Shown one piece after another: positions 1 to 64,000 of a stretch of DNA of 64,000 bases; positions within the stretch are counted from its first letter, which is position 1; the number at the start of each line of letters is the position of its first letter. Under the pieces are notes generated by a model that had not been told where the DNA came from, did no database searches, and was given only the letters and a program-made list of their open reading frames with translations. Origin of the DNA: Vibrio palustris (GTDB lineage Bacteria > Pseudomonadota > Gammaproteobacteria > Enterobacterales > Vibrionaceae); contig NZ_AP024887.1 in the NCBI RefSeq assembly GCF_024346995.1, positions 1,116,001 to 1,180,000 on the forward strand. The letters run 5' to 3'. The position numbers and the translations under genes were made by a program.

Positions 1-65
1 CGCACCTTACGTCAAGCGATAAAGGTTGAGGGTAACGATCTGCCGAGTAGCAAAGGAGTGTTGTA

Positions 66-66
<1 letters not shown>
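1..66 (+). CDS. hisB: HisB C-terminal end (partial)
   Basis: The window opens inside a reading frame whose last 21 residues end in LPSSKGVL, the typical C-terminus of the bifunctional histidinol-phosphatase/imidazoleglycerol-phosphate dehydratase. The stop codon TAA shares its last base with the hisH start (TAATG), so the two genes are translationally coupled. Only the extreme 3' end is visible; the catalytic domains lie outside the window. Confidence 0.85.
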
Positions 67-2176
<2,110 letters not shown>

Positions 2177-2180
<4 letters not shown>

Positions 2181-2809
2181 GTCAAGATTCAGTAACAACG
2201 TCTTTATCACAACGTATTGACTGGGATAAAGTCGATGGGTTAATCCCTGTCATCGTGCAAGACTTTACCTCTAGTGAAGTCTTGATGTTGGGCTACATGA
2301 ATAGCGATGCGCTCGATAAAACATTAACGACGCAACAGGTGACATTCTACTCACGCACCAAACAACGCTTATGGACCAAGGGTGAAACGTCTGGCAACGT
2401 GTTGCAGCTTAAAAATCTCGCGTTGGATTGTGATCAAGATACACTACTCGCAACGGTTGAGCCTATTGGTCCAACATGTCATTTAGGCACGACCACGTGT
2501 TTTGATGGTGACGCACAAGAAGCCTCACAGATGGTTTGGCTGCAGCAACTGGAAACGCTATTGGGCCAACGTAAAAACGCGGATCCCGACACCTCTTATA
2601 CGGCGAGTTTGTACGCGCGGGGTACCAAGCGAATTTCTCAGAAAGTGGGTGAAGAAGGCGTTGAAGTGGCGCTAGCGGCAACCTCTGGCGATAAGGCAGA
2701 GTTAGTATGTGAATCGGCAGACTTAATGTATCACTTATTAGTGTTGTTAAACGATCAAGGTTTATCAATGAGTGATGTGATTAATAAATTGAAAGAGCGC
2801 CATCAATAG
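2177..2809 (+). CDS. hisI: Bifunctional phosphoribosyl-AMP cyclohydrolase / phosphoribosyl-ATP pyrophosphatase
   Basis: This fused enzyme performs steps two and three of histidine synthesis. The N-terminal HisI domain (about residues 1-120) carries the metal-binding set LDCDQDTLL and the TCHLGTTTC cysteine cluster. The C-terminal HisE domain (about 120-205) carries the helical [13 protein letters not shown] pyrophosphatase motif. Length (210 residues) is normal for the fused form. The start overlaps the hisF stop by four bases. It is the last gene of the operon: a terminator hairpin begins inside its final codons. Confidence 0.96.
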
Positions 2810-2818
2810 CGCTCTTTC
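2791..2818 (+). terminator. his operon transcription end hairpin
   Basis: A perfect 10-bp stem (GAAAGAGCGC with GCGCTCTTTC) closes an 8-base loop. Its left arm lies within the last codons of hisIE. The following bases are CATTAAGG, so the U-tract is only the UUU inside the stem end; it is a hairpin terminator with a weak tail. Confidence 0.7.
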
Positions 2819-2821
2819 ATT

Positions 2822-2851
2822 AAGGCCTTCACACTTAAAGGTGAAGGTCTT
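2822..2851. terminator. Hairpin between convergent hisIE and rluE
   Basis: An 11-bp inverted repeat with one G-U pair (AAGGCCTTCAC / GTGAAGGTCTT) overlaps the 3' end of the convergent rluE gene. Together with the preceding hairpin it probably ends transcription from both sides. Neither side has a long U-tract. Confidence 0.5.
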
Positions 2852-3515
2852 GCCATTGCCCTGGGGCCAAATCGCCGAGAGTAATGTCACCCATCGAGTA
2901 ACGAATTAAGCGTAGAGTCGGGTAACCAATATGAGCCGTCATACGCCTGACCTGTCGATTGCGACCTTCGATGATCGTTATCGCAAGCCACGTAGTCGGA
3001 ATATTCGCTCGAAATCGAACGGGAGGATTACGTGCCCACAAATGAGCAGGTTCATCAATTCTTTCGACTTTAGCGGGCAATGTTGGGCCATCTTTTAAGG
3101 TGACGCCCAAACGTAGCTGCGCTAATTCTTCCTCATTCGGTTCCCCATCGACTTGAACCCAGTAGGTTTTTTCAGATTTTGATTTGGGTTGTGTCAGCTT
3201 GGCTTGCAATACGCCATCGTTGGTTAGCACCATCAAACCTTCGCTATCTCTATCTAAACGACCTGCGGCATAAACATCTTTGACATCAATAAAATCCGCT
3301 AAGGTTTGTCGGCCTTGGCCATCGGTAAATTGGCTCAAGACATCATAAGGTTTATTAAACACTAATACCTTACGTTCCAAAGGAGCTGGGCGAGGTTTAC
3401 GTTGGTTAGCCTTAGGCTTAGGCTTACGGCGTTGTGTGGATGATGAACGCTTTTTGGGAGTGGCCTCAGAGTGAGAGGCACGCAAAGAACGATGGCCGTT
3501 TGGGCGAGATGACAT
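2835..3515 (-). CDS. rluE: 23S rRNA pseudouridine synthase RluE
   Basis: RluE is a RsuA-family pseudouridine synthase; the E. coli enzyme modifies U2457 of 23S rRNA. The catalytic aspartate lies in [17 protein letters not shown] and the family motif GRNRQVRRM follows. The first 45 or so residues are Lys/Arg/Pro/Ser-rich, low complexity and basic, probably an RNA-binding tail that makes the protein longer (226 residues) than a bare catalytic core. There is no S4 domain, as expected for RluE. rluE next to icd is also the E. coli arrangement, which supports the name. The genes are divergent, with a long spacer. Confidence 0.9.
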
Positions 3516-6212
<2,697 letters not shown>

Positions 6213-6248
6213 ATTGTTGGCCGTTCGCGGTTACTCTTTAATATGCAC

Positions 6249-6280
6249 AATAAAAAACCCGCTTAGCGGGTTTTTTATTG
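6249..6280. terminator. Bidirectional intrinsic terminator, icd / cspD
   Basis: AATAAAAAACCCGC with GCGGGTTTTTTATT forms a long A-rich/U-rich stem around a TTAG loop. The A-run on the left and the T-run on the right make it functional in either direction, ending icd on the plus strand and cspD on the minus strand. Confidence 0.9.
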
Positions 6281-6351
6281 TTGTGAAGTCAATGTCTAAC
6301 TCAGTATTGCGCTCATCGAAGTGCGATGGGGGAGTCATGGCATGACTACAT

Positions 6352-6573
6352 CTATTTGGATGCCTCACCTCCAATTGGTACAACAGTACTTGCGTGGTAA
6401 CCTTTAGGGCCTTCTTCCACTTCATAAGAAACTTGTTGACCAGCCTTTAGTGTACGGTAGCCTTCCATTTGAATGGTTGAATAGTGCGCAAAAATGTCAT
6501 CATTTGTGCCTTCAGGACAAATAAAGCCAAACCCTTTTGCATTATTGAACCATTTTACTGTACCTGTCGCCAT
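6352..6573 (-). CDS. cspD: Cold-shock-like protein CspD
   Basis: This is a 73-residue cold-shock domain protein. RNP1 (KGFGFI) and the RNP2-like IFAHYSTI strands are intact. The length and the C-terminal extension beyond the usual 70 residues fit CspD, which in E. coli binds single-stranded DNA and inhibits replication in stationary phase. The chosen ATG at 6573 has a GAGGGATG ribosome site; an upstream in-frame ATG at 6588 would add MRDVS, which no relative needs. Position directly divergent from clpSA is the conserved context and favours CspD over other Csp paralogues. Confidence 0.93.
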   Translation of the reverse strand: MATGTVKWFNNAKGFGFICPEGTNDDIFAHYSTIQMEGYRTLKAGQQVSYEVEEGPKGYHASTVVPIGGEASK

Positions 6574-7047
6574 GCTTACATCCCTCATGCATTGTTTCTA
6601 TGGGGTGACTGTAACCAACATTATCATTGGCTCACAGTGACTCGCTCACCCATCTACGCTTAAAATGAGTCACTCTTCGACCAATTTAGCTAATGATGAC
6701 AGACAGTCAATAGTAGAATTGCAGAAAATTTGTTCATTTTGAGCTTTGGTCACGCTTATGAGATGAAGTTTTTGTGTTAACTGTTGATTTTTCGTTATGT
6801 TTGCTTTGAGATGAAGAACTTGCTCAGGCACAGTTAGGCGTCATAACAATCACATTTGTGCATGAAGATAGGGCAGTGATCACAATCAGCATCTTTTATT
6901 TGCAGGGGATAGATTGGTGCATTAGTCTTTTTATTAAGGGCAATGGGTATTGGTGCTCTTAAGTGTTCATTCTCGTTGTACATTGGCATTGCACTGATTG
7001 TTCTGACAGAGCACAATAGAGATAGGTAGCACTCACACGATACAATT
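6574..7047. other. cspD-clpS divergent spacer
   Basis: These 474 bases hold no firmly supported gene. The half next to cspD is AT-rich with several T-runs and must hold its promoter. A minus-strand reading frame ending at 6834 could encode a ~50-residue protein from an ATG near 6989 or 6983, with a CDHCPIFMHKCDCYDA tail, but it has no visible Shine-Dalgarno. clpS itself has only a weak AGATAGG ribosome site about 20 bases upstream. Confidence 0.4.
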
Positions 7048-7368
7048 ATGAGTAATAATTTTGAATGGGTTACTCCAGGCTCGGATTTACTGGAGAAAGA
7101 AAAAACGGCGTTAAAGCCGCCATCGATGTACAACGTTATTTTAAATAATGATGATTACACCCCGATGGATTTTGTTATCGAGGTTTTAGAGCGATTTTTC
7201 TCAAAAGATATTGAACAAGCAACACAAATTATGTTGGCCGTACATTATGCAGGAAAAGCGGTCTGTGGCACCTTTTCTGCTGAAGTGGCAGAAACCAAAG
7301 TCGCTCAAGTTACGATGTATTCCAAAGAGCACGAGCATCCATTGCTCTGTACAATGGAGCAAGCGTAA
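7048..7368 (+). CDS. clpS: ATP-dependent Clp protease adaptor ClpS
   Basis: ClpS binds proteins with N-terminal Leu, Phe, Tyr or Trp and delivers them to ClpAP. The 106-residue sequence has a flexible N-terminus (about 25 residues) followed by the core [20 protein letters not shown]. The acidic NDDYT loop that grips the alpha-amino group and the following helix are intact, and the His-containing [10 protein letters not shown] segment is conserved. It lies 50 bases upstream of clpA on the same strand. The same neighbourhood also encodes the two aminoacyl-tRNA-protein transferases that create N-degrons. Confidence 0.97.
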
Positions 7369-7418
7369 CATCATAGAACAGATGAAAAATACTGTGGTTG
7401 TTTCTTTAAGGAGGCTTT

Positions 7419-9689
7419 ATGCTTAACAAAGAACTAGAATCGAGCTTGAACGGTGCATTTGCACGAGCTCGAGATAAACGACACGAGTTTATGACCGTGG
7501 AGCACCTCCTTCTTGCGTTGTTAGAAAACGACGCAGCTAAGGAAGCATTAGTCGCGTGTCAGGCAGAAATAGAAACGTTACGCCGTGAGCTTGACACTTT
7601 CATCGACCAAACGACGCCGCTTATTCCGGCTGATGATGAGGCGCGAGAAACACAACCTACCTTGAGTTTTCAGCGTGTATTGCAACGCGCGGTTTTCCAC
7701 GTTCAATCTTCAGGGCGTAGTGAAGTCACTGGCGCTAACGTTTTGGTGGCCATTTTTAGTGAACAAGAATCTCATGCTGCATATCTATTGAAAAAAAATG
7801 ATGTTAGCCGTTTAGATATTGTTAACTTTATTTCGCACGGTATTACCAAGGCATCAAGTTCTAGTGAAGATCCTTCTTCAGATGCGTTTGGCCCAGAAAA
7901 TGCGGAAGAAGCGGGGGGTGAAGAGCGTTTAGAGAGTTTTGCAACGAACTTAAATCAATTGGCTAAGCAAGGTCAGATTGATCCCTTGATTGGTCGTGAT
8001 AAAGAATTAGAACGCACTATTCAAGTGTTGTGTCGTCGTCGTAAAAATAACCCACTATTGGTGGGAGAAGCTGGCGTCGGCAAAACGGCGATTGCTGAAG
8101 GTCTCGCATGGAGAATAGTGGAAGGCAATGTCCCTGATGTCATTAAAGATAGCGTAATTTATTCTTTGGATATTGGTTCGTTATTAGCGGGAACCAAATA
8201 TCGCGGTGACTTTGAAAAACGTTTCAAAGCCATTTTGAAACAATTGGAAAAAGAAAAAGATGCAGTATTGTTCATCGATGAAATTCATACCATCATCGGT
8301 GCGGGGGCAGCATCGGGAGGCCAAGTTGACGCGGCCAACCTAATTAAACCGTTATTAAGTAGTGGAAAATTACGCTGTATCGGTTCGACGACGTACCAAG
8401 AACACAGCAATATTTTTGAGAAAGAGCGTGCATTGTCACGTCGCTTTCAAAAAATTGATGTAGTTGAACCATCGGTCGATGACACCGTTAAAATTTTGGC
8501 GGGTCTCAAGTCTAAATACGAAGCCCATCATGATGTTCGCTACACCAATAAAGCGTTGCGTGCTGCCGTAGAACTGTCAGCGAAATACATCAATGATCGT
8601 CATTTACCTGATAAAGCCATTGATGTGATTGATGAGGCTGGCGCTCGTATTCGCTTATTACCGGTGAGCAAACGCCGTAAAACGATTGGGGTTTCAGAAA
8701 TTGAATCCATGGTCGCAAAAATGGCGCGTATCCCAGAGAAATCGGTATCATCTTCAGACAAAGACACGTTAAAAGTGCTCGATTCGAAAATGAAGATGAT
8801 GGTGTTTGGGCAAGATGATGCGATTGACGTGTTGTCTGAATCAATCAAACTGACTCGAGCAGGATTGGGCGCGGATAATCGTCCTGTTGGTTCATTCTTA
8901 TTTGCGGGCCCGACAGGGGTCGGTAAAACAGAAGTGACTGTACAATTGGCGAAAGTGCTGGGTATTGAGCTGCTACGCTTTGATATGTCTGAATATGGTG
9001 AGCGTCATTCCGTCAGCCGTTTAATTGGTGCACCTCCTGGTTACGTAGGTTATGATCAAGGTGGTTTGTTGACTGACGCCGTGATTAAAAACCCTCATGC
9101 TGTTGTTCTGCTTGATGAAATTGAAAAAGCGCACCCAGATATATTTAACTTGCTATTGCAGGTGATGGATAATGGTACTCTGACTGACAATAATGGACGT
9201 AAAGCGGATTTTCGCAATGTAATTTTGGTGATGACAACCAATGCGGGGGTCGCGGAAACCGTGAAGAAATCTATTGGTCTTATTCAGCAGGATCACAGTC
9301 ACGATGCGATGTCAGAAATCAAAAAAGTGTTTACCCCTGAGTTTCGCAACCGCCTAGATCATGTTATTTGGTTTAATAATTTAGCGGAATCGGTGATTGC
9401 TCAAGTGGTTGATAAATTCATTGTTGAGTTGCAAGCGCAACTGGATCAGCGTGGTGTTTCATTGGAAATTTCTGAGGAAGCACGTAACTGGCTGGCTCAT
9501 AAAGGTTATGATCGTGAAATGGGCGCTCGTCCAATGGGACGTGTTATTCAAGAGCAATTGAAGAAACCGTTAGCGAATGAGTTGTTGTTTGGCTCACTAG
9601 TCGATGGCGGAACCGTACGGGTTGCTCTAGAAGGGGATAGTTTGACCTTTGACTATCAAGGCTCTAAACAAGCCGCTCAGGTAGACTGA
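7419..9689 (+). CDS. clpA: ATP-dependent Clp protease ATP-binding subunit ClpA
   Basis: ClpA is the AAA+ unfoldase that feeds substrates into ClpP; with ClpS it degrades N-degron proteins. It has 756 residues in the usual order: Clp N-domain (about 1-145), D1 AAA+ with Walker A GEAGVGKT (about 216-223) and Walker B FIDEIHT, no long ClpB-type coiled M-domain, and D2 AAA+ with Walker A GPTGVGKT and Walker B LLDEIEKA. The conserved [13 protein letters not shown] pore-loop region and a D2-small domain follow. The ribosome site AAGGAGG is near-perfect. clpP is not in the window. Confidence 0.98.
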
Positions 9690-9718
9690 TGCCACTTAAT
9701 TAAACAGTGATAAACAAT

Positions 9719-9745
9719 AAAAGCGTGCTGAGGCACGCTTTTTTT
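9719..9745 (+). terminator. Intrinsic terminator after clpA
   Basis: The stem AAAAGCGTGC / GCACGCTTTT closes a TGAG loop and is followed by TTTTAT. It is a strong rho-independent terminator for clpSA. Confidence 0.9.
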
Positions 9746-9801
9746 ATAACATCAACTCAACTATCTGTTGATTGATAAAGGAACTCGTGTCGCGTAAATA
9801 C

Positions 9802-9831
9802 AAAAAAGCAGGGTACTCGCCCTGCCTTTTT
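9802..9831 (-). terminator. Intrinsic terminator after infA
   Basis: On the minus strand AAGGCAGGG and CCCTGCTT pair around CGAGTA, and TTTT follows. It lies 24 bases after the infA stop. The A-run on the other side could also let it act as a second stop for plus-strand readthrough. Confidence 0.85.
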
Positions 9832-9854
9832 GTGTAACAACTGAGAATCAGAGA

Positions 9855-10073
<219 letters not shown>

Positions 10074-10155
10074 TTAATCCTCTTTAGAAATTAGGCAATT
10101 TTTAACGGCAGCAATTGTGCCCTTAAAAGGTCAATAAGTAAAGTTGTGGCGTATT

Positions 10156-10857
10156 CTACCCTTGCCAACGCTGATTTACTAGCCTTTGGTGAGCGTTAAA
10201 GCGCACTTTGTAGTTCATCGCGGGGCATTCGTCTATTTGGTAACCTAAATAGAGCCACTGTAAATCTTGTTTTTTACACATTTCGATTTGATAGAGTACG
10301 CAAAGTGTACCAAGTGATAAGGGTATATCTGGATCGAAAAATGTATAAAATGCACTTGCGCTATTTGTCATAATGTCAGTTATTGCTATGGCAATAAGTT
10401 GATGATTATCGTAGACATGTAAATAGCGAGTGTTGAGCCAATCGCACTGCGCAAATGCGGCGAAATTTTCTCGATTTGGTGGGAACATACTACCATTACG
10501 ATGGCGGGTATTGATATAGCGTGCATACAAATTGAACCAATTTTCGTCCATTTTTGGCTTTAATTCCCAATGAAAGGTCGGTTTCGCTTTATTAAGCAAT
10601 CGTTTTTGGCTTTTAGAGGGCGTGCTACTAGGAATGTCGATACGCAAAGCTTCACATGCTTGGCAATTGAGGCAATGAGGTTGATAGATGACATCGCCAC
10701 TGCGACGAAACCCGTTCGCCAAAAGTAATTCAAACTTATCTGGCGTTTGTAAGCTTGCATCGATCGCCACGGCTAGGCGTTCTTGTTGTTCCGGTAAGTA
10801 ACTGCACGTATGCGGTGTCGTTAAACCGATCCGAATATGTTGCATGTCCGAATTCAT
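10156..10857 (-). CDS. bpt: Aspartate/glutamate leucyltransferase Bpt
   Basis: Bpt transfers leucine from Leu-tRNA to proteins with N-terminal Asp or Glu, turning secondary into primary destabilising residues for ClpS. The 233-residue protein has the ATE N-domain with NGFRRSGDVIYQPHCLNCQACEALRI (the HCxxCxxC cluster near residues 60-68) and the C-domain ending in YLGYQIDECPAMNYK. E. coli lacks this gene while Vibrio species have it; the V. vulnificus enzyme is the characterised relative. The start overlaps the aat stop by four bases (ATGA), so aat and bpt are coupled. Confidence 0.95.
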   Translation of the reverse strand: MNSDMQHIRIGLTTPHTCSYLPEQQERLAVAIDASLQTPDKFELLLANGFRRSGDVIYQPHCLNCQACEALRIDIPSSTPSKSQKRLLNKAKPTFHWELKPKMDENWFNLYARYINTRHRNGSMFPPNRENFAAFAQCDWLNTRYLHVYDNHQLIAIAITDIMTNSASAFYTFFDPDIPLSLGTLCVLYQIEMCKKQDLQWLYLGYQIDECPAMNYKVRFNAHQRLVNQRWQG

Positions 10858-11591
10858 GATGAACCCTTGTCAGATATCGACGTTGTTGAATGTGTTAGCC
10901 AGCGAGGTTGTAAGTATTGGCTATCGATGGCGTTATCCCTTAAACATAGCAAAATTTCTAAAAATTGTTCCCGAGATAGCTCTTGTGCCCCCAGTGACGC
11001 AAGATGAGGATTCATAACTTGGCAATCGATCCATTGTCCGCCTAATTGCTGGAAGTACTCACAAAAATGCCACAGTGCGATTTTGGATGCATTATCTCGT
11101 AGGCTGAACATGGACTCACCACAGAAAATTTGTCCAATCATAATGCCATATAAACCACCAATCAGCTCACCATCAAGCCAAACTTCAACAGAATGACAAT
11201 TGCCTTGTAGGGCTAATTGTTGATAGGCATGACGCATATCATCGTTGAGCCAAGTCTCGCTCGCAGGCCTGACCGCCGCACAGAATTCAATAACTTGAGA
11301 AGTGGCGCGATTTAGGCTCACGGTATAATTTGACTTTTTATGAAATTTTTTAAGACTTTTGCTCGGTTTGAATGTCTTAGTATTAAACACAGCACGCGGA
11401 GCAGGGCTCCACCATAGAATGGGTTCTCCCGGGCCGTACCAGGGAAAAATACCAGAACGATATGCGGCGACTAAACGTTGTGGGTGTAAATCCCCACCAA
11501 TTGCGAGCAATCCGTTAGGTTCGTCGAGGGCATCATGTGGTGCTGGAAACGTATAGTCGTCTGGTGCAAGTTCGGTTAAGTAAATTGTCAT
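10854..11591 (-). CDS. aat: Leucyl/phenylalanyl-tRNA-protein transferase Aat
   Basis: Aat adds Leu or Phe to proteins with N-terminal Lys or Arg, making ClpS substrates. The family core EPNGLLAIGGDL...GIFPWYGPGEPILWWSP is near residues 25-65, and the GEL(I)GGLYG and FCGESMFS motifs follow. I chose the ATG at 11591 (MTIYLTELAPDD) because it matches the family's length and N-terminus. An in-frame ATG six codons further upstream (11609) lacks a ribosome site, since its upstream sequence is the reverse of the neighbouring gene's AAGGAG. Aat is the first gene of the aat-bpt pair. Confidence 0.95.
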   Translation of the reverse strand: MTIYLTELAPDDYTFPAPHDALDEPNGLLAIGGDLHPQRLVAAYRSGIFPWYGPGEPILWWSPAPRAVFNTKTFKPSKSLKKFHKKSNYTVSLNRATSQVIEFCAAVRPASETWLNDDMRHAYQQLALQGNCHSVEVWLDGELIGGLYGIMIGQIFCGESMFSLRDNASKIALWHFCEYFQQLGGQWIDCQVMNPHLASLGAQELSREQFLEILLCLRDNAIDSQYLQPRWLTHSTTSISDKGSS

Positions 11592-11621
11592 ACACAACCC
11601 ATTATCCATAAGGAGACGAAA

Positions 11622-12086
11622 ATGAAAAAGTGGATTTGGATAGTAGTCATTTTTCCACTATTTGCCAATGCCGCTTATCAGCGTAATCAAGCGCGGCCCG
11701 TAAATAAAGTCGTATTCGGTGCGGTACAAACCGTGCGTTATATTTCTGACAAAACCGTGGAACAAACCAAGACCAGCCATAGTGGTTGGGAAACCTTACT
11801 TGGCGCGGCTATTGGTGGTGTGATTGGCCATCAGTTTGGTTCAGGGCATGGCAATGACCTGGCGACAGTTGTTGGGACGGCGGCAGGCGCTGGCGTTGGT
11901 TATACCCAATCGGCAGACCCAATCTATCGTCAGCAAGACAAGCTGGTTGAGCTGCTGATTAAGACCCATGATGATAAGCTCATCGATGTCATCCAAGATG
12001 TGGACCCTAACATGCTATTTGGCTCAGGCGATAGTGTCCGTATTTTGTATTTTGATGAGGGCGTTCGCGTTGATAAAGAAATGTAA
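11622..12086 (+). CDS. Glycine-zipper 2TM domain protein, exported
   Basis: A 154-residue protein with a cleavable signal peptide (Lys-Lys then a hydrophobic run ending FANA, about residues 1-18) and no lipobox cysteine. Residues 57-90 hold a glycine-zipper 2TM segment (LLGAAIGGVIGHQFGSGHG then GTAAGAGVGY), as in the SlyB/Rickettsia 17-kDa antigen group. The last 50 residues are hydrophilic. Such proteins sit in or under the outer membrane and influence envelope integrity; the exact function here is unknown. The ribosome site is AAGGAG. It starts 30 bases from the aat start in the opposite direction, so the two share a very short divergent promoter region. Confidence 0.8.
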   Translation: MKKWIWIVVIFPLFANAAYQRNQARPVNKVVFGAVQTVRYISDKTVEQTKTSHSGWETLLGAAIGGVIGHQFGSGHGNDLATVVGTAAGAGVGYTQSADPIYRQQDKLVELLIKTHDDKLIDVIQDVDPNMLFGSGDSVRILYFDEGVRVDKEM

Positions 12087-12249
12087 TAGAGGGTACTGAT
12101 GGGACTTTAGGCGAGGGGAAATGGGCATGTATCACTCCAGATTGGGACTAGCATCGCCTCGCGTTTTTCGTTAATCTGCAGACATGAAGAATTTATCTGC
12201 CCATGGCTAATACTCATCTATTTGGGCGGAGCAAGGACAAGAGCAATAA

Positions 12250-13530
12250 ATGGAAAGCCTGACCTTAGAACCAATTAATATTATCCAAGGAACTGTGAAT
12301 CTTCCTGGATCAAAAAGCGTATCCAATCGCGCACTTTTGCTAGCTGCGCTAGCAAAAGGCACGACTCGTTTAACCAATTTGCTAGACAGCGATGATATTC
12401 GCCATATGTTGGCAGCGTTGCAACAAGTTGGGGTCGATTATCAGCTATCAGCGGATAAAACAGAGTGTACGGTACACGGGCTTGGGCAACCATTTTCGAC
12501 CGAGACACCACTTGAACTCTTTCTCGGAAACGCGGGAACGGCAATGCGCCCATTGGCGGCAGCGTTATGTCTTGGCCACGGAGACTATGTATTGACCGGT
12601 GAGCCTCGCATGAAAGAGCGCCCAATTGGCCACCTTGTCGATGCATTACGCACGGCTGGGGCGGATATTGAATATTTAGAAAATGAGAATTACCCACCAC
12701 TTGCGATTCATAGTACTGGATTGAAGGGGGGGGAAGTCGTGATTGACGGTTCTATTTCTAGCCAGTTTTTAACCGCATTTTTGATGTCGGCTCCATTTGC
12801 AGATAACGATATTACAATTGTGATTGAAGGGGAGCTTGTTTCTAAGCCTTACATTGATATAACTCTCGACATCATGCGCCAATTTGGTGTTGTGGTTGAA
12901 AATAATCACTACCAAAGCTTTGTCGTAAAATCTGGGCAACAATATGTTTCTCCTGGGGATTTCTTAGTCGAAGGTGATGCCTCATCGGCCTCATATTTTC
13001 TCGCTGCTGCAGCGATTAAAGGCGGCTCGATTCGTGTGACAGGGATCAGCAAACACAGCATTCAAGGGGATATTCGCTTTGCAGATGCTCTGGAGAAAAT
13101 GGGTGCATCGATTGAGTGGGGCGAAGATTATGTTCAAGCCACTCGCGGTCATCTCGATGCCATTGATATGGATTTTAATCATATTCCTGATGCGGCAATG
13201 ACGATTGCCACCACGGCGCTATTTGCCAAGGGAACGACTTCGATACGTAATGTGTATAATTGGCGAGTTAAAGAAACTGACCGTTTGACGGCAATGGCAA
13301 CAGAATTACGTAAAGTCGGCGCCATTGTTGAGGAAGGTGACGATTATATTACGATTACACCACCAGAGGTATGCGAGCATGCGGCGATCGATACTTATGA
13401 TGACCATCGTATGGCGATGTGTTTTTCTTTAGTGGCATTAAGTCAAACGCCAGTAACGATTAACGACCCTAAATGTACGTCAAAAACGTTTCCTGATTAC
13501 TTTGATAAATTCAGACAATTAAGCAGTTAA
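12250..13530 (+). CDS. aroA: 3-phosphoshikimate 1-carboxyvinyltransferase (EPSP synthase)
   Basis: AroA joins PEP to shikimate-3-phosphate in the shikimate pathway. The 426-residue sequence is a class I EPSP synthase: [20 protein letters not shown] near residues 18-37, [13 protein letters not shown] near 90-102, and [13 protein letters not shown] near 119-131, which together hold the PEP and phosphate ligands. The late [12 protein letters not shown] and YDDHRMAM motifs are intact. The class I alanine/glycine pattern around GNAGTA suggests a glyphosate-sensitive type. Transcription ends at the hairpin 20 bases downstream. Confidence 0.97.
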
Positions 13531-13551
13531 TAGCGATATTTATAACAACAC

Positions 13552-13579
13552 AATAAAAGCCTCACCAGAGGCTTTTATT
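13552..13579. terminator. Shared terminator of aroA and yciN
   Basis: AATAAAAGCCTC and GAGGCTTTTATT form a perfect 12-bp stem around an ACCA loop. A-runs and T-runs on both sides make it bidirectional. Its right arm overlaps the last codons of the convergent yciN. Confidence 0.9.
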
Positions 13580-13826
13580 CGTTTTGCAGCGTAAATTTAT
13601 CGGAAAACTCATGGGCGAGATACTTAAACATGTTGAAAACAGCAGGTGTTTTGGTCGTAGGTAAGCCCTGTTCATCTAAAAAATAGTGGCCTTTAAAAAT
13701 TAAAATCTCATTGTTTTCTTCGACATCGGTAGCGCGCATCCCTTCAATATAATGTTCATGATCTTGGATGGTTTGATTAGCAATCATTAATAAATCGCGT
13801 TTGGATATGACGTTTTTTTGTGACAT
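13575..13826 (-). CDS. yciN: YciN family protein
   Basis: The 83-residue protein has the same length as E. coli YciN and shares its characteristic GHYFLDEQGLPT...AVFNMFKYLAHEFS block in the C-terminal half. The function is unknown. E. coli yciN also lies beside topA, as here, so the linkage is conserved. I chose the ATG at 13826 (MSQKNVIS) by comparison with the family; the longer frame starting at 13898 adds 24 hydrophobic/aromatic residues with no parallel. The ribosome site is weak (GAAAA). Confidence 0.88.
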   Translation of the reverse strand: MSQKNVISKRDLLMIANQTIQDHEHYIEGMRATDVEENNEILIFKGHYFLDEQGLPTTKTPAVFNMFKYLAHEFSDKFTLQNE

Positions 13827-14152
13827 AAGTGATATTTTCTTGTAAATCATAAGGTAACTATAATTAAGATAAAGTGTGAGTACTTTGACCGCGCGCAATA
13901 AATACGTTGTCTAGGCTGTCAATCCTTATATATCAGTCGTTTGTCGTGAGTCGTCGACGGCTCTTATTATGGCGATAAAAGTCGGTTTTTTGGTTTGTGT
14001 TATGCGACGAATTGTCGAACAAATAAAAGGCTTTTTAAAAAAACATGTTGATCTTCTTGTAATCTGCCTCGATAGTAAAAAAAGAATCAACATTGTAGAA
14101 CATCATTGCGATGAACCATTCGCACTATGGTTAAGGACATTTGAATCAAATT
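13827..14152. other. Divergent yciN-topA spacer
   Basis: This AT-rich 326-base spacer holds the two divergent promoters. An almost perfect 16-base palindrome, GAGTCGTCGACGGCTC (about 13947-13962), is the only strong symmetry. A possible reading frame from 13969 runs into topA but has no ribosome site and no recognisable product. TopA promoters are classically supercoiling-sensitive; I cannot identify the hexamers with confidence. Confidence 0.35.
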
Positions 14153-16780
14153 ATGGGTAAATCACTCGTTATCGTAGAGTCTCCAGCCAAGGCCAAAACA
14201 ATCAACAAATATCTTGGCAAAGACTTTATCGTAAAGTCTAGTGTCGGTCATGTCCGCGATCTACCAACCGCAGGGCAGTCGACAGGCGGAAAAAAAGCAG
14301 CACCTCAATCCACGAAGCATTTAAGTGCAGAAGAAAAAGCACGGGTAAAGAAAGAGAAAGAACGTGCCGCACTCATTAAGAAAATGGGTATTGACCCTTT
14401 TCATGATTGGGAAGCGAACTATCAGATCTTGCCTGGTAAGGAAAAAGTCGTCTCCGAGCTACAGAAATTAGCGAAAGACGCAGACGCTGTCTATCTCGCA
14501 ACGGATTTGGATCGCGAAGGGGAAGCCATCGCTTGGCACCTTCGTGAGCTCATCGGTGGCGATGAAGAGCGATACAAACGGGTTGTGTTTAATGAAATCA
14601 CTAAAGGCGCCATTCAACAGGCGTTTGAAACACCAGGCGAATTAAACATGGACGGCGTTAATGCACAGCAAGCGCGCCGTTTTATGGACCGTGTGGTTGG
14701 TTTTATGGTGTCTCCGTTGCTGTGGAAAAAAGTAGCCCGTGGTTTATCGGCAGGGCGAGTGCAATCCGTCGCCGTTAAACTTTTGGTTGAACGTGAGCGT
14801 TCAATCAAGGCGTTCACTCCTGAAGAGTTTTGGGATATTCATGCCGACACGTTAACATCGAGCGATCAAGCGTTCCGTTTGCTGGTGGCACAGAAAGATG
14901 GTGCAGCATTTAAGCCAGTCAACGAAGCGCAAGCAACCGATGCATTAACTGAGCTTGAAAAAGCACGTTATGAAGTCTGCAAGCGTGAAGATAGGCCCAC
15001 AAGCAGTAAGCCAAGTGCGCCATTTATCACCTCGACTCTGCAGCAGGCGGCCAGTACTCGTCTAGGCTATGGTGTGAAAAAGACCATGATGCTCGCTCAG
15101 CGCCTCTATGAGGGCGGTTACATTACTTATATGCGTACTGACTCAACTAACTTGAGTCAAGAGGCTGTGAGTAACGTACGGGAGTATATTACGGCAGAGT
15201 TTGGTGATGCTTATTTGCCAGAAAAGCCGAATGTTTATGGCAGTAAAGAAAATGCACAAGAAGCGCACGAAGCGATTCGTCCTTCAAGCGTATCAGTGCT
15301 GGAATCTCAGCTGGAAGGTATGGATAAAGATGCGCATAAATTGTATGCGTTGATTTGGAATCAGTTTGTCGCGTGTCAAATGACGCCAGCAAAATATGAT
15401 TCGACCACGATTAGTGTCAAAGCAGCTGATTATACCTTGAAAGCGAAAGGCCGTATTTTGAAGTTTGACGGTTGGACTCGTGTACAGCGTCCATTGGGTA
15501 AAAATGACGATCAAATTCTACCGGCGGTTAAAGTCGGGGATGAGCTGACTCTACAGACCCTTGAACCCAAGCAGCACTTTACTAAGCCGCCGGCGCGCTT
15601 TACAGAAGCAGCACTGGTTAAAGAGTTAGAAAAACGAGGCATTGGTCGTCCATCTACCTACGCTTCGATTATCTCAACTATTCAAGACCGCGGTTATGTC
15701 AAAGTGGACCAGCGTCGTTTTTATGCGGAAAAAATGGGCGAAATCGTCACTGATCGTTTAGATGACAGTTTTGATGATTTAATGAATTACGATTTTACCG
15801 CACGTATGGAAGAGAAGCTTGACCAAATTGCAGACGGTGAAGTGAATTGGAAAGGCATGTTGGATAGTTTCTTCTCTGATTTCAGTGAAAACCTAGCACA
15901 AGCTGAACAAGATGAAGAACATGGTGGCATGAAGCCGAACCATATGGTTGAGACAGATATTGATTGTCCGACATGTGGCCGTAAAATGGTCATTCGTACC
16001 GCTTCCACCGGTGTGTTTTTAGGGTGTTCTGGTTATGCATTACCGCCTAAAGAGCGCTGTAAAACAACCATTAATTTAGGTGATGAAGACGGCGTTGTTA
16101 ACGTGTTGGAAGAGGACGTAGAAACCGCAGCGTTGCGCGCGAAAAAACGTTGTCCGATTTGTGATACAGCGATGGATGCCTATCTTATTGATGAAGAGCG
16201 TAAACTGCATGTTTGTGGTAATAATCCTAACTGTGAAGGTTATGAAGTCGAACATGGTGAGTTTAAGCTAAAAGGTTATGATGGCCCTGTGGTCGAGTGT
16301 GACAAGTGCAGTTCAGACATGGTCTTAAAAAACGGTCGTTTTGGTAAATATATGGCCTGTACGAATGACGAATGTACTAATACTCGTAAGATACTGCGCA
16401 ACGGGGATGTGGCGCCACCTAAAGAAGATCCGGTGCATTTTCCTGAGTTTCCTTGCACACAGTCAGATGCCTACTTTGTGTTGCGTGATGGTGCGTCTGG
16501 TTTGTTCTTTGCGGCCAGTAATTTCCCTAAATCCCGCGAGACGCGAGCACCGCTAGTCCAAGAGCTAGCACAGTACAAAGAACGCTTAGCAGAGAAGTTT
16601 AAATACCTTGCTGATGCGCCGCAAAGCGATCCCGATGGACTACCTACCGTTGTTCGTTTTAGTCGTAAGTCTAAAGAACATTATGTTAGAACGGAAAATG
16701 AAGGCAAACCTTCTGGTTGGACTGCCGTCTATGTGGATGGAAAATGGGAAGTAACGGACAAGCGTAAGAAAAAGAAATAG
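14153..16780 (+). CDS. topA: DNA topoisomerase I
   Basis: TopA relaxes negative supercoils by cutting one strand through a phosphotyrosine. The 875-residue protein begins with the TOPRIM domain ([17 protein letters not shown]; acidic DLDREGEA). The active-site tyrosine is in ITYMRTDST at about residue 326. The C-terminal third has three Cys4 zinc-ribbon repeats (starting [16 protein letters not shown] and CDKCSSDM) and then a basic tail ending KRKKKK. I chose ATG 14153 over the in-frame TTG at 14141 because MGK is the conserved N-terminus; AAGGAC lies about 15 bases upstream. Confidence 0.97.
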
Positions 16781-17218
16781 CCAATCCGTTTCTTTTTGAT
16801 AAAAGAGTAGCATTTATTGCTGCTCTTTTTTTTTGCTACCGTACTCGCATTTTTTATATGATTTCATTCTGTTATCAGAAAAATTGCAAAAATAACTCAC
16901 TATTTTCAATATGTTGACTACTTTTATAAGAGCGCTTAAAAATTCTGTATCGGTATAGCAAGGCCTTATTACAAGGGCTTGTCGGTTCAGTAGGGCAGTG
17001 GAAAACGGCGGGACTTAAGCAATCAAACCGTTATCTATACGAAGTATGCAAATGAGAGGACACACAATACTCCGATACGTAATCATTCAGTCGGTGATTG
17101 TGTCTCATTCGATGTGCGAAATGAAAGTGAGCACAGTAATCTGCATAGAAAATGGAACGTCACGTTGTTGTCTTTATCAAAGATGAACAAGCAGCGATAA
17201 AAAGTAATGGAGAAAACA
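16781..17218. other. topA-glgC spacer with candidate glgC promoter
   Basis: After the topA terminator there are about 380 bases without a gene. A candidate sigma-70 promoter has TTGACT at 16914-16919, 17 bases, and a poor TAAAAA at 16937-16942. Further down, ACACAAT and ATTGTGT form an inverted repeat around 17061-17103, a possible operator or leader hairpin. The long (over 200-base) putative leader is compatible with post-transcriptional control of glycogen genes, but I see no clear named site. Confidence 0.35.
16802..16834 (+). terminator. Intrinsic terminator after topA
   Basis: AAAGAGTAGC pairs with GCTGCTCTTT (one G-U pair) around a 7-base loop, and a run of T follows. It is strong and directional. 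Confidence 0.9.
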
Positions 17219-18436
17219 ATGGCTGGTGTACTAGGTATGATTTTAGCTGGAGGTGAAGGCAAGCGCTTGATGCCTTTAACTGGAACTAGAAGTAAACCAT
17301 CAGTACCTTTCGGTGGCAGTTATCGATTAATTGATTTCGCACTCAATAATTTTGTGAATGCCGATCTCTTACGTGTTTATGTATTAACACAGTTCAAGTC
17401 GCAATCCTTATATTTACATATGAAGAAAGGCTGGAATGTTGGTGGTGTAACGGATCGGTTTATTGACCCGGTTCCCGCACAAATGCGTGACGGTAAACGT
17501 TGGTATGAAGGCACAGCAGATGCTATCTATCAAAATTTACGCTTTATTGAATTAGCTGAGCCGGACGAAGTGTGTATTTTTGGCTCTGATCATATCTACA
17601 AAATGGATATTCGTCAGATGCTTGAGTTCCATCGTCAGTCTAACGCCCAGTTAACGGTATCGGCAATTCGGATGCCAGTCGATAAAGCGAGTGATTTTGG
17701 AATTATTGAAATTGATACCGAAGGACGCATGATTGGCTTTGAAGAAAAACCGCGTCATCCCAAATGCATTCCAGGCGAGCCTGAATGGGCGCTGGTATCA
17801 ATGGGGAATTATATTTTCAATACGGACAGTTTATACCGTGAGTTGGGAATTGACTCTGAGGATCCGCAATCAAGTCACGATTTTGGCAATGATATAATTC
17901 CTCGTATGTATCCGAAGGGTGAGGTCTATGTGTATGACTTTTCGAGTAATAAGATTAAAGGTGAACAACACGATAATTATTGGCGCGATGTCGGTACGGT
18001 AGAGGCGTATTGGGAAGCGCATATGGATTTACTGGGCGATGATCAAAAGTTTTCTTTGTATAATCGTAGTTGGCCGTTACACACATTTTATCCACCTTTA
18101 CCGCCCGCAACTTTTGTTGATTCGTCTGAGCAAAAAGTGAAAATTACCGACAGCATGGTCTCTGGCGGCAGTTTTATTCATGGCTCAGATATTTATAAGT
18201 CAGTATTAGGTTATCGAACCAATATTGCGACTGGCTGTTGCATCAGTGAATCTGTTATCTTAGGGGATGTAAAAGTCGGTGCAGGGTGTACTATCAAGCG
18301 AGCCATTATCGATAAGGGGGTTGAGATCGCCCCAGGTACGGTAATTGGCGAAGATCTTGATGCCGATCGTGAACGGTTTAATGTATCACCCAGTGGAATT
18401 GTCGTTGTGGCAAAAGGAATGAAAGTTGGATTCTAA
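17219..18436 (+). CDS. glgC: Glucose-1-phosphate adenylyltransferase GlgC
   Basis: GlgC makes ADP-glucose, the committed step of bacterial glycogen synthesis. The 405-residue protein has the nucleotidyltransferase signature LAGGEGKRLMPLT with the catalytic region near residues 10-25, FGSDHIYKMD in the middle, and a left-handed beta-helix hexapeptide C-terminal domain (about 300-400) used in allosteric control. I chose ATG 17219 (MAGVLGM), with GGAG seven bases upstream; an ATG at 17207 overlaps that same GGAG and adds only MEKT. glgA starts inside its last codons, so the two are an operon. Confidence 0.96.
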   Translation: MAGVLGMILAGGEGKRLMPLTGTRSKPSVPFGGSYRLIDFALNNFVNADLLRVYVLTQFKSQSLYLHMKKGWNVGGVTDRFIDPVPAQMRDGKRWYEGTADAIYQNLRFIELAEPDEVCIFGSDHIYKMDIRQMLEFHRQSNAQLTVSAIRMPVDKASDFGIIEIDTEGRMIGFEEKPRHPKCIPGEPEWALVSMGNYIFNTDSLYRELGIDSEDPQSSHDFGNDIIPRMYPKGEVYVYDFSSNKIKGEQHDNYWRDVGTVEAYWEAHMDLLGDDQKFSLYNRSWPLHTFYPPLPPATFVDSSEQKVKITDSMVSGGSFIHGSDIYKSVLGYRTNIATGCCISESVILGDVKVGAGCTIKRAIIDKGVEIAPGTVIGEDLDADRERFNVSPSGIVVVAKGMKVGF

Positions 18437-19895
18437 TAATGACCAAATAAACCTCTGGTTTGTTGTCTCAGAAGCTCAAGGAATAGTGAAAAGTGGTGGG
18501 TTAGCGGATGTGGCGAAAGCTCTACCGAAAGCCTTAGTTGACTTAGGTCATCAAGTCGCGATCGTGCTCCCTGGTTATCAAAAAATTGCTGATAAAGAAC
18601 AGTTTCCCGTTATTTTAGAAACCGAGCTGTCTCATTGGCCACATACCGTTTATCAAGTACGTCAAACACAGCTAGATGGTGTGACTGTCTACTTAATTGA
18701 TTGTGATGCGTATTTTGAGCGTCCAGAGCTTTATGCTGAACATAACCAAGCATACGCTGATAATGGAGAACGGTTCAGTTTCTTTGCTGCTGCCAGTTTG
18801 GATGTATTGCCAAAACTTGATATACAACCTGACATTATTCATACCAATGACTGGCATACAGGGTTTGTTCCTTTTCTCCTCAAAACCCGTTACCGGCATG
18901 ATGACTATTATGCCAATACGAAAAGTATTTTGACTGTTCATAATGCGATTTTTAAGGGGGTGTTTTCTTATCAAGAGCTAGAATGTATTCCTGAATTGAA
19001 CCTCAATGGGATGGAGTTCTTGCGTTATGGCTCTGGTCAAGTGAGTATGTTGCGCGCAGGGATTGCCTTTGCTGATAAAGTGAATGCAGTCAGTGCGAAT
19101 TATGCCAATGAGTTATTAACGCCACTGGGCGCACATGGTTTCGTTGATGATTTTGTTCGTCGAGCAAGGGATTTGGTCGGTATTGTTAACGGGTGTGATT
19201 ACTCTGAGTGGAACCCAGAAACGGATGAGTATTTACCACAGCGTTATCATTGGGAGACCGAATCATTGCGTTCAGGGAAACATGCATGTAAACAAGCTTT
19301 GCAACGAGCGGTCGATTTACCCGAGCGAAGTGATGTCGCTGTTTTTGGCATGGTCTGCCGTTTAACGCATCAAAAAGGTTTCCATTATTTACTGCCTATC
19401 ATTGAACAGTTTTTGCAAAATGATGTACAAATGGTGATTGTGGGGACGGGGGAACCGAATATAGCCGCCACTCTACATCAACTGGCTAATCGTTATAGCG
19501 ATAAATTTATGTTCGTGGAGACTTACAGTAATGAGTTAGCTCATTTAGTTGAAGCTGGGGGCGACTTTTTCCTAATGCCTTCCGAGTTTGAAGCTTGTGG
19601 ACTGAATCAAATCTATAGTATGGCCTATGGTACCTTGCCTATTGTTCGTGAAGTCGGCGGGCTAAAAGATACCGTCGTCGATTATGATAAGTTTCCGCAA
19701 GAAGCGACGGGATTTGGCTTTATTGAACCGACACCACACGCATTACTCATTGTCATGCAACGCGCATTATTATTTTATTTGCAGCAACCTGAGGCACTTT
19801 TAGAAGTGCAACAAAGAGCGATGCAACGAGACTTTAGTTGGCAAGAGTCTGCGGTGCAATATGTAAAAATGTACCGCAGTGCTTTAAGTGACTAA
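18426..19895 (+). CDS. glgA: Glycogen synthase GlgA
   Basis: GlgA transfers glucose from ADP-glucose to a growing alpha-1,4-glucan. It is a GT5 GT-B enzyme of 489 residues with the ADP-glucose motif KSGGLADV at residues 22-29 and the C-terminal lobe motifs RLTHQKGF and PSEFEACGLNQIYSMAYG. The start appears to be TTG at 18426, inside the glgC tail (11-base overlap), with AAAGGA seven bases upstream. The nearby ATG at 18439 is out of frame and stops after three codons. No glgB, glgX or glgP is adjacent. Confidence 0.94.
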   Translation: MDSNNDQINLWFVVSEAQGIVKSGGLADVAKALPKALVDLGHQVAIVLPGYQKIADKEQFPVILETELSHWPHTVYQVRQTQLDGVTVYLIDCDAYFERPELYAEHNQAYADNGERFSFFAAASLDVLPKLDIQPDIIHTNDWHTGFVPFLLKTRYRHDDYYANTKSILTVHNAIFKGVFSYQELECIPELNLNGMEFLRYGSGQVSMLRAGIAFADKVNAVSANYANELLTPLGAHGFVDDFVRRARDLVGIVNGCDYSEWNPETDEYLPQRYHWETESLRSGKHACKQALQRAVDLPERSDVAVFGMVCRLTHQKGFHYLLPIIEQFLQNDVQMVIVGTGEPNIAATLHQLANRYSDKFMFVETYSNELAHLVEAGGDFFLMPSEFEACGLNQIYSMAYGTLPIVREVGGLKDTVVDYDKFPQEATGFGFIEPTPHALLIVMQRALLFYLQQPEALLEVQQRAMQRDFSWQESAVQYVKMYRSALSD

Positions 19896-19912
19896 CACAC
19901 TCTCATCATGCG

Positions 19913-19940
19913 AGAAGAGGTGACGGACTGCACCTCTTTT
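19913..19940 (+). terminator. Terminator after glgA
   Basis: AAGAGGTG pairs with CACCTCTT around a 7-base loop, followed by TT. The U-tract is short, so it may be only partly efficient. Confidence 0.75.
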
Positions 19941-20033
19941 CTGCAGACACTTCTGTTTATTAATGACGACGTTTATCTCGTTATAGCATTGTCTATGCTA
20001 TGATTCTCGGTCTTTTGTCATTGTTGGATACTC

Positions 20034-20858
20034 ATGCCGAACTCTCTACTATTTCACAAAGCATATCATCATCAAGCAAGCAGTGAGTGGGTGGTTTTCA
20101 TTCATGGTGCAGGTGGCAGTTCATCGATATGGTTTAAACAGCTTAAAGCGTATCGCCAATACTTTAATGTGTTATTAGTTGATTTACGTGGTCATGGCCG
20201 CTCAGCAGAGACGACCAGTGGTCAAGCAGGGGAGTCTTACACGTTTCGTGGCGTGTCGGGAGATGTGATCGACGTGATGGACCGACTGAATATCACCCAA
20301 GCACATATTGTCGCGATGTCTTTGGGTACTTTGATCGGACACACAATGGCCCAGTATCATCCGCACCGTATCAAAAGCATGGTGCTGGGCGGGGCAATAT
20401 TATCGTTTGATTGCCGTACACGATGTTTAATTAGCCTAGGTGACTGGTTTAAAAACCTAGTCCCTTACATGCTGCTTTATCGTTTATTTGCGTATATCGT
20501 GATGCCGACGGCAAGACAGCGTGAATCGCGCTGGTTATTTATTCGAGAAGCAAAAAAGTTGTGCCAAAGTGAATTTAAACGCTGGTTCCACTTAACCCGG
20601 TATGTCAATCCAATGATGACCACATACCGCTCGTGTATGCCGAGGATTCCAACGCTTTACCTTATGGGCGACAAAGACTATTTATTTTTAGAACCCGTAA
20701 AACGATGGGCTCAGCAACAGCCAATGAGTGAGCTTGTTGAGCTCAGTGATTGTGGTCACGTATGTAATATTGAGAGCCCGCAAAGGTTCAATCATCACTC
20801 GATTGAATTTATCCATCAGCATATTACCCGTGTGCGTGAGTCGCGTGTCACAAGCTAA
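20034..20858 (+). CDS. Alpha/beta-hydrolase fold protein
   Basis: A 274-residue alpha/beta hydrolase of unknown substrate. The oxyanion motif HGAGGSS lies near residue 24, the nucleophile elbow AMSLGT gives Ser96 (Ala replaces the first Gly of GxSxG, common in this family), the acid is Asp215 in GDKDYLF, and the base is His242 in DCGHVCNIE. A cap region (about 130-195) is rich in Trp, Arg and aromatic residues. There is no signal peptide. It most resembles the broad group annotated as serine aminopeptidase-like or lipase-like hydrolases. The 3' end overlaps the convergent DUF2007 gene by four bases. Confidence 0.85.
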   Translation: MPNSLLFHKAYHHQASSEWVVFIHGAGGSSSIWFKQLKAYRQYFNVLLVDLRGHGRSAETTSGQAGESYTFRGVSGDVIDVMDRLNITQAHIVAMSLGTLIGHTMAQYHPHRIKSMVLGGAILSFDCRTRCLISLGDWFKNLVPYMLLYRLFAYIVMPTARQRESRWLFIREAKKLCQSEFKRWFHLTRYVNPMMTTYRSCMPRIPTLYLMGDKDYLFLEPVKRWAQQQPMSELVELSDCGHVCNIESPQRFNHHSIEFIHQHITRVRESRVTS

Positions 20859-21178
20859 GCATTTTCCACCAGGGCGCTGCCACATTGCCAACAAACGGCA
20901 AAGTGCCCTTCATTGGTTTCTTGGCATTGATGACAAATCCAGCTCGGAAAGACAGTCTCTGTTGAAGCGCTCTGAAATGTTGCAATGATCGCGCTGGCAT
21001 CGTCAGCCTGAAAAGTATGGAAGAGCCAAATGTATGGCATAGAGTGCTCATCCATTGGTATTTCACCACGCAGTCCAAACCACTGTTCACCTCTGACTTC
21101 ACAAGCAATATTCTCTGATTGTAGTAGTCCACAGACGATATGAGCTTCGGCGGGATTATGGGTGATGTAGATCTTCAT
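20855..21178 (-). CDS. DUF2007 protein with C-terminal zinc ribbon
   Basis: The first 70 residues match the DUF2007 (putative signal-transducing, PII-like fold) pattern: MKIYITHNPAEAHIVCGLLQ and a short beta-rich core with VRGEQW. Residues 82-101 form a Cys4 site (CHQC and CWQC), a zinc ribbon of the RanBP/rubredoxin-like kind. DUF2007 proteins are small and cytoplasmic; their function is unknown. The ribosome site is GGAG. It is a separate short unit upstream of the tfoY terminator. Confidence 0.85.
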   Translation of the reverse strand: MKIYITHNPAEAHIVCGLLQSENIACEVRGEQWFGLRGEIPMDEHSMPYIWLFHTFQADDASAIIATFQSASTETVFPSWICHQCQETNEGHFAVCWQCGSALVENA

Positions 21179-21243
21179 TATGAACTCCTATTACTTGCTG
21201 TTTCAGTATAATAGGTGAGGGGGATTTAAAAAGTGACAGGCAA

Positions 21244-21273
21244 TAAAAAAGCACTCAATAGAGTGCTTTTTAA
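21244..21273. terminator. Intrinsic terminator after tfoY
   Basis: AAAAAGCACTC and GAGTGCTTTTT pair around AATA, with T-runs on both strands. It lies 10 bases after the tfoY stop on the minus strand. Confidence 0.9.
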
Positions 21274-21283
21274 ACTAAATAAA

Positions 21284-21871
21284 TTACAAGCGTTGCATGA
21301 GTTCATCACGGCGATTTTGCGGTATCACAGACCAATGTTGGCCTTCGATTGCGCCTTCTAGAGCCCACAGCAATTCAATACTGACGGTGGTCGTATGGGT
21401 ATCTTGAATGGCTTTGTAAGCTTCTAATGCGCCTTTTTCATGGAGCATTTCAACGGACTCGATCCCCGCTTTACGCAGCATACGCTCGGTTGCTAATCGT
21501 AAGTTAGGTAAATCTTTAAGCCGCGTTGGTTTTGCCTTCGCTTGAGATTCACGCTCTTTCTTCGCCACAAGCAATGCTTGCTTAGCTTCTTGCAAAATAT
21601 CATTGGGATTGTCCCAATAATCTTCAGGAAGAGCAAAATATTTAGTGATAACTGGGAAACCACGTTTTTTATAAATATAGGGTTCCAAGCCTTTCGATCG
21701 ATAAATCTCTGCGCAATGATCGTCTGCGCGGATGTGTAATTTATCTTGAACGACCAATGCAAACATTGTGTCATCAACAAAAATACCAAATCCGCCGAAC
21801 ATTGAGCGAGATTTTACGCGTCCTAGAGATTCAAACAGACGCATTGAGTTTTTTAATATAGGTTTATCCAT
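21284..21871 (-). CDS. tfoY: TfoX-family regulator, probably TfoY
   Basis: The 195-residue protein has the two-domain TfoX architecture: N-terminal domain with the hallmark [11 protein letters not shown] near residues 18-28, a linker, and the helix-hairpin-helix-like C-terminal domain ([17 protein letters not shown] onward). TfoX-family proteins control competence, type VI secretion and motility in Vibrio. TfoY rather than TfoX is preferred because a c-di-GMP-I riboswitch lies just upstream, as at V. cholerae VC1722, and because the neighbour is purR. I chose the ATG at 21871 (MDKPILK), which fits the family. An in-frame ATG at 21970 would add 33 residues and lies just past the aptamer. Confidence 0.9.
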
Positions 21872-21930
21872 GCCTTTAGTCTCGGTGTAATTGAGATACG
21901 CCACCAAAATCAGGTCCGAGAGTATAGCAA

Positions 21931-21974
21931 TACAATGCATATGTTTTGTCAGTGTAACGTAAACTTGCATTGTA
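21931..21974 (-). promoter_or_regulatory. Inverted repeat in the tfoY riboswitch expression platform
   Basis: TACAATGCA and TGCATTGTA form a perfect 9-bp stem (21931-21939 with 21966-21974) with a 26-base loop, starting seven bases after the aptamer. No U-tract follows, so it is not an obvious terminator. The upstream in-frame ATG (21970) lies inside its 5' arm, so the stem could control translation or a second start. Confidence 0.5.
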
Positions 21975-21980
21975 CATATT

Positions 21981-22085
21981 TCATCGGTAACCCCGCTACC
22001 TTTTAGATGACAGATACTGTCATCAAGCTAAGGCCGGAGGCTTTGCGTCCCAACCTTTCGATTGGTTTGCCCTGTGCGTGACATC
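21981..22085 (-). promoter_or_regulatory. Cyclic di-GMP-I (GEMM) riboswitch upstream of tfoY
   Basis: Read on the minus strand, the sequence has all conserved blocks of the class I c-di-GMP aptamer in order: CACGCACAGGGCAAACC, a hairpin with a GAAA tetraloop, GGGACGCAAAGCCUCCGG (tetraloop receptor and ligand core), a variable second hairpin, and GUAGCGGGGUUACCGAUG. It is close to the Vc2 aptamer of V. cholerae, which also precedes tfoY. The variable arm here is UUGAUGACAGUAUCUGUCAUC, itself a clean hairpin. The tfoY start is about 110 bases downstream. Confidence 0.97.
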
Positions 22086-22236
22086 TGGGTTTAATATAAT
22101 TATTAAGAACTTACAGCAAGGGAACCAGAATTGTTCATCAAGTTCCCTAATAATTCTACGCGAAAGTCTTTGTGTAAATTGCTATCTATTATATGTACCA
22201 ACATCCATAATGACACTAATGTTAATGAATATCAAT

Positions 22237-23238
22237 TTACAATTTCTTTACAGTGTCACGGGTGATCAATTCTGGGTGCATTTCAAATGTACGACGATCA
22301 TGCTGTTTGTTTTTGATTCGCTCTAGAAGAATTTCAAACGCGTTTTTCCCGACACGACGTTTAGGCTGATGGATTGTCGTCAGCGGGGGAGAGAAATACT
22401 CTGAGAGCTCAATATTATCATAGCCTACAATTGAGATATCATCAGGCACACTGCAGCCTTTTTGTTGTAAGCGGCTCATTAAGCCCAGTGCCATAGTATC
22501 ATTGAAGCAAAATACTGCGGTTGGTAGCTCATCCATCGCTAACAACTTATCTGCGGCAAGGACGGCAGTGTCACATTCAAAGTTGCCTTCTAAAATCCAA
22601 TCTTCGTTGACCGTTAATTTGGCTTCTTGCATTGCGCGGCGAAAGCCACGGATACGTTCTTGGCAAGCCACTTTCGAAAATTGTCCACTCAAACACGCAA
22701 TGTCGGTATGGCCATTGTCGATGAGGTGTTTAGTTGCAATGTAACCACCTTCTTCTGAATTGTCCAAAATGTTATCGGCTTGAGAATCTTCTAATCCCCA
22801 GTCCATGATCACTTTAGGGATATCTGAGTGGGCGTCGAGCATTTCCATGAGTTCGGGCGTCATGTCAGAACACATCACTAACATACCATCGACGCGTTTT
22901 TCCGCGAGCATACGTACATAATCACGCTGCTTTTCATAGATGCCACCAGTGTTACACAAAATGAGCGTATAGCCTTGGCGGTAACAGTAGCTTTCCACTC
23001 CATCAATGACTTCAGAAAAGAATTGGTTGGTAGATTGGGTCACTAACATACCAATAGTACGGGTGGTATTGCATTTCAAACTTCTTGCAACGGCACTCGG
23101 TGCGTAGTTCAGTTGTTTTACAGCGCCTAACACACGCTCTTGGGTCGTTTCAGCCACAAAGCGTGTTTTATTAATTACATGAGATACGGTTGTCGTCGAG
23201 ACGCCAGCGAGGCGGGCTACATCTTTGATTGTCGCCAT
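22237..23238 (-). CDS. purR: HTH-type transcriptional repressor PurR
   Basis: PurR is a LacI-family repressor that, with hypoxanthine or guanine as corepressor, represses purine-synthesis genes. The 333-residue protein has the LacI HTH ([23 protein letters not shown]), a hinge helix (SAVARSLK near 47-54) for minor-groove binding, and a periplasmic-binding-type ligand domain. The N-terminal 60 residues and the [12 protein letters not shown] segment agree well with E. coli PurR (341 residues). The ribosome site is AGGAC. Its 5' side holds a candidate structured RNA with terminator. Confidence 0.93.
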
Positions 23239-23327
23239 TGGTTTTGTCCTATTACTGCTGCTGGCTAGGAAGGGTCAGATACTGAACTCAGCCAACAGTG
23301 GGTGCTTTTAAATAAGCCGATATGTAT

Positions 23328-23355
23328 TAAAAAAACCGCTAACTAAGAGCGGCTT
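23328..23355 (-). terminator. Strong intrinsic terminator upstream of purR
   Basis: On the minus strand AAGCCGCT pairs with AGCGGTTT (8 bp, one G-U) around CTTAGTT, followed by TTTT. It sits 90 bases before the purR start, pointing toward purR. No protein gene is known to end there, so it must end either a small RNA or a leader of purR. Confidence 0.85.
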
Positions 23356-23572
23356 GATTGGATAATTTTTATTTTCAAACTAGCTGTGATTCTAGACTGC
23401 TCTCTGCAGCGCCGCAATGAAAAATTCATATTTGTTATATGTACTCCATGTCCACGATCTTTTCGTTAGTGGGTTAAGCGGATAAAAAGAAGCGACTCTT
23501 GGCCGTAGTGAGTTGCCACGCAACCCTCCTCGGTTTGGCGTCTTTATGGTCGCTATTGGATGAAAACCGAGG
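23328..23572 (-). ncRNA. Candidate structured RNA or purR leader
   Basis: This minus-strand stretch contains, in order, a perfect 9-bp hairpin CCTCGGTTT/AAACCGAGG (23564-23572 with 23528-23536) with a 27-base loop, a perfect GTTGC/GCAAC hairpin with a 3-base loop (23512-23524), a loop-to-downstream complement AGCGAC/GTCGCT (23549-23554 with 23491-23496) that could form a pseudoknot, and the terminator. The region is 245 bases, close to no gene on that strand except purR downstream. A 66-codon frame (23392-23592) and a 28-codon frame starting at 23429 and stopping in the terminator loop exist, but neither has a ribosome site I trust. It could instead be a dispersed non-coding repeat. Confidence 0.5.
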
Positions 23573-23686
23573 ATTAGATTGTTTTGAATCAATAAAGGAT
23601 AAGGTTTTAAAGCGTAACGCTAGAATTATTACGGACTATGAATAGAATGAAATCAGTGTGTATAGAACCGGAAATCAGTAGCGCTT

Positions 23687-24394
23687 ATGAATTATCCGTT
23701 ATTAGTTGTAGAAAGTGAGCAAGAGACGCGGCTTATTTTGGTCGATTACTTCCAACAGGAAGGATACGACGTGCTGTCGGCTGAGACCGGTATAGAAATG
23801 CGTGAACACCTAGATCGACAAGATTTTGATGTGGTTTTATTGGATGCACAATTATTATCTGGTGATAGCTTAATGATTACAAGAGAGCTACGCAGTCGAT
23901 CCGATATGGGGATCATTCTATTAAACGGTCGAGAAGATAACATTGACAAAATTATTGGCTTAGAAATGGGCGCAGATGATTATATTGCTAAGCCATTTGA
24001 GCTGAGAGAACTTTTGGTTCGAGTGAAAAATTTAATGTGGAGAGTGTCTCGTTCACGTGAGCATGCTCCTTTAACTCAGCATGTCGATTGCCAACAAATC
24101 CAATTTGGTGATTGGTTTTTTGATATTCAACGTCGCTCGTTAAGCCAGCATGGTGAACCGATCAAGTTAACTAAGGCGGAATATGAGTTGTTAGTCGCGT
24201 TAGCATCGAATCCCCATCAAGTTCTCACTAGAGAGGCCATTTTAAACATGATTAGCCATCGTGTTGATACGCCAAATGACCGAACGATTGATGTATTAAT
24301 ACGGCGGTTACGTTCGAAAATGGAATGTGATCCGAAAACCCCACAAATCATTGTGACCATACATGGTGAGGGATATATGTTTGCTGGCACCTAA
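23687..24394 (+). CDS. torR: TorR-like OmpR-family response regulator with degenerate receiver
   Basis: The 235-residue protein has a receiver domain (1-115) and an OmpR/PhoB winged helix (about 135-232; KLTKAEYELLVAL...NDRTIDVLIRRLR...GEGYMF). The DNA-binding half closely resembles Vibrio TorR, the trimethylamine N-oxide regulator, and the position beside purR/tfoY agrees with V. cholerae torR from memory. The receiver is altered: the phospho-acceptor Asp53 and Lys102 remain, but the metal-binding Asp at position 10 is Ser (VVESE) and the switch Thr at position 80 is Asn (ILLNGR). No torS, torC, torA or torD is nearby. The name torR is by descent and could be functionally wrong. Confidence 0.7.
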   Translation: MNYPLLVVESEQETRLILVDYFQQEGYDVLSAETGIEMREHLDRQDFDVVLLDAQLLSGDSLMITRELRSRSDMGIILLNGREDNIDKIIGLEMGADDYIAKPFELRELLVRVKNLMWRVSRSREHAPLTQHVDCQQIQFGDWFFDIQRRSLSQHGEPIKLTKAEYELLVALASNPHQVLTREAILNMISHRVDTPNDRTIDVLIRRLRSKMECDPKTPQIIVTIHGEGYMFAGT

Positions 24395-24467
24395 GGGTCA
24401 GTTATTCATTCCCTCATTCCTTGCTATCATGGTTGTTAGCAGGCTGTGAACAGAGTCCTGATAAACT

Positions 24468-24504
24468 CACGCCCCATAGAAAAGTCACTTATCGATGGGG
24501 CGTG
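24468..24504. repeat. Perfect inverted repeat between convergent torR-like and elyC
   Basis: CACGCCCCAT (24468-24477) and ATGGGGCGTG (24495-24504) form a perfect 10-bp GC-rich stem with a 17-base loop. It lies between two convergent gene ends but has no T-tract on either strand. It may end transcription jointly with Rho or stabilise 3' ends. Confidence 0.6.
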
Positions 24505-24521
24505 GCGCGTTAACGTGTCCA

Positions 24522-25370
24522 TTAACGTTGAGGCTTGGTTATTGGATCGGGCATATCTTCGGCGGTGGATGTTTCTGGCGATGCTGCCGGTAACGGTTCT
24601 GGTGTGGTGTTGAGCAGCCAATCCCGAAAATCATGCCATACACTCCCCATGGTTTCATACCAAAAACGCTCACTTTGCTCTAAATATCGTGCTTTGGGGG
24701 CGTATTTTTCCCATGGCTGACGAATATTCTTTTGTGCTAAGTAATTGGTTGGAGCTGGCAGTGGTTGAAGTCCTGCGGCGTGGAACTCTTGCAATGCCCG
24801 GTGCATGTGCGATGCCGATGTGACTAACACCATTTTCTTTTGTTGGACAAAAGCCGCGGCTTGGCGAGCTTCTTCCCATGTATCTTTGGCGGTTTCCAGT
24901 AAAATGATATCGGATTTAGGCACACCCAATCCAAGTGCAACTTGTGCCAACATTCTGGCATGGCTGAACTCACTCCCACCAGAATACCCAGACAAGATCA
25001 ATTTGGAACCAGGATACATGCGGAAAATACGAATGCCTTCGGTTAAACGCATCAATGCCGTTCGGCTTAATTCTGATGTCGGCGGTAGTTGGTCATCGAC
25101 GACATGCCCGCTGCCTAGCACCATGATGTAATCAATACTCTCATCAACGGGTAAAAAACCTTTATATTGACGTTCCAAAGGCATTAACAAGCGTGACGAT
25201 ACGGGTTGAAAAGACACCAAAAAAATACCGAGCAAAGAAAAGAGGACAATCACACAGCCACTCTTACGTTTCGCGGTAAACATAATCAATGATAAACCTA
25301 AAAATCCGATGATCAGCAACGCTGGAAGCGGCATAAATAGGGACGAAATAATTTTTTTCAGCTCAAACAT
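24522..25370 (-). CDS. elyC: Envelope biogenesis factor ElyC (DUF218)
   Basis: ElyC of E. coli is an inner-membrane protein needed for peptidoglycan synthesis at low temperature. The 282-residue protein has two N-terminal membrane helices (about 15-35 and 40-58), then a DUF218 domain with the family hallmarks IMVLGSGHV, LSGYSGG, AKDTWEEA and VTSASHMHRA. The last 25 residues are Pro/Glu/Thr-rich and vary between species. elyC next to cmoM and muk is the usual gamma-proteobacterial arrangement (ycbC-smtA-mukFEB in E. coli). Confidence 0.92.
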   Translation of the reverse strand: MFELKKIISSLFMPLPALLIIGFLGLSLIMFTAKRKSGCVIVLFSLLGIFLVSFQPVSSRLLMPLERQYKGFLPVDESIDYIMVLGSGHVVDDQLPPTSELSRTALMRLTEGIRIFRMYPGSKLILSGYSGGSEFSHARMLAQVALGLGVPKSDIILLETAKDTWEEARQAAAFVQQKKMVLVTSASHMHRALQEFHAAGLQPLPAPTNYLAQKNIRQPWEKYAPKARYLEQSERFWYETMGSVWHDFRDWLLNTTPEPLPAASPETSTAEDMPDPITKPQR

Positions 25371-25485
25371 ATATAAATAGCCCGAAAAAGCAGCACTTGG
25401 CGTTAAAAAAGGATAAAAGCCTCTTTATTCCTGCCATTCCTATGACAGAATAACAGCACGATTAGTTATCATAACGCAAGCAGCC

Positions 25486-26265
25486 GTGACTAGAGATCGC
25501 AATTTCGACGATATTGCCCACAAATTCGCAAAAAATATCTATGGTTCTGACAAAGGTGAAATACGTCAAGTCATTGTTTGGGAAGATATAGTGCAATTGT
25601 TAACGCATTTTACTTCTAATGACAAGCCTTTAAATATCTTAGATGCTGGTGGCGGATTAGCACAGTTATCTCAAAAACTTGCCCACTTGGGTCACAAAGT
25701 GACACTGTGTGATCTGTCTGCCAATATGTTGAGCTTGGCCAAACAGTCGATTGAGCATGCCGGATTACAAGACCATTATCGTTTAGTGCATGCTCCAGTC
25801 CAGGAGATTGGCGATCATTTAGACCAGTCTGTCGATATGGTGTTATTTCACGCTGTGATGGAATGGTTAGTGGATCCAAAAGCCGCTTTAGAGACCGTAT
25901 TGGCGCAAGTAAAACCAGGTGGCATGGCGTCAATCATGTTCTATAACTATCACGGTTTGGTGATGAAAAATACCGTTTGCGGTAACTTGCCACATATTTT
26001 GAACGGAATGCCACACAAAAAGCGCTTTAAGCTACAACCTCAACAAGGCTTGCTTCCCAATGATGTTTATACGTGGATAGAAAAAGCAGGCTTTAACATC
26101 TGTGGTAAAAGTGGCATTCGCTGTTTTAGTGATTACATTGGTAATGTGACTCATATGGGAGATTTTGAGCAAAAGGACGTCTTGGCGTTAGAACAAAAAT
26201 TTTGCCGACAAGAGCCCTACCTCTCATTAGGCCGATACATACATGTATGGGCGCAGAAGCAATAA
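25486..26265 (+). CDS. cmoM: tRNA 5-carboxymethoxyuridine methyltransferase CmoM
   Basis: CmoM (formerly SmtA) methylates the carboxyl of cmo5U34 to mcmo5U34 in certain tRNAs. The 259-residue class I SAM methyltransferase has motif I LDAGGGLAQLS (about 49-59), CDLSANML, and FHAVMEWL in the fold's later strands. The start appears to be GTG at 25486. mukF follows after 14 bases, so cmoM is the leader gene of the muk operon as in E. coli. The partner enzymes CmoA and CmoB are encoded 11 kb away in this window. Confidence 0.92.
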   Translation: MTRDRNFDDIAHKFAKNIYGSDKGEIRQVIVWEDIVQLLTHFTSNDKPLNILDAGGGLAQLSQKLAHLGHKVTLCDLSANMLSLAKQSIEHAGLQDHYRLVHAPVQEIGDHLDQSVDMVLFHAVMEWLVDPKAALETVLAQVKPGGMASIMFYNYHGLVMKNTVCGNLPHILNGMPHKKRFKLQPQQGLLPNDVYTWIEKAGFNICGKSGIRCFSDYIGNVTHMGDFEQKDVLALEQKFCRQEPYLSLGRYIHVWAQKQ

Positions 26266-26279
26266 TAACAGGATGAAGC

Positions 26280-27617
26280 ATGAGTGAGTTAACTCATAAT
26301 AATGCGACACAATCCATTGAAGAGTTAGTGGGTTGGGTCAAACAGCATGACTTTTCCTTGAACTTAACACCAGAGCGCTTGGCTTTTCTGATTGCAATAT
26401 CAGTATTAAGTAGTGAACGCTTTGACGAGGAGTTAGGGGAAGGTGAGCTGCAAGATACATTTAAAATAGTAACGAAAGAATTTTCTGACACCGGCGAAGC
26501 GTCGGCTTTTCGAGCGAACAATGCCATTAACGAAATGGTTAGTCAGCGTCTGATTCGTCGTTTTACCAGTGAAGTGAACGATGGGGTGAGTATCTATCGC
26601 TTATCACCTTTGGCCATTGGTATTGCCGACTATTATGTTCGTCATCGCCAGTTCTCAAAACTCAAACTATCGATTCAACTCTCGATGGTGGCCAGTGAAA
26701 TGAGCAAAGCGGTTGAAGCCGCGCAACAGAGCACAGAGCCACAAGAATGGCGTAAAAATGTGTATGGTGTGTTGAAGTACTCGGTGGGAGAAATTTTTGA
26801 TCAGATTGATCTTAACCAACGAGTTATGGATGAGCAACAGCATTTAGTCAAAGAACAAATTGCGCAGTTGCTTAACCAAAACTGGCGTGAAGCGATCACC
26901 AGCTGTGAACAGTTATTAACAGAAACGTCGACGACATTACGTGAGTTACAAGACACTCTGCAAGCAGCAGGGGATGAACTACAAACGCAAATTCTCGATA
27001 TTCAAGAAATCACCTATGGTAACGAAGCACTCGATTTTATTGCAGAGATTCTTTTTGGCTTACAAATGAAACTCGACCGTATTGTCAGCTGGGGTCAACA
27101 AGCGATTGATTTATGGATTGGTTATGACCGCCATGTTCATAAGTTTATTCGTACCGCGATCGATATGGATCAAAACCGTGCTTTCAGTCAGCGTTTGCGT
27201 CAGTCGTTGACTGACTACTTCGATCAGCCATGGTATCTCACTTATGCCGATGCAGAACGCCTGCGCGACTTACGAGATGAAGCTCTAGTATTACGCGACG
27301 ACGAAGTGACCGGCTTCGTCCCACAAGACGTTGAGTACGAAGAGTTTCAACACGTGCATGACGAACTGGCTGAACGGGTAGGCGAAATGCTGGCTGCGTT
27401 TAAACAACATAATCGTCCTATTGATTTAGGTTCGGTGCTGCAAGATTATCTCGCAACGCACCCCCATACACATCATTTTGATCTCGCCCGTATTGTTGTC
27501 GACCAAGCGGTCCGTCTGGGTTATTCAGAGTCTGACTATCAAGCGATTCAACCAGATTGGAAAGCGATCAACGAATTTGGTGCAAAGGTACAAGCAAATG
27601 TCATCGACCGATATTAA
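26280..27617 (+). CDS. mukF: Chromosome partition protein MukF (kleisin)
   Basis: MukF is the kleisin of the MukBEF SMC complex that organises the chromosome. The 445-residue sequence has an N-terminal winged-helix dimerisation domain ([23 protein letters not shown]), a central helical region, and a C-terminal winged helix that contacts the MukB head. Length is close to the E. coli protein (440). An ACAGGATGAAGC ribosome site precedes ATG. The 3' end overlaps mukE by 20 bases. Confidence 0.96.
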
Positions 27618-28347
27618 TGAATACATGTCAGTAAATCTGGCAAAAGCCATCGCTAATCCACTGTTTCCGGCTTTGGATAGTTTATTGCGCGCGGGCCGCC
27701 ACATCGCGAGTGAAGACCTAGATAATCACGCGTTTTTAAGTGATTTTGAATCTGAACTGGCCGTGTTTTATCAACGTTATAATGCCGAGCTCGTTAAAGC
27801 GCCGGAAGGTTTTTTCTATTTACGTCCACGTTCGACGTCACTGATTAATCGCAGCGTATTATCTGAACTGGATATGCTAGTAGGCAAAGTTCTGTGTTTT
27901 CTGTACTTAAGTCCAGAGCGGCTTGCTCATGAGGGAATTTTCACTAACCAAGAACTCTACGACGAGTTATTGCAGTTAGTCGATGAGGCTAAGTTAATGA
28001 AGCTGGTGACAAATCGTGCGACAGGCTCTGATCTCGATAAAGAAAAGCTCTTCGATAAAGTCCGCACGTCGCTACGTCGTCTTAAACGTCTTGGTATGAT
28101 TATTACGGTCGGTGAAACCAATAAATTCCGTATTTCAGAAGCCGTCTTTCGCTTTGGTGCGGATGTTCGCGTTGGCGATGATATGCGTGACGCCCAGTTA
28201 CGCCTGATTCGTGATGGTGAAGCCGTGGTTTATCATGAAGAACCAAATCAACCGACCTTGTTTGATAACCAAGACAAACAGGATGGGCAAGACAAATTAC
28301 ACAACGATACGGTGAGTATTGAGAGCGAAGAGGGTGATGACGCATGA
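27598..28347 (+). CDS. mukE: Chromosome partition protein MukE
   Basis: MukE is the tandem winged-helix (KITE) subunit that binds MukF and regulates MukB ATPase. The 249-residue protein matches E. coli MukE from [10 protein letters not shown] through [11 protein letters not shown]. The last 40 residues are acidic and Gln/Asp-rich and vary among species, which accounts for the extra length over E. coli (234). I chose ATG 27598 for its agreement with the family; a longer frame from 27478 lies within mukF. The stop overlaps the mukB ATG by four bases. Confidence 0.96.
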
Positions 28348-31300
28348 TTGAACGAGGTAAATATCAATCGCTGACCATGATTAACTGGAATGGCTTTTTC
28401 GCGCGTACGTTTGATATTGATAATTTGGTGACCACGCTATCTGGCGGTAACGGCGCTGGTAAATCGACCACGATGGCCGCATTCATTACCGCATTAATTC
28501 CTGATCAAACGTTACTGCATTTTCGTAATACCACGGAAGCCGGCAGCTCACAATCGTCTCGAGATAAGGGCTTATTCGGTAAACTCCAACCTGGCACTTG
28601 CTATGCCACTTTGGATGTAGTGAACTCTCGTCATCAACGTTTGTTGTTTGGCGTTAAACTGCAGCAAGTGGCTGGCCGTGATAAGAAAGTGGATATCAAA
28701 CCGTTTGTTATTCAAGGGTTACCAAGTCACGTAAAACCGACCGATGTCCTAGTAGAGACTGTATCAGCCAACCAAGCGCGCGTACGTCAGTTAGACGAAG
28801 TAAAAACCGCGGTAGCAGATTGGGAAGAAGTGTCTTTCAAAACATTTTCGTCCGTTACGGATTACCACAGCCAAATGTTTGAATTTGGTGTCATTCCGAA
28901 AAAATTACGCAACGGTAGCGATCGCTCTAAGTTTTATCGTTTGATTGAAGCGTCATTATACGGGGGTATTTCGAGCGCGATTACCCGGTCTTTACGTGAT
29001 TACTTGTTACCGCAAAACGGCGGGGTAAAAAAAGCGTTCCAAGATATGGAATCAGCGCTGCGTGAAAACCGCATGACACTTGAAGCGATTAAAACGACGC
29101 AAGCCGATCGCGATTTGTTTAAACACCTGATCACGGAATCGACTCATTATGTTGCCGCAGATTATATGCGTCATGCCAATGAACGCCGTAATAAAATCGA
29201 TGAGACACTAGCACTGCGTCGTGACCTGTTTGAAACTCGTAACCAGTTGATTGAGCACAATCAAGTATTGAATAATGTGCAAAGCGAACTACACCAGTTT
29301 GCTGAGCAAGAAGGGGGGCTTGAGCAGGATTACCAAGCCGCCTCTGATCATGCACAATTAGTACAAAATGCGCTGCGTCAGCAAGAGAAAATTACGCGTT
29401 ATCAAGAAGACTTGGAAGAGTTACAAGTTCGACTTGAAGAGCAAATGATGGTGGTTGAAGAAGCGCAAGAGCGTGTGGTGCTAGCCGAAGAACACGCGTC
29501 TGTCTCTGAAGATGAAGTGGATAGCTTGAAGACCCAGCTAGCCGATTATCAGCAGGCGCTCGATATGCAGCAAACTCGCGCACTGCAATATCAGCAAGCT
29601 GTCAATGCACTCGACAAAGCACGCGCCTTACTTGATGATGATTCATTAACCGTCGATAGCGCAATGAGCCGGGTTGCGGAGCTGAAGAAACAACAAGACG
29701 AACAAACCCAAACATTATTGAGCGTCAAACATCGTTTGGATATGTCTTCAGCGGCGGCTGAGCAATTTGAGCGTGCCTATAGTTTGCTGACATCCATCAA
29801 AGGTGATGTGCCGCGCGCGCAAGCGAACGAGTATGCCAGAGTGGCGCTTAATGAAGCCCGAGATGCAAAATATACCGCTGCGCAAGAGCATCAGTGGGTT
29901 GCACAGCAACGGGATCTAACGCGTCGCGCTGAGCAGCGTCAACAGATACTCAACTTGGTGTCAGACTACCACCAGTTAACGCAAATTACGTTAGATGATG
30001 ATGAAACACTCAGCATTGAATATGAACGACATTCGGCGCTGATCGAACAACTCGATGCCTCTTATGAGCATTTACGCGAAGAACGTAGTATTGCACGTCA
30101 ACAAGAGCATGAATTGAAAGCTCAGATTGCGCAGTTAGAGCAAGCGGCTCCTGCTTGGATTCTTGCCAATGAGGCATTGGAGCAACTACGTCATACCAGT
30201 GAAGCCAGGTTAGAAGATAGCCAAGCGGTCATGGCACAAATGCAGTGTGTGCTTGAACAAGAAAAAACCGCCTCTGCTGAAAAAGATCGCTTAGCCCTCA
30301 AGCGCGATCAATTGGATAGTGAAATTACACACTTAGCCGCGCCAGGTGGCTCGAATGATCCACGCTTAAAAGGGTTAGCGGATACACTTGGTGGCGTCTT
30401 GCTTGCTGAGATATACGATGATATCACCTTAGAAGATGCGCCTTATTTCAGTGCGATGTACGGCCCTGCACGTCATGCGATTGTTGTGCCTGATTTAAGT
30501 ACAGTTAAAGAGCGTTTAGTTGAACTGGATGATTGCCCAGAAGATCTTTATTTGATTGAAGGGGACGTGGATGCTTTCGATGACAGTTCATTTAATGCTG
30601 AAGAGTTAGAAAAAGCCGTTTGTGTACAATTTGATCACCGTCAAATGCGTTACTCTCGCTTTCCCGAGTTGCCATTATTTGGCCGCGCTGCGCGTGAGCA
30701 GCGCTTAGAAAGTTTACGCCAAGAGCGCGAAGTAACGGTAGAAAACTATGCAAAAGCTGCCTTTGATTCGCAAAAACTACAGCGCCAGTACCACAGTTTT
30801 AATACGTTTATTGCCCAGCATATGCATGTGGCGTTTAATGATGACCCAGAACAAACGCTAACCAGTATTCGTGCGCAACGTAATACTATTCAACGTCAAC
30901 TTAGCGAACTGCAAAATCAAGAGCAGCAGCAACACACGCAGCGTCAATTAAGTAAACAAGCGTTGACGATATTGGATAAAGTGACGCCGATGTTTGGATT
31001 GTTAGCCGATGAGACTGTCGCTGAGCGTCTTGATGAGATCAACCGTCAGTTGAAACAGTTGGATGAGGCGAAAGCGTTCCTTGCCGCTCATAAGACAGCC
31101 ATTCAAGAGCTTGAGCCGATTGTCAGTGCATTAGACGGAGACCCACAAACGTTTGACGCACTCGAAAAAGAATATCAACAAGCAGATCGTACATTACAGA
31201 GTCTGAAGCAACAGATTTTTGCGTTATCGGATTTGGTCGAGCGTCGACATTACTTTGCGTACTCTGATTCTGTGGCGTTATTGGATCAAAATAGTGAGTT

Positions 31301-32801
31301 AAGTGAAAACCTTAAAGTGAAGCTCGCACAGGCCGAAAAGCAACGTACTCAAGGCCGTGAAGCGTTAAAACAAGCACAAGCTCAGCTGAATCAATATCAT
31401 CAGGTACTAGCGTCACTAAAAAGTTCTCACCAAGCGAAATTAGAAACGGTGCAAGAGTTTAAGCAAGATCTTCAAGAGCTTGGTGTGCAACCTGACGAAG
31501 GTGCTCTCGAGCGTGCTCTGCATCGTCGTCAAGAGTTACAAGAACGCTTACATGCTTTACGCAACCGTAAGAGTGAATGTGAACGCTTAATCACTTCATC
31601 GGAATTAGAAATGAAAACGCTGGCCAAGCGTTTGAAAAAGTTAGAAAAATCATATCGTGAATTACGTTTATATGTTGTAAATGCGAAAGCAGGCTGGTGT
31701 TCAGTATTACGCTTGGCGCGGGATAATGATGTCGAACGTCGTTTACATAAACGGGAGTTGGCGTATTTATCAGCGAATGAACTACGTTCTATGTCAGATA
31801 AATCCTTAGGGGCACTACGTCTTGCGGTTGCAGACAACGAGAACTTACGTGATGCGCTACGTCAATCTGAAGATACGGCTTATCCAGAACGTAAAGTCAT
31901 GTTCTATATCGCCGTTTATCAGCATCTACGAGAGCGTATCCGTCAGGATATTATTCGTACCGATGATCCGGTTGAAGCCATTGAAGAAATGGAAGTGGAG
32001 CTTGCTCGTTTAACCGAAGAGTTGACGCAACGTGAGCATCGTTTAGCGATTAGTTCGGATTCGGTAGCGAGTTTGATCCGTAAAACAATCCAACGCGAAC
32101 AAAACCGTATTCGTATGCTTAACCAAGGGTTATCGAATATTTCGTTTGGTCAAGTCAGCGGCGTACGGTTGAACGTCAAAGTACGTGAAAGTCATGAAGT
32201 GTTGTTATCTGGTTTGGCAGATGAACACGATCAGCATCGTGATTTATTTGAAAATAACCGTTACAGCTTCTCTGAATCAATGGCTAAGTTATTCCAACGT
32301 GTTAACCCACATATTGATTTAGGGCAACGTTCACCACAGATCCTCGGCGATGAACTATTGGATTATCGTAACTATCTCGAGCTCAGTGTTGAAGTACACC
32401 GCGGCACGGATGGATGGTTACAAGCAGAATCTGGCGCTCTTTCAACCGGTGAAGCCATTGGTACCGGCCAATCAATTTTATTGATGGTAGTACAAAGCTG
32501 GGAGGAAGAATCTCGTCGTCTGCGCAGTAAAGAAATTGTGCCATGTCGGCTGTTGTTCTTGGATGAAGCTGCGCGTCTAGATGGCAAATCCATCGCCACT
32601 CTGTTTGAGTTATGTCATCGCTTAGATATGCAGTTATTGATTGCGGCACCAGAGAATATTAGCCCAGAGAAGGGCACCACATACAAGTTAGTGCGTAAGG
32701 TCTTTAAAGACCACGAGCATGTGCATGTTGTCGGGCTACGAGGGTTTGGTCAAGAGCCGCAAGAGAAAACGCCAGAGCAAGCAATAGCAGAATCGTTATA
32801 G
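28344..32801 (+). CDS. mukB: Chromosome partition protein MukB (SMC-like)
   Basis: MukB is the SMC subunit of the MukBEF condensin. The 1485-residue protein has the N-terminal head with Walker [11 protein letters not shown] at residues 34-43, two long coiled-coil arms (about 240-660 and 800-1250) rich in Gln, Glu and Leu, a hinge near 660-800 ([26 protein letters not shown]), and the C-terminal head with signature [15 protein letters not shown] and Walker [13 protein letters not shown]. coli MukB is 1486 residues. Its presence restricts the host to lineages such as Vibrionales, Pasteurellales or Enterobacterales. Confidence 0.98.
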
Positions 32802-32852
32802 CGATTTGGTGGTCAATTGACTTAAACGCATCATCCGTTTAGCCAATGATAG

Positions 32853-32881
32853 TAGCGCCTTCCTAAGAAGGCGCTTTTTTA
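32853..32881 (+). terminator. Terminator after mukB
   Basis: AGCGCCTTC and GAAGGCGCT pair around CTAA, followed by TTTTTAT. It is a strong intrinsic terminator ending the cmoM-mukFEB operon. Confidence 0.9.
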
Positions 32882-32955
32882 TATCTGTTATTCTAGAGGG
32901 CTGCTGTAACCTTGCTATGCTCGACAATTAACCGCAGTGTCGTTAGTGAGGACAT

Positions 32956-32992
32956 AAAAAAGCCCCTTACCATCATGGTAAGGGGCTTTTTA
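32956..32992. terminator. Terminator of the ATP-grasp operon
   Basis: AAAAAAGCCCCTTACCAT and ATGGTAAGGGGCTTTTTA form a long near-perfect stem with a tiny loop. It lies just after the stop of the minus-strand ligase gene and can act in both directions. Confidence 0.92.
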
Positions 32993-33022
32993 AGGCGATT
33001 AACTCGATATTGCTATCAGAGT

Positions 33023-34024
33023 TTATTCACCCGCTTTCAGGTAAGAAAAATGCTCTTCTTGCACGGCAAAGTGCTTCATTGCATAGTCAACACGTTCATC
33101 ACCACGGGGTGGAATGAGTGGTTTCTCTTGCTCTTCTAAGTGCGTTAAGCGTGGTAGTAACCCAGCACCATTCGCAATCTGAATCGCAAGACCTGGGCGA
33201 GCGTTAAGCTCTAATACCATAGGGCCTTTTTTCTTATCCAGCACCATATCCGTCCCCATGTACCCAAGGCCGGTCATATCCCAAGCACTTGCGGCTAACG
33301 TTAAAAGCTTACGCCAGTGCGGTACTTGGAGTGTCGATAAATCTTTACCGGTATCGGGATGATGAGTGATAGGGCGGTTGAATTGCACCGCTTTCACGGC
33401 TTTACCTGTCCCCAAATCAATCCCCACACCCACGGCGCCTTGGTGCAAGTTCGCTTTTCCGTCTGACGCTGCAGTAGATAGGCGCATCATTGCCATGACA
33501 GGATAACCTTGAAATACGATGATACGTACGTCAGGTACGCCTTCGTAGCTAAAGCCTTCAAAACAGTCGTCGAACTCGATTAAGTTCTCAATAAGAGCCA
33601 CATCGTTTTTCCCTCCTAGGGAAAACAATCCCGCCAAGGTATTGCTGATGTGACGCTCAACGTCTTCTTTACCAATGACGGCGCCGCTTGGTTTCGTGTA
33701 GGTACCATCTTTGTGTGATGTTACAACTAGAATACCTTTACCACCACTGCCGCGCGCAGGTTTGATAACAAACCCAGGCCAAGACTCCACCATCTTATGA
33801 ATATCACGTACTGCACCTTGGTCAGTGACGATGCCGATAAGCTCTGGCACTGTCGCTCCTGCTTTACGTGCAATCATTTTGGTTTGTAGCTTGTCATCCA
33901 CCAATGGATATTTCGAACGGTCATTATAACGTCCAATATAACTATGGTTACGTTGGTTCATACCCATAATGCCTTTACGGCGTAGCTTAAATGGTGATGT
34001 GTATTCTGATATTGAAAACAGCAT
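33023..34024 (-). CDS. Alpha-L-glutamate ligase-like ATP-grasp protein (TIGR02291 type)
   Basis: A 333-residue ATP-grasp ligase of the RimK-related group. The ATP-binding glycine loop FVIKPARGSGGKGILVV lies near residues 88-104, and the metal-binding end GPMVLELNARPG near 266-277. RimK relatives join amino acids, usually glutamate, to a peptide or protein carboxyl end; the substrate here is unknown. It is the third gene of a tight operon: the 7TM protein ends one base upstream, and the retropepsin-like lipoprotein precedes that. No signal peptide is seen, so it acts in the cytoplasm, perhaps against the membrane partner. A terminator follows. Confidence 0.85.
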   Translation of the reverse strand: MLFSISEYTSPFKLRRKGIMGMNQRNHSYIGRYNDRSKYPLVDDKLQTKMIARKAGATVPELIGIVTDQGAVRDIHKMVESWPGFVIKPARGSGGKGILVVTSHKDGTYTKPSGAVIGKEDVERHISNTLAGLFSLGGKNDVALIENLIEFDDCFEGFSYEGVPDVRIIVFQGYPVMAMMRLSTAASDGKANLHQGAVGVGIDLGTGKAVKAVQFNRPITHHPDTGKDLSTLQVPHWRKLLTLAASAWDMTGLGYMGTDMVLDKKKGPMVLELNARPGLAIQIANGAGLLPRLTHLEEQEKPLIPPRGDERVDYAMKHFAVQEEHFSYLKAGE

Positions 34025-34025
34025 A

Positions 34026-35534
34026 TCAACCCTCGTCAGCTAGTGGTTTAAAGCGACGTAACTCTGAAATTCGGTAACCTGTATAGGTGCCGAGCAGTAA
34101 GATGATAGCCATAACAACCAATTGCAAACCAATAAAGTTAAAGGTTAGGTGCTGGATGTAGGAGTTGGTCATCGCTAGGTAAATCAAGATTGCGGTAAAT
34201 AGTGAACCACCGCCTTGCATTACGACTTCTTTCGCGCCTTCTTCTTCCCAGAGAATTGACATACGTTCAATAGTCCAAGACAAGATGATCATTGGGAAGA
34301 ACGTAATGGTTAAACCTTCGGTTAAGCCCAGTTTAAAGGCAACAACCGTGAAGAGCGAGATTATCAAAATAACCGCAATAATCACCGCTGATATTCGCGA
34401 CACCAGGAGCAAGTTCAGTTTCGATAGGTAACTTCGTATAATCAGACCGGTGCCGACGATTAATAAGAACCCTATAATCCCCGTCATTAGCTGAGTCTGC
34501 ACAAAGGCAACGGCAATCAACACCGGCATAAACGTACCCGAGGTTTTTAAACCGACAATAACACGCAAAAATACAACAATTAACGCACCAATAGGGATGA
34601 GCATGATGGTTTTAAACATTGCTTGCTCTTCAAGCGGTAAGCTGTGAATAGACAAGTTTAATAGGCCATCAGCATCGACCTTGCTTGATGTTGCTTGGCT
34701 TGGCGACACATCTTGTGAAATCATACTAAAGTAGACTTCGCTGTTTTTACCACCGACCACATCAAGTAGTGAAACGTTTGATTCATCCCAGACTAACAAA
34801 TTTGGGTGAGACGGCTGTGTGCCTGTTTCAGGGTTAAATAGTACCCATTTTTTACCATTCCAAACTTCGTTCATCATTTGAATGGACTGGCGACGACGAC
34901 CATCTTCTAATTCAATGACACCGACAACTTTGTTTTGAACCTGAGCGTAAGACAGTAATTTCTGCGTCGCTTCATACTTTGACATGTTGTTGAGGATCAA
35001 CGATGAGTTCTGGCTATCTGGATCGTTTAAGGTTTTCACCAGTTCGCGAGCGAAACTCACTGAATCTGACGACAAACGAGTCGCTTGATTAATCAGTGCA
35101 ATCGCCGCTGCTTGTTCTGGGCCACTAAAGGTTGGCTTTTCTATTTCACCGGTTGGCGGAATTGTTGAGGCTTGCGCATTCGGGTCAACCAAAAATTGAG
35201 CTTTGTAATAAATCGTCTGTGGACCCTTCGCATTGCGAACTGACCATTCTGCACGGCGACCAGAATTACTGCTAATGTAAGAAACTCCGTAACCTGGAGA
35301 CGACGCGCTTTCACTGATGAGTGTAAAGCCATCTTGCGTGGCAGGAGCCGCGAGCGATACCTTAACGGGTTTATCCATTGCATTAAATTCGACACGAGCT
35401 TCAAGGTCCCAAACTTGGCGACTTTCTCCTGGTGTCCATGGCACACCATATTGCTGATGCCGAAGTATGCTTAAAGTGATTCCTGCAATAATCAATAGCA
35501 ATATCGATATATAAAATGGCACTTTTGATGTCAT
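34026..35534 (-). CDS. Inactive transglutaminase fused to seven membrane helices
   Basis: The 502-residue protein starts with one membrane helix (about 6-24), then a periplasmic region (about 30-270). Its later part is transglutaminase-like (NEVWNGKKWVLFNPETG near 225-241), but the usual His and Asp positions are replaced and no catalytic Cys stands out. The C-terminal half (about 310-490) has roughly seven hydrophobic segments and ends in a basic cytoplasmic tail. This matches the family described as inactive transglutaminase fused to 7TM helices. The gene lies nine bases after the retropepsin gene and one base before the ATP-grasp gene, so the three products very likely act together at the inner membrane. 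Function unknown. Confidence 0.85.
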   Translation of the reverse strand: MTSKVPFYISILLLIIAGITLSILRHQQYGVPWTPGESRQVWDLEARVEFNAMDKPVKVSLAAPATQDGFTLISESASSPGYGVSYISSNSGRRAEWSVRNAKGPQTIYYKAQFLVDPNAQASTIPPTGEIEKPTFSGPEQAAAIALINQATRLSSDSVSFARELVKTLNDPDSQNSSLILNNMSKYEATQKLLSYAQVQNKVVGVIELEDGRRRQSIQMMNEVWNGKKWVLFNPETGTQPSHPNLLVWDESNVSLLDVVGGKNSEVYFSMISQDVSPSQATSSKVDADGLLNLSIHSLPLEEQAMFKTIMLIPIGALIVVFLRVIVGLKTSGTFMPVLIAVAFVQTQLMTGIIGFLLIVGTGLIIRSYLSKLNLLLVSRISAVIIAVILIISLFTVVAFKLGLTEGLTITFFPMIILSWTIERMSILWEEEGAKEVVMQGGGSLFTAILIYLAMTNSYIQHLTFNFIGLQLVVMAIILLLGTYTGYRISELRRFKPLADEG

Positions 35535-35543
35535 AATTGGCCT

Positions 35544-36302
35544 TTATTTTTTAGTATTATCAGATTGAATAAATTCTTTACCCACATCCACTACCGCGAT
35601 ATCACGAATAAATTCGCGTCCGAGTAAAATAGCGTGGCTCATTTCTTTGCGGTCTGCCAGTGTAAATGGGGTTTGTTCGTGAATATTCCCGAGTTTTACC
35701 CACAATTTGATCACGGCACGGCGTTCTGCTTTTTCCGAATTAGCTTGACGTATGCGGACATGACGTAAAATAGGCGCTTCTACCCAAGGTGTCCGTTTAT
35801 TCGCGTTATCACCTTTAACTAAATGAAAACGAACCCAGTTTTTACCATTACGTTCGAATTCTTGTACATCGACGGCGTTTAATGAAGAGGTCGCGGCACC
35901 GGTATCAACACGAGCTTTAAAAGACTGATTAATGGCATCTATCGAGACATTTTCAACGCTGCCTAGAACAATTTTATTACGTGGCTTATGAGCTGGGATG
36001 GTTAAATTTCCTAATTTATTATTTTGCTCTTCAGCGTTATCCGTAGTATTTGATTCTATTTGAGAGGTCGTCTGTTCGAGAGTGGTGACATGGTTTTTTA
36101 ATTCGTGTATTTCTCGTTGTAAGCTATCAATGAAATCCATTTGATTGCTCAGCTGTAATTCGACATTCGTCAAATGAGCATTGACGTTTGACTCTGAACG
36201 ATGGATGGCGGCGAGCGTAGCTTGATGATAATTATCACCTTGCATCATCGTACAACCAGACAACATACTTAGCGCGATGATGGGGGCTATTCGCTTAAAC
36301 AT
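35544..36302 (-). CDS. Retropepsin-like lipoprotein (RimB/zinc-protease-like family PF05618)
   Basis: The 252-residue protein has a lipoprotein signal with Cys17 in MLSGC, a coiled-coil or helical stretch with heptads (about 40-90), and a C-terminal single-copy retropepsin fold. The catalytic DTGA is at residues 133-136, with the usual hydrophobic-glycine LLGREFI near the end. Family members are annotated as ATP-dependent zinc proteases but their fold is aspartic-protease-like. The Cys is followed by Thr-Met, so outer-membrane sorting is plausible. It is the first gene of the three-gene operon and probably trims or processes what the ATP-grasp partner builds, or a periplasmic target. Confidence 0.82.
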   Translation of the reverse strand: MFKRIAPIIALSMLSGCTMMQGDNYHQATLAAIHRSESNVNAHLTNVELQLSNQMDFIDSLQREIHELKNHVTTLEQTTSQIESNTTDNAEEQNNKLGNLTIPAHKPRNKIVLGSVENVSIDAINQSFKARVDTGAATSSLNAVDVQEFERNGKNWVRFHLVKGDNANKRTPWVEAPILRHVRIRQANSEKAERRAVIKLWVKLGNIHEQTPFTLADRKEMSHAILLGREFIRDIAVVDVGKEFIQSDNTKK

Positions 36303-36409
36303 TTGCGACCTTATTCCGTGATATTAGTGTGAGTGACTTGGTTATTTTATAATATCGTATTTAGTCAAATGATGAACAGACTAATTGTGCGATATTCGTT
36401 AAGAATACG

Positions 36410-36436
36410 TAAAAAGGAAGCCAACAAGCTTCCTTA
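36410..36436 (-). terminator. Terminator after cmoB
   Basis: On the minus strand AAGGAAGC and GCTTCCTT pair around TTGTTG, and TTT follows. It lies about 50 bases after the cmoB stop and separates it from the retropepsin operon on the same strand. Confidence 0.85.
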
Positions 36437-36484
36437 ATAATAGATTATCGATATTTCTTGTTAGGATGGTTAGCGCTGTGTCAA

Positions 36485-37456
36485 TTATGGCTTTTTAGCC
36501 ACTAATATTGCACGACGAGGTGCAGGGTAGCCTTCCACGGTTAGTGATGGGTTATTTGGGTCAATATAATCAGGTAATGAATTATGAGTCATCCACTCAG
36601 TGGAGCGTTGCTCACCCAATGATGTATCATTCTCATCAACAATGTTTACATCGATAAACCCAACTTTTTCTAACCAAACTTTCAATGCCTTAGCTGATGG
36701 AAAAAAGTAAACATTACGCATTTGCGCATAGCGATCAGCTGGAATTAAAACATCATTCTCATCCCCTGTAATCACCAATGTTTCTAAAATGAGTTCACCA
36801 CCTGACACTAATTGATCTTTTAATTGAATTAAATGATCTAATGGAGAGCGGCGGTGATATAACACGCCCATGCTAAATACCGTGTCAAACGCTTCCAGTT
36901 TTGGTAGTTGCTCAATACCGAGCGGTAAAAGCTGGGCCTGTTGACTGTTGCCCATTAATTTGCGGATAGCTTCAAATTGAACTAAAAATAACGTCGATGG
37001 ATCAATTCCATACACTTGGCGCGCCCCAGCTCCTAGCATGCGCCACATATGGTAACCATTGCCACACCCGACATCTAACACGGTGCGGTTGGTTAAGTCG
37101 CTAATATGCGGTAATAATCGCTCCCACTTCCAATCTGAGCGCCATTCGGTATCAATATGGACGCCATGGACATGGTAAGGCCCTTTACGCCAAGGGTGTA
37201 AGATCTTCAGAATATTTTCGAGTTTTTGTTGCTCACCCTCGTGCAGTGGCTGTTCATTACGCACGGATACCGAGTCTTTCATATCTATATGATCAGGCGT
37301 CGCATCAGAGATTTTTTTTAACGCGCGTAACCAACGGTCTAAATCTCCATGGGATTGTGATTGCCAGTCATCCAATTGCTGCGGCAAAACATTGAGCCAC
37401 GCTTGCAAACGGGTATCTTGAGCCAGAAGTTGATAGACGTTACCAAAATTAAACAT
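36485..37456 (-). CDS. cmoB: tRNA U34 carboxymethyltransferase CmoB
   Basis: CmoB uses carboxy-SAM made by CmoA to convert ho5U34 to cmo5U34 in tRNAs that read four-fold degenerate codons. The 323-residue protein matches E. coli CmoB throughout: [20 protein letters not shown], motif [31 protein letters not shown], and [12 protein letters not shown]. It follows cmoA on the same strand after an 87-base gap that contains two interleaved inverted repeats, and its ribosome site CAGGTAATGG is close to their end. A terminator lies downstream. Confidence 0.96.
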
Positions 37457-37473
37457 GAAACCATTACCTGAAA

Positions 37474-37538
37474 ACTAGTCCAAAATAAAATTGAAAAGTA
37501 AGGTACGCGGACTAGTATTGCGACGCCCACTTTTCAAT
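37474..37538 (-). promoter_or_regulatory. Interleaved inverted repeats (pseudoknot topology) in the cmoA-cmoB gap
   Basis: Read 5' to 3' on the minus strand: ATTGAAAAGT (37538-37529), 12 bases, ACTAGTCC (37516-37509), 9 bases, ACTTTTCAAT (37499-37490), TTTATTTT, GGACTAGT (37481-37474). The first and third blocks are perfect 10-bp complements and the second and fourth perfect 8-bp complements, giving the order 1-2-1'-2'. That is an H-type pseudoknot if formed together. Alternatively the 10-bp stem followed by TTTATTTT resembles a weak terminator, with the 8-bp pairing as its competitor. The last arm ends 17 bases before the cmoB ATG. Confidence 0.7.
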
Positions 37539-37543
37539 GGCAA

Positions 37544-38284
<741 letters not shown>

Positions 38285-38441
38285 TTAACAGCATGATATG
38301 CCGACAACTCACACCATGCGAGTGGCGAAAAGGCGCGTATTTTATGCAAAATTCGCCTCGGTGTCATTATTGATTGTATTCTCAAGCGATATTGCCATCA
38401 TCATTCGCTTGTGCACTGTCTCTCATTGCTTATATTGACGG

Positions 38442-39308
38442 TTAAAACATCGAGAGTTGCTGAGCGTCAGCCGCGGCCGGAAATTCGGCTAATGAGGGCA
38501 AGTCCACAGTCTTCGCCAGTTGTTGGTACAGGGTCTGAGCTAATTGCGGCGCGTTGTGGTTATCGGCAGTATGAATCATTAAATATGGTTGTTTACCTTC
38601 CCCAATCCATTGCGGTAACTTTTTTAACCATGGCTGAAAAAATGCAAGGTTCGCTTCCACTGAGGGTAATCCAATGAAACGAATCATTGGATGCGAAGCG
38701 GTGGCTAATGCATGGACGGGCACATGTGGTTTCTTTCGCTGCGCCTCGATGAGAATATCGTTAGTGGGGGGCACAGAAAAGACGGGGCGACTGTCCATAA
38801 CGATGCGATCATAGCCTTGGGCTATCAGCCACTGATTAAACGCAGTTTCTTCAGCGCCTTTTTGAAAAAAAGCTGGGTGGCGAACTTCGATGCCTAACGG
38901 GAGATCCGCAGGAAAAAGTCGACAAAAGCGTTGTAAGGTCTCAAATTCGTTGGGTGAGAATTGCGCAGGTAATTGCAAAGTCCATTGACCGATTTTTTCA
39001 TGTAATGGCGTCATTAATTTAAGGAAATCATGCAAGGCTTGTTGACAACCGCGCAGTTGTTGCTCGTGAGTAATGAACTTAGGTAACTTGAACGTAAAGC
39101 GAAAATCATCGCTCGTCGCATCACGCCAATTATTAACCGTGCTGGCGGATGGCGATGCATAGAATGTCGTATTACCTTCCACGGTATGGAACACTTGTGA
39201 ATATTTAGCGAGTCGCTCAGAACTCGGTGTACCTTTCCCATAAAAAAAGGGCTGCCAAGCTGAGTTGGACCATAATGTTAAGCCTAAACGTAAGAGAAGT
39301 GTTTGCAT
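38442..39308 (-). CDS. yecE: DUF72 family protein (YecE-like)
   Basis: A 288-residue DUF72 protein with a TIM-barrel-like fold. Recognisable blocks are LTLWSNSAW...FFYGKG near the start, VEGNTTFYASP, and FTFKLPKFITHEQQL. E. coli yecE lies in the same stretch as cmoAB and aspS, so the name rests on sequence and neighbourhood. The molecular function is not known. The gene is divergent from aspS. Confidence 0.85.
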   Translation of the reverse strand: MQTLLLRLGLTLWSNSAWQPFFYGKGTPSSERLAKYSQVFHTVEGNTTFYASPSASTVNNWRDATSDDFRFTFKLPKFITHEQQLRGCQQALHDFLKLMTPLHEKIGQWTLQLPAQFSPNEFETLQRFCRLFPADLPLGIEVRHPAFFQKGAEETAFNQWLIAQGYDRIVMDSRPVFSVPPTNDILIEAQRKKPHVPVHALATASHPMIRFIGLPSVEANLAFFQPWLKKLPQWIGEGKQPYLMIHTADNHNAPQLAQTLYQQLAKTVDLPSLAEFPAAADAQQLSMF

Positions 39309-39357
39309 AACCGATTATCAATACAATAGTTCAATGAAAATGTACTGTAACAGGGCT

Positions 39358-39387
39358 TTGTGTATTACGGTAGTTTAGCGCTATAAT
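39358..39387 (+). promoter_or_regulatory. Candidate aspS promoter
   Basis: A consensus TATAAT at 39382-39387 with a weak TTGTGT at 39358-39363 and 18 bases between them. The leader to the aspS start would be about 195 bases, unusually long. Confidence 0.4.
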
Positions 39388-39587
39388 CGACGCCCGTTTT
39401 TTGCTTGGTGGAACGGTTTACGTGAGAATTTGTATCAAATTTCATCAAGTGTCGGGAAATACGCGGATTTTATACGCTCAATGGTCGATTTTGCTGCCTG
39501 TTCCGCGTATAAATGGCATATAAGGGCAGTAATTTAACTGTCGTATTCAAGTTTATAAGATTAATTAAAGAGATTGGGAAATTCATT

Positions 39588-41372
39588 ATGCGTAGCCATT
39601 ATTGCGGTCATCTGAACAAGTCCCTTGCAGGACAAACTGTAGAACTAAGCGGCTGGGTTAATCGTCGTCGTGATTTAGGCGGTCTTATCTTTATCGATAT
39701 GCGAGATCGTGAAGGTATCGTTCAGGTGGTTGTAGACCCAGATATGGCAGACGTGTTTGCAGTTGCAAACCAACTGCGTGGTGAATTCTGTATTCAGTTG
39801 TCAGGTACGGTACGTGAGCGTCCTGATAGCCAAGTTAATAAAGATATGCCGACAGGTGGCATTGAAGTATTAGCGACAGGCATTACGATTATTAACCGCT
39901 CTGAGCCGTTACCGCTTGACTCTAACCAGAAAAACTCTGAAGAGCAGCGTTTAAAATATCGTTACCTTGATTTACGTCGTCCAGAGATGAGTGATCGTAT
40001 TAAACTGCGAGCAAAAGCGAGCAGTTATGTCCGTCGTTTCCTTGATGAAAATGATTTTCTTGATATAGAAACGCCTGTATTAACGAAAGCAACGCCAGAA
40101 GGTGCTCGTGACTACTTAGTGCCAAGCCGTGTTCATAAAGGTAAATTTTACGCATTGCCACAATCACCGCAGCTGTTTAAACAGTTGTTGATGATGTCCG
40201 GTTTTGATCGCTACTATCAAATTGTGAAATGTTTCCGTGATGAAGATTTGCGTGCAGATCGTCAGCCTGAGTTTACGCAGATTGATATTGAAACCTCGTT
40301 CATGACTGCAGAGCAAGTTCGCGCCATTACGGAAAAAATGGTTCATGATATGTGGAAAGATTTACTCGACGTTGAGCTGGGTGATTTCCCTGTAATGAAA
40401 TACAGTGAAGCGATGCGTCGTTTCGGTTCCGATAAACCGGATCTACGTAACCCACTGGAAATGATCGATGTTGCGGATCTATTGAAAGACGTAGAATTCA
40501 AAGTGTTTGCAGGTCCTGCCAATGATGAAAAAGGTCGTGTCGCGGTATTATGTGTTCCTGGCGGCGCATCATTGACGCGTAAACAGATTGATGAATATAC
40601 ACAATATGTTTCTGTGTACGGTGCTCGTGGTCTTGCTTGGATGAAAGTTAACGATCGCGCTGCGGGAGCGGAAGGGGTGCAATCTCCTGTCGCCAAATTC
40701 TTGTCAGCAGACATCATCGAAAGCCTACTTGAGCGAACTAATGCACAATCTGGCGATATCATTTTGTTCGGCGCTGATAATGCCAATGTTGTCGCGAGCG
40801 CAATGGGCGCGCTGCGCTTGAAAGTCGGCTCTGATCTTGGCCTGACCAATGAAGATTCATGGGCGCCACTTTGGGTGATTGATTTCCCAATGTTTGAAAG
40901 TGATGAAGACGGCAATATGGCGGCCATGCACCACCCATTCACGGCGCCATTAGGCGTAACAGCTGAAGAGTTCAAAGCGAATCCAACAGCCGCCAATTCT
41001 AATGCCTACGATATGGTATTAAATGGCTACGAAGTGGGTGGCGGCTCTGTGCGTATTCATGATGCTGAAATGCAACAAGCGGTGTTTGATGTGCTTGGTA
41101 TTACAGCAGAAGAACAGCGTAAGAAGTTTGGTTTCCTATTGGATGCATTAAAATACGGTACGCCACCGCACGCTGGCTTGGCGTTCGGTTTAGACCGCCT
41201 AGTTATGCTATTGTGTGGCACGGAAAACATCCGTGATGTGATTGCTTTCCCGAAAACAACCGCAGCCGCTTGTCCGTTAACGGATGCCCCAAGCTTTGCT
41301 AACCCAGCGGCGCTTGAAGAGCTAGCACTAACCGTTAAAGAAGCACAAGAAGACAACCAAGAGCAAGAATAA
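39588..41372 (+). CDS. aspS: Aspartyl-tRNA synthetase
   Basis: AspS is a class II synthetase that charges tRNA-Asp. The 594-residue bacterial-type enzyme has the N-terminal OB anticodon domain ([21 protein letters not shown]), the catalytic motif 2 [18 protein letters not shown], a GAD-type insertion domain (about 290-420), and motif 3 [14 protein letters not shown] chose ATG 39588 (MRSHYCG) by family agreement; an in-frame ATG at 39513 would add 25 hydrophobic residues absent from homologues. A terminator lies 30 bases downstream. Confidence 0.97.
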
Positions 41373-41402
41373 TCCTTTACTCTTAATGTCAATTTTTGAT
41401 GT

Positions 41403-41430
41403 AAAAGGCGCCTATATGGCGCCTTTTTTA
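41403..41430 (+). terminator. Terminator after aspS
   Basis: AAAAGGCGCC and GGCGCCTTTT pair around TATAT, with TTA following. Strong intrinsic terminator. Confidence 0.9.
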
Positions 41431-41555
41431 TTGGTGTAAACCCGCAATAAACGTGGTGGAACATACATGCTATGCGGGTGGTTTTTTGCTACAATGCGGC
41501 GCATTATTTCTGGCTTACCGTTGACGCCTTGCTCAACGAAATAAGGAACTCCCAC

Positions 41556-42134
41556 TTGGCTCAAATGTATTTTTATTACTCGGCAATGAACGCCGGTAAA
41601 TCAACGACTCTTTTGCAGTCTGCATTCAACTATAAAGAGCGTGGTATGACGCCGGCTATTTTTACCGCCGCCATCGATGATCGTTTTGGTGTGGGTAAAG
41701 TCAGTTCACGAATTGGATTAGAAGAGCCAGCGCATTTGTATAATGCACAGACGGATCTCTATACGTCAGTCAAAGCGCTGCACGAAGACAAGCGACATCA
41801 TTGTATTTTGGTTGATGAATGCCAATTTTTAACCAAACAACAAGTCTATCAACTCACTGAAGTGGTCGATAAGCTGCGTATTCCTGTTTTGTGCTACGGA
41901 CTAAGAACGGATTTCCAAGGCGAATTATTTGAAGGGAGTCGCTATTTATTATCGTGGGCCGACAAGCTGGTGGAATTAAAAACGATTTGTCACTGTGGTC
42001 GTAAGGCGAATATGGTGATTCGGACTGATGAACAAGGCGTACCCATCGATGAAGGAGAGCAAGTGTCAATTGGTGGTAACGATAAATACGTGTCTGTATG
42101 TCGTTTGCATTATAAAGAACTATTAAAGCGTTAA
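41556..42134 (+). CDS. tdk: Thymidine kinase
   Basis: Tdk phosphorylates thymidine for salvage. The 192-residue type II kinase has Walker [10 protein letters not shown] at residues 9-17, the DECQFL Walker B region, and the C-terminal zinc residues CHCG and CRLH. The start is TTG at 41556 (LAQMYFYY, read as Met), with AAGGAA eight bases upstream. Relatives start MAQMYFYY, which supports this over the ATG at 41472 that adds 28 residues. A strong terminator follows. Confidence 0.95.
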
Positions 42135-42151
42135 TAGCCATGGAATGAGTA

Positions 42152-42184
42152 GAAGCGGGATGACGTTGGTCATCCCGCTTTTTA
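42152..42184 (+). terminator. Terminator after tdk
   Basis: AAGCGGGATGAC and GTCATCCCGCTT (around GTTG) form a long perfect stem followed by TTTAT. It could also act weakly toward the minus-strand gene at 42244. Confidence 0.9.
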
Positions 42185-42243
42185 TGTTACTTATGAGAGT
42201 AATGTGGCACAGCGATGCACCTTAACCGAGAGACGATTCCCCG

Positions 42244-43068
42244 TTATAAAGTAATTGCATCCAGAGTACTTTTATAATGAAAATCATAACCTAATCCCAA
42301 TAATTTTTCTGCACTCACACGCTTATCACCGGTATGAGTGATGGGTGGGAAAGACGTATTTAAATTAGCCTGTTTGAGTGCTTCTTGGTAGAACTGAGCT
42401 TTATTGACGGTATCAGGCGTGGTGGCATTGAGCACTTCTTTGCTGATATGCGTCGCTGCATAACGCAGTACACCGACCGCATCGGTTTGGTGGATCATAT
42501 TCGCCGGTGCTTGGTCGCTGATCGCAGAAAGGTGGGCAACGAAACGACTGGGATGGCGGTCTGGCCCAATTAAGCCACTGCAGCGTACAATGGTATAATC
42601 TAACCCAGAATCGATGACACATTGCTCTGCTTGCAGCAACCGTTTGGCGTTATCAGTAAACATATCAGACGATAAACTTTGGGCATAACTGGCATCCGAT
42701 TCAACCATCGTACCTTCAGCTGCTGGGTATACAGAGGTCGAACTCACCATCATGATTTTTTTAACGCCTGCGGTACGTGCATGTGTAACCACACTGGCCC
42801 AGTAGTGCACGTAATCATCGGTATTGCCATGGCGAAATCTTGGTGGAAAGCAACCGATAACGATTTCACAATCGCGTTGCCGTAAATCTTCTTCTAGAAA
42901 CTCAGGTTTGGCAAGGTCACAAACAAAAGCGGGGATCCCACACTCTTGGAGCGAGTTTACGCCATCAATACTGGTTTTTGTCGCGCTGACATGATGGCCG
43001 TCAGCAAGTAATGCTTGGGCTAGGGGTTTACCTAACCAACCCGCACCAATAATCACAACTTGGCTCAT
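42244..43068 (-). CDS. NAD(P)-dependent epimerase/dehydratase-like (SDR) protein
   Basis: A 274-residue atypical short-chain dehydrogenase of the extended Rossmann type. The cofactor loop is VIIGAGWLGKPLAQ (residues 4-17), with VSSTSVYP further on. The usual catalytic YxxxK is not obvious, as in the YeeZ-like NAD-binding group of unknown substrate. There is no signal peptide. The gene is a separate minus-strand unit. I cannot name a pathway. Confidence 0.8.
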   Translation of the reverse strand: MSQVVIIGAGWLGKPLAQALLADGHHVSATKTSIDGVNSLQECGIPAFVCDLAKPEFLEEDLRQRDCEIVIGCFPPRFRHGNTDDYVHYWASVVTHARTAGVKKIMMVSSTSVYPAAEGTMVESDASYAQSLSSDMFTDNAKRLLQAEQCVIDSGLDYTIVRCSGLIGPDRHPSRFVAHLSAISDQAPANMIHQTDAVGVLRYAATHISKEVLNATTPDTVNKAQFYQEALKQANLNTSFPPITHTGDKRVSAEKLLGLGYDFHYKSTLDAITL

Positions 43069-43249
43069 GGTCGTCTTCCTTTTTCACATTATGTTGTTTA
43101 GCGCTGGCGGATACTGCTCACCAATACTTAGTGCTAACTATCTTACACTTCATACATAAGAAGGGAATAACCTAATACTATGATCAGTCAAGCGAAAAGG
43201 AGTGGAGTACCTGATGAATGCCGTGAGAGAAGTGAGAACCGCAAGGTAA

Positions 43250-43282
43250 TAAAAGGCTGCAGTCACAGAGTTGCACTGCAGC
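43250..43282 (-). terminator. Terminator of the TIGR02647 gene
   Basis: GCTGCAGT and ACTGCAGC form a perfect 8-bp stem with an 11-base loop (43256-43282), followed on the minus strand by CTTTTATTA. It lies 17 bases after the stop codon. Confidence 0.75.
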
Positions 43283-43299
43283 ACTGAAGGTATAAGCAC

Positions 43300-43530
43300 T
43301 TAATTCATAATACGATAAAGCCGCTGAGCTTGCTCAGCTGCTTCAATACCTTCATGGGTTAAGTAACCTCCGTCTGGCAGGGTACATAAGCCTTTCTTAT
43401 AGAGTCTATCAATAGCGTATTGGTGAGTATTGGGTGCGTCGCTGTGTACTTTTATCCCAACGGCGGCACTGTCGAGGTTAAAATGAAGCAGTAGATTTAA
43501 CTCGTCTAGTTGTTCTAGTGAAAATTTCAT
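43300..43530 (-). CDS. TIGR02647 family protein
   Basis: The 76-residue protein shows the family's pattern: an N-terminal helix with LDELNLLLHFNLDS, then VGIKVHSDAP, then GGYLTHEGIEAAEQAQ at the C-terminus. It looks like a small winged-helix, DNA-binding-type domain, but the function is unknown. A good AGGAGAA ribosome site precedes the ATG. It stands alone between two non-coding spacers. Confidence 0.85.
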   Translation of the reverse strand: MKFSLEQLDELNLLLHFNLDSAAVGIKVHSDAPNTHQYAIDRLYKKGLCTLPDGGYLTHEGIEAAEQAQRLYRIMN

Positions 43531-43897
43531 TGTGTTCTCCTAAATACAGGCCTGCTTCTAACATAAACCAAATGTTATTTAGCGCAAGATATTCTCAATA
43601 GAAATGTTAGCCAACCCACTGAAAATAAGCAGATGATCGCGAGAAAAAAGCATAAATAAACAATAAGTAATAAGTGTGTTAATTATTCGGTTGTCGATAG
43701 CGAATAATGTTATTGAATGACGACAGTGTGTGTAGGTACGGCGATAATAGGTACTAAATAAGAGAATTCGTTATAAAACATTTTAAAAGTATGAATAACT
43801 TGTATTGTTTAGTTAAAAAAATCAAATAACACTTGAATTGGTATGCAATTAACGCGATGATTCTGCCACTTTTTGTATCAAAACGTGTCTACTTATT
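43531..43897. other. Spacer upstream of focA
   Basis: A 367-base AT-rich gap between divergent genes. I looked for an FNR or ArcA site, since focA is an anaerobic gene in relatives, but found only half-like sequences (for example near 43815-43830). No small gene with a ribosome site is evident. Confidence 0.3.
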
Positions 43898-44746
43898 ATG
43901 GAATTGAATCAAATCGACGCTTTGTCCCCTCAGCAAATGGCTTTGCGTGCTTCTGAAGTTGGGGTTGGTAAGGCAACAAAACCACTTTTTAAATCTTTTT
44001 TATTGGCTATATCGGCAGGTATGCAGATTGGTATTGCTTTTGTATTTTACACATTAGTGACAACCGGTACTCAAGATATTGCGTTCGGTTTTACTAAACT
44101 GATCGGCGGACTGGCGTTTAGCTTAGGCTTAATTTTGGTTGTTGTGACCGGCGGTGAGCTCTTTACCAGTTCAGTCTTAACGCTTGTTGCAAAAGCGTGT
44201 GGCAAAATCACCTGGAAGCAAATGCTTAGTAACTGGGCCGTGGTATATGCCGGTAACTTTTGCGGCTCCATGTTACTTGTGGGGATTATGCTACTGACTC
44301 AGCAATATGTGAGTGATCATGGCTTGGTCGGTATCCATGCGATGCATATTTCGCAACATAAGCTGCACCATACGTTTATTCAAGCCGTTGCATTAGGTTT
44401 GATGTGTAACCTTTTAGTGTGCTTGGCTGTGTGGATGACTTTCGGCGCTCGCTCGATGTCTGACAAAGTGTTGTTGCTGATGTTGCCTGTTGCAATGTTC
44501 GTTGCATGTGGTTTTGAGCACTGTATTGCTAACATGTTTCAAGTACCGATGGCCATCGGCATTAAAGCATTTGCTCCAGAAAGTTTTTGGCAAATGACGG
44601 GAACCACCGTTGCGCAATTTGGTGATCTTAACTGGGCAACGTTTATCCTGAATAACCTGATTCCAGTTACCATTGGCAATATGATTGGTGGCGGACTTGT
44701 AGTGGGATTGTTGTACTGGGTCGTATTCTTAAAGAAAAGCGACTAA
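43898..44746 (+). CDS. focA: Formate/nitrite channel FocA
   Basis: FocA exports and imports formate across the inner membrane. The 282-residue protein has six membrane segments (about 31-53, 65-92, 110-132, 162-185, 192-215, 248-275) of the FNT aquaporin-like fold. It carries the family's GGxxFxxG-like and GNxxG sequences (GGLAFSLGLILVV; VYAGNFCG; GNMIGGG) and the HKL-HH-TF region with the histidine typical of the pore. It has no pflB beside it, unlike E. coli. Ribosome site weak. Confidence 0.92.
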   Translation: MELNQIDALSPQQMALRASEVGVGKATKPLFKSFLLAISAGMQIGIAFVFYTLVTTGTQDIAFGFTKLIGGLAFSLGLILVVVTGGELFTSSVLTLVAKACGKITWKQMLSNWAVVYAGNFCGSMLLVGIMLLTQQYVSDHGLVGIHAMHISQHKLHHTFIQAVALGLMCNLLVCLAVWMTFGARSMSDKVLLLMLPVAMFVACGFEHCIANMFQVPMAIGIKAFAPESFWQMTGTTVAQFGDLNWATFILNNLIPVTIGNMIGGGLVVGLLYWVVFLKKSD

Positions 44747-44775
44747 GTCATCCTCAAATTGAGCCTGCTTAACAC

Positions 44776-44807
44776 GAAAAGACGCGATGATATCGCGTCT
44801 TTTTTTA
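44776..44807 (+). terminator. Terminator after focA
   Basis: AAAAGACGCGAT and ATCGCGTCTTTT pair around GAT, followed by TTTAT. Strong intrinsic terminator. Confidence 0.9.
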
Positions 44808-44842
44808 TAGTGATGAGTTCTGATGCATATAAGACTTAAGGG

Positions 44843-44865
44843 TTATCCACATTTTCTGTGGATAA
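44843..44865. promoter_or_regulatory. Head-to-head pair of perfect DnaA boxes
   Basis: TTATCCACA at 44843-44851 and its reverse complement TGTGGATAA at 44857-44865 are both exact matches to the DnaA box consensus, separated by five bases (TTTTC). They form an 11-bp palindrome with the flanking GG/CC. They sit in the focA-fetB gap, after the focA terminator. The same sequence as RNA would form a hairpin, but no U-tract follows. Confidence 0.65.
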
Positions 44866-44953
44866 CCTGTTTCAGAAAAGGTGAGTAACTAAAGTTGCTA
44901 AAAATTAGTGCGTTATTTGCACAATTTAAGGGCGTGAAGTTAGGGGGTGTGTA

Positions 44954-45733
44954 CTAGTTGAGGGTGACTTTACCACTCGAATTTTGGCAACTACGTAAGG
45001 AGAATTGTAAAGTGAGAACCAAAGATGAAGACATAGTGACAAAAATAGCGATCATAATGATTAATTGATATTTAATAGCAACCAGTGGACTCGTGCCGCT
45101 GAGTATTTGTCCTGTCATCATGCCGGGTAAGGTCACTAAGCCAATAGTCGCAATCGAAGCGAGTAAAGGGGCACTCCCTTTTCTTAAGGACTCTTGTACA
45201 AAAATACGTGAAGCATCACTAGGCCGTGCGCCTAACGCAATTGCCGCCTCATACTCATCATAACGCTGTTGAAAGCACGCCGATAAATTCTGCAAACCTA
45301 TAATATTACTGCTGATAGTATTACCAAGTAACATACCCGCAAGGGGAATGAGGTACTGAGCATTATACCAAGGTGAGGGGTGTATTAAGCCGATACACAG
45401 AATTGCTAATACGGGGCACATACTTATTAGCAGTGACGCTGTCACTGAGAGTAGCAGTTTTTTCTGTCTGAGCTTTGCTTTACTGAGCACGCTACTGGCG
45501 CCGACCAAAACCATTACCAACAGCCATGCGCTATTGACCCAGAAATTATTTAATTGGAAAAAGAACGTCAAATAACTCCCCACTAATAATAATTGGATTG
45601 TCATTCTGACTAATGCAATAGCGCTGTCTTTACCAAGCTGTAATTGGTACACATAATTAATACCATAAGGCACAATTAATATTAGCGAGAAGAAGGCGAT
45701 ATCGCCCCAAGAGAGCGCAATAATAGGCTGCAT
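44954..45733 (-). CDS. fetB: FetB-like ABC transporter permease (UPF0014)
   Basis: A 259-residue protein with about seven membrane segments and the UPF0014/FetB signatures LLVGSYL...MVLVGA, PLAGMLLGN and EAAIALGAR, and a final GQILSGTSP. In E. coli FetA (ATPase) and FetB form an iron exporter. No fetA lies next to this gene, so either FetA is encoded elsewhere or this permease uses another ATPase. It is followed upstream at 45774 by an unrelated binding protein. Confidence 0.85.
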   Translation of the reverse strand: MQPIIALSWGDIAFFSLILIVPYGINYVYQLQLGKDSAIALVRMTIQLLLVGSYLTFFFQLNNFWVNSAWLLVMVLVGASSVLSKAKLRQKKLLLSVTASLLISMCPVLAILCIGLIHPSPWYNAQYLIPLAGMLLGNTISSNIIGLQNLSACFQQRYDEYEAAIALGARPSDASRIFVQESLRKGSAPLLASIATIGLVTLPGMMTGQILSGTSPLVAIKYQLIIMIAIFVTMSSSLVLTLQFSLRSCQNSSGKVTLN

Positions 45734-45773
45734 AAAATGGCTTAGTCGTTAGCTGCGATATTACAGTCTACCA

Positions 45774-46517
45774 CTATTGTTCGTAGCGATGAATAATACG
45801 TTCAAGCTCTCCTGAAATACGGATTGCTTTCAGTCCACGGTTAAAAGCGTCGATGTATTCTTTCGCTTTAGGGTTCTCTTTGCCAGAAGCGACATATAAA
45901 CCACTGAATGCGACATTAGGCGAGACTTTTCTAAATTCATTTGGATTAATACCATTCTTTTTCATCGTCCACTGCGCGACACGGTATTCCTCGATAAACA
46001 TGTCGATTCGCCCGGCAAGGACTTTACGAATATTCACCATGAGATTCTCAGCTAATACTTTGTTCGTCCAAGGATTGGCCATAAATTCATCGTCATACGC
46101 ATAGTTCTGTATTGTCCCAACAGTTTTTCCATTGAGATCTTCAAATGTCTTCCAATCAAATACATTGTCTTTGCGCGAAATTAAACTGATTTCGTTATAA
46201 AGATAAGGTTTAGAGAACAGCAATGTTTTATCACGTTTGTTAGAAAACCATGCGGCAATTAGCACAATGTCTCTACCATATTCGGCTTCCTTTAAAGCAC
46301 GTGACCAAGGTTTGATCTCTATCACTAATTGATAGTTTTGACTCTTGAAGGCAGCTCGAGCTATTTCGACAGATAACCCTGATGCTGGTTTGGTGTTGAT
46401 AATGTAGGGAGGCCACTCACCTTGAGCGGCGACAACTATCTTTTGCTCCGCTGCTTGGGCGACAGGGAGCATAATGGAGTAACAGAGCAGTAAAATAAAA
46501 AATCGAGCGATAGGCAT
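45774..46517 (-). CDS. Periplasmic solute-binding protein, family 3
   Basis: The 247-residue protein has a signal peptide (MPIARFFILLLCYSIMLPVAQAA, cleavage near residue 22) and a bacterial extracellular solute-binding domain (SBP_bac_3) with WPPYIINTKPASGLSVEIARAA at its start and the YAYDDE and GRIDMFIEEY stretches. It resembles the amino-acid/cyclic-compound type lacking its own transporter. AGAGGAAACG precedes the ATG. No permease of matching class is adjacent, so it may serve as a sensor partner or be an orphan. Confidence 0.82.
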   Translation of the reverse strand: MPIARFFILLLCYSIMLPVAQAAEQKIVVAAQGEWPPYIINTKPASGLSVEIARAAFKSQNYQLVIEIKPWSRALKEAEYGRDIVLIAAWFSNKRDKTLLFSKPYLYNEISLISRKDNVFDWKTFEDLNGKTVGTIQNYAYDDEFMANPWTNKVLAENLMVNIRKVLAGRIDMFIEEYRVAQWTMKKNGINPNEFRKVSPNVAFSGLYVASGKENPKAKEYIDAFNRGLKAIRISGELERIIHRYEQ

Positions 46518-46648
46518 TACTGTCGTTTCCTCTGGTTTTCACTAGCAATAAGCATAGCTCATGGTGTGAAAACCTGCGTACTCGCAAAGTACTAATTTGT
46601 AAAATTCTTAGTGACTTGTCTCTACTTTTTACTATCTGAACTCAAGAG

Positions 46649-47467
46649 TTAGCGCGCGGAACTTCGCTTACTGTTAGATTTGAATTTGGGCGCTTTATGA
46701 AAATGGCTTTCGATCATACGTTCCGTTATGGGATGTTGTGGATTAGACAAAACGTCCTGCGTATTACCAAACTCAACCACTTCGCCTTCGTGCATCACCA
46801 TTACTTTGTCTGTGATATGTTTTACCACGCCGATATGCTGTGAAACATAGACAAACGATACGCCCATTTCTTCTTGTAGATCTAAGAAGAGATTAATAAT
46901 TTGCGAACGCATGGCCATATCCAGACCGTTTAACGCTTCATCAGCAACAATAATCGAAGGCTGCAAAATTAACGCTCTCGCCAAACATACCCGCTGTTTT
47001 TGACCCGTTGCCAGCATTTGTGGATAAAAATAGGCATGCTCGGGTAATAATCCGACACGGACTAATGTATCTTTCACGCGTTTCATACGGTCTTTCGGTG
47101 ACATAGCGGTATTCCGCTTTAAAGGCCCTTCCAAAATACGGCCTATTTGTAACCTTGGGTTTAAAGACGTATTCGGATCTTGGAATATCATCCGAATCAA
47201 TTTACAACGGGTTGTATAGTCTTTATGGACAAGAGGTTCGCCATTGACCCGTATTTCGCCGCTACTTGGTTCAATCATACCCGAAAGCATGCGTGCTAAT
47301 GTTGATTTTCCCGAGCCATTTTTGCCAATAAACCCGACTGTTTGTCCGGCTTCAAGGCAAAAACTGACAGGTTTCACCGCTTGATGCACTTCTTTGTGAA
47401 AAAGTCCTGAGCGGGTGACAAAGTTTTTCGATAAATTATCCACTTCTAATAAAGAGGTATTAATCAT
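46649..47467 (-). CDS. sapF: Sap transporter ATP-binding protein SapF
   Basis: SapF is the second ATPase of the SapABCDF importer/exporter system. The 272-residue ABC protein has Walker A GKNGSGKST near residues 47-55, a Q-loop in IFQDP, a variant signature LATGQKQR (family LSGGQ), and Walker B IIVADEAL. In other bacteria SapABCDF affects antimicrobial-peptide resistance and potassium uptake, and E. coli SapBCDF exports putrescine. The Sap genes overlap or are nearly contiguous here in the order A, B, C, D, F. Confidence 0.93.
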   Translation of the reverse strand: MINTSLLEVDNLSKNFVTRSGLFHKEVHQAVKPVSFCLEAGQTVGFIGKNGSGKSTLARMLSGMIEPSSGEIRVNGEPLVHKDYTTRCKLIRMIFQDPNTSLNPRLQIGRILEGPLKRNTAMSPKDRMKRVKDTLVRVGLLPEHAYFYPQMLATGQKQRVCLARALILQPSIIVADEALNGLDMAMRSQIINLFLDLQEEMGVSFVYVSQHIGVVKHITDKVMVMHEGEVVEFGNTQDVLSNPQHPITERMIESHFHKAPKFKSNSKRSSAR

Positions 47468-47473
47468 GATTAC

Positions 47474-48460
47474 TTACTCCATATTAAGAGGGAAATGACA
47501 CGAATATTTGTGGGTTTTTACCCAACGAGTTCTCGGCACTTCAACACATTGCCGCTGCGCGTGTGGACAGCGCGGGCCTAAACGACAGCCAATGGGTAAA
47601 TGCTGTAATGGTGGGATTGAACCTGGCAATGATTGCAATTTTTGTTTCGGCGGGATCCAATCACTAAAATCTGGCATCGCTCTTAAGAGTGCGACGGTGT
47701 ATGGGTGTTTAGGATATTCGAGCAAATGCGCCGTCTCTGCTGATTCCACGGATTGTCCACAATACATGACGGTAATGCGATCAGCCCATTGTGTAATGGT
47801 ATTTAAATCATGGCCAATCAATAAGATAGAAGTATTACCCACTTGGTTCATACGGCTTAGTAAGCGTAGGATCTGTGATTGGGTAATAGGGTCCAAGTCA
47901 TTAGTCGGCTCATCGGCAATCAGTAATTTTGGCTTAGTCGCAATGGCCATGGCAATCATGATTTTTTGACACTCACCATCGGTGAGCTCATAAGAATAGC
48001 TCTTCATGACACGGCGATGATCTTTAATGCCCACTTTATGTAATAAGGCAATGGCTTGCTGTTTACGCCACCGTCTTTTTTGCCACCAGCGACCTTTAAA
48101 TGTGCGTTCGGGAATCGATTCTTCAAGCTGTTTACCCACTTCATCAGAGGGATCCAAACACGTAGAGGGTTCTTGGAATATCATAGCAATATCACGAGCA
48201 ATCACACGGCGACGCTCTCGTGGTGTCAGTTGTAATAAATCAATATTATCCAAACGTAGCCGATCCGCGGTAATGCGCCAGTTATCTTTGGTTACACCGA
48301 CGAGCGCTTTAGCCACTAAGCTTTTTCCCGATCCTGATTCCCCGACGAGTCCGCGAATTTGACCTTCGGACATCGTTAGACTCATCCGGTCAACGGCTTT
48401 AACCAAGCCTTGGGGTGTGTCTATCTCGATCGTGAGATGGCGAATATCTAAAATAGGCAT
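47474..48460 (-). CDS. sapD: Sap transporter ATP-binding protein SapD
   Basis: A 328-residue oligopeptide-type ABC ATPase with Walker A GESGSGKS near 38-45, a Q-loop in IFQEPS, an altered signature SYELTDGE, and Walker [13 protein letters not shown]. The C-terminal oligopeptide/dipeptide extension has three cysteines in the region [15 protein letters not shown], which may bind an iron-sulphur cluster or zinc. It starts by a one-base overlap at the sapC stop and ends six bases before sapF. Confidence 0.94.
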
Positions 48461-49347
48461 TATTCCACTCCCGCTTTTAGTGCTTGACGTACGCCTTCAC
48501 CGACTAAGTTGACCATGATGACGGTAAACATAATCGCGATACCGGGTAATGTCACGGTCCAAGGAGCCAGATAAATCAATTCGACAGAGTCGCCAAGCAT
48601 CGCGCCCCACTCAGTACTAGGGGCTTGCGCGCCTAAACCAAGAAAACCTAAAGCGGTAATATCCAGAATGGCGCTGGTTAATGCTAACGCCATTTCTGCG
48701 ACGATCATTGGCAATATATTCGGTAAAATTGAGTGCCAAAATAAATAAAAATCGCTCGCACCATCAAGCCGTGCAGCCATGATGTAATCTTTTTCGACTT
48801 CGTTATGTACTGCTAAGTACACTGAACGTATGAAACGTGGAATGAGCGCGAGACCGATCGCGAGTAATACATTGAATTCCCCAAATCCTAAAAAAGCGAC
48901 AAAAATGATCGCCAACAATAAAGAGGGGATAGACATAACAGTATCAAACAAATGGTTCAAAATACTGGATGCCCAACCTTTCGTCATCCCAGCCATAAAA
49001 CCGATCGAGCAGCCGACAAGGCTAGCAAGAAACGTAATAATGATTGAGGCGCCAAAGGTAAGCCTTGTGCCATCGATAAGGCGAGATAAAATATCTCGAC
49101 CTAAATCATCGGTTCCAAAGAAGTGCTCAACTTGGCCATTCATATCCCAAGAGGGCGGTAACAATAATTGATGGCTTTGCGCATGGGGATCATGAGGAGC
49201 AATCCATAAAGAAGACAGCGTAATAAGCACTAAAATGAATAAGGCCCATAACCCAAACATACTCAGTTTATCGGTTCGATAACTGCGCCAAAAACGCTGG
49301 AACTGAGTCGGGATGTGATCTTCTTGATAAATATTAGTGGTTAGCAT
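48460..49347 (-). CDS. sapC: Sap transporter permease SapC
   Basis: A 295-residue permease of the DppC type. An N-terminal membrane helix is followed by the [18 protein letters not shown] stretch, and later by the EAA-like loop [21 protein letters not shown] with several membrane segments. It pairs with SapB. The start overlaps sapB by 14 bases. Confidence 0.94.
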
Positions 49348-50296
49348 ACCAGTCTTTCCTTACCAGTGGGTTCACCATTGCACCAACTAAATCTGAAATA
49401 ATAATCGCGGTGAGAACTAAACATCCAATCACCATCACTCCAGCTTGAATCGAGGTGTAATCCTGACTGGATAATGCATCTAATAACCAGCGACCAATTC
49501 CCGGCCAATCGAAGATAGACTCAGTAATAATTGCGAGTGTCAGCATACTGGATAATTGCACACCGAATTTAGGAATAATAGGCGGAATCGCATTACGTAA
49601 CACATGTTGCGTAATGATTTCAAAATTGGATAAACCTTTAATTCTTGCTGCGCGCACATAGTTTTGTGACATCACATCAGACACCGAGGTTCTCATCAAG
49701 GTAATCACCTGCGTGGTCGGAGAGATGGCCAATACGATACAAGGCATGATCATATGAGTAATCACACTTTGCACCGCCGCGGTGTGATATGGGCCAGTGG
49801 ATAGCAACGCATCGATCAGTGCAAACCCGGTAATATGTTTCACGTCATATAATAAGTCATAGCGACCCGAGACTGGTAATAAGCCTAAATGAAAAGAAAA
49901 CAGCATGATCATCATTAATGCCACCCAAAAAATCGGGGCAGAGTAACCGGACATAGACACAAATTTAATCACGGTATCGAGGTTTTTACCTTGTTTCATT
50001 CCGGCCACGGTCCCAATTGGCAAACCGATAATTAGTGAAAATATAAACGCGACAATACACAAATCGAGAGTGGCAGGAAAGACTAACGCGAGCTCTTTAA
50101 TAATCGGCACGCCATCCTTGGTGGTCCCAAAATTTAAATGGAGTAACTCTTTAATATAAGTTAACCATCCTGGGAAAAAGGCTTGTTGTGACCATGGCGA
50201 AATAGGATCGAGCCGTAACAGGTTATAACCGACGAGAGTTAATACAAGTAGGGTCACAATAAACAGAAATAAGCGGCGTACAGTATAATTTAGCAT
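49334..50296 (-). CDS. sapB: Sap transporter permease SapB
   Basis: A 320-residue DppB-type permease with six membrane segments and the EAA-like loop YVRAARIKGLSNFEIITQHV, followed by IPPIIPKFGVQL. Length fits E. coli SapB (321). Its first base overlaps the last base of the sapA stop, so the two are coupled. Confidence 0.94.
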   Translation of the reverse strand: MLNYTVRRLFLFIVTLLVLTLVGYNLLRLDPISPWSQQAFFPGWLTYIKELLHLNFGTTKDGVPIIKELALVFPATLDLCIVAFIFSLIIGLPIGTVAGMKQGKNLDTVIKFVSMSGYSAPIFWVALMMIMLFSFHLGLLPVSGRYDLLYDVKHITGFALIDALLSTGPYHTAAVQSVITHMIMPCIVLAISPTTQVITLMRTSVSDVMSQNYVRAARIKGLSNFEIITQHVLRNAIPPIIPKFGVQLSSMLTLAIITESIFDWPGIGRWLLDALSSQDYTSIQAGVMVIGCLVLTAIIISDLVGAMVNPLVRKDWYANH

Positions 50297-51918
50297 TAGT
50301 TCTTCACCCTCTCGACTGTATTAAACGGCTGCAAGTTGAAAGGAGTCATTTGAATACCAGACAGGGAGTCGTTATAAGCGTTAAATTGCTTTCCATGAGC
50401 GAGTGGGATCAGTGGAAATTCTTGATTGAGTATATTTTGCGCTTGTTTATACAAGTTCAAACGATAGCGAGGTCGAGTGACTTCCAGTGCTAAATCGAGA
50501 ATAAAATCAAAATCCTTATTACACCACATTGAATAATTCAAGCCGGCTTTATTCGCATCACAAGAGAGTAGAGGACGTAAAAAACTGTCCGGATCGGTTG
50601 TAGTACCTTCCCAGCCAGTTAAGTATATATCAATATCATCACGTGCGGCGAGCTCATTGCGTGTTAAACGCTCTTCTGGCACCAAGGTAACCGTTATTCC
50701 GACATCGGCTAAATTCGATTGAATTAACTCGGCCGTTTTGCGTGGGCTCGGATCGTAACGCCGCGGCGCGGCGGGGACTGACATGGTTAATTCTAATCCA
50801 TGCTCAAAACCTGCTGCACGCAACAAGGCTAACGCGTAATTTCTGTCAAAACGAATTTGTGAAGAATCGCGGTTATAGGCCCAAGAAGTCGGCGGTAAAA
50901 TATTATAAGCAATACTGCCTGTACCATAAAACACGGAATCTAATATATTTTGGCGATTAATCGCATAACTGATCGCTTTGCGCACGCGAACATCATCAAG
51001 CCCATTTTTCGCTGTATTCAAGGCTAAAAACGCGACATTCATGGCAGGCTTTGAGGTTAATGCAATATGTTTATGACGTTTAATTGTCGGTAACTGGCTG
51101 GCAATGGGAGCATTAAGAACATCGCACTCTCCACTTAATAATTTGGCCAGTGAGCCTGTCCCGCGTTGGGATATATTCAGCACTACTTGCTGCATTTTAG
51201 CCACGCCATCCCAATAATGATTGTTGCGCTTTAAACGTACATAGTCGTTAATTTCATAATCGCTGAGATAGAATGGGCCTGTACCAACAGGGTGAGTATC
51301 AAGATGCTCTTTCTCTCCGTTACGCTGTAACTTATTAGCGTATTCTTTCGATAGCACGACAGCATGTGGTGTCGCTAAGTTTTCGAGAAAACTATTATTA
51401 GGGTGATTGAGCGTAAATTTTACCGTGTATTTGTCAACCGCTTTGACGCTCAGTAACATATTTTGAAAATCAAGTCCGGTAAACCACGGGTAAACACCAC
51501 CATGCACATAGTGGTAAGGATTGTTTGCATCAATAATACGACGAAAACTGAATACGACGTCAGCGGCGTTCATAGTGCGGCTGGGTGTAAACCAAGACGT
51601 GGTTTGAAACGGAATGTCGTGGCGTAAATCAAACGTGTATTCGGTTCCCGCTTGGTTGACATGCCAGCTTTTCGCTAGGCTTGGAACAGGTTTCAGGGTC
51701 TCTGAGTCAAGCGTCAGTAGTGTATTATAAATTTGCGGGCTTAATACATCGACAGTGATGCCACTATCAACAAGCTGAGGATTGAAAGTGCTCAGGCTGC
51801 CTTGGCCACAATAGACAAACCCAGATTGACGAACCTTATTTTGGTCAGCCGTTTTTTCACAGCCGGTTAACAGGTTGAGTGCGCAAATGCTTAACGCTAA
51901 TTTGAGAAGTATTTTCAT
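50296..51918 (-). CDS. sapA: Sap transporter periplasmic binding lipoprotein SapA
   Basis: SapA is the family-5 (DppA/OppA type) binding protein of the Sap system. The 540-residue protein has a lipoprotein-like signal MKILLKLALSICALNLLTGC, with Cys20 as the lipid site, and the SBP_bac_5 signature near LAKSWHVNQAGTEYTFDLR, ending in QEFPLIPLAHG. I chose ATG 51918 because the N-terminus is then a clean signal; in-frame ATGs at 51978 and 51960 add basic/hydrophilic residues. No pspF is seen upstream as found in E. coli. It is the first gene of the sap operon. Confidence 0.92.
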   Translation of the reverse strand: MKILLKLALSICALNLLTGCEKTADQNKVRQSGFVYCGQGSLSTFNPQLVDSGITVDVLSPQIYNTLLTLDSETLKPVPSLAKSWHVNQAGTEYTFDLRHDIPFQTTSWFTPSRTMNAADVVFSFRRIIDANNPYHYVHGGVYPWFTGLDFQNMLLSVKAVDKYTVKFTLNHPNNSFLENLATPHAVVLSKEYANKLQRNGEKEHLDTHPVGTGPFYLSDYEINDYVRLKRNNHYWDGVAKMQQVVLNISQRGTGSLAKLLSGECDVLNAPIASQLPTIKRHKHIALTSKPAMNVAFLALNTAKNGLDDVRVRKAISYAINRQNILDSVFYGTGSIAYNILPPTSWAYNRDSSQIRFDRNYALALLRAAGFEHGLELTMSVPAAPRRYDPSPRKTAELIQSNLADVGITVTLVPEERLTRNELAARDDIDIYLTGWEGTTTDPDSFLRPLLSCDANKAGLNYSMWCNKDFDFILDLALEVTRPRYRLNLYKQAQNILNQEFPLIPLAHGKQFNAYNDSLSGIQMTPFNLQPFNTVERVKN

Positions 51919-52388
51919 ATCAAAAACGAGTCTGAGCGGACGTTGCCTTTCAGAATTCATGGCCTTAAGAAAAATCACGCTAATTTACCATTTTTAAATC
52001 GATTAAACCAAGGGAAAACTGACTTCGTCGAGACATCATCGTATTCCCCATACTTGTTATGTTAACTGGATGCTTGCTCACTCGCTTTTGATATCGATGA
52101 ACGCGTAATCTATAAATGTTAGCGTAATGGTCGTGAATATACGTGGTCACTCGAGATGCTTCCTTAACAATAGCGATTTCTTGTAGTGGTTGCCATGTTT
52201 TATCATCGCGAGCATGATTAAAACTGTGTCTAATCATGAAAGTGAGATGAAATCCCTGGGTGATAGCATCCAAGGATATCGACACACCGCGAATGTCTAC
52301 GCAAAGTAATAGTGATAGTGATACCGTTATTCTCTAAGATAATATCGGCTATCAAAACCCTAGATGCGATAAATAATAAGGATGCCCC
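51919..52388. other. sapA-tag divergent spacer
   Basis: A 470-base gap. The sapA promoter must lie on the minus strand here. A minus-strand frame at 51980-52285 (101 codons) starts at an ATG without a ribosome site, and its product (MSISLDAITQGFHLTF...) looks unlike known proteins; it might be part of a remnant or chance. AATAAGGATGCCCC is the ribosome site of tag. I see nothing else assignable. Confidence 0.35.
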
Positions 52389-52979
52389 ATGGAAAGCACA
52401 CGCTCTAATCACAACGGTATGATTGACTGCGCATGGCCACTGAATCATTTTTTAGAGCAAACATACCATGATAAAGAATGGGGAAAACCCGTACATGATG
52501 ATACTCAGCTATTCGAATTTTTGACGTTAGAAGGTGCACAAGCTGGCTTGAATTGGTTAACGATTTTAAAGAAGCGCGAAGGGTATCGAGAAGCGTTTAT
52601 GCAGTATGATCTGACACGTTTGGCGCAAAAAACTGAAAACGATGTGGAAGCATTTATTGGGCCTTACGATATTGTCAAAAATCGCCGTAAAATCGCGTCG
52701 GTATTTTCGAATGCCAGAGCCGCTATTGCATTGCAAGAGGAAGTGGGTTCTTTAGATAAGGCGTTGTGGCAATTTGTTGACGGTAAACCCATTGTTAATG
52801 ACTGGACGAGCCGTGAGCAGATACCAGCGTGGACAGACACCTCAAAACGTATGAGCAAGTTTTTGAAAAAGCGCGGTTTTAAATTTGTTGGCGAAACCAT
52901 TTGTTATGCGTTTATGCAGGCAACTGGCATGGTTAACGATCATTTAGTGGGATGCCCCTATAAACATCGTGTGGTGTAA
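52389..52979 (+). CDS. tag: DNA-3-methyladenine glycosylase I
   Basis: Tag excises 3-methyladenine from alkylated DNA. The 196-residue protein shows YHDKEWGKPVHDD near 26-38, EGAQAGLNWLTILKKREGYREAF near 49-71 with the catalytic acidic residues, and the zinc residues (Cys near the start in CAWP, His at YHD, and the late GMVNDHLVGCP). It is intact. A stem-loop lies 38 bases downstream between it and metC. Confidence 0.95.
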   Translation: MESTRSNHNGMIDCAWPLNHFLEQTYHDKEWGKPVHDDTQLFEFLTLEGAQAGLNWLTILKKREGYREAFMQYDLTRLAQKTENDVEAFIGPYDIVKNRRKIASVFSNARAAIALQEEVGSLDKALWQFVDGKPIVNDWTSREQIPAWTDTSKRMSKFLKKRGFKFVGETICYAFMQATGMVNDHLVGCPYKHRVV

Positions 52980-53016
52980 CCGCATTTTAATAGGTTGTGG
53001 TCAACCATATATTAAG

Positions 53017-53047
53017 CCCCCTCTATTGAAAGAACAAATAGAGGGGG
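53017..53047. terminator. Terminator-like hairpin between tag and metC
   Basis: CCCCCTCTATT and AATAGAGGGGG form a perfect 11-bp stem with a 9-base loop between the two convergent genes. The flanking T-tracts are weak on both strands, so it may act as a bidirectional but imperfect terminator or as an mRNA end cap. Confidence 0.6.
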
Positions 53048-53068
53048 AGAGCAACAATAGACCTATTT

Positions 53069-54259
53069 TTAGCGATGGAGCGCGTTATTATAATGAGCAA
53101 AACCTTGCTCTAAATCCGCGATCAAATCTTGCACATCTTCCAAGCCAATATGAATACGGATAAGCGTTCCCGTAAAGTTAGGATTAGCAATCGTGCGCAA
53201 GGTTTTAAAGCTCGCCGGCTCGTTTGCAAGCACTAAACTTTCAAAACCGCCCCAAGAAAAGCCCATACTGAAATGCTGTAAACTATCTAAAAATGCGGTC
53301 GTTGCAGCAGGGCATGAGGTGTTCAGGACAAATGAAAATAATCCATTACCACCAGCAAAGTCTCGTTTGAAGAACTCATGACCAGGACAGCTTTCTAATC
53401 CTGGGTGACGTACGTGATCCACTTCTGGACGTTTGGCAAGCCATTGGGCGATCTCTAAACTATTCGCATGATGCTGAGCCATACGCACACCGAGTGTTCT
53501 GATACCACGCAGTGCTAAGTAAGCATCATCAGGAGAGACACATTGCCCCATTAGGTAGGCGTGTTCACGCAATTGCGGCCAATATTTTTCAGAGGCAACG
53601 GCAGTCCCTAGCATGACATCTGAGTGGCCGACAATGTATTTTGTCGCCGCTTGAATCGAAATATCGACGCCATGAGCAAAGGGGTCGAACTGAATACCTG
53701 CACTCCACGTATTATCAAGCATCACTATGATGTCGTGTTCATGAGCAACGTTAGCAATAGCCGGTACATCTTGCACTTCCATGGTCACCGAGCCAGGTGA
53801 TTCAGTGAAAATAATCTTAGTATTGTCTTGAATTAATTCACGAATGTCGGCACCGATCAATGGATCATAATACGTGGTTTCCACCCCAAATTTACGTAAC
53901 ACTTGTTCACAGTAATCGCGTGTTGGCTCATAAACCGTATCCACCATTAAAATGTGATCGCCAGCACCGACAAAAGAGAGGATGGTGTTGGTGATTGCCG
54001 CAGAACCACATGGGAACAACGCACAACCTGCGCCTCCCTCTAATGTGGTCATAGCCTCTTGCAGGGCAAAGTGCGTTTCAGTGCCACGTCGGCCATAAAA
54101 TAACGTTTGTTGAGTTCGGTTCGCCGTCGCGTGTTTCTTTTCGGCCACAGAGTTGAACACCACGGTTGAAGCGCGCTGTACCGGCGGGTTGACGACTCCG
54201 TGGGTCCATTCTTTCTTACGTCCCGCGGTGACAAATTGCGTTTTTTTGCCTTCTGACAT
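53069..54259 (-). CDS. metC: Cystathionine beta-lyase MetC
   Basis: MetC is a PLP enzyme that splits cystathionine to homocysteine, pyruvate and ammonia in methionine synthesis. The 396-residue protein has the PLP lysine in AATKYIVGHSD at about residue 207, YGRRGTETHFALQ with the family tyrosine and arginines at about 55-67, and a cystathionine-lyase-type C-terminus GFSWGGFESL. No other met gene is nearby. The transcript runs toward tag. Confidence 0.94.
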   Translation of the reverse strand: MSEGKKTQFVTAGRKKEWTHGVVNPPVQRASTVVFNSVAEKKHATANRTQQTLFYGRRGTETHFALQEAMTTLEGGAGCALFPCGSAAITNTILSFVGAGDHILMVDTVYEPTRDYCEQVLRKFGVETTYYDPLIGADIRELIQDNTKIIFTESPGSVTMEVQDVPAIANVAHEHDIIVMLDNTWSAGIQFDPFAHGVDISIQAATKYIVGHSDVMLGTAVASEKYWPQLREHAYLMGQCVSPDDAYLALRGIRTLGVRMAQHHANSLEIAQWLAKRPEVDHVRHPGLESCPGHEFFKRDFAGGNGLFSFVLNTSCPAATTAFLDSLQHFSMGFSWGGFESLVLANEPASFKTLRTIANPNFTGTLIRIHIGLEDVQDLIADLEQGFAHYNNALHR

Positions 54260-54328
54260 GTCCTATCCTTGTGTGTTCTCGTTGTAAATCATTGAAGTTG
54301 TTTCTAAATATCGTTATGCATGCGTGAG

Positions 54329-55783
54329 TTATAGTAACGGACTGCATAAGTAAAACAACCTTTCCATAAAGCGTTGCCACAAAGAACGCTGCGCCCAAAC
54401 GTCCGCATCAATCATAGTTGACTGATCGATATACACCTGCTGTTGCTGAGAAAGGGAGTGGGTAAACTCTTCGTCATCGACCGCTAACGTTACTTCAAAG
54501 TTGAGCCATAAACTGCGCATATCAATATTGACGGTACCAATTAAGCAAAAGGCTTCATCAATAACCACCGATTTAGTGTGTAACAGTCCGCCTTCAAACT
54601 CATGTATTCGTACCCCTGCTGACATCAACTCACTATAAAAAGCTCGCGATGCCCATTTTACCAGCATAGAGTCATTATATTTAGGAACGACAATATCTAC
54701 CTGCACGCCGCGCTGTGAGGTGAGTTTCAACGCATAAACGAGGTCGGCACTAGGTACGAAATAAGGCGTCGTAATACATAAAGAACGGTGCGCTTGGTGG
54801 ATCGCGAGCGTTAATACTTGCGAAATAAGGTATTCAGGCATCCCCGGACCAGAAGGAACGACTTGAATAGGTAAGTAGGCCGCGGTACTTTCTAACGCAC
54901 ATTCAGGAATATGAGGGAACGAGCGCTCACCGGTTTCGAGTTCCCAATCCCATGCAAATATGCATGACAGCACATTCACACTTGGCCCTGTAATGCGCAC
55001 CATCACATCAACCCATTGACCGACTTGCGCTGATTTTTCAAAAAAAGCGGGATCGACCATATTCATAGAACCCGTATAGGCTATAGCGTCATCAATGATA
55101 ATCAGCTTGCGGTGCTGACGTAAATCGAGGCGTGAGAAGAAAATTCGCCATGGACTGACTTTCATCACTTCGACGACTCGGATACCAGCTTGTTGCATCA
55201 TATCGTGCCAATGACTACGGAAGAAACGGGCGCTACCGGCAGAGTCGAGTAATAATTTTACATCAACCCCGCGTTTTGCTGCACTAATAAGGGCAGAGCC
55301 AACGGAATCGGTATATCCGCCAGGATGCCAGATATAAAACACCATCGTAATCGATGAGTTAGCCTGTTCAATATCACGCAATATCGATTGAAAAATATCA
55401 CTGGGGGTATTTTTTAACGATAGTGTGTTACCGCTAAGTGCCGGAATACCCATACGGTAGTTACATAGCTCATCGATTTTCAAAATGTGTGCGCGCATGC
55501 TTTGTGGGCGGTGAGCTTGGCAATCATTTAACGAACGAAACCACAGCTCAAAAGGGGCAAACATTTCTTTAGCGCGCTCAGCACGCTTACGGCCTAAATT
55601 TAATTCACCAAATAGAAAATAAAAAATGACTCCGACCACGGGGACGATGTAGATGATCATCAGCCAAGACAGTGACACGCTGACGGCTTTGCGTTTGAGC
55701 ACCACCCTCAAAGTGACACCTGCCACTAAAAACCAATAAAGACCGATACCGATGAGTGTAAGTAAATGATAAATTTTATCCAT
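54329..55783 (-). CDS. cls: Cardiolipin synthase (ClsA type)
   Basis: Cls joins two phosphatidylglycerols into cardiolipin at the inner membrane. The 484-residue protein has two N-terminal membrane helices (about 3-24 and 34-56) and two phospholipase-D motifs, HRKLIIIDD...GSMN and HTKSVVIDE...GTVN. It fits the length of E. coli ClsA (486). I chose ATG 55783 with an AAAGG ribosome site four bases upstream; a TTG five codons further lacks one. It is separated from metC by about 70 bases. Confidence 0.94.
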   Translation of the reverse strand: MDKIYHLLTLIGIGLYWFLVAGVTLRVVLKRKAVSVSLSWLMIIYIVPVVGVIFYFLFGELNLGRKRAERAKEMFAPFELWFRSLNDCQAHRPQSMRAHILKIDELCNYRMGIPALSGNTLSLKNTPSDIFQSILRDIEQANSSITMVFYIWHPGGYTDSVGSALISAAKRGVDVKLLLDSAGSARFFRSHWHDMMQQAGIRVVEVMKVSPWRIFFSRLDLRQHRKLIIIDDAIAYTGSMNMVDPAFFEKSAQVGQWVDVMVRITGPSVNVLSCIFAWDWELETGERSFPHIPECALESTAAYLPIQVVPSGPGMPEYLISQVLTLAIHQAHRSLCITTPYFVPSADLVYALKLTSQRGVQVDIVVPKYNDSMLVKWASRAFYSELMSAGVRIHEFEGGLLHTKSVVIDEAFCLIGTVNIDMRSLWLNFEVTLAVDDEEFTHSLSQQQQVYIDQSTMIDADVWAQRSLWQRFMERLFYLCSPLL

Positions 55784-56209
55784 GTAACCTTTTCTCAAAA
55801 TGCGCGTATTTAGGATAGTAATGCGATTTACCCTCAGAGCAAAGAGGATTTCGATAACATCGAGAGATTTGTCGGCGTTGCGGTTATGACCGTCGTACGT
55901 GAACTCCGGTGACCTTAGCAGTCATTCGCGTTATCGCAAGTAGCAGGAGTATTAGCCAGACGAGATTTGATGAATATTATGTTGCCGCTTAGCGCTTGAT
56001 TTAGGGCAATGTGAATGATAATTCACCAATTAGAGGGATTGATGACGAAATATTCAGTTTATTTAGCATAAAGGTCTTCCAATTATACTGGCTTGCTGGT
56101 TTACTTACCATCTTCTCTCTGGCACGGCATTGTTATTGGGTGTAAATTTTTATATACACTCGTCGTGTTATGACATCAGTTTACTCATAGCAATGGTGGG
56201 AATCCTTGT
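55784..56209. other. cls-NSS transporter divergent spacer
   Basis: A 426-base gap with no supported gene. The two genes are divergent, so it holds two promoters. A short symmetric hairpin CGGTTATGACCG lies near 55883. I see no named operator. Confidence 0.35.
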
Positions 56210-57544
56210 ATGGCAAGTAGTTCTAGAAGCCAGTTTACCTCGCGGTTTGGCTTTATCATGGCAGCCGCTGGCTCCGCAGTTGGTCTTGGTAATGTGTGGG
56301 GCTTCCCGACACAAGCCGCTAGTAATGGTGGGGCAGTTTTCTTAATTGTTTACCTACTTATGGTGTTCCTCTTGGCTTTCCCTATGTTGGTGGCTGAGCT
56401 CACGATTGGGCGTTATGGGCAAGCAAACTCTATTCGTTCATTTCGCGCAGCTTGGCCAAAAGGCAAAGTGCCGATGATGGCATTGGGAATCGTGGGTATG
56501 ATCGTCGCGTCGCTTATCCTGAGCTTCTATGGGATTGTGGCAGGCTGGTTAATGGGGTCATTTGCGGAAAGTGGTTTAACACTGATTGGCATGAAACAAC
56601 AAGGCTTGTGGTTAACCACTTATAGTGTGCCACGTAATTTAGTCTTAATGATCGCGTTCATGTTATTGACTATGTACGTGGTTCGGAACGGTGTTGCCCA
56701 AGGTATTGAAAAATGGTCGACACGTCTAATGCCGGTATTGTTTGTACTGTTTATTGTCCTTACGTTGTATATCTTTACGCAAGATGGTGCATTGGAAGGC
56801 CTGAAAATGTACTTGGTGCCAGATTTTTCGCAACTCACGCCCGGGTTAGCGGTGAGTGCCATGGGGCAAGCATTTTTCTCGTTATCACTTGGTGTATGTG
56901 TTATGACCACATACGGCTCTTACTTACCGAAAAATACCAACATTCCCAAAACGGCTGCGCAAGTCGCGTTAATTGATACTGGCGTTGCCTTTATTGCTGG
57001 ATTAATGATTTTACCGGCAATGTTTGTCGCCAAACATAATGGCGTCGAGATATTTTCTGATAGTGGCGCCTTATTAAACTCCGATACGTTAGTGTTCACC
57101 GTGTTACCGGCAATGTTTGATAGCATGGGCATGATTGGAGCATTCGTTGGCGTGATTTTCTTTTTATTGATGATTATTGCGGCCATGACATCCTCGATTT
57201 CTATGCTTGAAGTGCCAGTCTCTTGTGTAACGGAAGAGCTTAAATTGAGCCGTACTAAAGCAGTATTAGTCATTGGTGGTATCATTATCGCGATTTCAGC
57301 GACGATAGTGTGTAACTTCCAGTTACTATTCGGTGCAGTGATTCAATTAACGACCGTGTACTCGCAACCAATCATTGCGCTACTCATTACGTTGACGGTC
57401 GGATGGATATGGAATCGCCATCAAATCTTAGCCGAGCTAAAACAAGGTTATCCAGAGCTAGAAAATAGTTGGTTTTGGAAAATTTGGCCTTGGTATGTGC
57501 GGATTATCTGTCCGATATTAATGCTGATGGTATTTTTCACCTAA
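56210..57544 (+). CDS. Sodium-dependent neurotransmitter-symporter family (NSS) transporter
   Basis: A 444-residue LeuT-fold sodium symporter with about eleven to twelve membrane segments. The first helix has the unwound sodium/substrate-site sequence SAVGLGNVWGFPTQAASNGGAVF, which is the NSS signature. Bacterial members often carry amino acids such as tryptophan, tyrosine or leucine; the substrate here is not predictable. Start: ATG with GGTGGGAA upstream. A strong terminator follows 20 bases after the stop. Confidence 0.9.
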   Translation: MASSSRSQFTSRFGFIMAAAGSAVGLGNVWGFPTQAASNGGAVFLIVYLLMVFLLAFPMLVAELTIGRYGQANSIRSFRAAWPKGKVPMMALGIVGMIVASLILSFYGIVAGWLMGSFAESGLTLIGMKQQGLWLTTYSVPRNLVLMIAFMLLTMYVVRNGVAQGIEKWSTRLMPVLFVLFIVLTLYIFTQDGALEGLKMYLVPDFSQLTPGLAVSAMGQAFFSLSLGVCVMTTYGSYLPKNTNIPKTAAQVALIDTGVAFIAGLMILPAMFVAKHNGVEIFSDSGALLNSDTLVFTVLPAMFDSMGMIGAFVGVIFFLLMIIAAMTSSISMLEVPVSCVTEELKLSRTKAVLVIGGIIIAISATIVCNFQLLFGAVIQLTTVYSQPIIALLITLTVGWIWNRHQILAELKQGYPELENSWFWKIWPWYVRIICPILMLMVFFT

Positions 57545-57562
57545 CGCTATCACCGTCATCGA

Positions 57563-57592
57563 CAAAAGAGCAGCCTTGGCTGCTCTTTTTTA
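57563..57592 (+). terminator. Terminator after the NSS transporter
   Basis: AAAAGAGCAGCC and GGCTGCTCTTTT pair around a TT loop, with T following. Strong intrinsic terminator. Confidence 0.92.
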
Positions 57593-57687
57593 TGGCAAAT
57601 AAGTATCAATATCGTAATAAACCAGCAATGCATGGCTGATGTTTTGTAGAACATGAGTATAATAGCCGGCTAAATGAGTGAGGCCCC

Positions 57688-58392
57688 ATGTTTGATATAT
57701 TGCTGCAACACCCCGATTTTATCGTCATTAATAAACATCCTGGTATTTCAGTCCATAAAGATGATGGCGATACCATGTTATTGCAAGAAGTGGCCGCCGT
57801 TACAAAAGACTCCCAGCTCTACTTAGTTCATCGTTTGGATAAAATGACCTCTGGAATATTGCTGCTAGCCCGTAATGCGAAGACAGCCAGTGTTTTATCT
57901 CAACAGTTTGCGTTGCGATCCGTGCAGAAGTGGTATTTAGCGATTGGTGCAAAAAAGCCCAAGAAGAAACAGGGAACGATCATCGGTGATATGTCGCGGT
58001 CGCGCCGCTCATCATGGAAGCTCGACGTAACGCGTCATCATCCTGCGGTGACGCAGTTTCTGTCTGTGGCCGCTCAGCCCGGGCAGCGCCTATTCTTGTG
58101 TAAACCGCACACCGGAAAAACTCACCAAATTCGAGTGGCTTTAAAATCAGTCGGGTCGGCTATTTTAGGCGATCCGATTTACCATCAAGAGAATGCGGCG
58201 GAGCGCGGTTACTTACATGCGTTTGTACTGCAATTTCAATATGATAACGAGTCATACTCGGTCGTGTGCGATCCAAGGCAACACGCAATTTGTGGCGAGT
58301 TATGGTCCGAACCTGTGGTCAGCGCCGGTATTGAACAGTGGCTAGAACCATGGACATTAACATGGCCGACACTCCCTCATCTTGCCTCTTAA
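57688..58392 (+). CDS. RluA-family pseudouridine synthase (TIGR01621 type)
   Basis: A 234-residue RluA-family pseudouridine synthase without an S4 domain. The catalytic aspartate lies in LVHRLDKMTSGILLLA; a second motif is CKPHTGKTHQIRVALKSVGSAILGDP. This subfamily has no established RNA target. A possible promoter TATAAT lies at 57658-57663. It ends 13 bases before the methyltransferase gene, and the two probably form an RNA-modification operon. Confidence 0.88.
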   Translation: MFDILLQHPDFIVINKHPGISVHKDDGDTMLLQEVAAVTKDSQLYLVHRLDKMTSGILLLARNAKTASVLSQQFALRSVQKWYLAIGAKKPKKKQGTIIGDMSRSRRSSWKLDVTRHHPAVTQFLSVAAQPGQRLFLCKPHTGKTHQIRVALKSVGSAILGDPIYHQENAAERGYLHAFVLQFQYDNESYSVVCDPRQHAICGELWSEPVVSAGIEQWLEPWTLTWPTLPHLAS

Positions 58393-58405
58393 TTAAGGAA
58401 AAGAC

Positions 58406-59383
58406 ATGACAGAATTGTCTCATTCACTCCCAGCGATGGATAGTGCGGCGTTACCGCTATTTTTCGCGCATATTGCCACAGAGCTTGAGCGTAATCCGAA
58501 TGAAGTGCGTCGTTTATTTCATGGCCGAGGTCAGCAATGGCCAGGGCTTGAACAGTTAACCTGTGATTGGTTACAAGGCCAGCTTGAAGTGAATCTATTT
58601 AAAGCCGTCGATGATGCGTTTCTTGACGCGTTGACTCAAGGCCTCGTAGCGTTGAGCCAGTCGTCGTTATGGCAAGACAAACACGGTTATTGTATTTTTA
58701 TTCAGCATCGTTATGTGGATGGTGCGCCCACTCATGTCGTTGTGGGTGAGCAGCAAGCACGGCCAGTGGTCGAGGAACATGGATTAAAGTTTCAACTGGA
58801 TATTGGTCGCAACCAAAACATGGGTATTTTTCTTGATATGCGCCTAGGGCGTCAATGGGTACAAGAGAACGCACGCCATAAAAATGTCTTAAATTTATTT
58901 GCGTATACTTGTGGTTTTTCCGTTGCGGCAATTGCGGGTGGAGCCGATCAAGTGGTCAATATTGATATGGCTAAGGGAGCACTCAGTAAAGGGCGTGTGA
59001 ATCATCAATTAAACGAGCATAACCTTAATCAAGTTAAGTTTTTGGGGCATGACATATTTAAATCTTGGGGAAAATTACGTAAATCAGGGCCTTATGAACT
59101 GATCATTATTGACCCGCCATCGTTCCAAAAAGGCAGTTTTGCACTCACCAAAGATTATCAGAAAATTTTGCGACGTTTACCGGATTTATTAGCAGAGCAA
59201 GGTCAGGTACTTGCGTGTGTCAATTCGCCAATGGTCAGTAGCGATTTCCTACTTGAAGCCATGCAAGAAAATGCCCCCTATGTCGTGTATTCTCATCGTT
59301 TAGATAATCCGCCAGAATTTGCGGACGTAGACAGCGAAGCGGCTTTAAAGGCATTAGTCTTTCATTATCAACGTAAGCTTTAA
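58406..59383 (+). CDS. Class I SAM-dependent methyltransferase (RlmI/RlmK-like core)
   Basis: The 325-residue protein has a SAM-binding fold in its second half: NQNMGIFLDMRLGR, motif I VLNLFAYTCGFSVAA (about residues 155-170), NIDMAKGAL, and catalytic-region IIIDPPSFQKGSF. It resembles the RlmI/RlmK rRNA methyltransferase family (PF10672 type), but the N-terminal PUA-like domain is absent or replaced by a shorter unrelated helical domain. It is coupled to the pseudouridine synthase upstream, which suggests a shared RNA target. The specific rRNA or tRNA position is unknown. Confidence 0.85.
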   Translation: MTELSHSLPAMDSAALPLFFAHIATELERNPNEVRRLFHGRGQQWPGLEQLTCDWLQGQLEVNLFKAVDDAFLDALTQGLVALSQSSLWQDKHGYCIFIQHRYVDGAPTHVVVGEQQARPVVEEHGLKFQLDIGRNQNMGIFLDMRLGRQWVQENARHKNVLNLFAYTCGFSVAAIAGGADQVVNIDMAKGALSKGRVNHQLNEHNLNQVKFLGHDIFKSWGKLRKSGPYELIIIDPPSFQKGSFALTKDYQKILRRLPDLLAEQGQVLACVNSPMVSSDFLLEAMQENAPYVVYSHRLDNPPEFADVDSEAALKALVFHYQRKL

Positions 59384-59448
59384 GCAAGCACAATAACAGT
59401 GGCATCGGATCGCAGAATGACGATGCCACTATTGGCTCTAGCTTATGT

Positions 59449-59916
59449 TTACTGCTTCGCTTGAGTGTCTTGTTTCGCTTGAGGTTGTTGCTCTGCTTGG
59501 TACACCAAAGTATGCGCAGCAGTCTTCAGCGTCAGCTTGCCATCTTCTAATGTCAGTTTATTCCAAGCTGATAAACTTCCATGGACGATTTGTTCTTGCT
59601 TCATAATGGTATCTGGACAGAGCTTCATGGTAAGCGCCAGCTTATCGACGCGTAAGCGATTATCATCGAGTTTAGCTTTACCAAAAAAGTTATTACAACT
59701 TGCATTGCCGCTCGCCATCATACTGTTGTCAAACTGTAAAAACGCCTGTGAGGCTGTGGGATCGGTTTGGATCGCTTGTTTATCGACCGTGCTTAATACC
59801 CAGCGATGTGCTTGCAGATCTTGTGCGGTGATAGGGGCGGCATTTTGGCTGGCACATCCTGTAAGGATAACCGTCCCCGCTATTGCGGCTAAAAACGAAA
59901 TTGAACTAAGCTTCAT
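59449..59916 (-). CDS. hslJ: HslJ-like META-domain lipoprotein
   Basis: The 155-residue protein has a lipoprotein signal with LTGC (lipid Cys near residue 21) and a META domain: HRWVLSTVDK, ASGNASCNNFFG and TMKLC. META proteins are stress-linked or membrane-associated, with uncertain activity. The C-terminal 15 residues are Gln/Lys-rich. The ribosome site GGAG is seven bases before ATG 59916. The name hslJ is by family, not by proven role. Confidence 0.82.
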   Translation of the reverse strand: MKLSSISFLAAIAGTVILTGCASQNAAPITAQDLQAHRWVLSTVDKQAIQTDPTASQAFLQFDNSMMASGNASCNNFFGKAKLDDNRLRVDKLALTMKLCPDTIMKQEQIVHGSLSAWNKLTLEDGKLTLKTAAHTLVYQAEQQPQAKQDTQAKQ

Positions 59917-60065
59917 GTTAGAACTCCATAAAATAAGCATATTCTGACGTTGATTTAATCATACTGGCGAAATGTCAGTAATGCGTTATAAATGAAGAGA
60001 GTTCAATTCAATTACTTGAAGATGTGATGTTGATTCCGCCTCAGTGAAAAAGAGGGGAGGTATTC

Positions 60066-60368
60066 ATGGAGCAATTAGAGTTTTTTTCTGTCCCCAACCC
60101 CTGTGTTGGCGTCTGCAGCACAGACCCAAAAGGGTATTGTCAGGGCTGTATGCGTAAGCGTGATGAGCGGTTTCGTTGGCAGTCTATGTCTGCAGCGGAG
60201 CAGCGTTATGTCATCAAATTATGCCAACAGCGTTATCGTCGTAAACAGGCTGCGTCCTCGGATGTTCACCGCGCTAATTATCATGATGAGAAAAGTAATG
60301 CGCCTACTAATAGGATGTCTGTAGCACAAGATCTTGAGCGGGATCCACAGCAAGATTTATTTGAATAA
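60066..60368 (+). CDS. DUF1289 protein
   Basis: A 100-residue protein whose first 50 residues match DUF1289: PNPCVGVCSTDPKGYCQGCMRKRDERFRW. This holds a Cys4 cluster (CVGVC and CQGC), which is likely to bind a metal. The rest is basic then polar. Its function is unknown. The ribosome site GGGGAGG is very good. It is divergent from hslJ. Confidence 0.88.
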   Translation: MEQLEFFSVPNPCVGVCSTDPKGYCQGCMRKRDERFRWQSMSAAEQRYVIKLCQQRYRRKQAASSDVHRANYHDEKSNAPTNRMSVAQDLERDPQQDLFE

Positions 60369-60463
60369 GCGACGCGTGGTGGACAGATTGGTAGAAGGTA
60401 ACAAGCGCGTAGCGTCATTGAGCGAGAAGGCAGGCTGCTGCTCATCAACAGCCAGAATCATTT

Positions 60464-60682
60464 TTATTGTCCAGTCCAGCGATCGCTGACCCAACCACCA
60501 ATATGCTCATCAAAATGCACACCAGAGAAGTTCCCTTTCGTCGCCGGTCGTTGTACTTTTTTCTCATCCTTGCTTAGCATGCTGTTAATGTACTCTGCCA
60601 TCGGATCGGGTTTATCTTCTTGTGCTTTATTCGCAACTTGCTTAATGAGATTGAGGCGGTAAGTATTACTGGTTCGCTTCAT
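60464..60682 (-). CDS. Small conserved-looking protein of unknown function
   Basis: A 72-residue hydrophilic protein (Lys 9, Asp/Glu about 11) with a C-terminal SGVHFDEHIGGWVSDRW segment that looks folded. I do not recognise the family. A strong GGAGG ribosome site lies nine bases before the ATG, and a hairpin 25 bases before the start can compete for that site. It follows the DEAD-box helicase gene on the same strand after 238 bases. Confidence 0.7.
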   Translation of the reverse strand: MKRTSNTYRLNLIKQVANKAQEDKPDPMAEYINSMLSKDEKKVQRPATKGNFSGVHFDEHIGGWVSDRWTGQ

Positions 60683-60706
60683 CGTAGTTAACCTCCATAA
60701 TGAATG

Positions 60707-60733
60707 AGTAGAGGTTAAAAATTAACCTCTACT
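60707..60733 (-). promoter_or_regulatory. Anti-Shine-Dalgarno-capable hairpin upstream of the 72-residue gene
   Basis: AGTAGAGGTTAA and TTAACCTCTACT form a perfect 12-bp stem with a 3-base loop. On the minus-strand transcript the second arm contains UUAACCUC, which is also fully complementary over 8 bases to GAGGUUAA at the gene's Shine-Dalgarno (60688-60695), with a 15-base gap. The arm can therefore pair either upstream or with the ribosome site. Confidence 0.6.
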
Positions 60734-60795
60734 GATTAAAAAAGCAACACTTCAAGCCAGTATCTTTTCTAATCCCTACCAAAGAGGTAACAGGG

Positions 60796-60828
60796 CTAAT
60801 GTGACACATAGAGGCCTTGTCACATTAG
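60796..60828. repeat. Perfect inverted repeat CTAATGTGACA
   Basis: CTAATGTGACA and TGTCACATTAG form an 11-bp stem with an 11-base loop between the helicase and the 72-residue gene. Half-sites resemble TGTGA/TCACA of CRP, but the spacing is far too long for a CRP box. On the plus strand ATTTTGTATT follows, giving weak terminator-like character. Confidence 0.5.
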
Positions 60829-60885
60829 ATTTTGTATTGAGCACGCGAGGTGTGTTATCAAACGATTGGCATCGGCCAGCTTATA

Positions 60886-60909
60886 TCGGCTGATTTGAGG
60901 TTCAGCCGA
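60886..60909. repeat. Perfect inverted repeat TCGGCTGA
   Basis: TCGGCTGA and TCAGCCGA form an 8-bp stem with an 8-base loop, starting 12 bases after the helicase stop. There is no T-tract, so it is a helicase mRNA end hairpin at best. A third related ATCGGCC lies just beside it at about 60871. Confidence 0.5.
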
Positions 60910-60920
60910 TTGATTGGGCA

Positions 60921-62102
60921 TTAACGCTTATGCTTTGGCACGTAATTTAACACGCTGATCGGTAGTGGCTTTTTAGGCTCAAACCCTTCAATAATCTCTC
61001 GCTCAAGCAGGTGACCCAGTCGGCTCTCAATCATACATAGGTTTTTGAAATCGTCTTTTGAGACAAATGAAATGGCTTCACCGGTGGCTTGCGCACGACC
61101 AGTACGGCCGATACGATGAACATAATCGTCGGCAGGAAAAGGTAAATCATAGTTCACGACACGGTCTAAATGATCAATATCAATCCCGCGCGCACCGACG
61201 CCAGTTGCGATCATAAATTGTATTTTTCCGGCTTTAAAATCATCCAAAAGCTGATTACGAATCGCTTGACTACGCCCACTATGAAAGGCTTCCGCTTCAA
61301 TGCCGCGCTTAGCTAACTGTTCACTTAATTTAGCCGCGCCACGTTTGGTTTCAATAAAAATCAACGCTTGCGTCCATGCATGTGTGGTGATCAAATGACT
61401 CAGCAAAGCGGATTTTTTGTCTTTATCGACTGGGATCATCCATTGCTTAATGCTGGCTTTAGACGCATCAGTTGCAGCAATTTTTACTTCGTAGGCATCA
61501 GGCACGGCGGTTTTAGCTAACTCACGGACTTTATTCGATAAGGTCGCTGAAAAAAGCAGCTGTTGCGCATCTTGTGGAAGGCGGTCTAATATTTTATTGA
61601 TGTCATCAATAAAGCCCATATCCAGCATGCGATCGGCTTCATCGAGTACAATCGTTTCCACTTCATCAAAATGCACGGCATGTTGACCATACAAATCGAG
61701 CAATCGGCCAGGCGTAGCAACTAAGATATCGACCGGGCCAAGTAGCGCTTGCTTCTGAGATTTATCATCCACGCCACCATAAGCGGCAGTGCCACTTAAC
61801 GCGCTAAATTGGGTGTAATTGTCAACATTACGTGCCACTTGCACGGCAAGCTCACGAGTTGGAACGAGAATAAGCGCGCGGATCCGTTTTTTACGCTGGG
61901 TGGTACTGACCGATAATTTTTCAATGATGGGTAAGAGATAACTGGCGGTTTTACCTGTCCCTGTTTGCGCCGCCGCAATGACATTTCTTCCTTGTAAAAT
62001 AACCGGAATAGACTGCGTTTGAATCTCCGTCGGAGTCGTATAGTCACAAGCTTTTACGGCTTGAATTAGGGGTTGGCTTAGGCCTAGTTTTTCAAATGAC
62101 AT
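60921..62102 (-). CDS. DEAD-box ATP-dependent RNA helicase (RhlE-like)
   Basis: A 393-residue DEAD-box helicase. Motifs are Q (TPTEIQTQSIP), I AAQTGTGKT, Ia PTRELA, II LDEADRMLD, III FSATL, and VI HRIGRTGRA. The motif V block reads IATGVGARGIDID; most family members have Asp where this has Gly after IAT. It lacks the long basic C-terminal tail of some RhlE proteins. I chose ATG 62102; a TTG four codons upstream has no ribosome site. Likely role: RNA remodelling in ribosome assembly or decay. Confidence 0.88.
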   Translation of the reverse strand: MSFEKLGLSQPLIQAVKACDYTTPTEIQTQSIPVILQGRNVIAAAQTGTGKTASYLLPIIEKLSVSTTQRKKRIRALILVPTRELAVQVARNVDNYTQFSALSGTAAYGGVDDKSQKQALLGPVDILVATPGRLLDLYGQHAVHFDEVETIVLDEADRMLDMGFIDDINKILDRLPQDAQQLLFSATLSNKVRELAKTAVPDAYEVKIAATDASKASIKQWMIPVDKDKKSALLSHLITTHAWTQALIFIETKRGAAKLSEQLAKRGIEAEAFHSGRSQAIRNQLLDDFKAGKIQFMIATGVGARGIDIDHLDRVVNYDLPFPADDYVHRIGRTGRAQATGEAISFVSKDDFKNLCMIESRLGHLLEREIIEGFEPKKPLPISVLNYVPKHKR

Positions 62103-62407
62103 GAAGTAGCTCAATCAGTTAGTGGCGTTAGTGCCGAGTAATGTCTGGTCACCAATCATAACATACTTCTAAGGCGCCTTAAGAGTATTACTCTCCTGCT
62201 GGTCGTCATTTACGTCGTCGTTGTATTTCACGCGTGGGTTATTTATACTCTAGCCCAGTATACGCGCCTGATTTTTGTGTTCTTTTACCTAGATACAATA
62301 AAGAATTGTGATAATCGGTAGGTATCATCTACCTTTATAGGACGCCTTTCAGTTAACGCATTTAACTGCTTGTTCCCTCCTTTTTTACCTATAAAGAGAC
62401 GATAGCA
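62103..62407. other. Helicase-antiporter divergent spacer
   Basis: A 305-base divergent spacer with no supported gene. A small hairpin GGTAG/CTACC with a 7-base loop followed by TTTAT lies near 62320-62337, in the leader of the antiporter gene. The antiporter ribosome site is AAAGAGACG. Confidence 0.35.
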
Positions 62408-63382
62408 ATGTTATTATCGATTGCAGCAATTATCGCTGGATTCATTATATTAGTGTGGAGCGCTGATCGCTTTGTAATGAGTGCCTCGGCGACGGCACGT
62501 TATGCCGGTATGCCGCCACTATTAATTGGTATGGTGATTGTTGGCTTTGGTACGTCGGCCCCAGAGATGGTGGTCTCGGCCATGGCGGCCTTGCAAGGCG
62601 CACCTTCGCTAGCATTAGGTAATGCACTGGGATCGAATATCGTCAATATCAGCTTGGTATTGGGATTGACGGCTCTGATAGCCCCTTTGTCTGTTCGTTC
62701 AAAAATAGTCAGTAAAGAACTGCCCATCTTGTTATTTATTACGCTGTGTTTAGGTGTGATGTTATGGGACAACAGCTTAACGCATCTTGAATCTTGGATT
62801 TTATTAGCGGGCTTTTTTGTATTTGTTGCTTGGTCTATTTACAGTGGGTTACGTGGTGGTGATGACAGCATGGCGCAAGAGGCCGATCTTGAACCACAAA
62901 CCACGGAAATGTCGCTAAAAAAAGCGTTAATTTGGTTGGTGTTTAGCTTAGCGCTCCTGATTGGTAGCTCGCGATTACTCGTTTATGGCGCGGTGGATAT
63001 TGCCCATGCGATGGGGGTCAGTGATTTAATGATTGGCCTGACAGTGATCGCCTTAGGGACTTCTTTACCCGAACTGGCTGCCACCGTCATTGCTGCGCGT
63101 AAAGGCGAGCATGATTTAGCCTTGGGTAATATTCTTGGCTCAAACATGTTTAATATCCTTGCTGTCATTGGTATTGCGGGTGTCATTCATCCTGTTGATA
63201 ACATCGGCCCAGAGATCTTTTGGCGTGACTGGATGACCATGCTCGCGGTCACCGTGGTGTTGCTCATGACCGCCATAAGTATTAAAGGCCGTCCGGGGCG
63301 AATTAATCGCGTTGAAGGAGCGGTTTTGCTCATTTTCTATCTCATGTATAACGGGTATCTTATTTCAAGTGTTTTACAGTAA
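62408..63382 (+). CDS. Calcium/sodium antiporter (CaCA family, YrbG-like)
   Basis: A 324-residue exchanger with about ten membrane segments in two inverted halves. Each half carries an alpha-repeat: GFGTSAPEMVVSA...ALGNALGSNIVN and ALGTSLPELAATV...ALGNILGSNMFN. Between them a hydrophilic loop (about 145-175) is short and acidic, as in YrbG rather than eukaryotic NCX. No neighbour suggests its regulation. Confidence 0.92.
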   Translation: MLLSIAAIIAGFIILVWSADRFVMSASATARYAGMPPLLIGMVIVGFGTSAPEMVVSAMAALQGAPSLALGNALGSNIVNISLVLGLTALIAPLSVRSKIVSKELPILLFITLCLGVMLWDNSLTHLESWILLAGFFVFVAWSIYSGLRGGDDSMAQEADLEPQTTEMSLKKALIWLVFSLALLIGSSRLLVYGAVDIAHAMGVSDLMIGLTVIALGTSLPELAATVIAARKGEHDLALGNILGSNMFNILAVIGIAGVIHPVDNIGPEIFWRDWMTMLAVTVVLLMTAISIKGRPGRINRVEGAVLLIFYLMYNGYLISSVLQ

Positions 63383-63437
63383 TACCAGCTTCGCCACCAA
63401 CATGCGGACATGGTGTAAATAAATGATTGAATAACCC

Positions 63438-63464
63438 TTAACTTTTAATCAGTCATGCCGACAT
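63438..63464 (+). promoter_or_regulatory. Candidate sigma-28 (FliA) promoter for flagellin
   Basis: TTAACTTT, 11 bases, GCCGACAT compares well with the sigma-28 consensus TAAAGTTT-N11-GCCGATAA (six of eight matches in each block). It lies 68 bases before the flagellin start, the right place and orientation. Transcription would start near 63471. Confidence 0.6.
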
Positions 63465-63515
63465 AGAGTAATCAATGCCACCTATTGCATAGGTGTGGTA
63501 ATCTCTTACTCTATG
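63462..63515. repeat. Nested inverted repeats upstream of flagellin
   Basis: CATAGAGTAA (63462-63471) and TTACTCTATG (63506-63515) are perfect 10-bp complements. Between them CACCTAT-TGC-ATAGGTG (63479-63495) is a perfect 7-bp hairpin. The outer repeat begins inside the sigma-28 -10 element, so the transcript may lack the left outer arm; as DNA it may be an operator. Confidence 0.6.
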
Positions 63516-63531
63516 GATTGAGTCAACGGTA

Positions 63532-64000
63532 ATGGCGATCAGTATTCGGACAAATTACGCAGCGCAGCATGCTCAGCATCAGTTAAGTCGCACGGATAAT
63601 AAAGCGAATGTAACGATGATGCGATTGCTCACCGGACAAAAGATCAACTCGGCCAAAGATGATGCGTCAGGATTACAAATTGCAAATCGTTTACAATCTC
63701 AAGCCGCTGGGATAGGGGTCGCGGTACGTAACGCTCACGATGGCATCTCGATTGTACAGACGGCCGAAAGTGGCATGCAAGAGTACTCCGAAGTGTTAAT
63801 GCGTATGCGAGATCTCACCTTACAGTATGGTAATGGCGCGAATAATCAGCATGACCGCGAGAGCTTAGGCCAAGAATTTGAATCGCTGCGTGATACCTTA
63901 AATCATATCACCAACACAACGCGTTTTGCTGGGCAACCATTACTTAATGGGTTGTATGAAGAACGCTCTTTCCAAATCGGCGCGTCATCGGGCGAGGCGG
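63532..64000 (+). CDS. Flagellin N-terminal part (truncated by window)
   Basis: The frame runs from ATG 63532 to the window end (156 codons, no stop). The N-terminal D0/D1 region is that of a polar-flagellum flagellin: INSAKDDASGLQIANRL, VRNAHDGISIVQTAESGM and LMRMRDLTLQ. It is more divergent than the main Vibrio flagellins in its first 30 residues (MAISIRTNYAAQHAQHQLSRT rather than the usual NVNTNVSAMTAQ type), so it may be a secondary flagellin. The 3' half lies outside the window. Confidence 0.9.
   Translation, partial: MAISIRTNYAAQHAQHQLSRTDNKANVTMMRLLTGQKINSAKDDASGLQIANRLQSQAAGIGVAVRNAHDGISIVQTAESGMQEYSEVLMRMRDLTLQYGNGANNQHDRESLGQEFESLRDTLNHITNTTRFAGQPLLNGLYEERSFQIGASSGEA

Follow-up and report, generated by a model that had tools for sequence, protein, structure and literature searches.

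Several Vibrio appear to keep a pseudoknot of varying sequence and similar shape just upstream of the cmoB ribosome-binding site

Several Vibrio appear to keep an RNA pseudoknot of varying sequence and similar shape just 5' of the cmoB ribosome-binding site, a pattern suggesting that cmoB translation is controlled in part by the shape as such. Interleaved inverted repeats occur between cmoA and cmoB in Vibrio palustris and recur with other sequences in several clades, the first stem carries compensatory changes, and the element stands before an AGG. The reference leader lies in a 64,000-nucleotide stretch of the V. palustris contig NZ_AP024887.1 (hereafter the window), in an 87-nt gap (37457-37543) between two minus-strand ORFs which we take to be cmoA and cmoB, as the sequence-only reading of this DNA had named them (Table 1).

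The gap holds two perfect inverted repeats, of 10 and 8 bp, interleaved in the order b'-a'-b-a on the mRNA strand. With the core repeats only, the loops measure 12, 9 and 8 nt, so that the two stems stand in the order of an H-type pseudoknot with feasible loops. The sequence-only reading had reported these repeats, their loops and the 17 nt between the last arm and the cmoB ATG, all of which we found as described, and the arrangement exceeds what shuffled sequences give: the best interleaved helix pair, which contains both repeats, was equalled by 0/300, 0/400 and 0/200 dinucleotide shuffles in three runs. When a' is held single-stranded, RNAfold extends stem 1 to a predicted 18 bp over the whole arms listed in Table 1, and the predicted loops of this extended model are L1=3, L2=0 and L3=8; if the 10-bp core alone forms, the loop of stem 1 is 29 nt. 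The same reading had suggested that the two stems might be alternatives; the geometry lets both form at once. The strict limits of our finder (L1 1-6, L2 0-3, L3 5-25) exclude the 10-bp repeat of the window, with its loops of 12 and 9 nt, and the finder joins stem 2 to another stem of 4 bp, a pair equalled by 4/500 shuffles.

Table 1. Features of the cmoA-cmoB region, in positions of the window
Feature	Position	Strand	Description	Basis
cmoA	37544..38275	-	243 aa; its C-terminus served to parse relatives	ORF
Stem 1, 5' arm b'	37520..37538	-	perfect 10-bp core 37529-37538, AUUGAAAAGU; inward extension to 37520	extension predicted
Loop 1, extended model	37517..37519	-	AAU	predicted
Stem 2, 5' arm a'	37509..37516	-	ACUAGUCC	sequence
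Stem 1, 3' arm b	37490..37508	-	perfect core 37490-37499, ACUUUUCAAU; extension to 37508	extension predicted
Loop 3	37482..37489	-	UUUAUUUU, the U-run of the sequence-only reading	sequence
Stem 2, 3' arm a	37474..37481	-	GGACUAGU; ends 17 nt before the cmoB ATG	
Probable SD core of cmoB	37467..37469	-	AGG; 4 nt past stem 2, 10 nt before the ATG	sequence
cmoB	36485..37456	-	323 aa; relatives found	ORF

An origin as a repeat element was rejected, the gap being single-copy in its own genome: BLAST at E<=10 gave 12 matches, none of them significant apart from the gap itself, and the next best had an E of 0.21. A weak promoter-like pair (TTGCCA, 18 nt, AATACT; 9/12) overlaps the knot at 37514-37543 on the minus strand; promoter-like sites in the region number 6, against 5.2 expected. 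On the 3' side of cmoB, three minus-strand ORFs at 33023-36302 resemble, by a reading of their translations only, a retropepsin-like lipoprotein, a 7-TM protein and a RimK-like ligase.

Relatives comprised the best 80 of 284 named loci, 30 from a genus search (227 genomes) and 30 from a family search (197 genomes), and a further 140 stretches taken by place brought the total to 280 loci, in which some genomes, the window's own included, are counted twice. The 270 loci that could be parsed hold 193 distinct gaps, 24 of them shorter than 50 nt, 123 of 50-130 nt and 46 longer. Shuffle tests covered the 129 distinct gaps of 50-140 nt, leaving aside 40 over 140 nt and 24 under 50 nt; removal of near-duplicates and of gaps below 60 nt yielded a set of 91 gaps of 60-140 nt, 73 of which were not read as knots by hand. 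Four loci (L293-L296) stand outside all counts, the finder giving -22.7 for L294 without shuffles.

The cmoA-cmoB gap is hypervariable, and many Vibrio carry tandem CGAGAAG units, palindromic repeats of about 100 nt, or almost no gap. The CGAGAAG units vary in copy number and begin right after the cmoA stop (L019, L020, L032, L040, L049, L070, L145, L254, L276). The repeat of about 100 nt has palindromic ends (GTCATCCTCAAGAGCGAGGAACGAG... to ...CCCTCACTGTAGGGAATGAC, with variants) and lies inside the gap of 12 loci (L018, L021, L024, L025, L031, L034, L046, L047, L053, L054, L058, L075). Many knot-free gaps, such as those of L036, L040 and L053, end in CAGTGAAAAACT followed by ATG and have no AGG box; GUGA may serve as SD in these leaders.

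Different sequences produce the b'-a'-b-a order in V. mimicus and genomes like it, in the window and L090, in L094/L097 and in V. plantisponsor, V. furnissii, V. anguillarum, V. injensis and V. proteolyticus; it is also present in V. nereis, V. hepatarius and L133, and perhaps in V. maerlii. Successive arms read CUGUGUUCGC / GAGUCCCA / GCGAACACAG / UGGGACUC in L094, GUUCC / GCCCUGAC / GGAAC / GUCAGGGC in V. furnissii, and UUCAUGCUUGG / UCUCUGC / CCAAGCAUGAA / GCAGAGA in V. mimicus. L090, from genome G103, is the closest DNA match of the genus (71% identity across the region) and likewise has the interleaved repeats, so that their presence in a close relative, on which the sequence-only reading had let its claim depend, is borne out. 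By leaf order only, in a cmoB tree of 105 sequences, the knot clades from V. mimicus to V. proteolyticus share one part of the tree, which also has leaders without a clear knot (e.g. L056, L077, L082, L085 and the L076/L084/L144 group), and V. nereis, V. hepatarius, L133 and V. maerlii are scattered. We keep several weak or ambiguous cases outside the claim, namely the cincinnatiensis group (L051/L057/L099), L077 of aestuarianus, the V. ruber L084 group (L076/L084/L144/L281/L286) and stem 2 of metschnikovii L042, which has one mismatch. Among 20 stretches from other genera of the Vibrionaceae, 18 were parsed and 13 have gaps below 50 nt, too short for the element; one of the other five non-Vibrio gaps, L163, owes its score in the finder to tandem CCTAGGT units.

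The start of cmoB was not seen after cmoA in seven stretches (L182, L188, L189, L207, L212, L215, L224), and for four of these seven genomes (G064, G099, G128, G058) cmoB lies elsewhere in the assembly. Promoter-like sequence was seen by eye in four cmoB leaders apart from cmoA (L289-L292); L086 is a cmoB without cmoA upstream. We did not find any clear copy of the knot in these four leaders or in L086, by eye and without shuffles, an absence that is not decisive because those genomes may lie outside the knot-bearing lineage.

Arms were typed by hand for 26 leaders, 21 of which could be placed; L095, L133, L030, L074 and L109 were left out because their arms overlap by 1-2 bases. In the placed leaders L1 measures 1-6 nt apart from 12 in the window and 11 in L090; L2 is 0-6 nt with the window again excepted (9), and L3 is 8-22 nt, sizes near the textbook H-type shape. 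The end of stem 2 precedes the AUG by 15-31 nt and the AGG by 1-18 nt, and stem 1 begins anywhere from 5 to 61 nt past the cmoA stop; the element is thus tied more to the start of cmoB than to the stop of cmoA. A programmed frameshift or readthrough after cmoA was rejected, given this 5-61 nt spacer in 21 leaders and the lack of any general rise in codon conservation. In some genomes the last 65 nt of cmoA do have high DNA identity, which reflects the conserved peptide, since among 194 distinct sequences we found no codon-conservation excess at the cmoA end beyond single codons. In L133, L030, L074 and L109 the stem 2 sequence UCUAGG recurs at the SD (UCUAGGAA), so that a' could pair with the SD instead; this recurrence is absent in the window and in mimicus.

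In the deduplicated set, an AGG is present in 18/18 hand-picked knot leaders against 13/73 of the others. These 73 leaders are more AU-rich (median 0.646 against 0.583 in knot leaders, p 0.002) and less folded (p 0.023), and they are not richer in U (p 0.56). Pooled over 17 hand-read knots, L3 is 47% U against 33% across whole gaps; outside the window it reads, for example, GCGUCCAAACC... or CCAUAGAAAACUU. No loop nucleotides common to the clades were found by eye, and the stems differ between clades too.

Folding energies were estimated crudely, with a flat pseudoknot penalty of +7 kcal/mol and no coaxial stacking; the five unplaced leaders were folded with trimmed arms, arm a of L030 and L074 being set on the copy at the SD. 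On this rough scale the knot of the window comes to -26.3 kcal/mol against -21.1 for the nested fold, and the knot beats the nested fold in 5/25 leaders (the window, L094, L097, L010 and L206). Energy folding of L183 did not recover its hand-placed stem 1.

For comparison with other intergenic sequence, 55 deduplicated co-directional gaps (from 97) were taken as controls from the window and from loci longer than 3,000 bases. With the strict finder and no split, 23/91 gaps reached p<=0.05 against 5/55 controls (Fisher 0.012), and the comparison is weaker at stricter cut-offs (12/91 against 3/55 at p<=0.01, Fisher 0.11). When the leaders were split by AGG, a division that like the strict limits was picked after the data had been viewed, p<=0.05 was reached by 16/31 leaders with AGG against 7/60 without (Fisher 6e-5) and against 5/55 controls (2e-5), the AGG-bearing controls giving 2/12. 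The combined strict p-values were 1.4e-14 with AGG, 0.63 without AGG and 0.35 for the controls. A looser finder gave 19/31, 4/60 and 8/55 respectively, with a combined value of 0.022 for the controls, which are therefore not perfectly null. Pieces of cmoA coding sequence from the same loci scored in 1/31, and the reverse strand of the AGG gaps in 9/31 against 16/31 forward. The helices chosen by the finder differ from the hand-read ones in several strict matches (the window, L090, L038 and L012), and the strict finder misses the hand-read knots of L185 and L208.

Evidence for selection on the pairing itself comes from alignments within clades. Alignments A1-A6 were used for reading and the trimmed A7 and A8 for counting, because A2 and A3 misplace the 3' arm. 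In nereis/hepatarius (A7, four sequences, ungapped), 6/11 pairs of stem 1 are changed on both sides and still paired, a count reached in 52/500 shuffles and in which 5/6 pairs separate only two lineages. The covariation score of A7 (0.537) was equalled by 0/500 shuffles, and over the whole structure 94.4% of cells are paired, against 35-51% with the partner slid. Between L094 and L097, two sequences only, 4/16 pairs of stem 1 are compensated, with 29/500 shuffles as high. Stem 2 hardly varies within clades: 6/7 of its pairs are invariant in A7, and among the mimicus-like leaders L206 breaks one pair for which L185 has a compensatory change. Compensatory changes are thus seen in stem 1, whereas the covariation of stem 2, mostly invariant within clades, is weak.

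Since stem 2 varies so little, its support is positional. Stem 1 was held while the following 45 nt were shuffled in 23 loci, and stem 2 stood out in the window (p 0.0025), L090 (0.007), L094 (0.014), furnissii (0.0025), mimicus (0.0055) and hepatarius (0.0075); it was borderline in L097, L029, L133, L074 and L080 (p 0.055-0.098) and not significant in L009 (0.32), L091 (0.27), L190 (0.20) and L042 (0.72). With one locus for each of 13 clades, chosen by eye for a visible knot, the combined p is 4.2e-11, and for the same 13 clades 4.7e-6 when the loop is shuffled instead. Sequence comparison thus supports stem 1 through covariation; the support for stem 2, whose covariation is thin, lies in its position and in its presence with other sequences in other clades. 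The pseudoknot proposed before cmoB by the sequence-only reading gains from both results, the compensatory changes of stem 1 in relatives and a stem 2 beyond chance in many of the tested clades.

The reading we favour, to which we give about an even chance, is that an H-type pseudoknot kept for its shape directly 5' of the cmoB SD sets cmoB initiation independently of cmoA, more likely as a docking or standby site for S1 and the 30S subunit than as a repressor. The intercistronic RNA would fold into the knot at the place where the 30S subunit and ribosomal protein S1 first meet the mRNA; S1 and the 30S subunit would bind it as a docking or standby element, and the knot would set how efficiently ribosomes start on cmoB, whatever happens at cmoA. 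We infer that it folds in the cell and acts on translation initiation, with S1 as its probable partner and a sign of effect that is likelier to be helpful than repressive. Docking or standby is the most likely role because it needs only a shape, because S1 has known pseudoknot targets, and because the cmoB knots have, by eye, no common loop nucleotides and no relevant Rfam match.

The structured cmoB leader looks real and of a known kind, with a presumed function. The pseudoknots of repZ/repA on IncI-alpha, IncB and IncL/M plasmids are likewise intercistronic, just upstream of the SD of the downstream gene, and affect its translation, as the cmoB knot would. They are long-range and coupled to a leader peptide and an antisense RNA, unlike the cmoB knot, which is local and lies at a variable distance from the upstream stop; we know of no antisense RNA at the cmoA-cmoB gap. 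According to the available text of PMC10931766, high-affinity targets of S1 include pseudoknots as well as U-rich or AU-rich sites 5' of the SD, and the portions of the tisB study to hand (PMC7708055) argue that S1-binding pseudoknots are structurally diverse and of varied topology. As described there, E. coli tisB resembles the present case in having an H-type pseudoknot 5' of the start, with a proposed action by shape through 30S/S1, and in that related knots differ in stems and loops (PMC7708055). It differs in that the mRNA encodes a toxin and carries the knot close to its 5' end, the standby region being 100 nt upstream of an RBS that is sequestered (PMC7708055), whereas the cmoB knot lies between two genes, 1-18 nt from the SD core. 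The E. coli infC-rpmI-rplT operon mRNA also has a pseudoknot that ribosomes bind, but this one is long-range, belongs to a ribosomal-protein operon and is bound by bL20 because it resembles that protein's site on 23S rRNA, in the account available from PMC10931766. In the same account, the rpsO/S15 knots lie at or upstream of the SD, the mycobacterial ones upstream, and use a U-G/C-G motif and uS15 (PMC10931766), in contrast to the cmoB knots, which by eye have no motif common to the clades. In open-licence literature on cmoB and in structured-RNA surveys, as far as their available text goes, we found no earlier report of a cmoA-cmoB pseudoknot.

The next candidate after docking, and one that we consider rather unlikely, is a repressive gate of the rpsO/S15 type, in which the knot, either unaided or in complex with a ribosomal protein or CmoB, bars the 30S subunit from the cmoB SD. 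The close approach of stem 2 to the AGG, at 4 nt in the window and 1 nt in L080/L190/L042, speaks for it, and so do mycobacterial rpsO pseudoknots, which repress from upstream of the initiation site through uS15 in the available part of PMC10931766. However, in 9/21 placed leaders stem 2 ends 14-18 nt before the AGG and leaves the SD free, and the clades have in common, by eye, none of the loop or stem nucleotides that a specific protein would need.

A translational coupling device is improbable in our view. Ribosomes finishing cmoA would open b', the knot would rearrange and access to the cmoB start would change, as in the plasmid repZ/repA leaders. Stem 1 begins 5-6 nt past the cmoA stop in the window, L090, L094, L097, L009 and L011, within reach of the terminating ribosome, but 36-61 nt past it in the mimicus-like and metschnikovii-like clades, which is beyond that reach. 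Structure just past an upstream stop went with less coupling in a screen cited by a review (PMC12548453, as far as its available text shows), and an insulating role for the knot would also fit that screen.

That the knot has no function, having arisen by chance or as what is left of intergenic repeats that gather in this gap, seems quite improbable. The hypervariability of the gap, the tandem and palindromic repeats of other Vibrio, the reverse-strand score and the weak unsplit comparison with controls speak for such an origin; the return of the arrangement at one place, in one order and with different sequences speaks against it, as does the compensation in stem 1.

The sequence-only reading had also suggested a ligand- or tRNA-linked switch responding to SAM, carboxy-SAM or prephenate, which we regard as very improbable. 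Pathway logic is all that favours it, together with the fact that the SAM-II and preQ1-II riboswitches, like the present element, are H-type pseudoknots that precede an SD. Those riboswitches have a conserved ligand-binding core; the cmoB knot, unlike them, matches no riboswitch in Rfam and has, by eye, no loop or core nucleotides conserved between clades. In the window region, at E<=5 with permissive filters, the only Rfam match was a weak one to a human lncRNA family on the opposite strand, and 10 relatives gave no match at E<=1. The lack of common loop nucleotides and of an Rfam match speaks strongly against a usual metabolite switch, and metabolite riboswitches (SAM-II, preQ1-II or another Rfam family) were accordingly rejected.

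Least probable of all is a transcription attenuator in which stem 1 and UUUAUUUU halt RNA polymerase and stem 2 competes: the terminator-like U-run noted after stem 1 in the window also occurs in L3 of L009 and L012 but is missing in L029, L079, L183 and L133, and stem 1 with its 10-bp core alone would close a loop of 29 nt. A hairpin with a U-run is thus not common to the relatives, and an intrinsic terminator or attenuator was rejected. Our terminator scan found none at stem 1, to which it is blind, as it admits only loops of 3-8 nt.

Returning to docking by S1 and the 30S subunit, we tentatively, and with clearly less than even confidence, extend it to a "sequence-free" element before cmoB. 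An old pseudoknot would have had its stem 1 rewritten repeatedly while its shape and place were kept as a platform for S1/30S, and elsewhere it would have been replaced by more AU-rich leaders without AGG or by near-adjoining genes.

CmoA and then CmoB produce cmo5U, a wobble modification that broadens codon reading. If the translation of CmoB has a structural control of its own, the balance between making and using carboxy-SAM could be set after transcription. The orthologous leaders, with one fold and many sequences, offer a test bed for how the ribosome and S1 recognize RNA shape, and they suggest that motif finders may miss structured intercistronic elements once no sequence motif remains. 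If the idea of a sequence-free element is true, the Vibrio leaders would show, as a series made by nature, that selection for ribosome docking can act on RNA shape alone.
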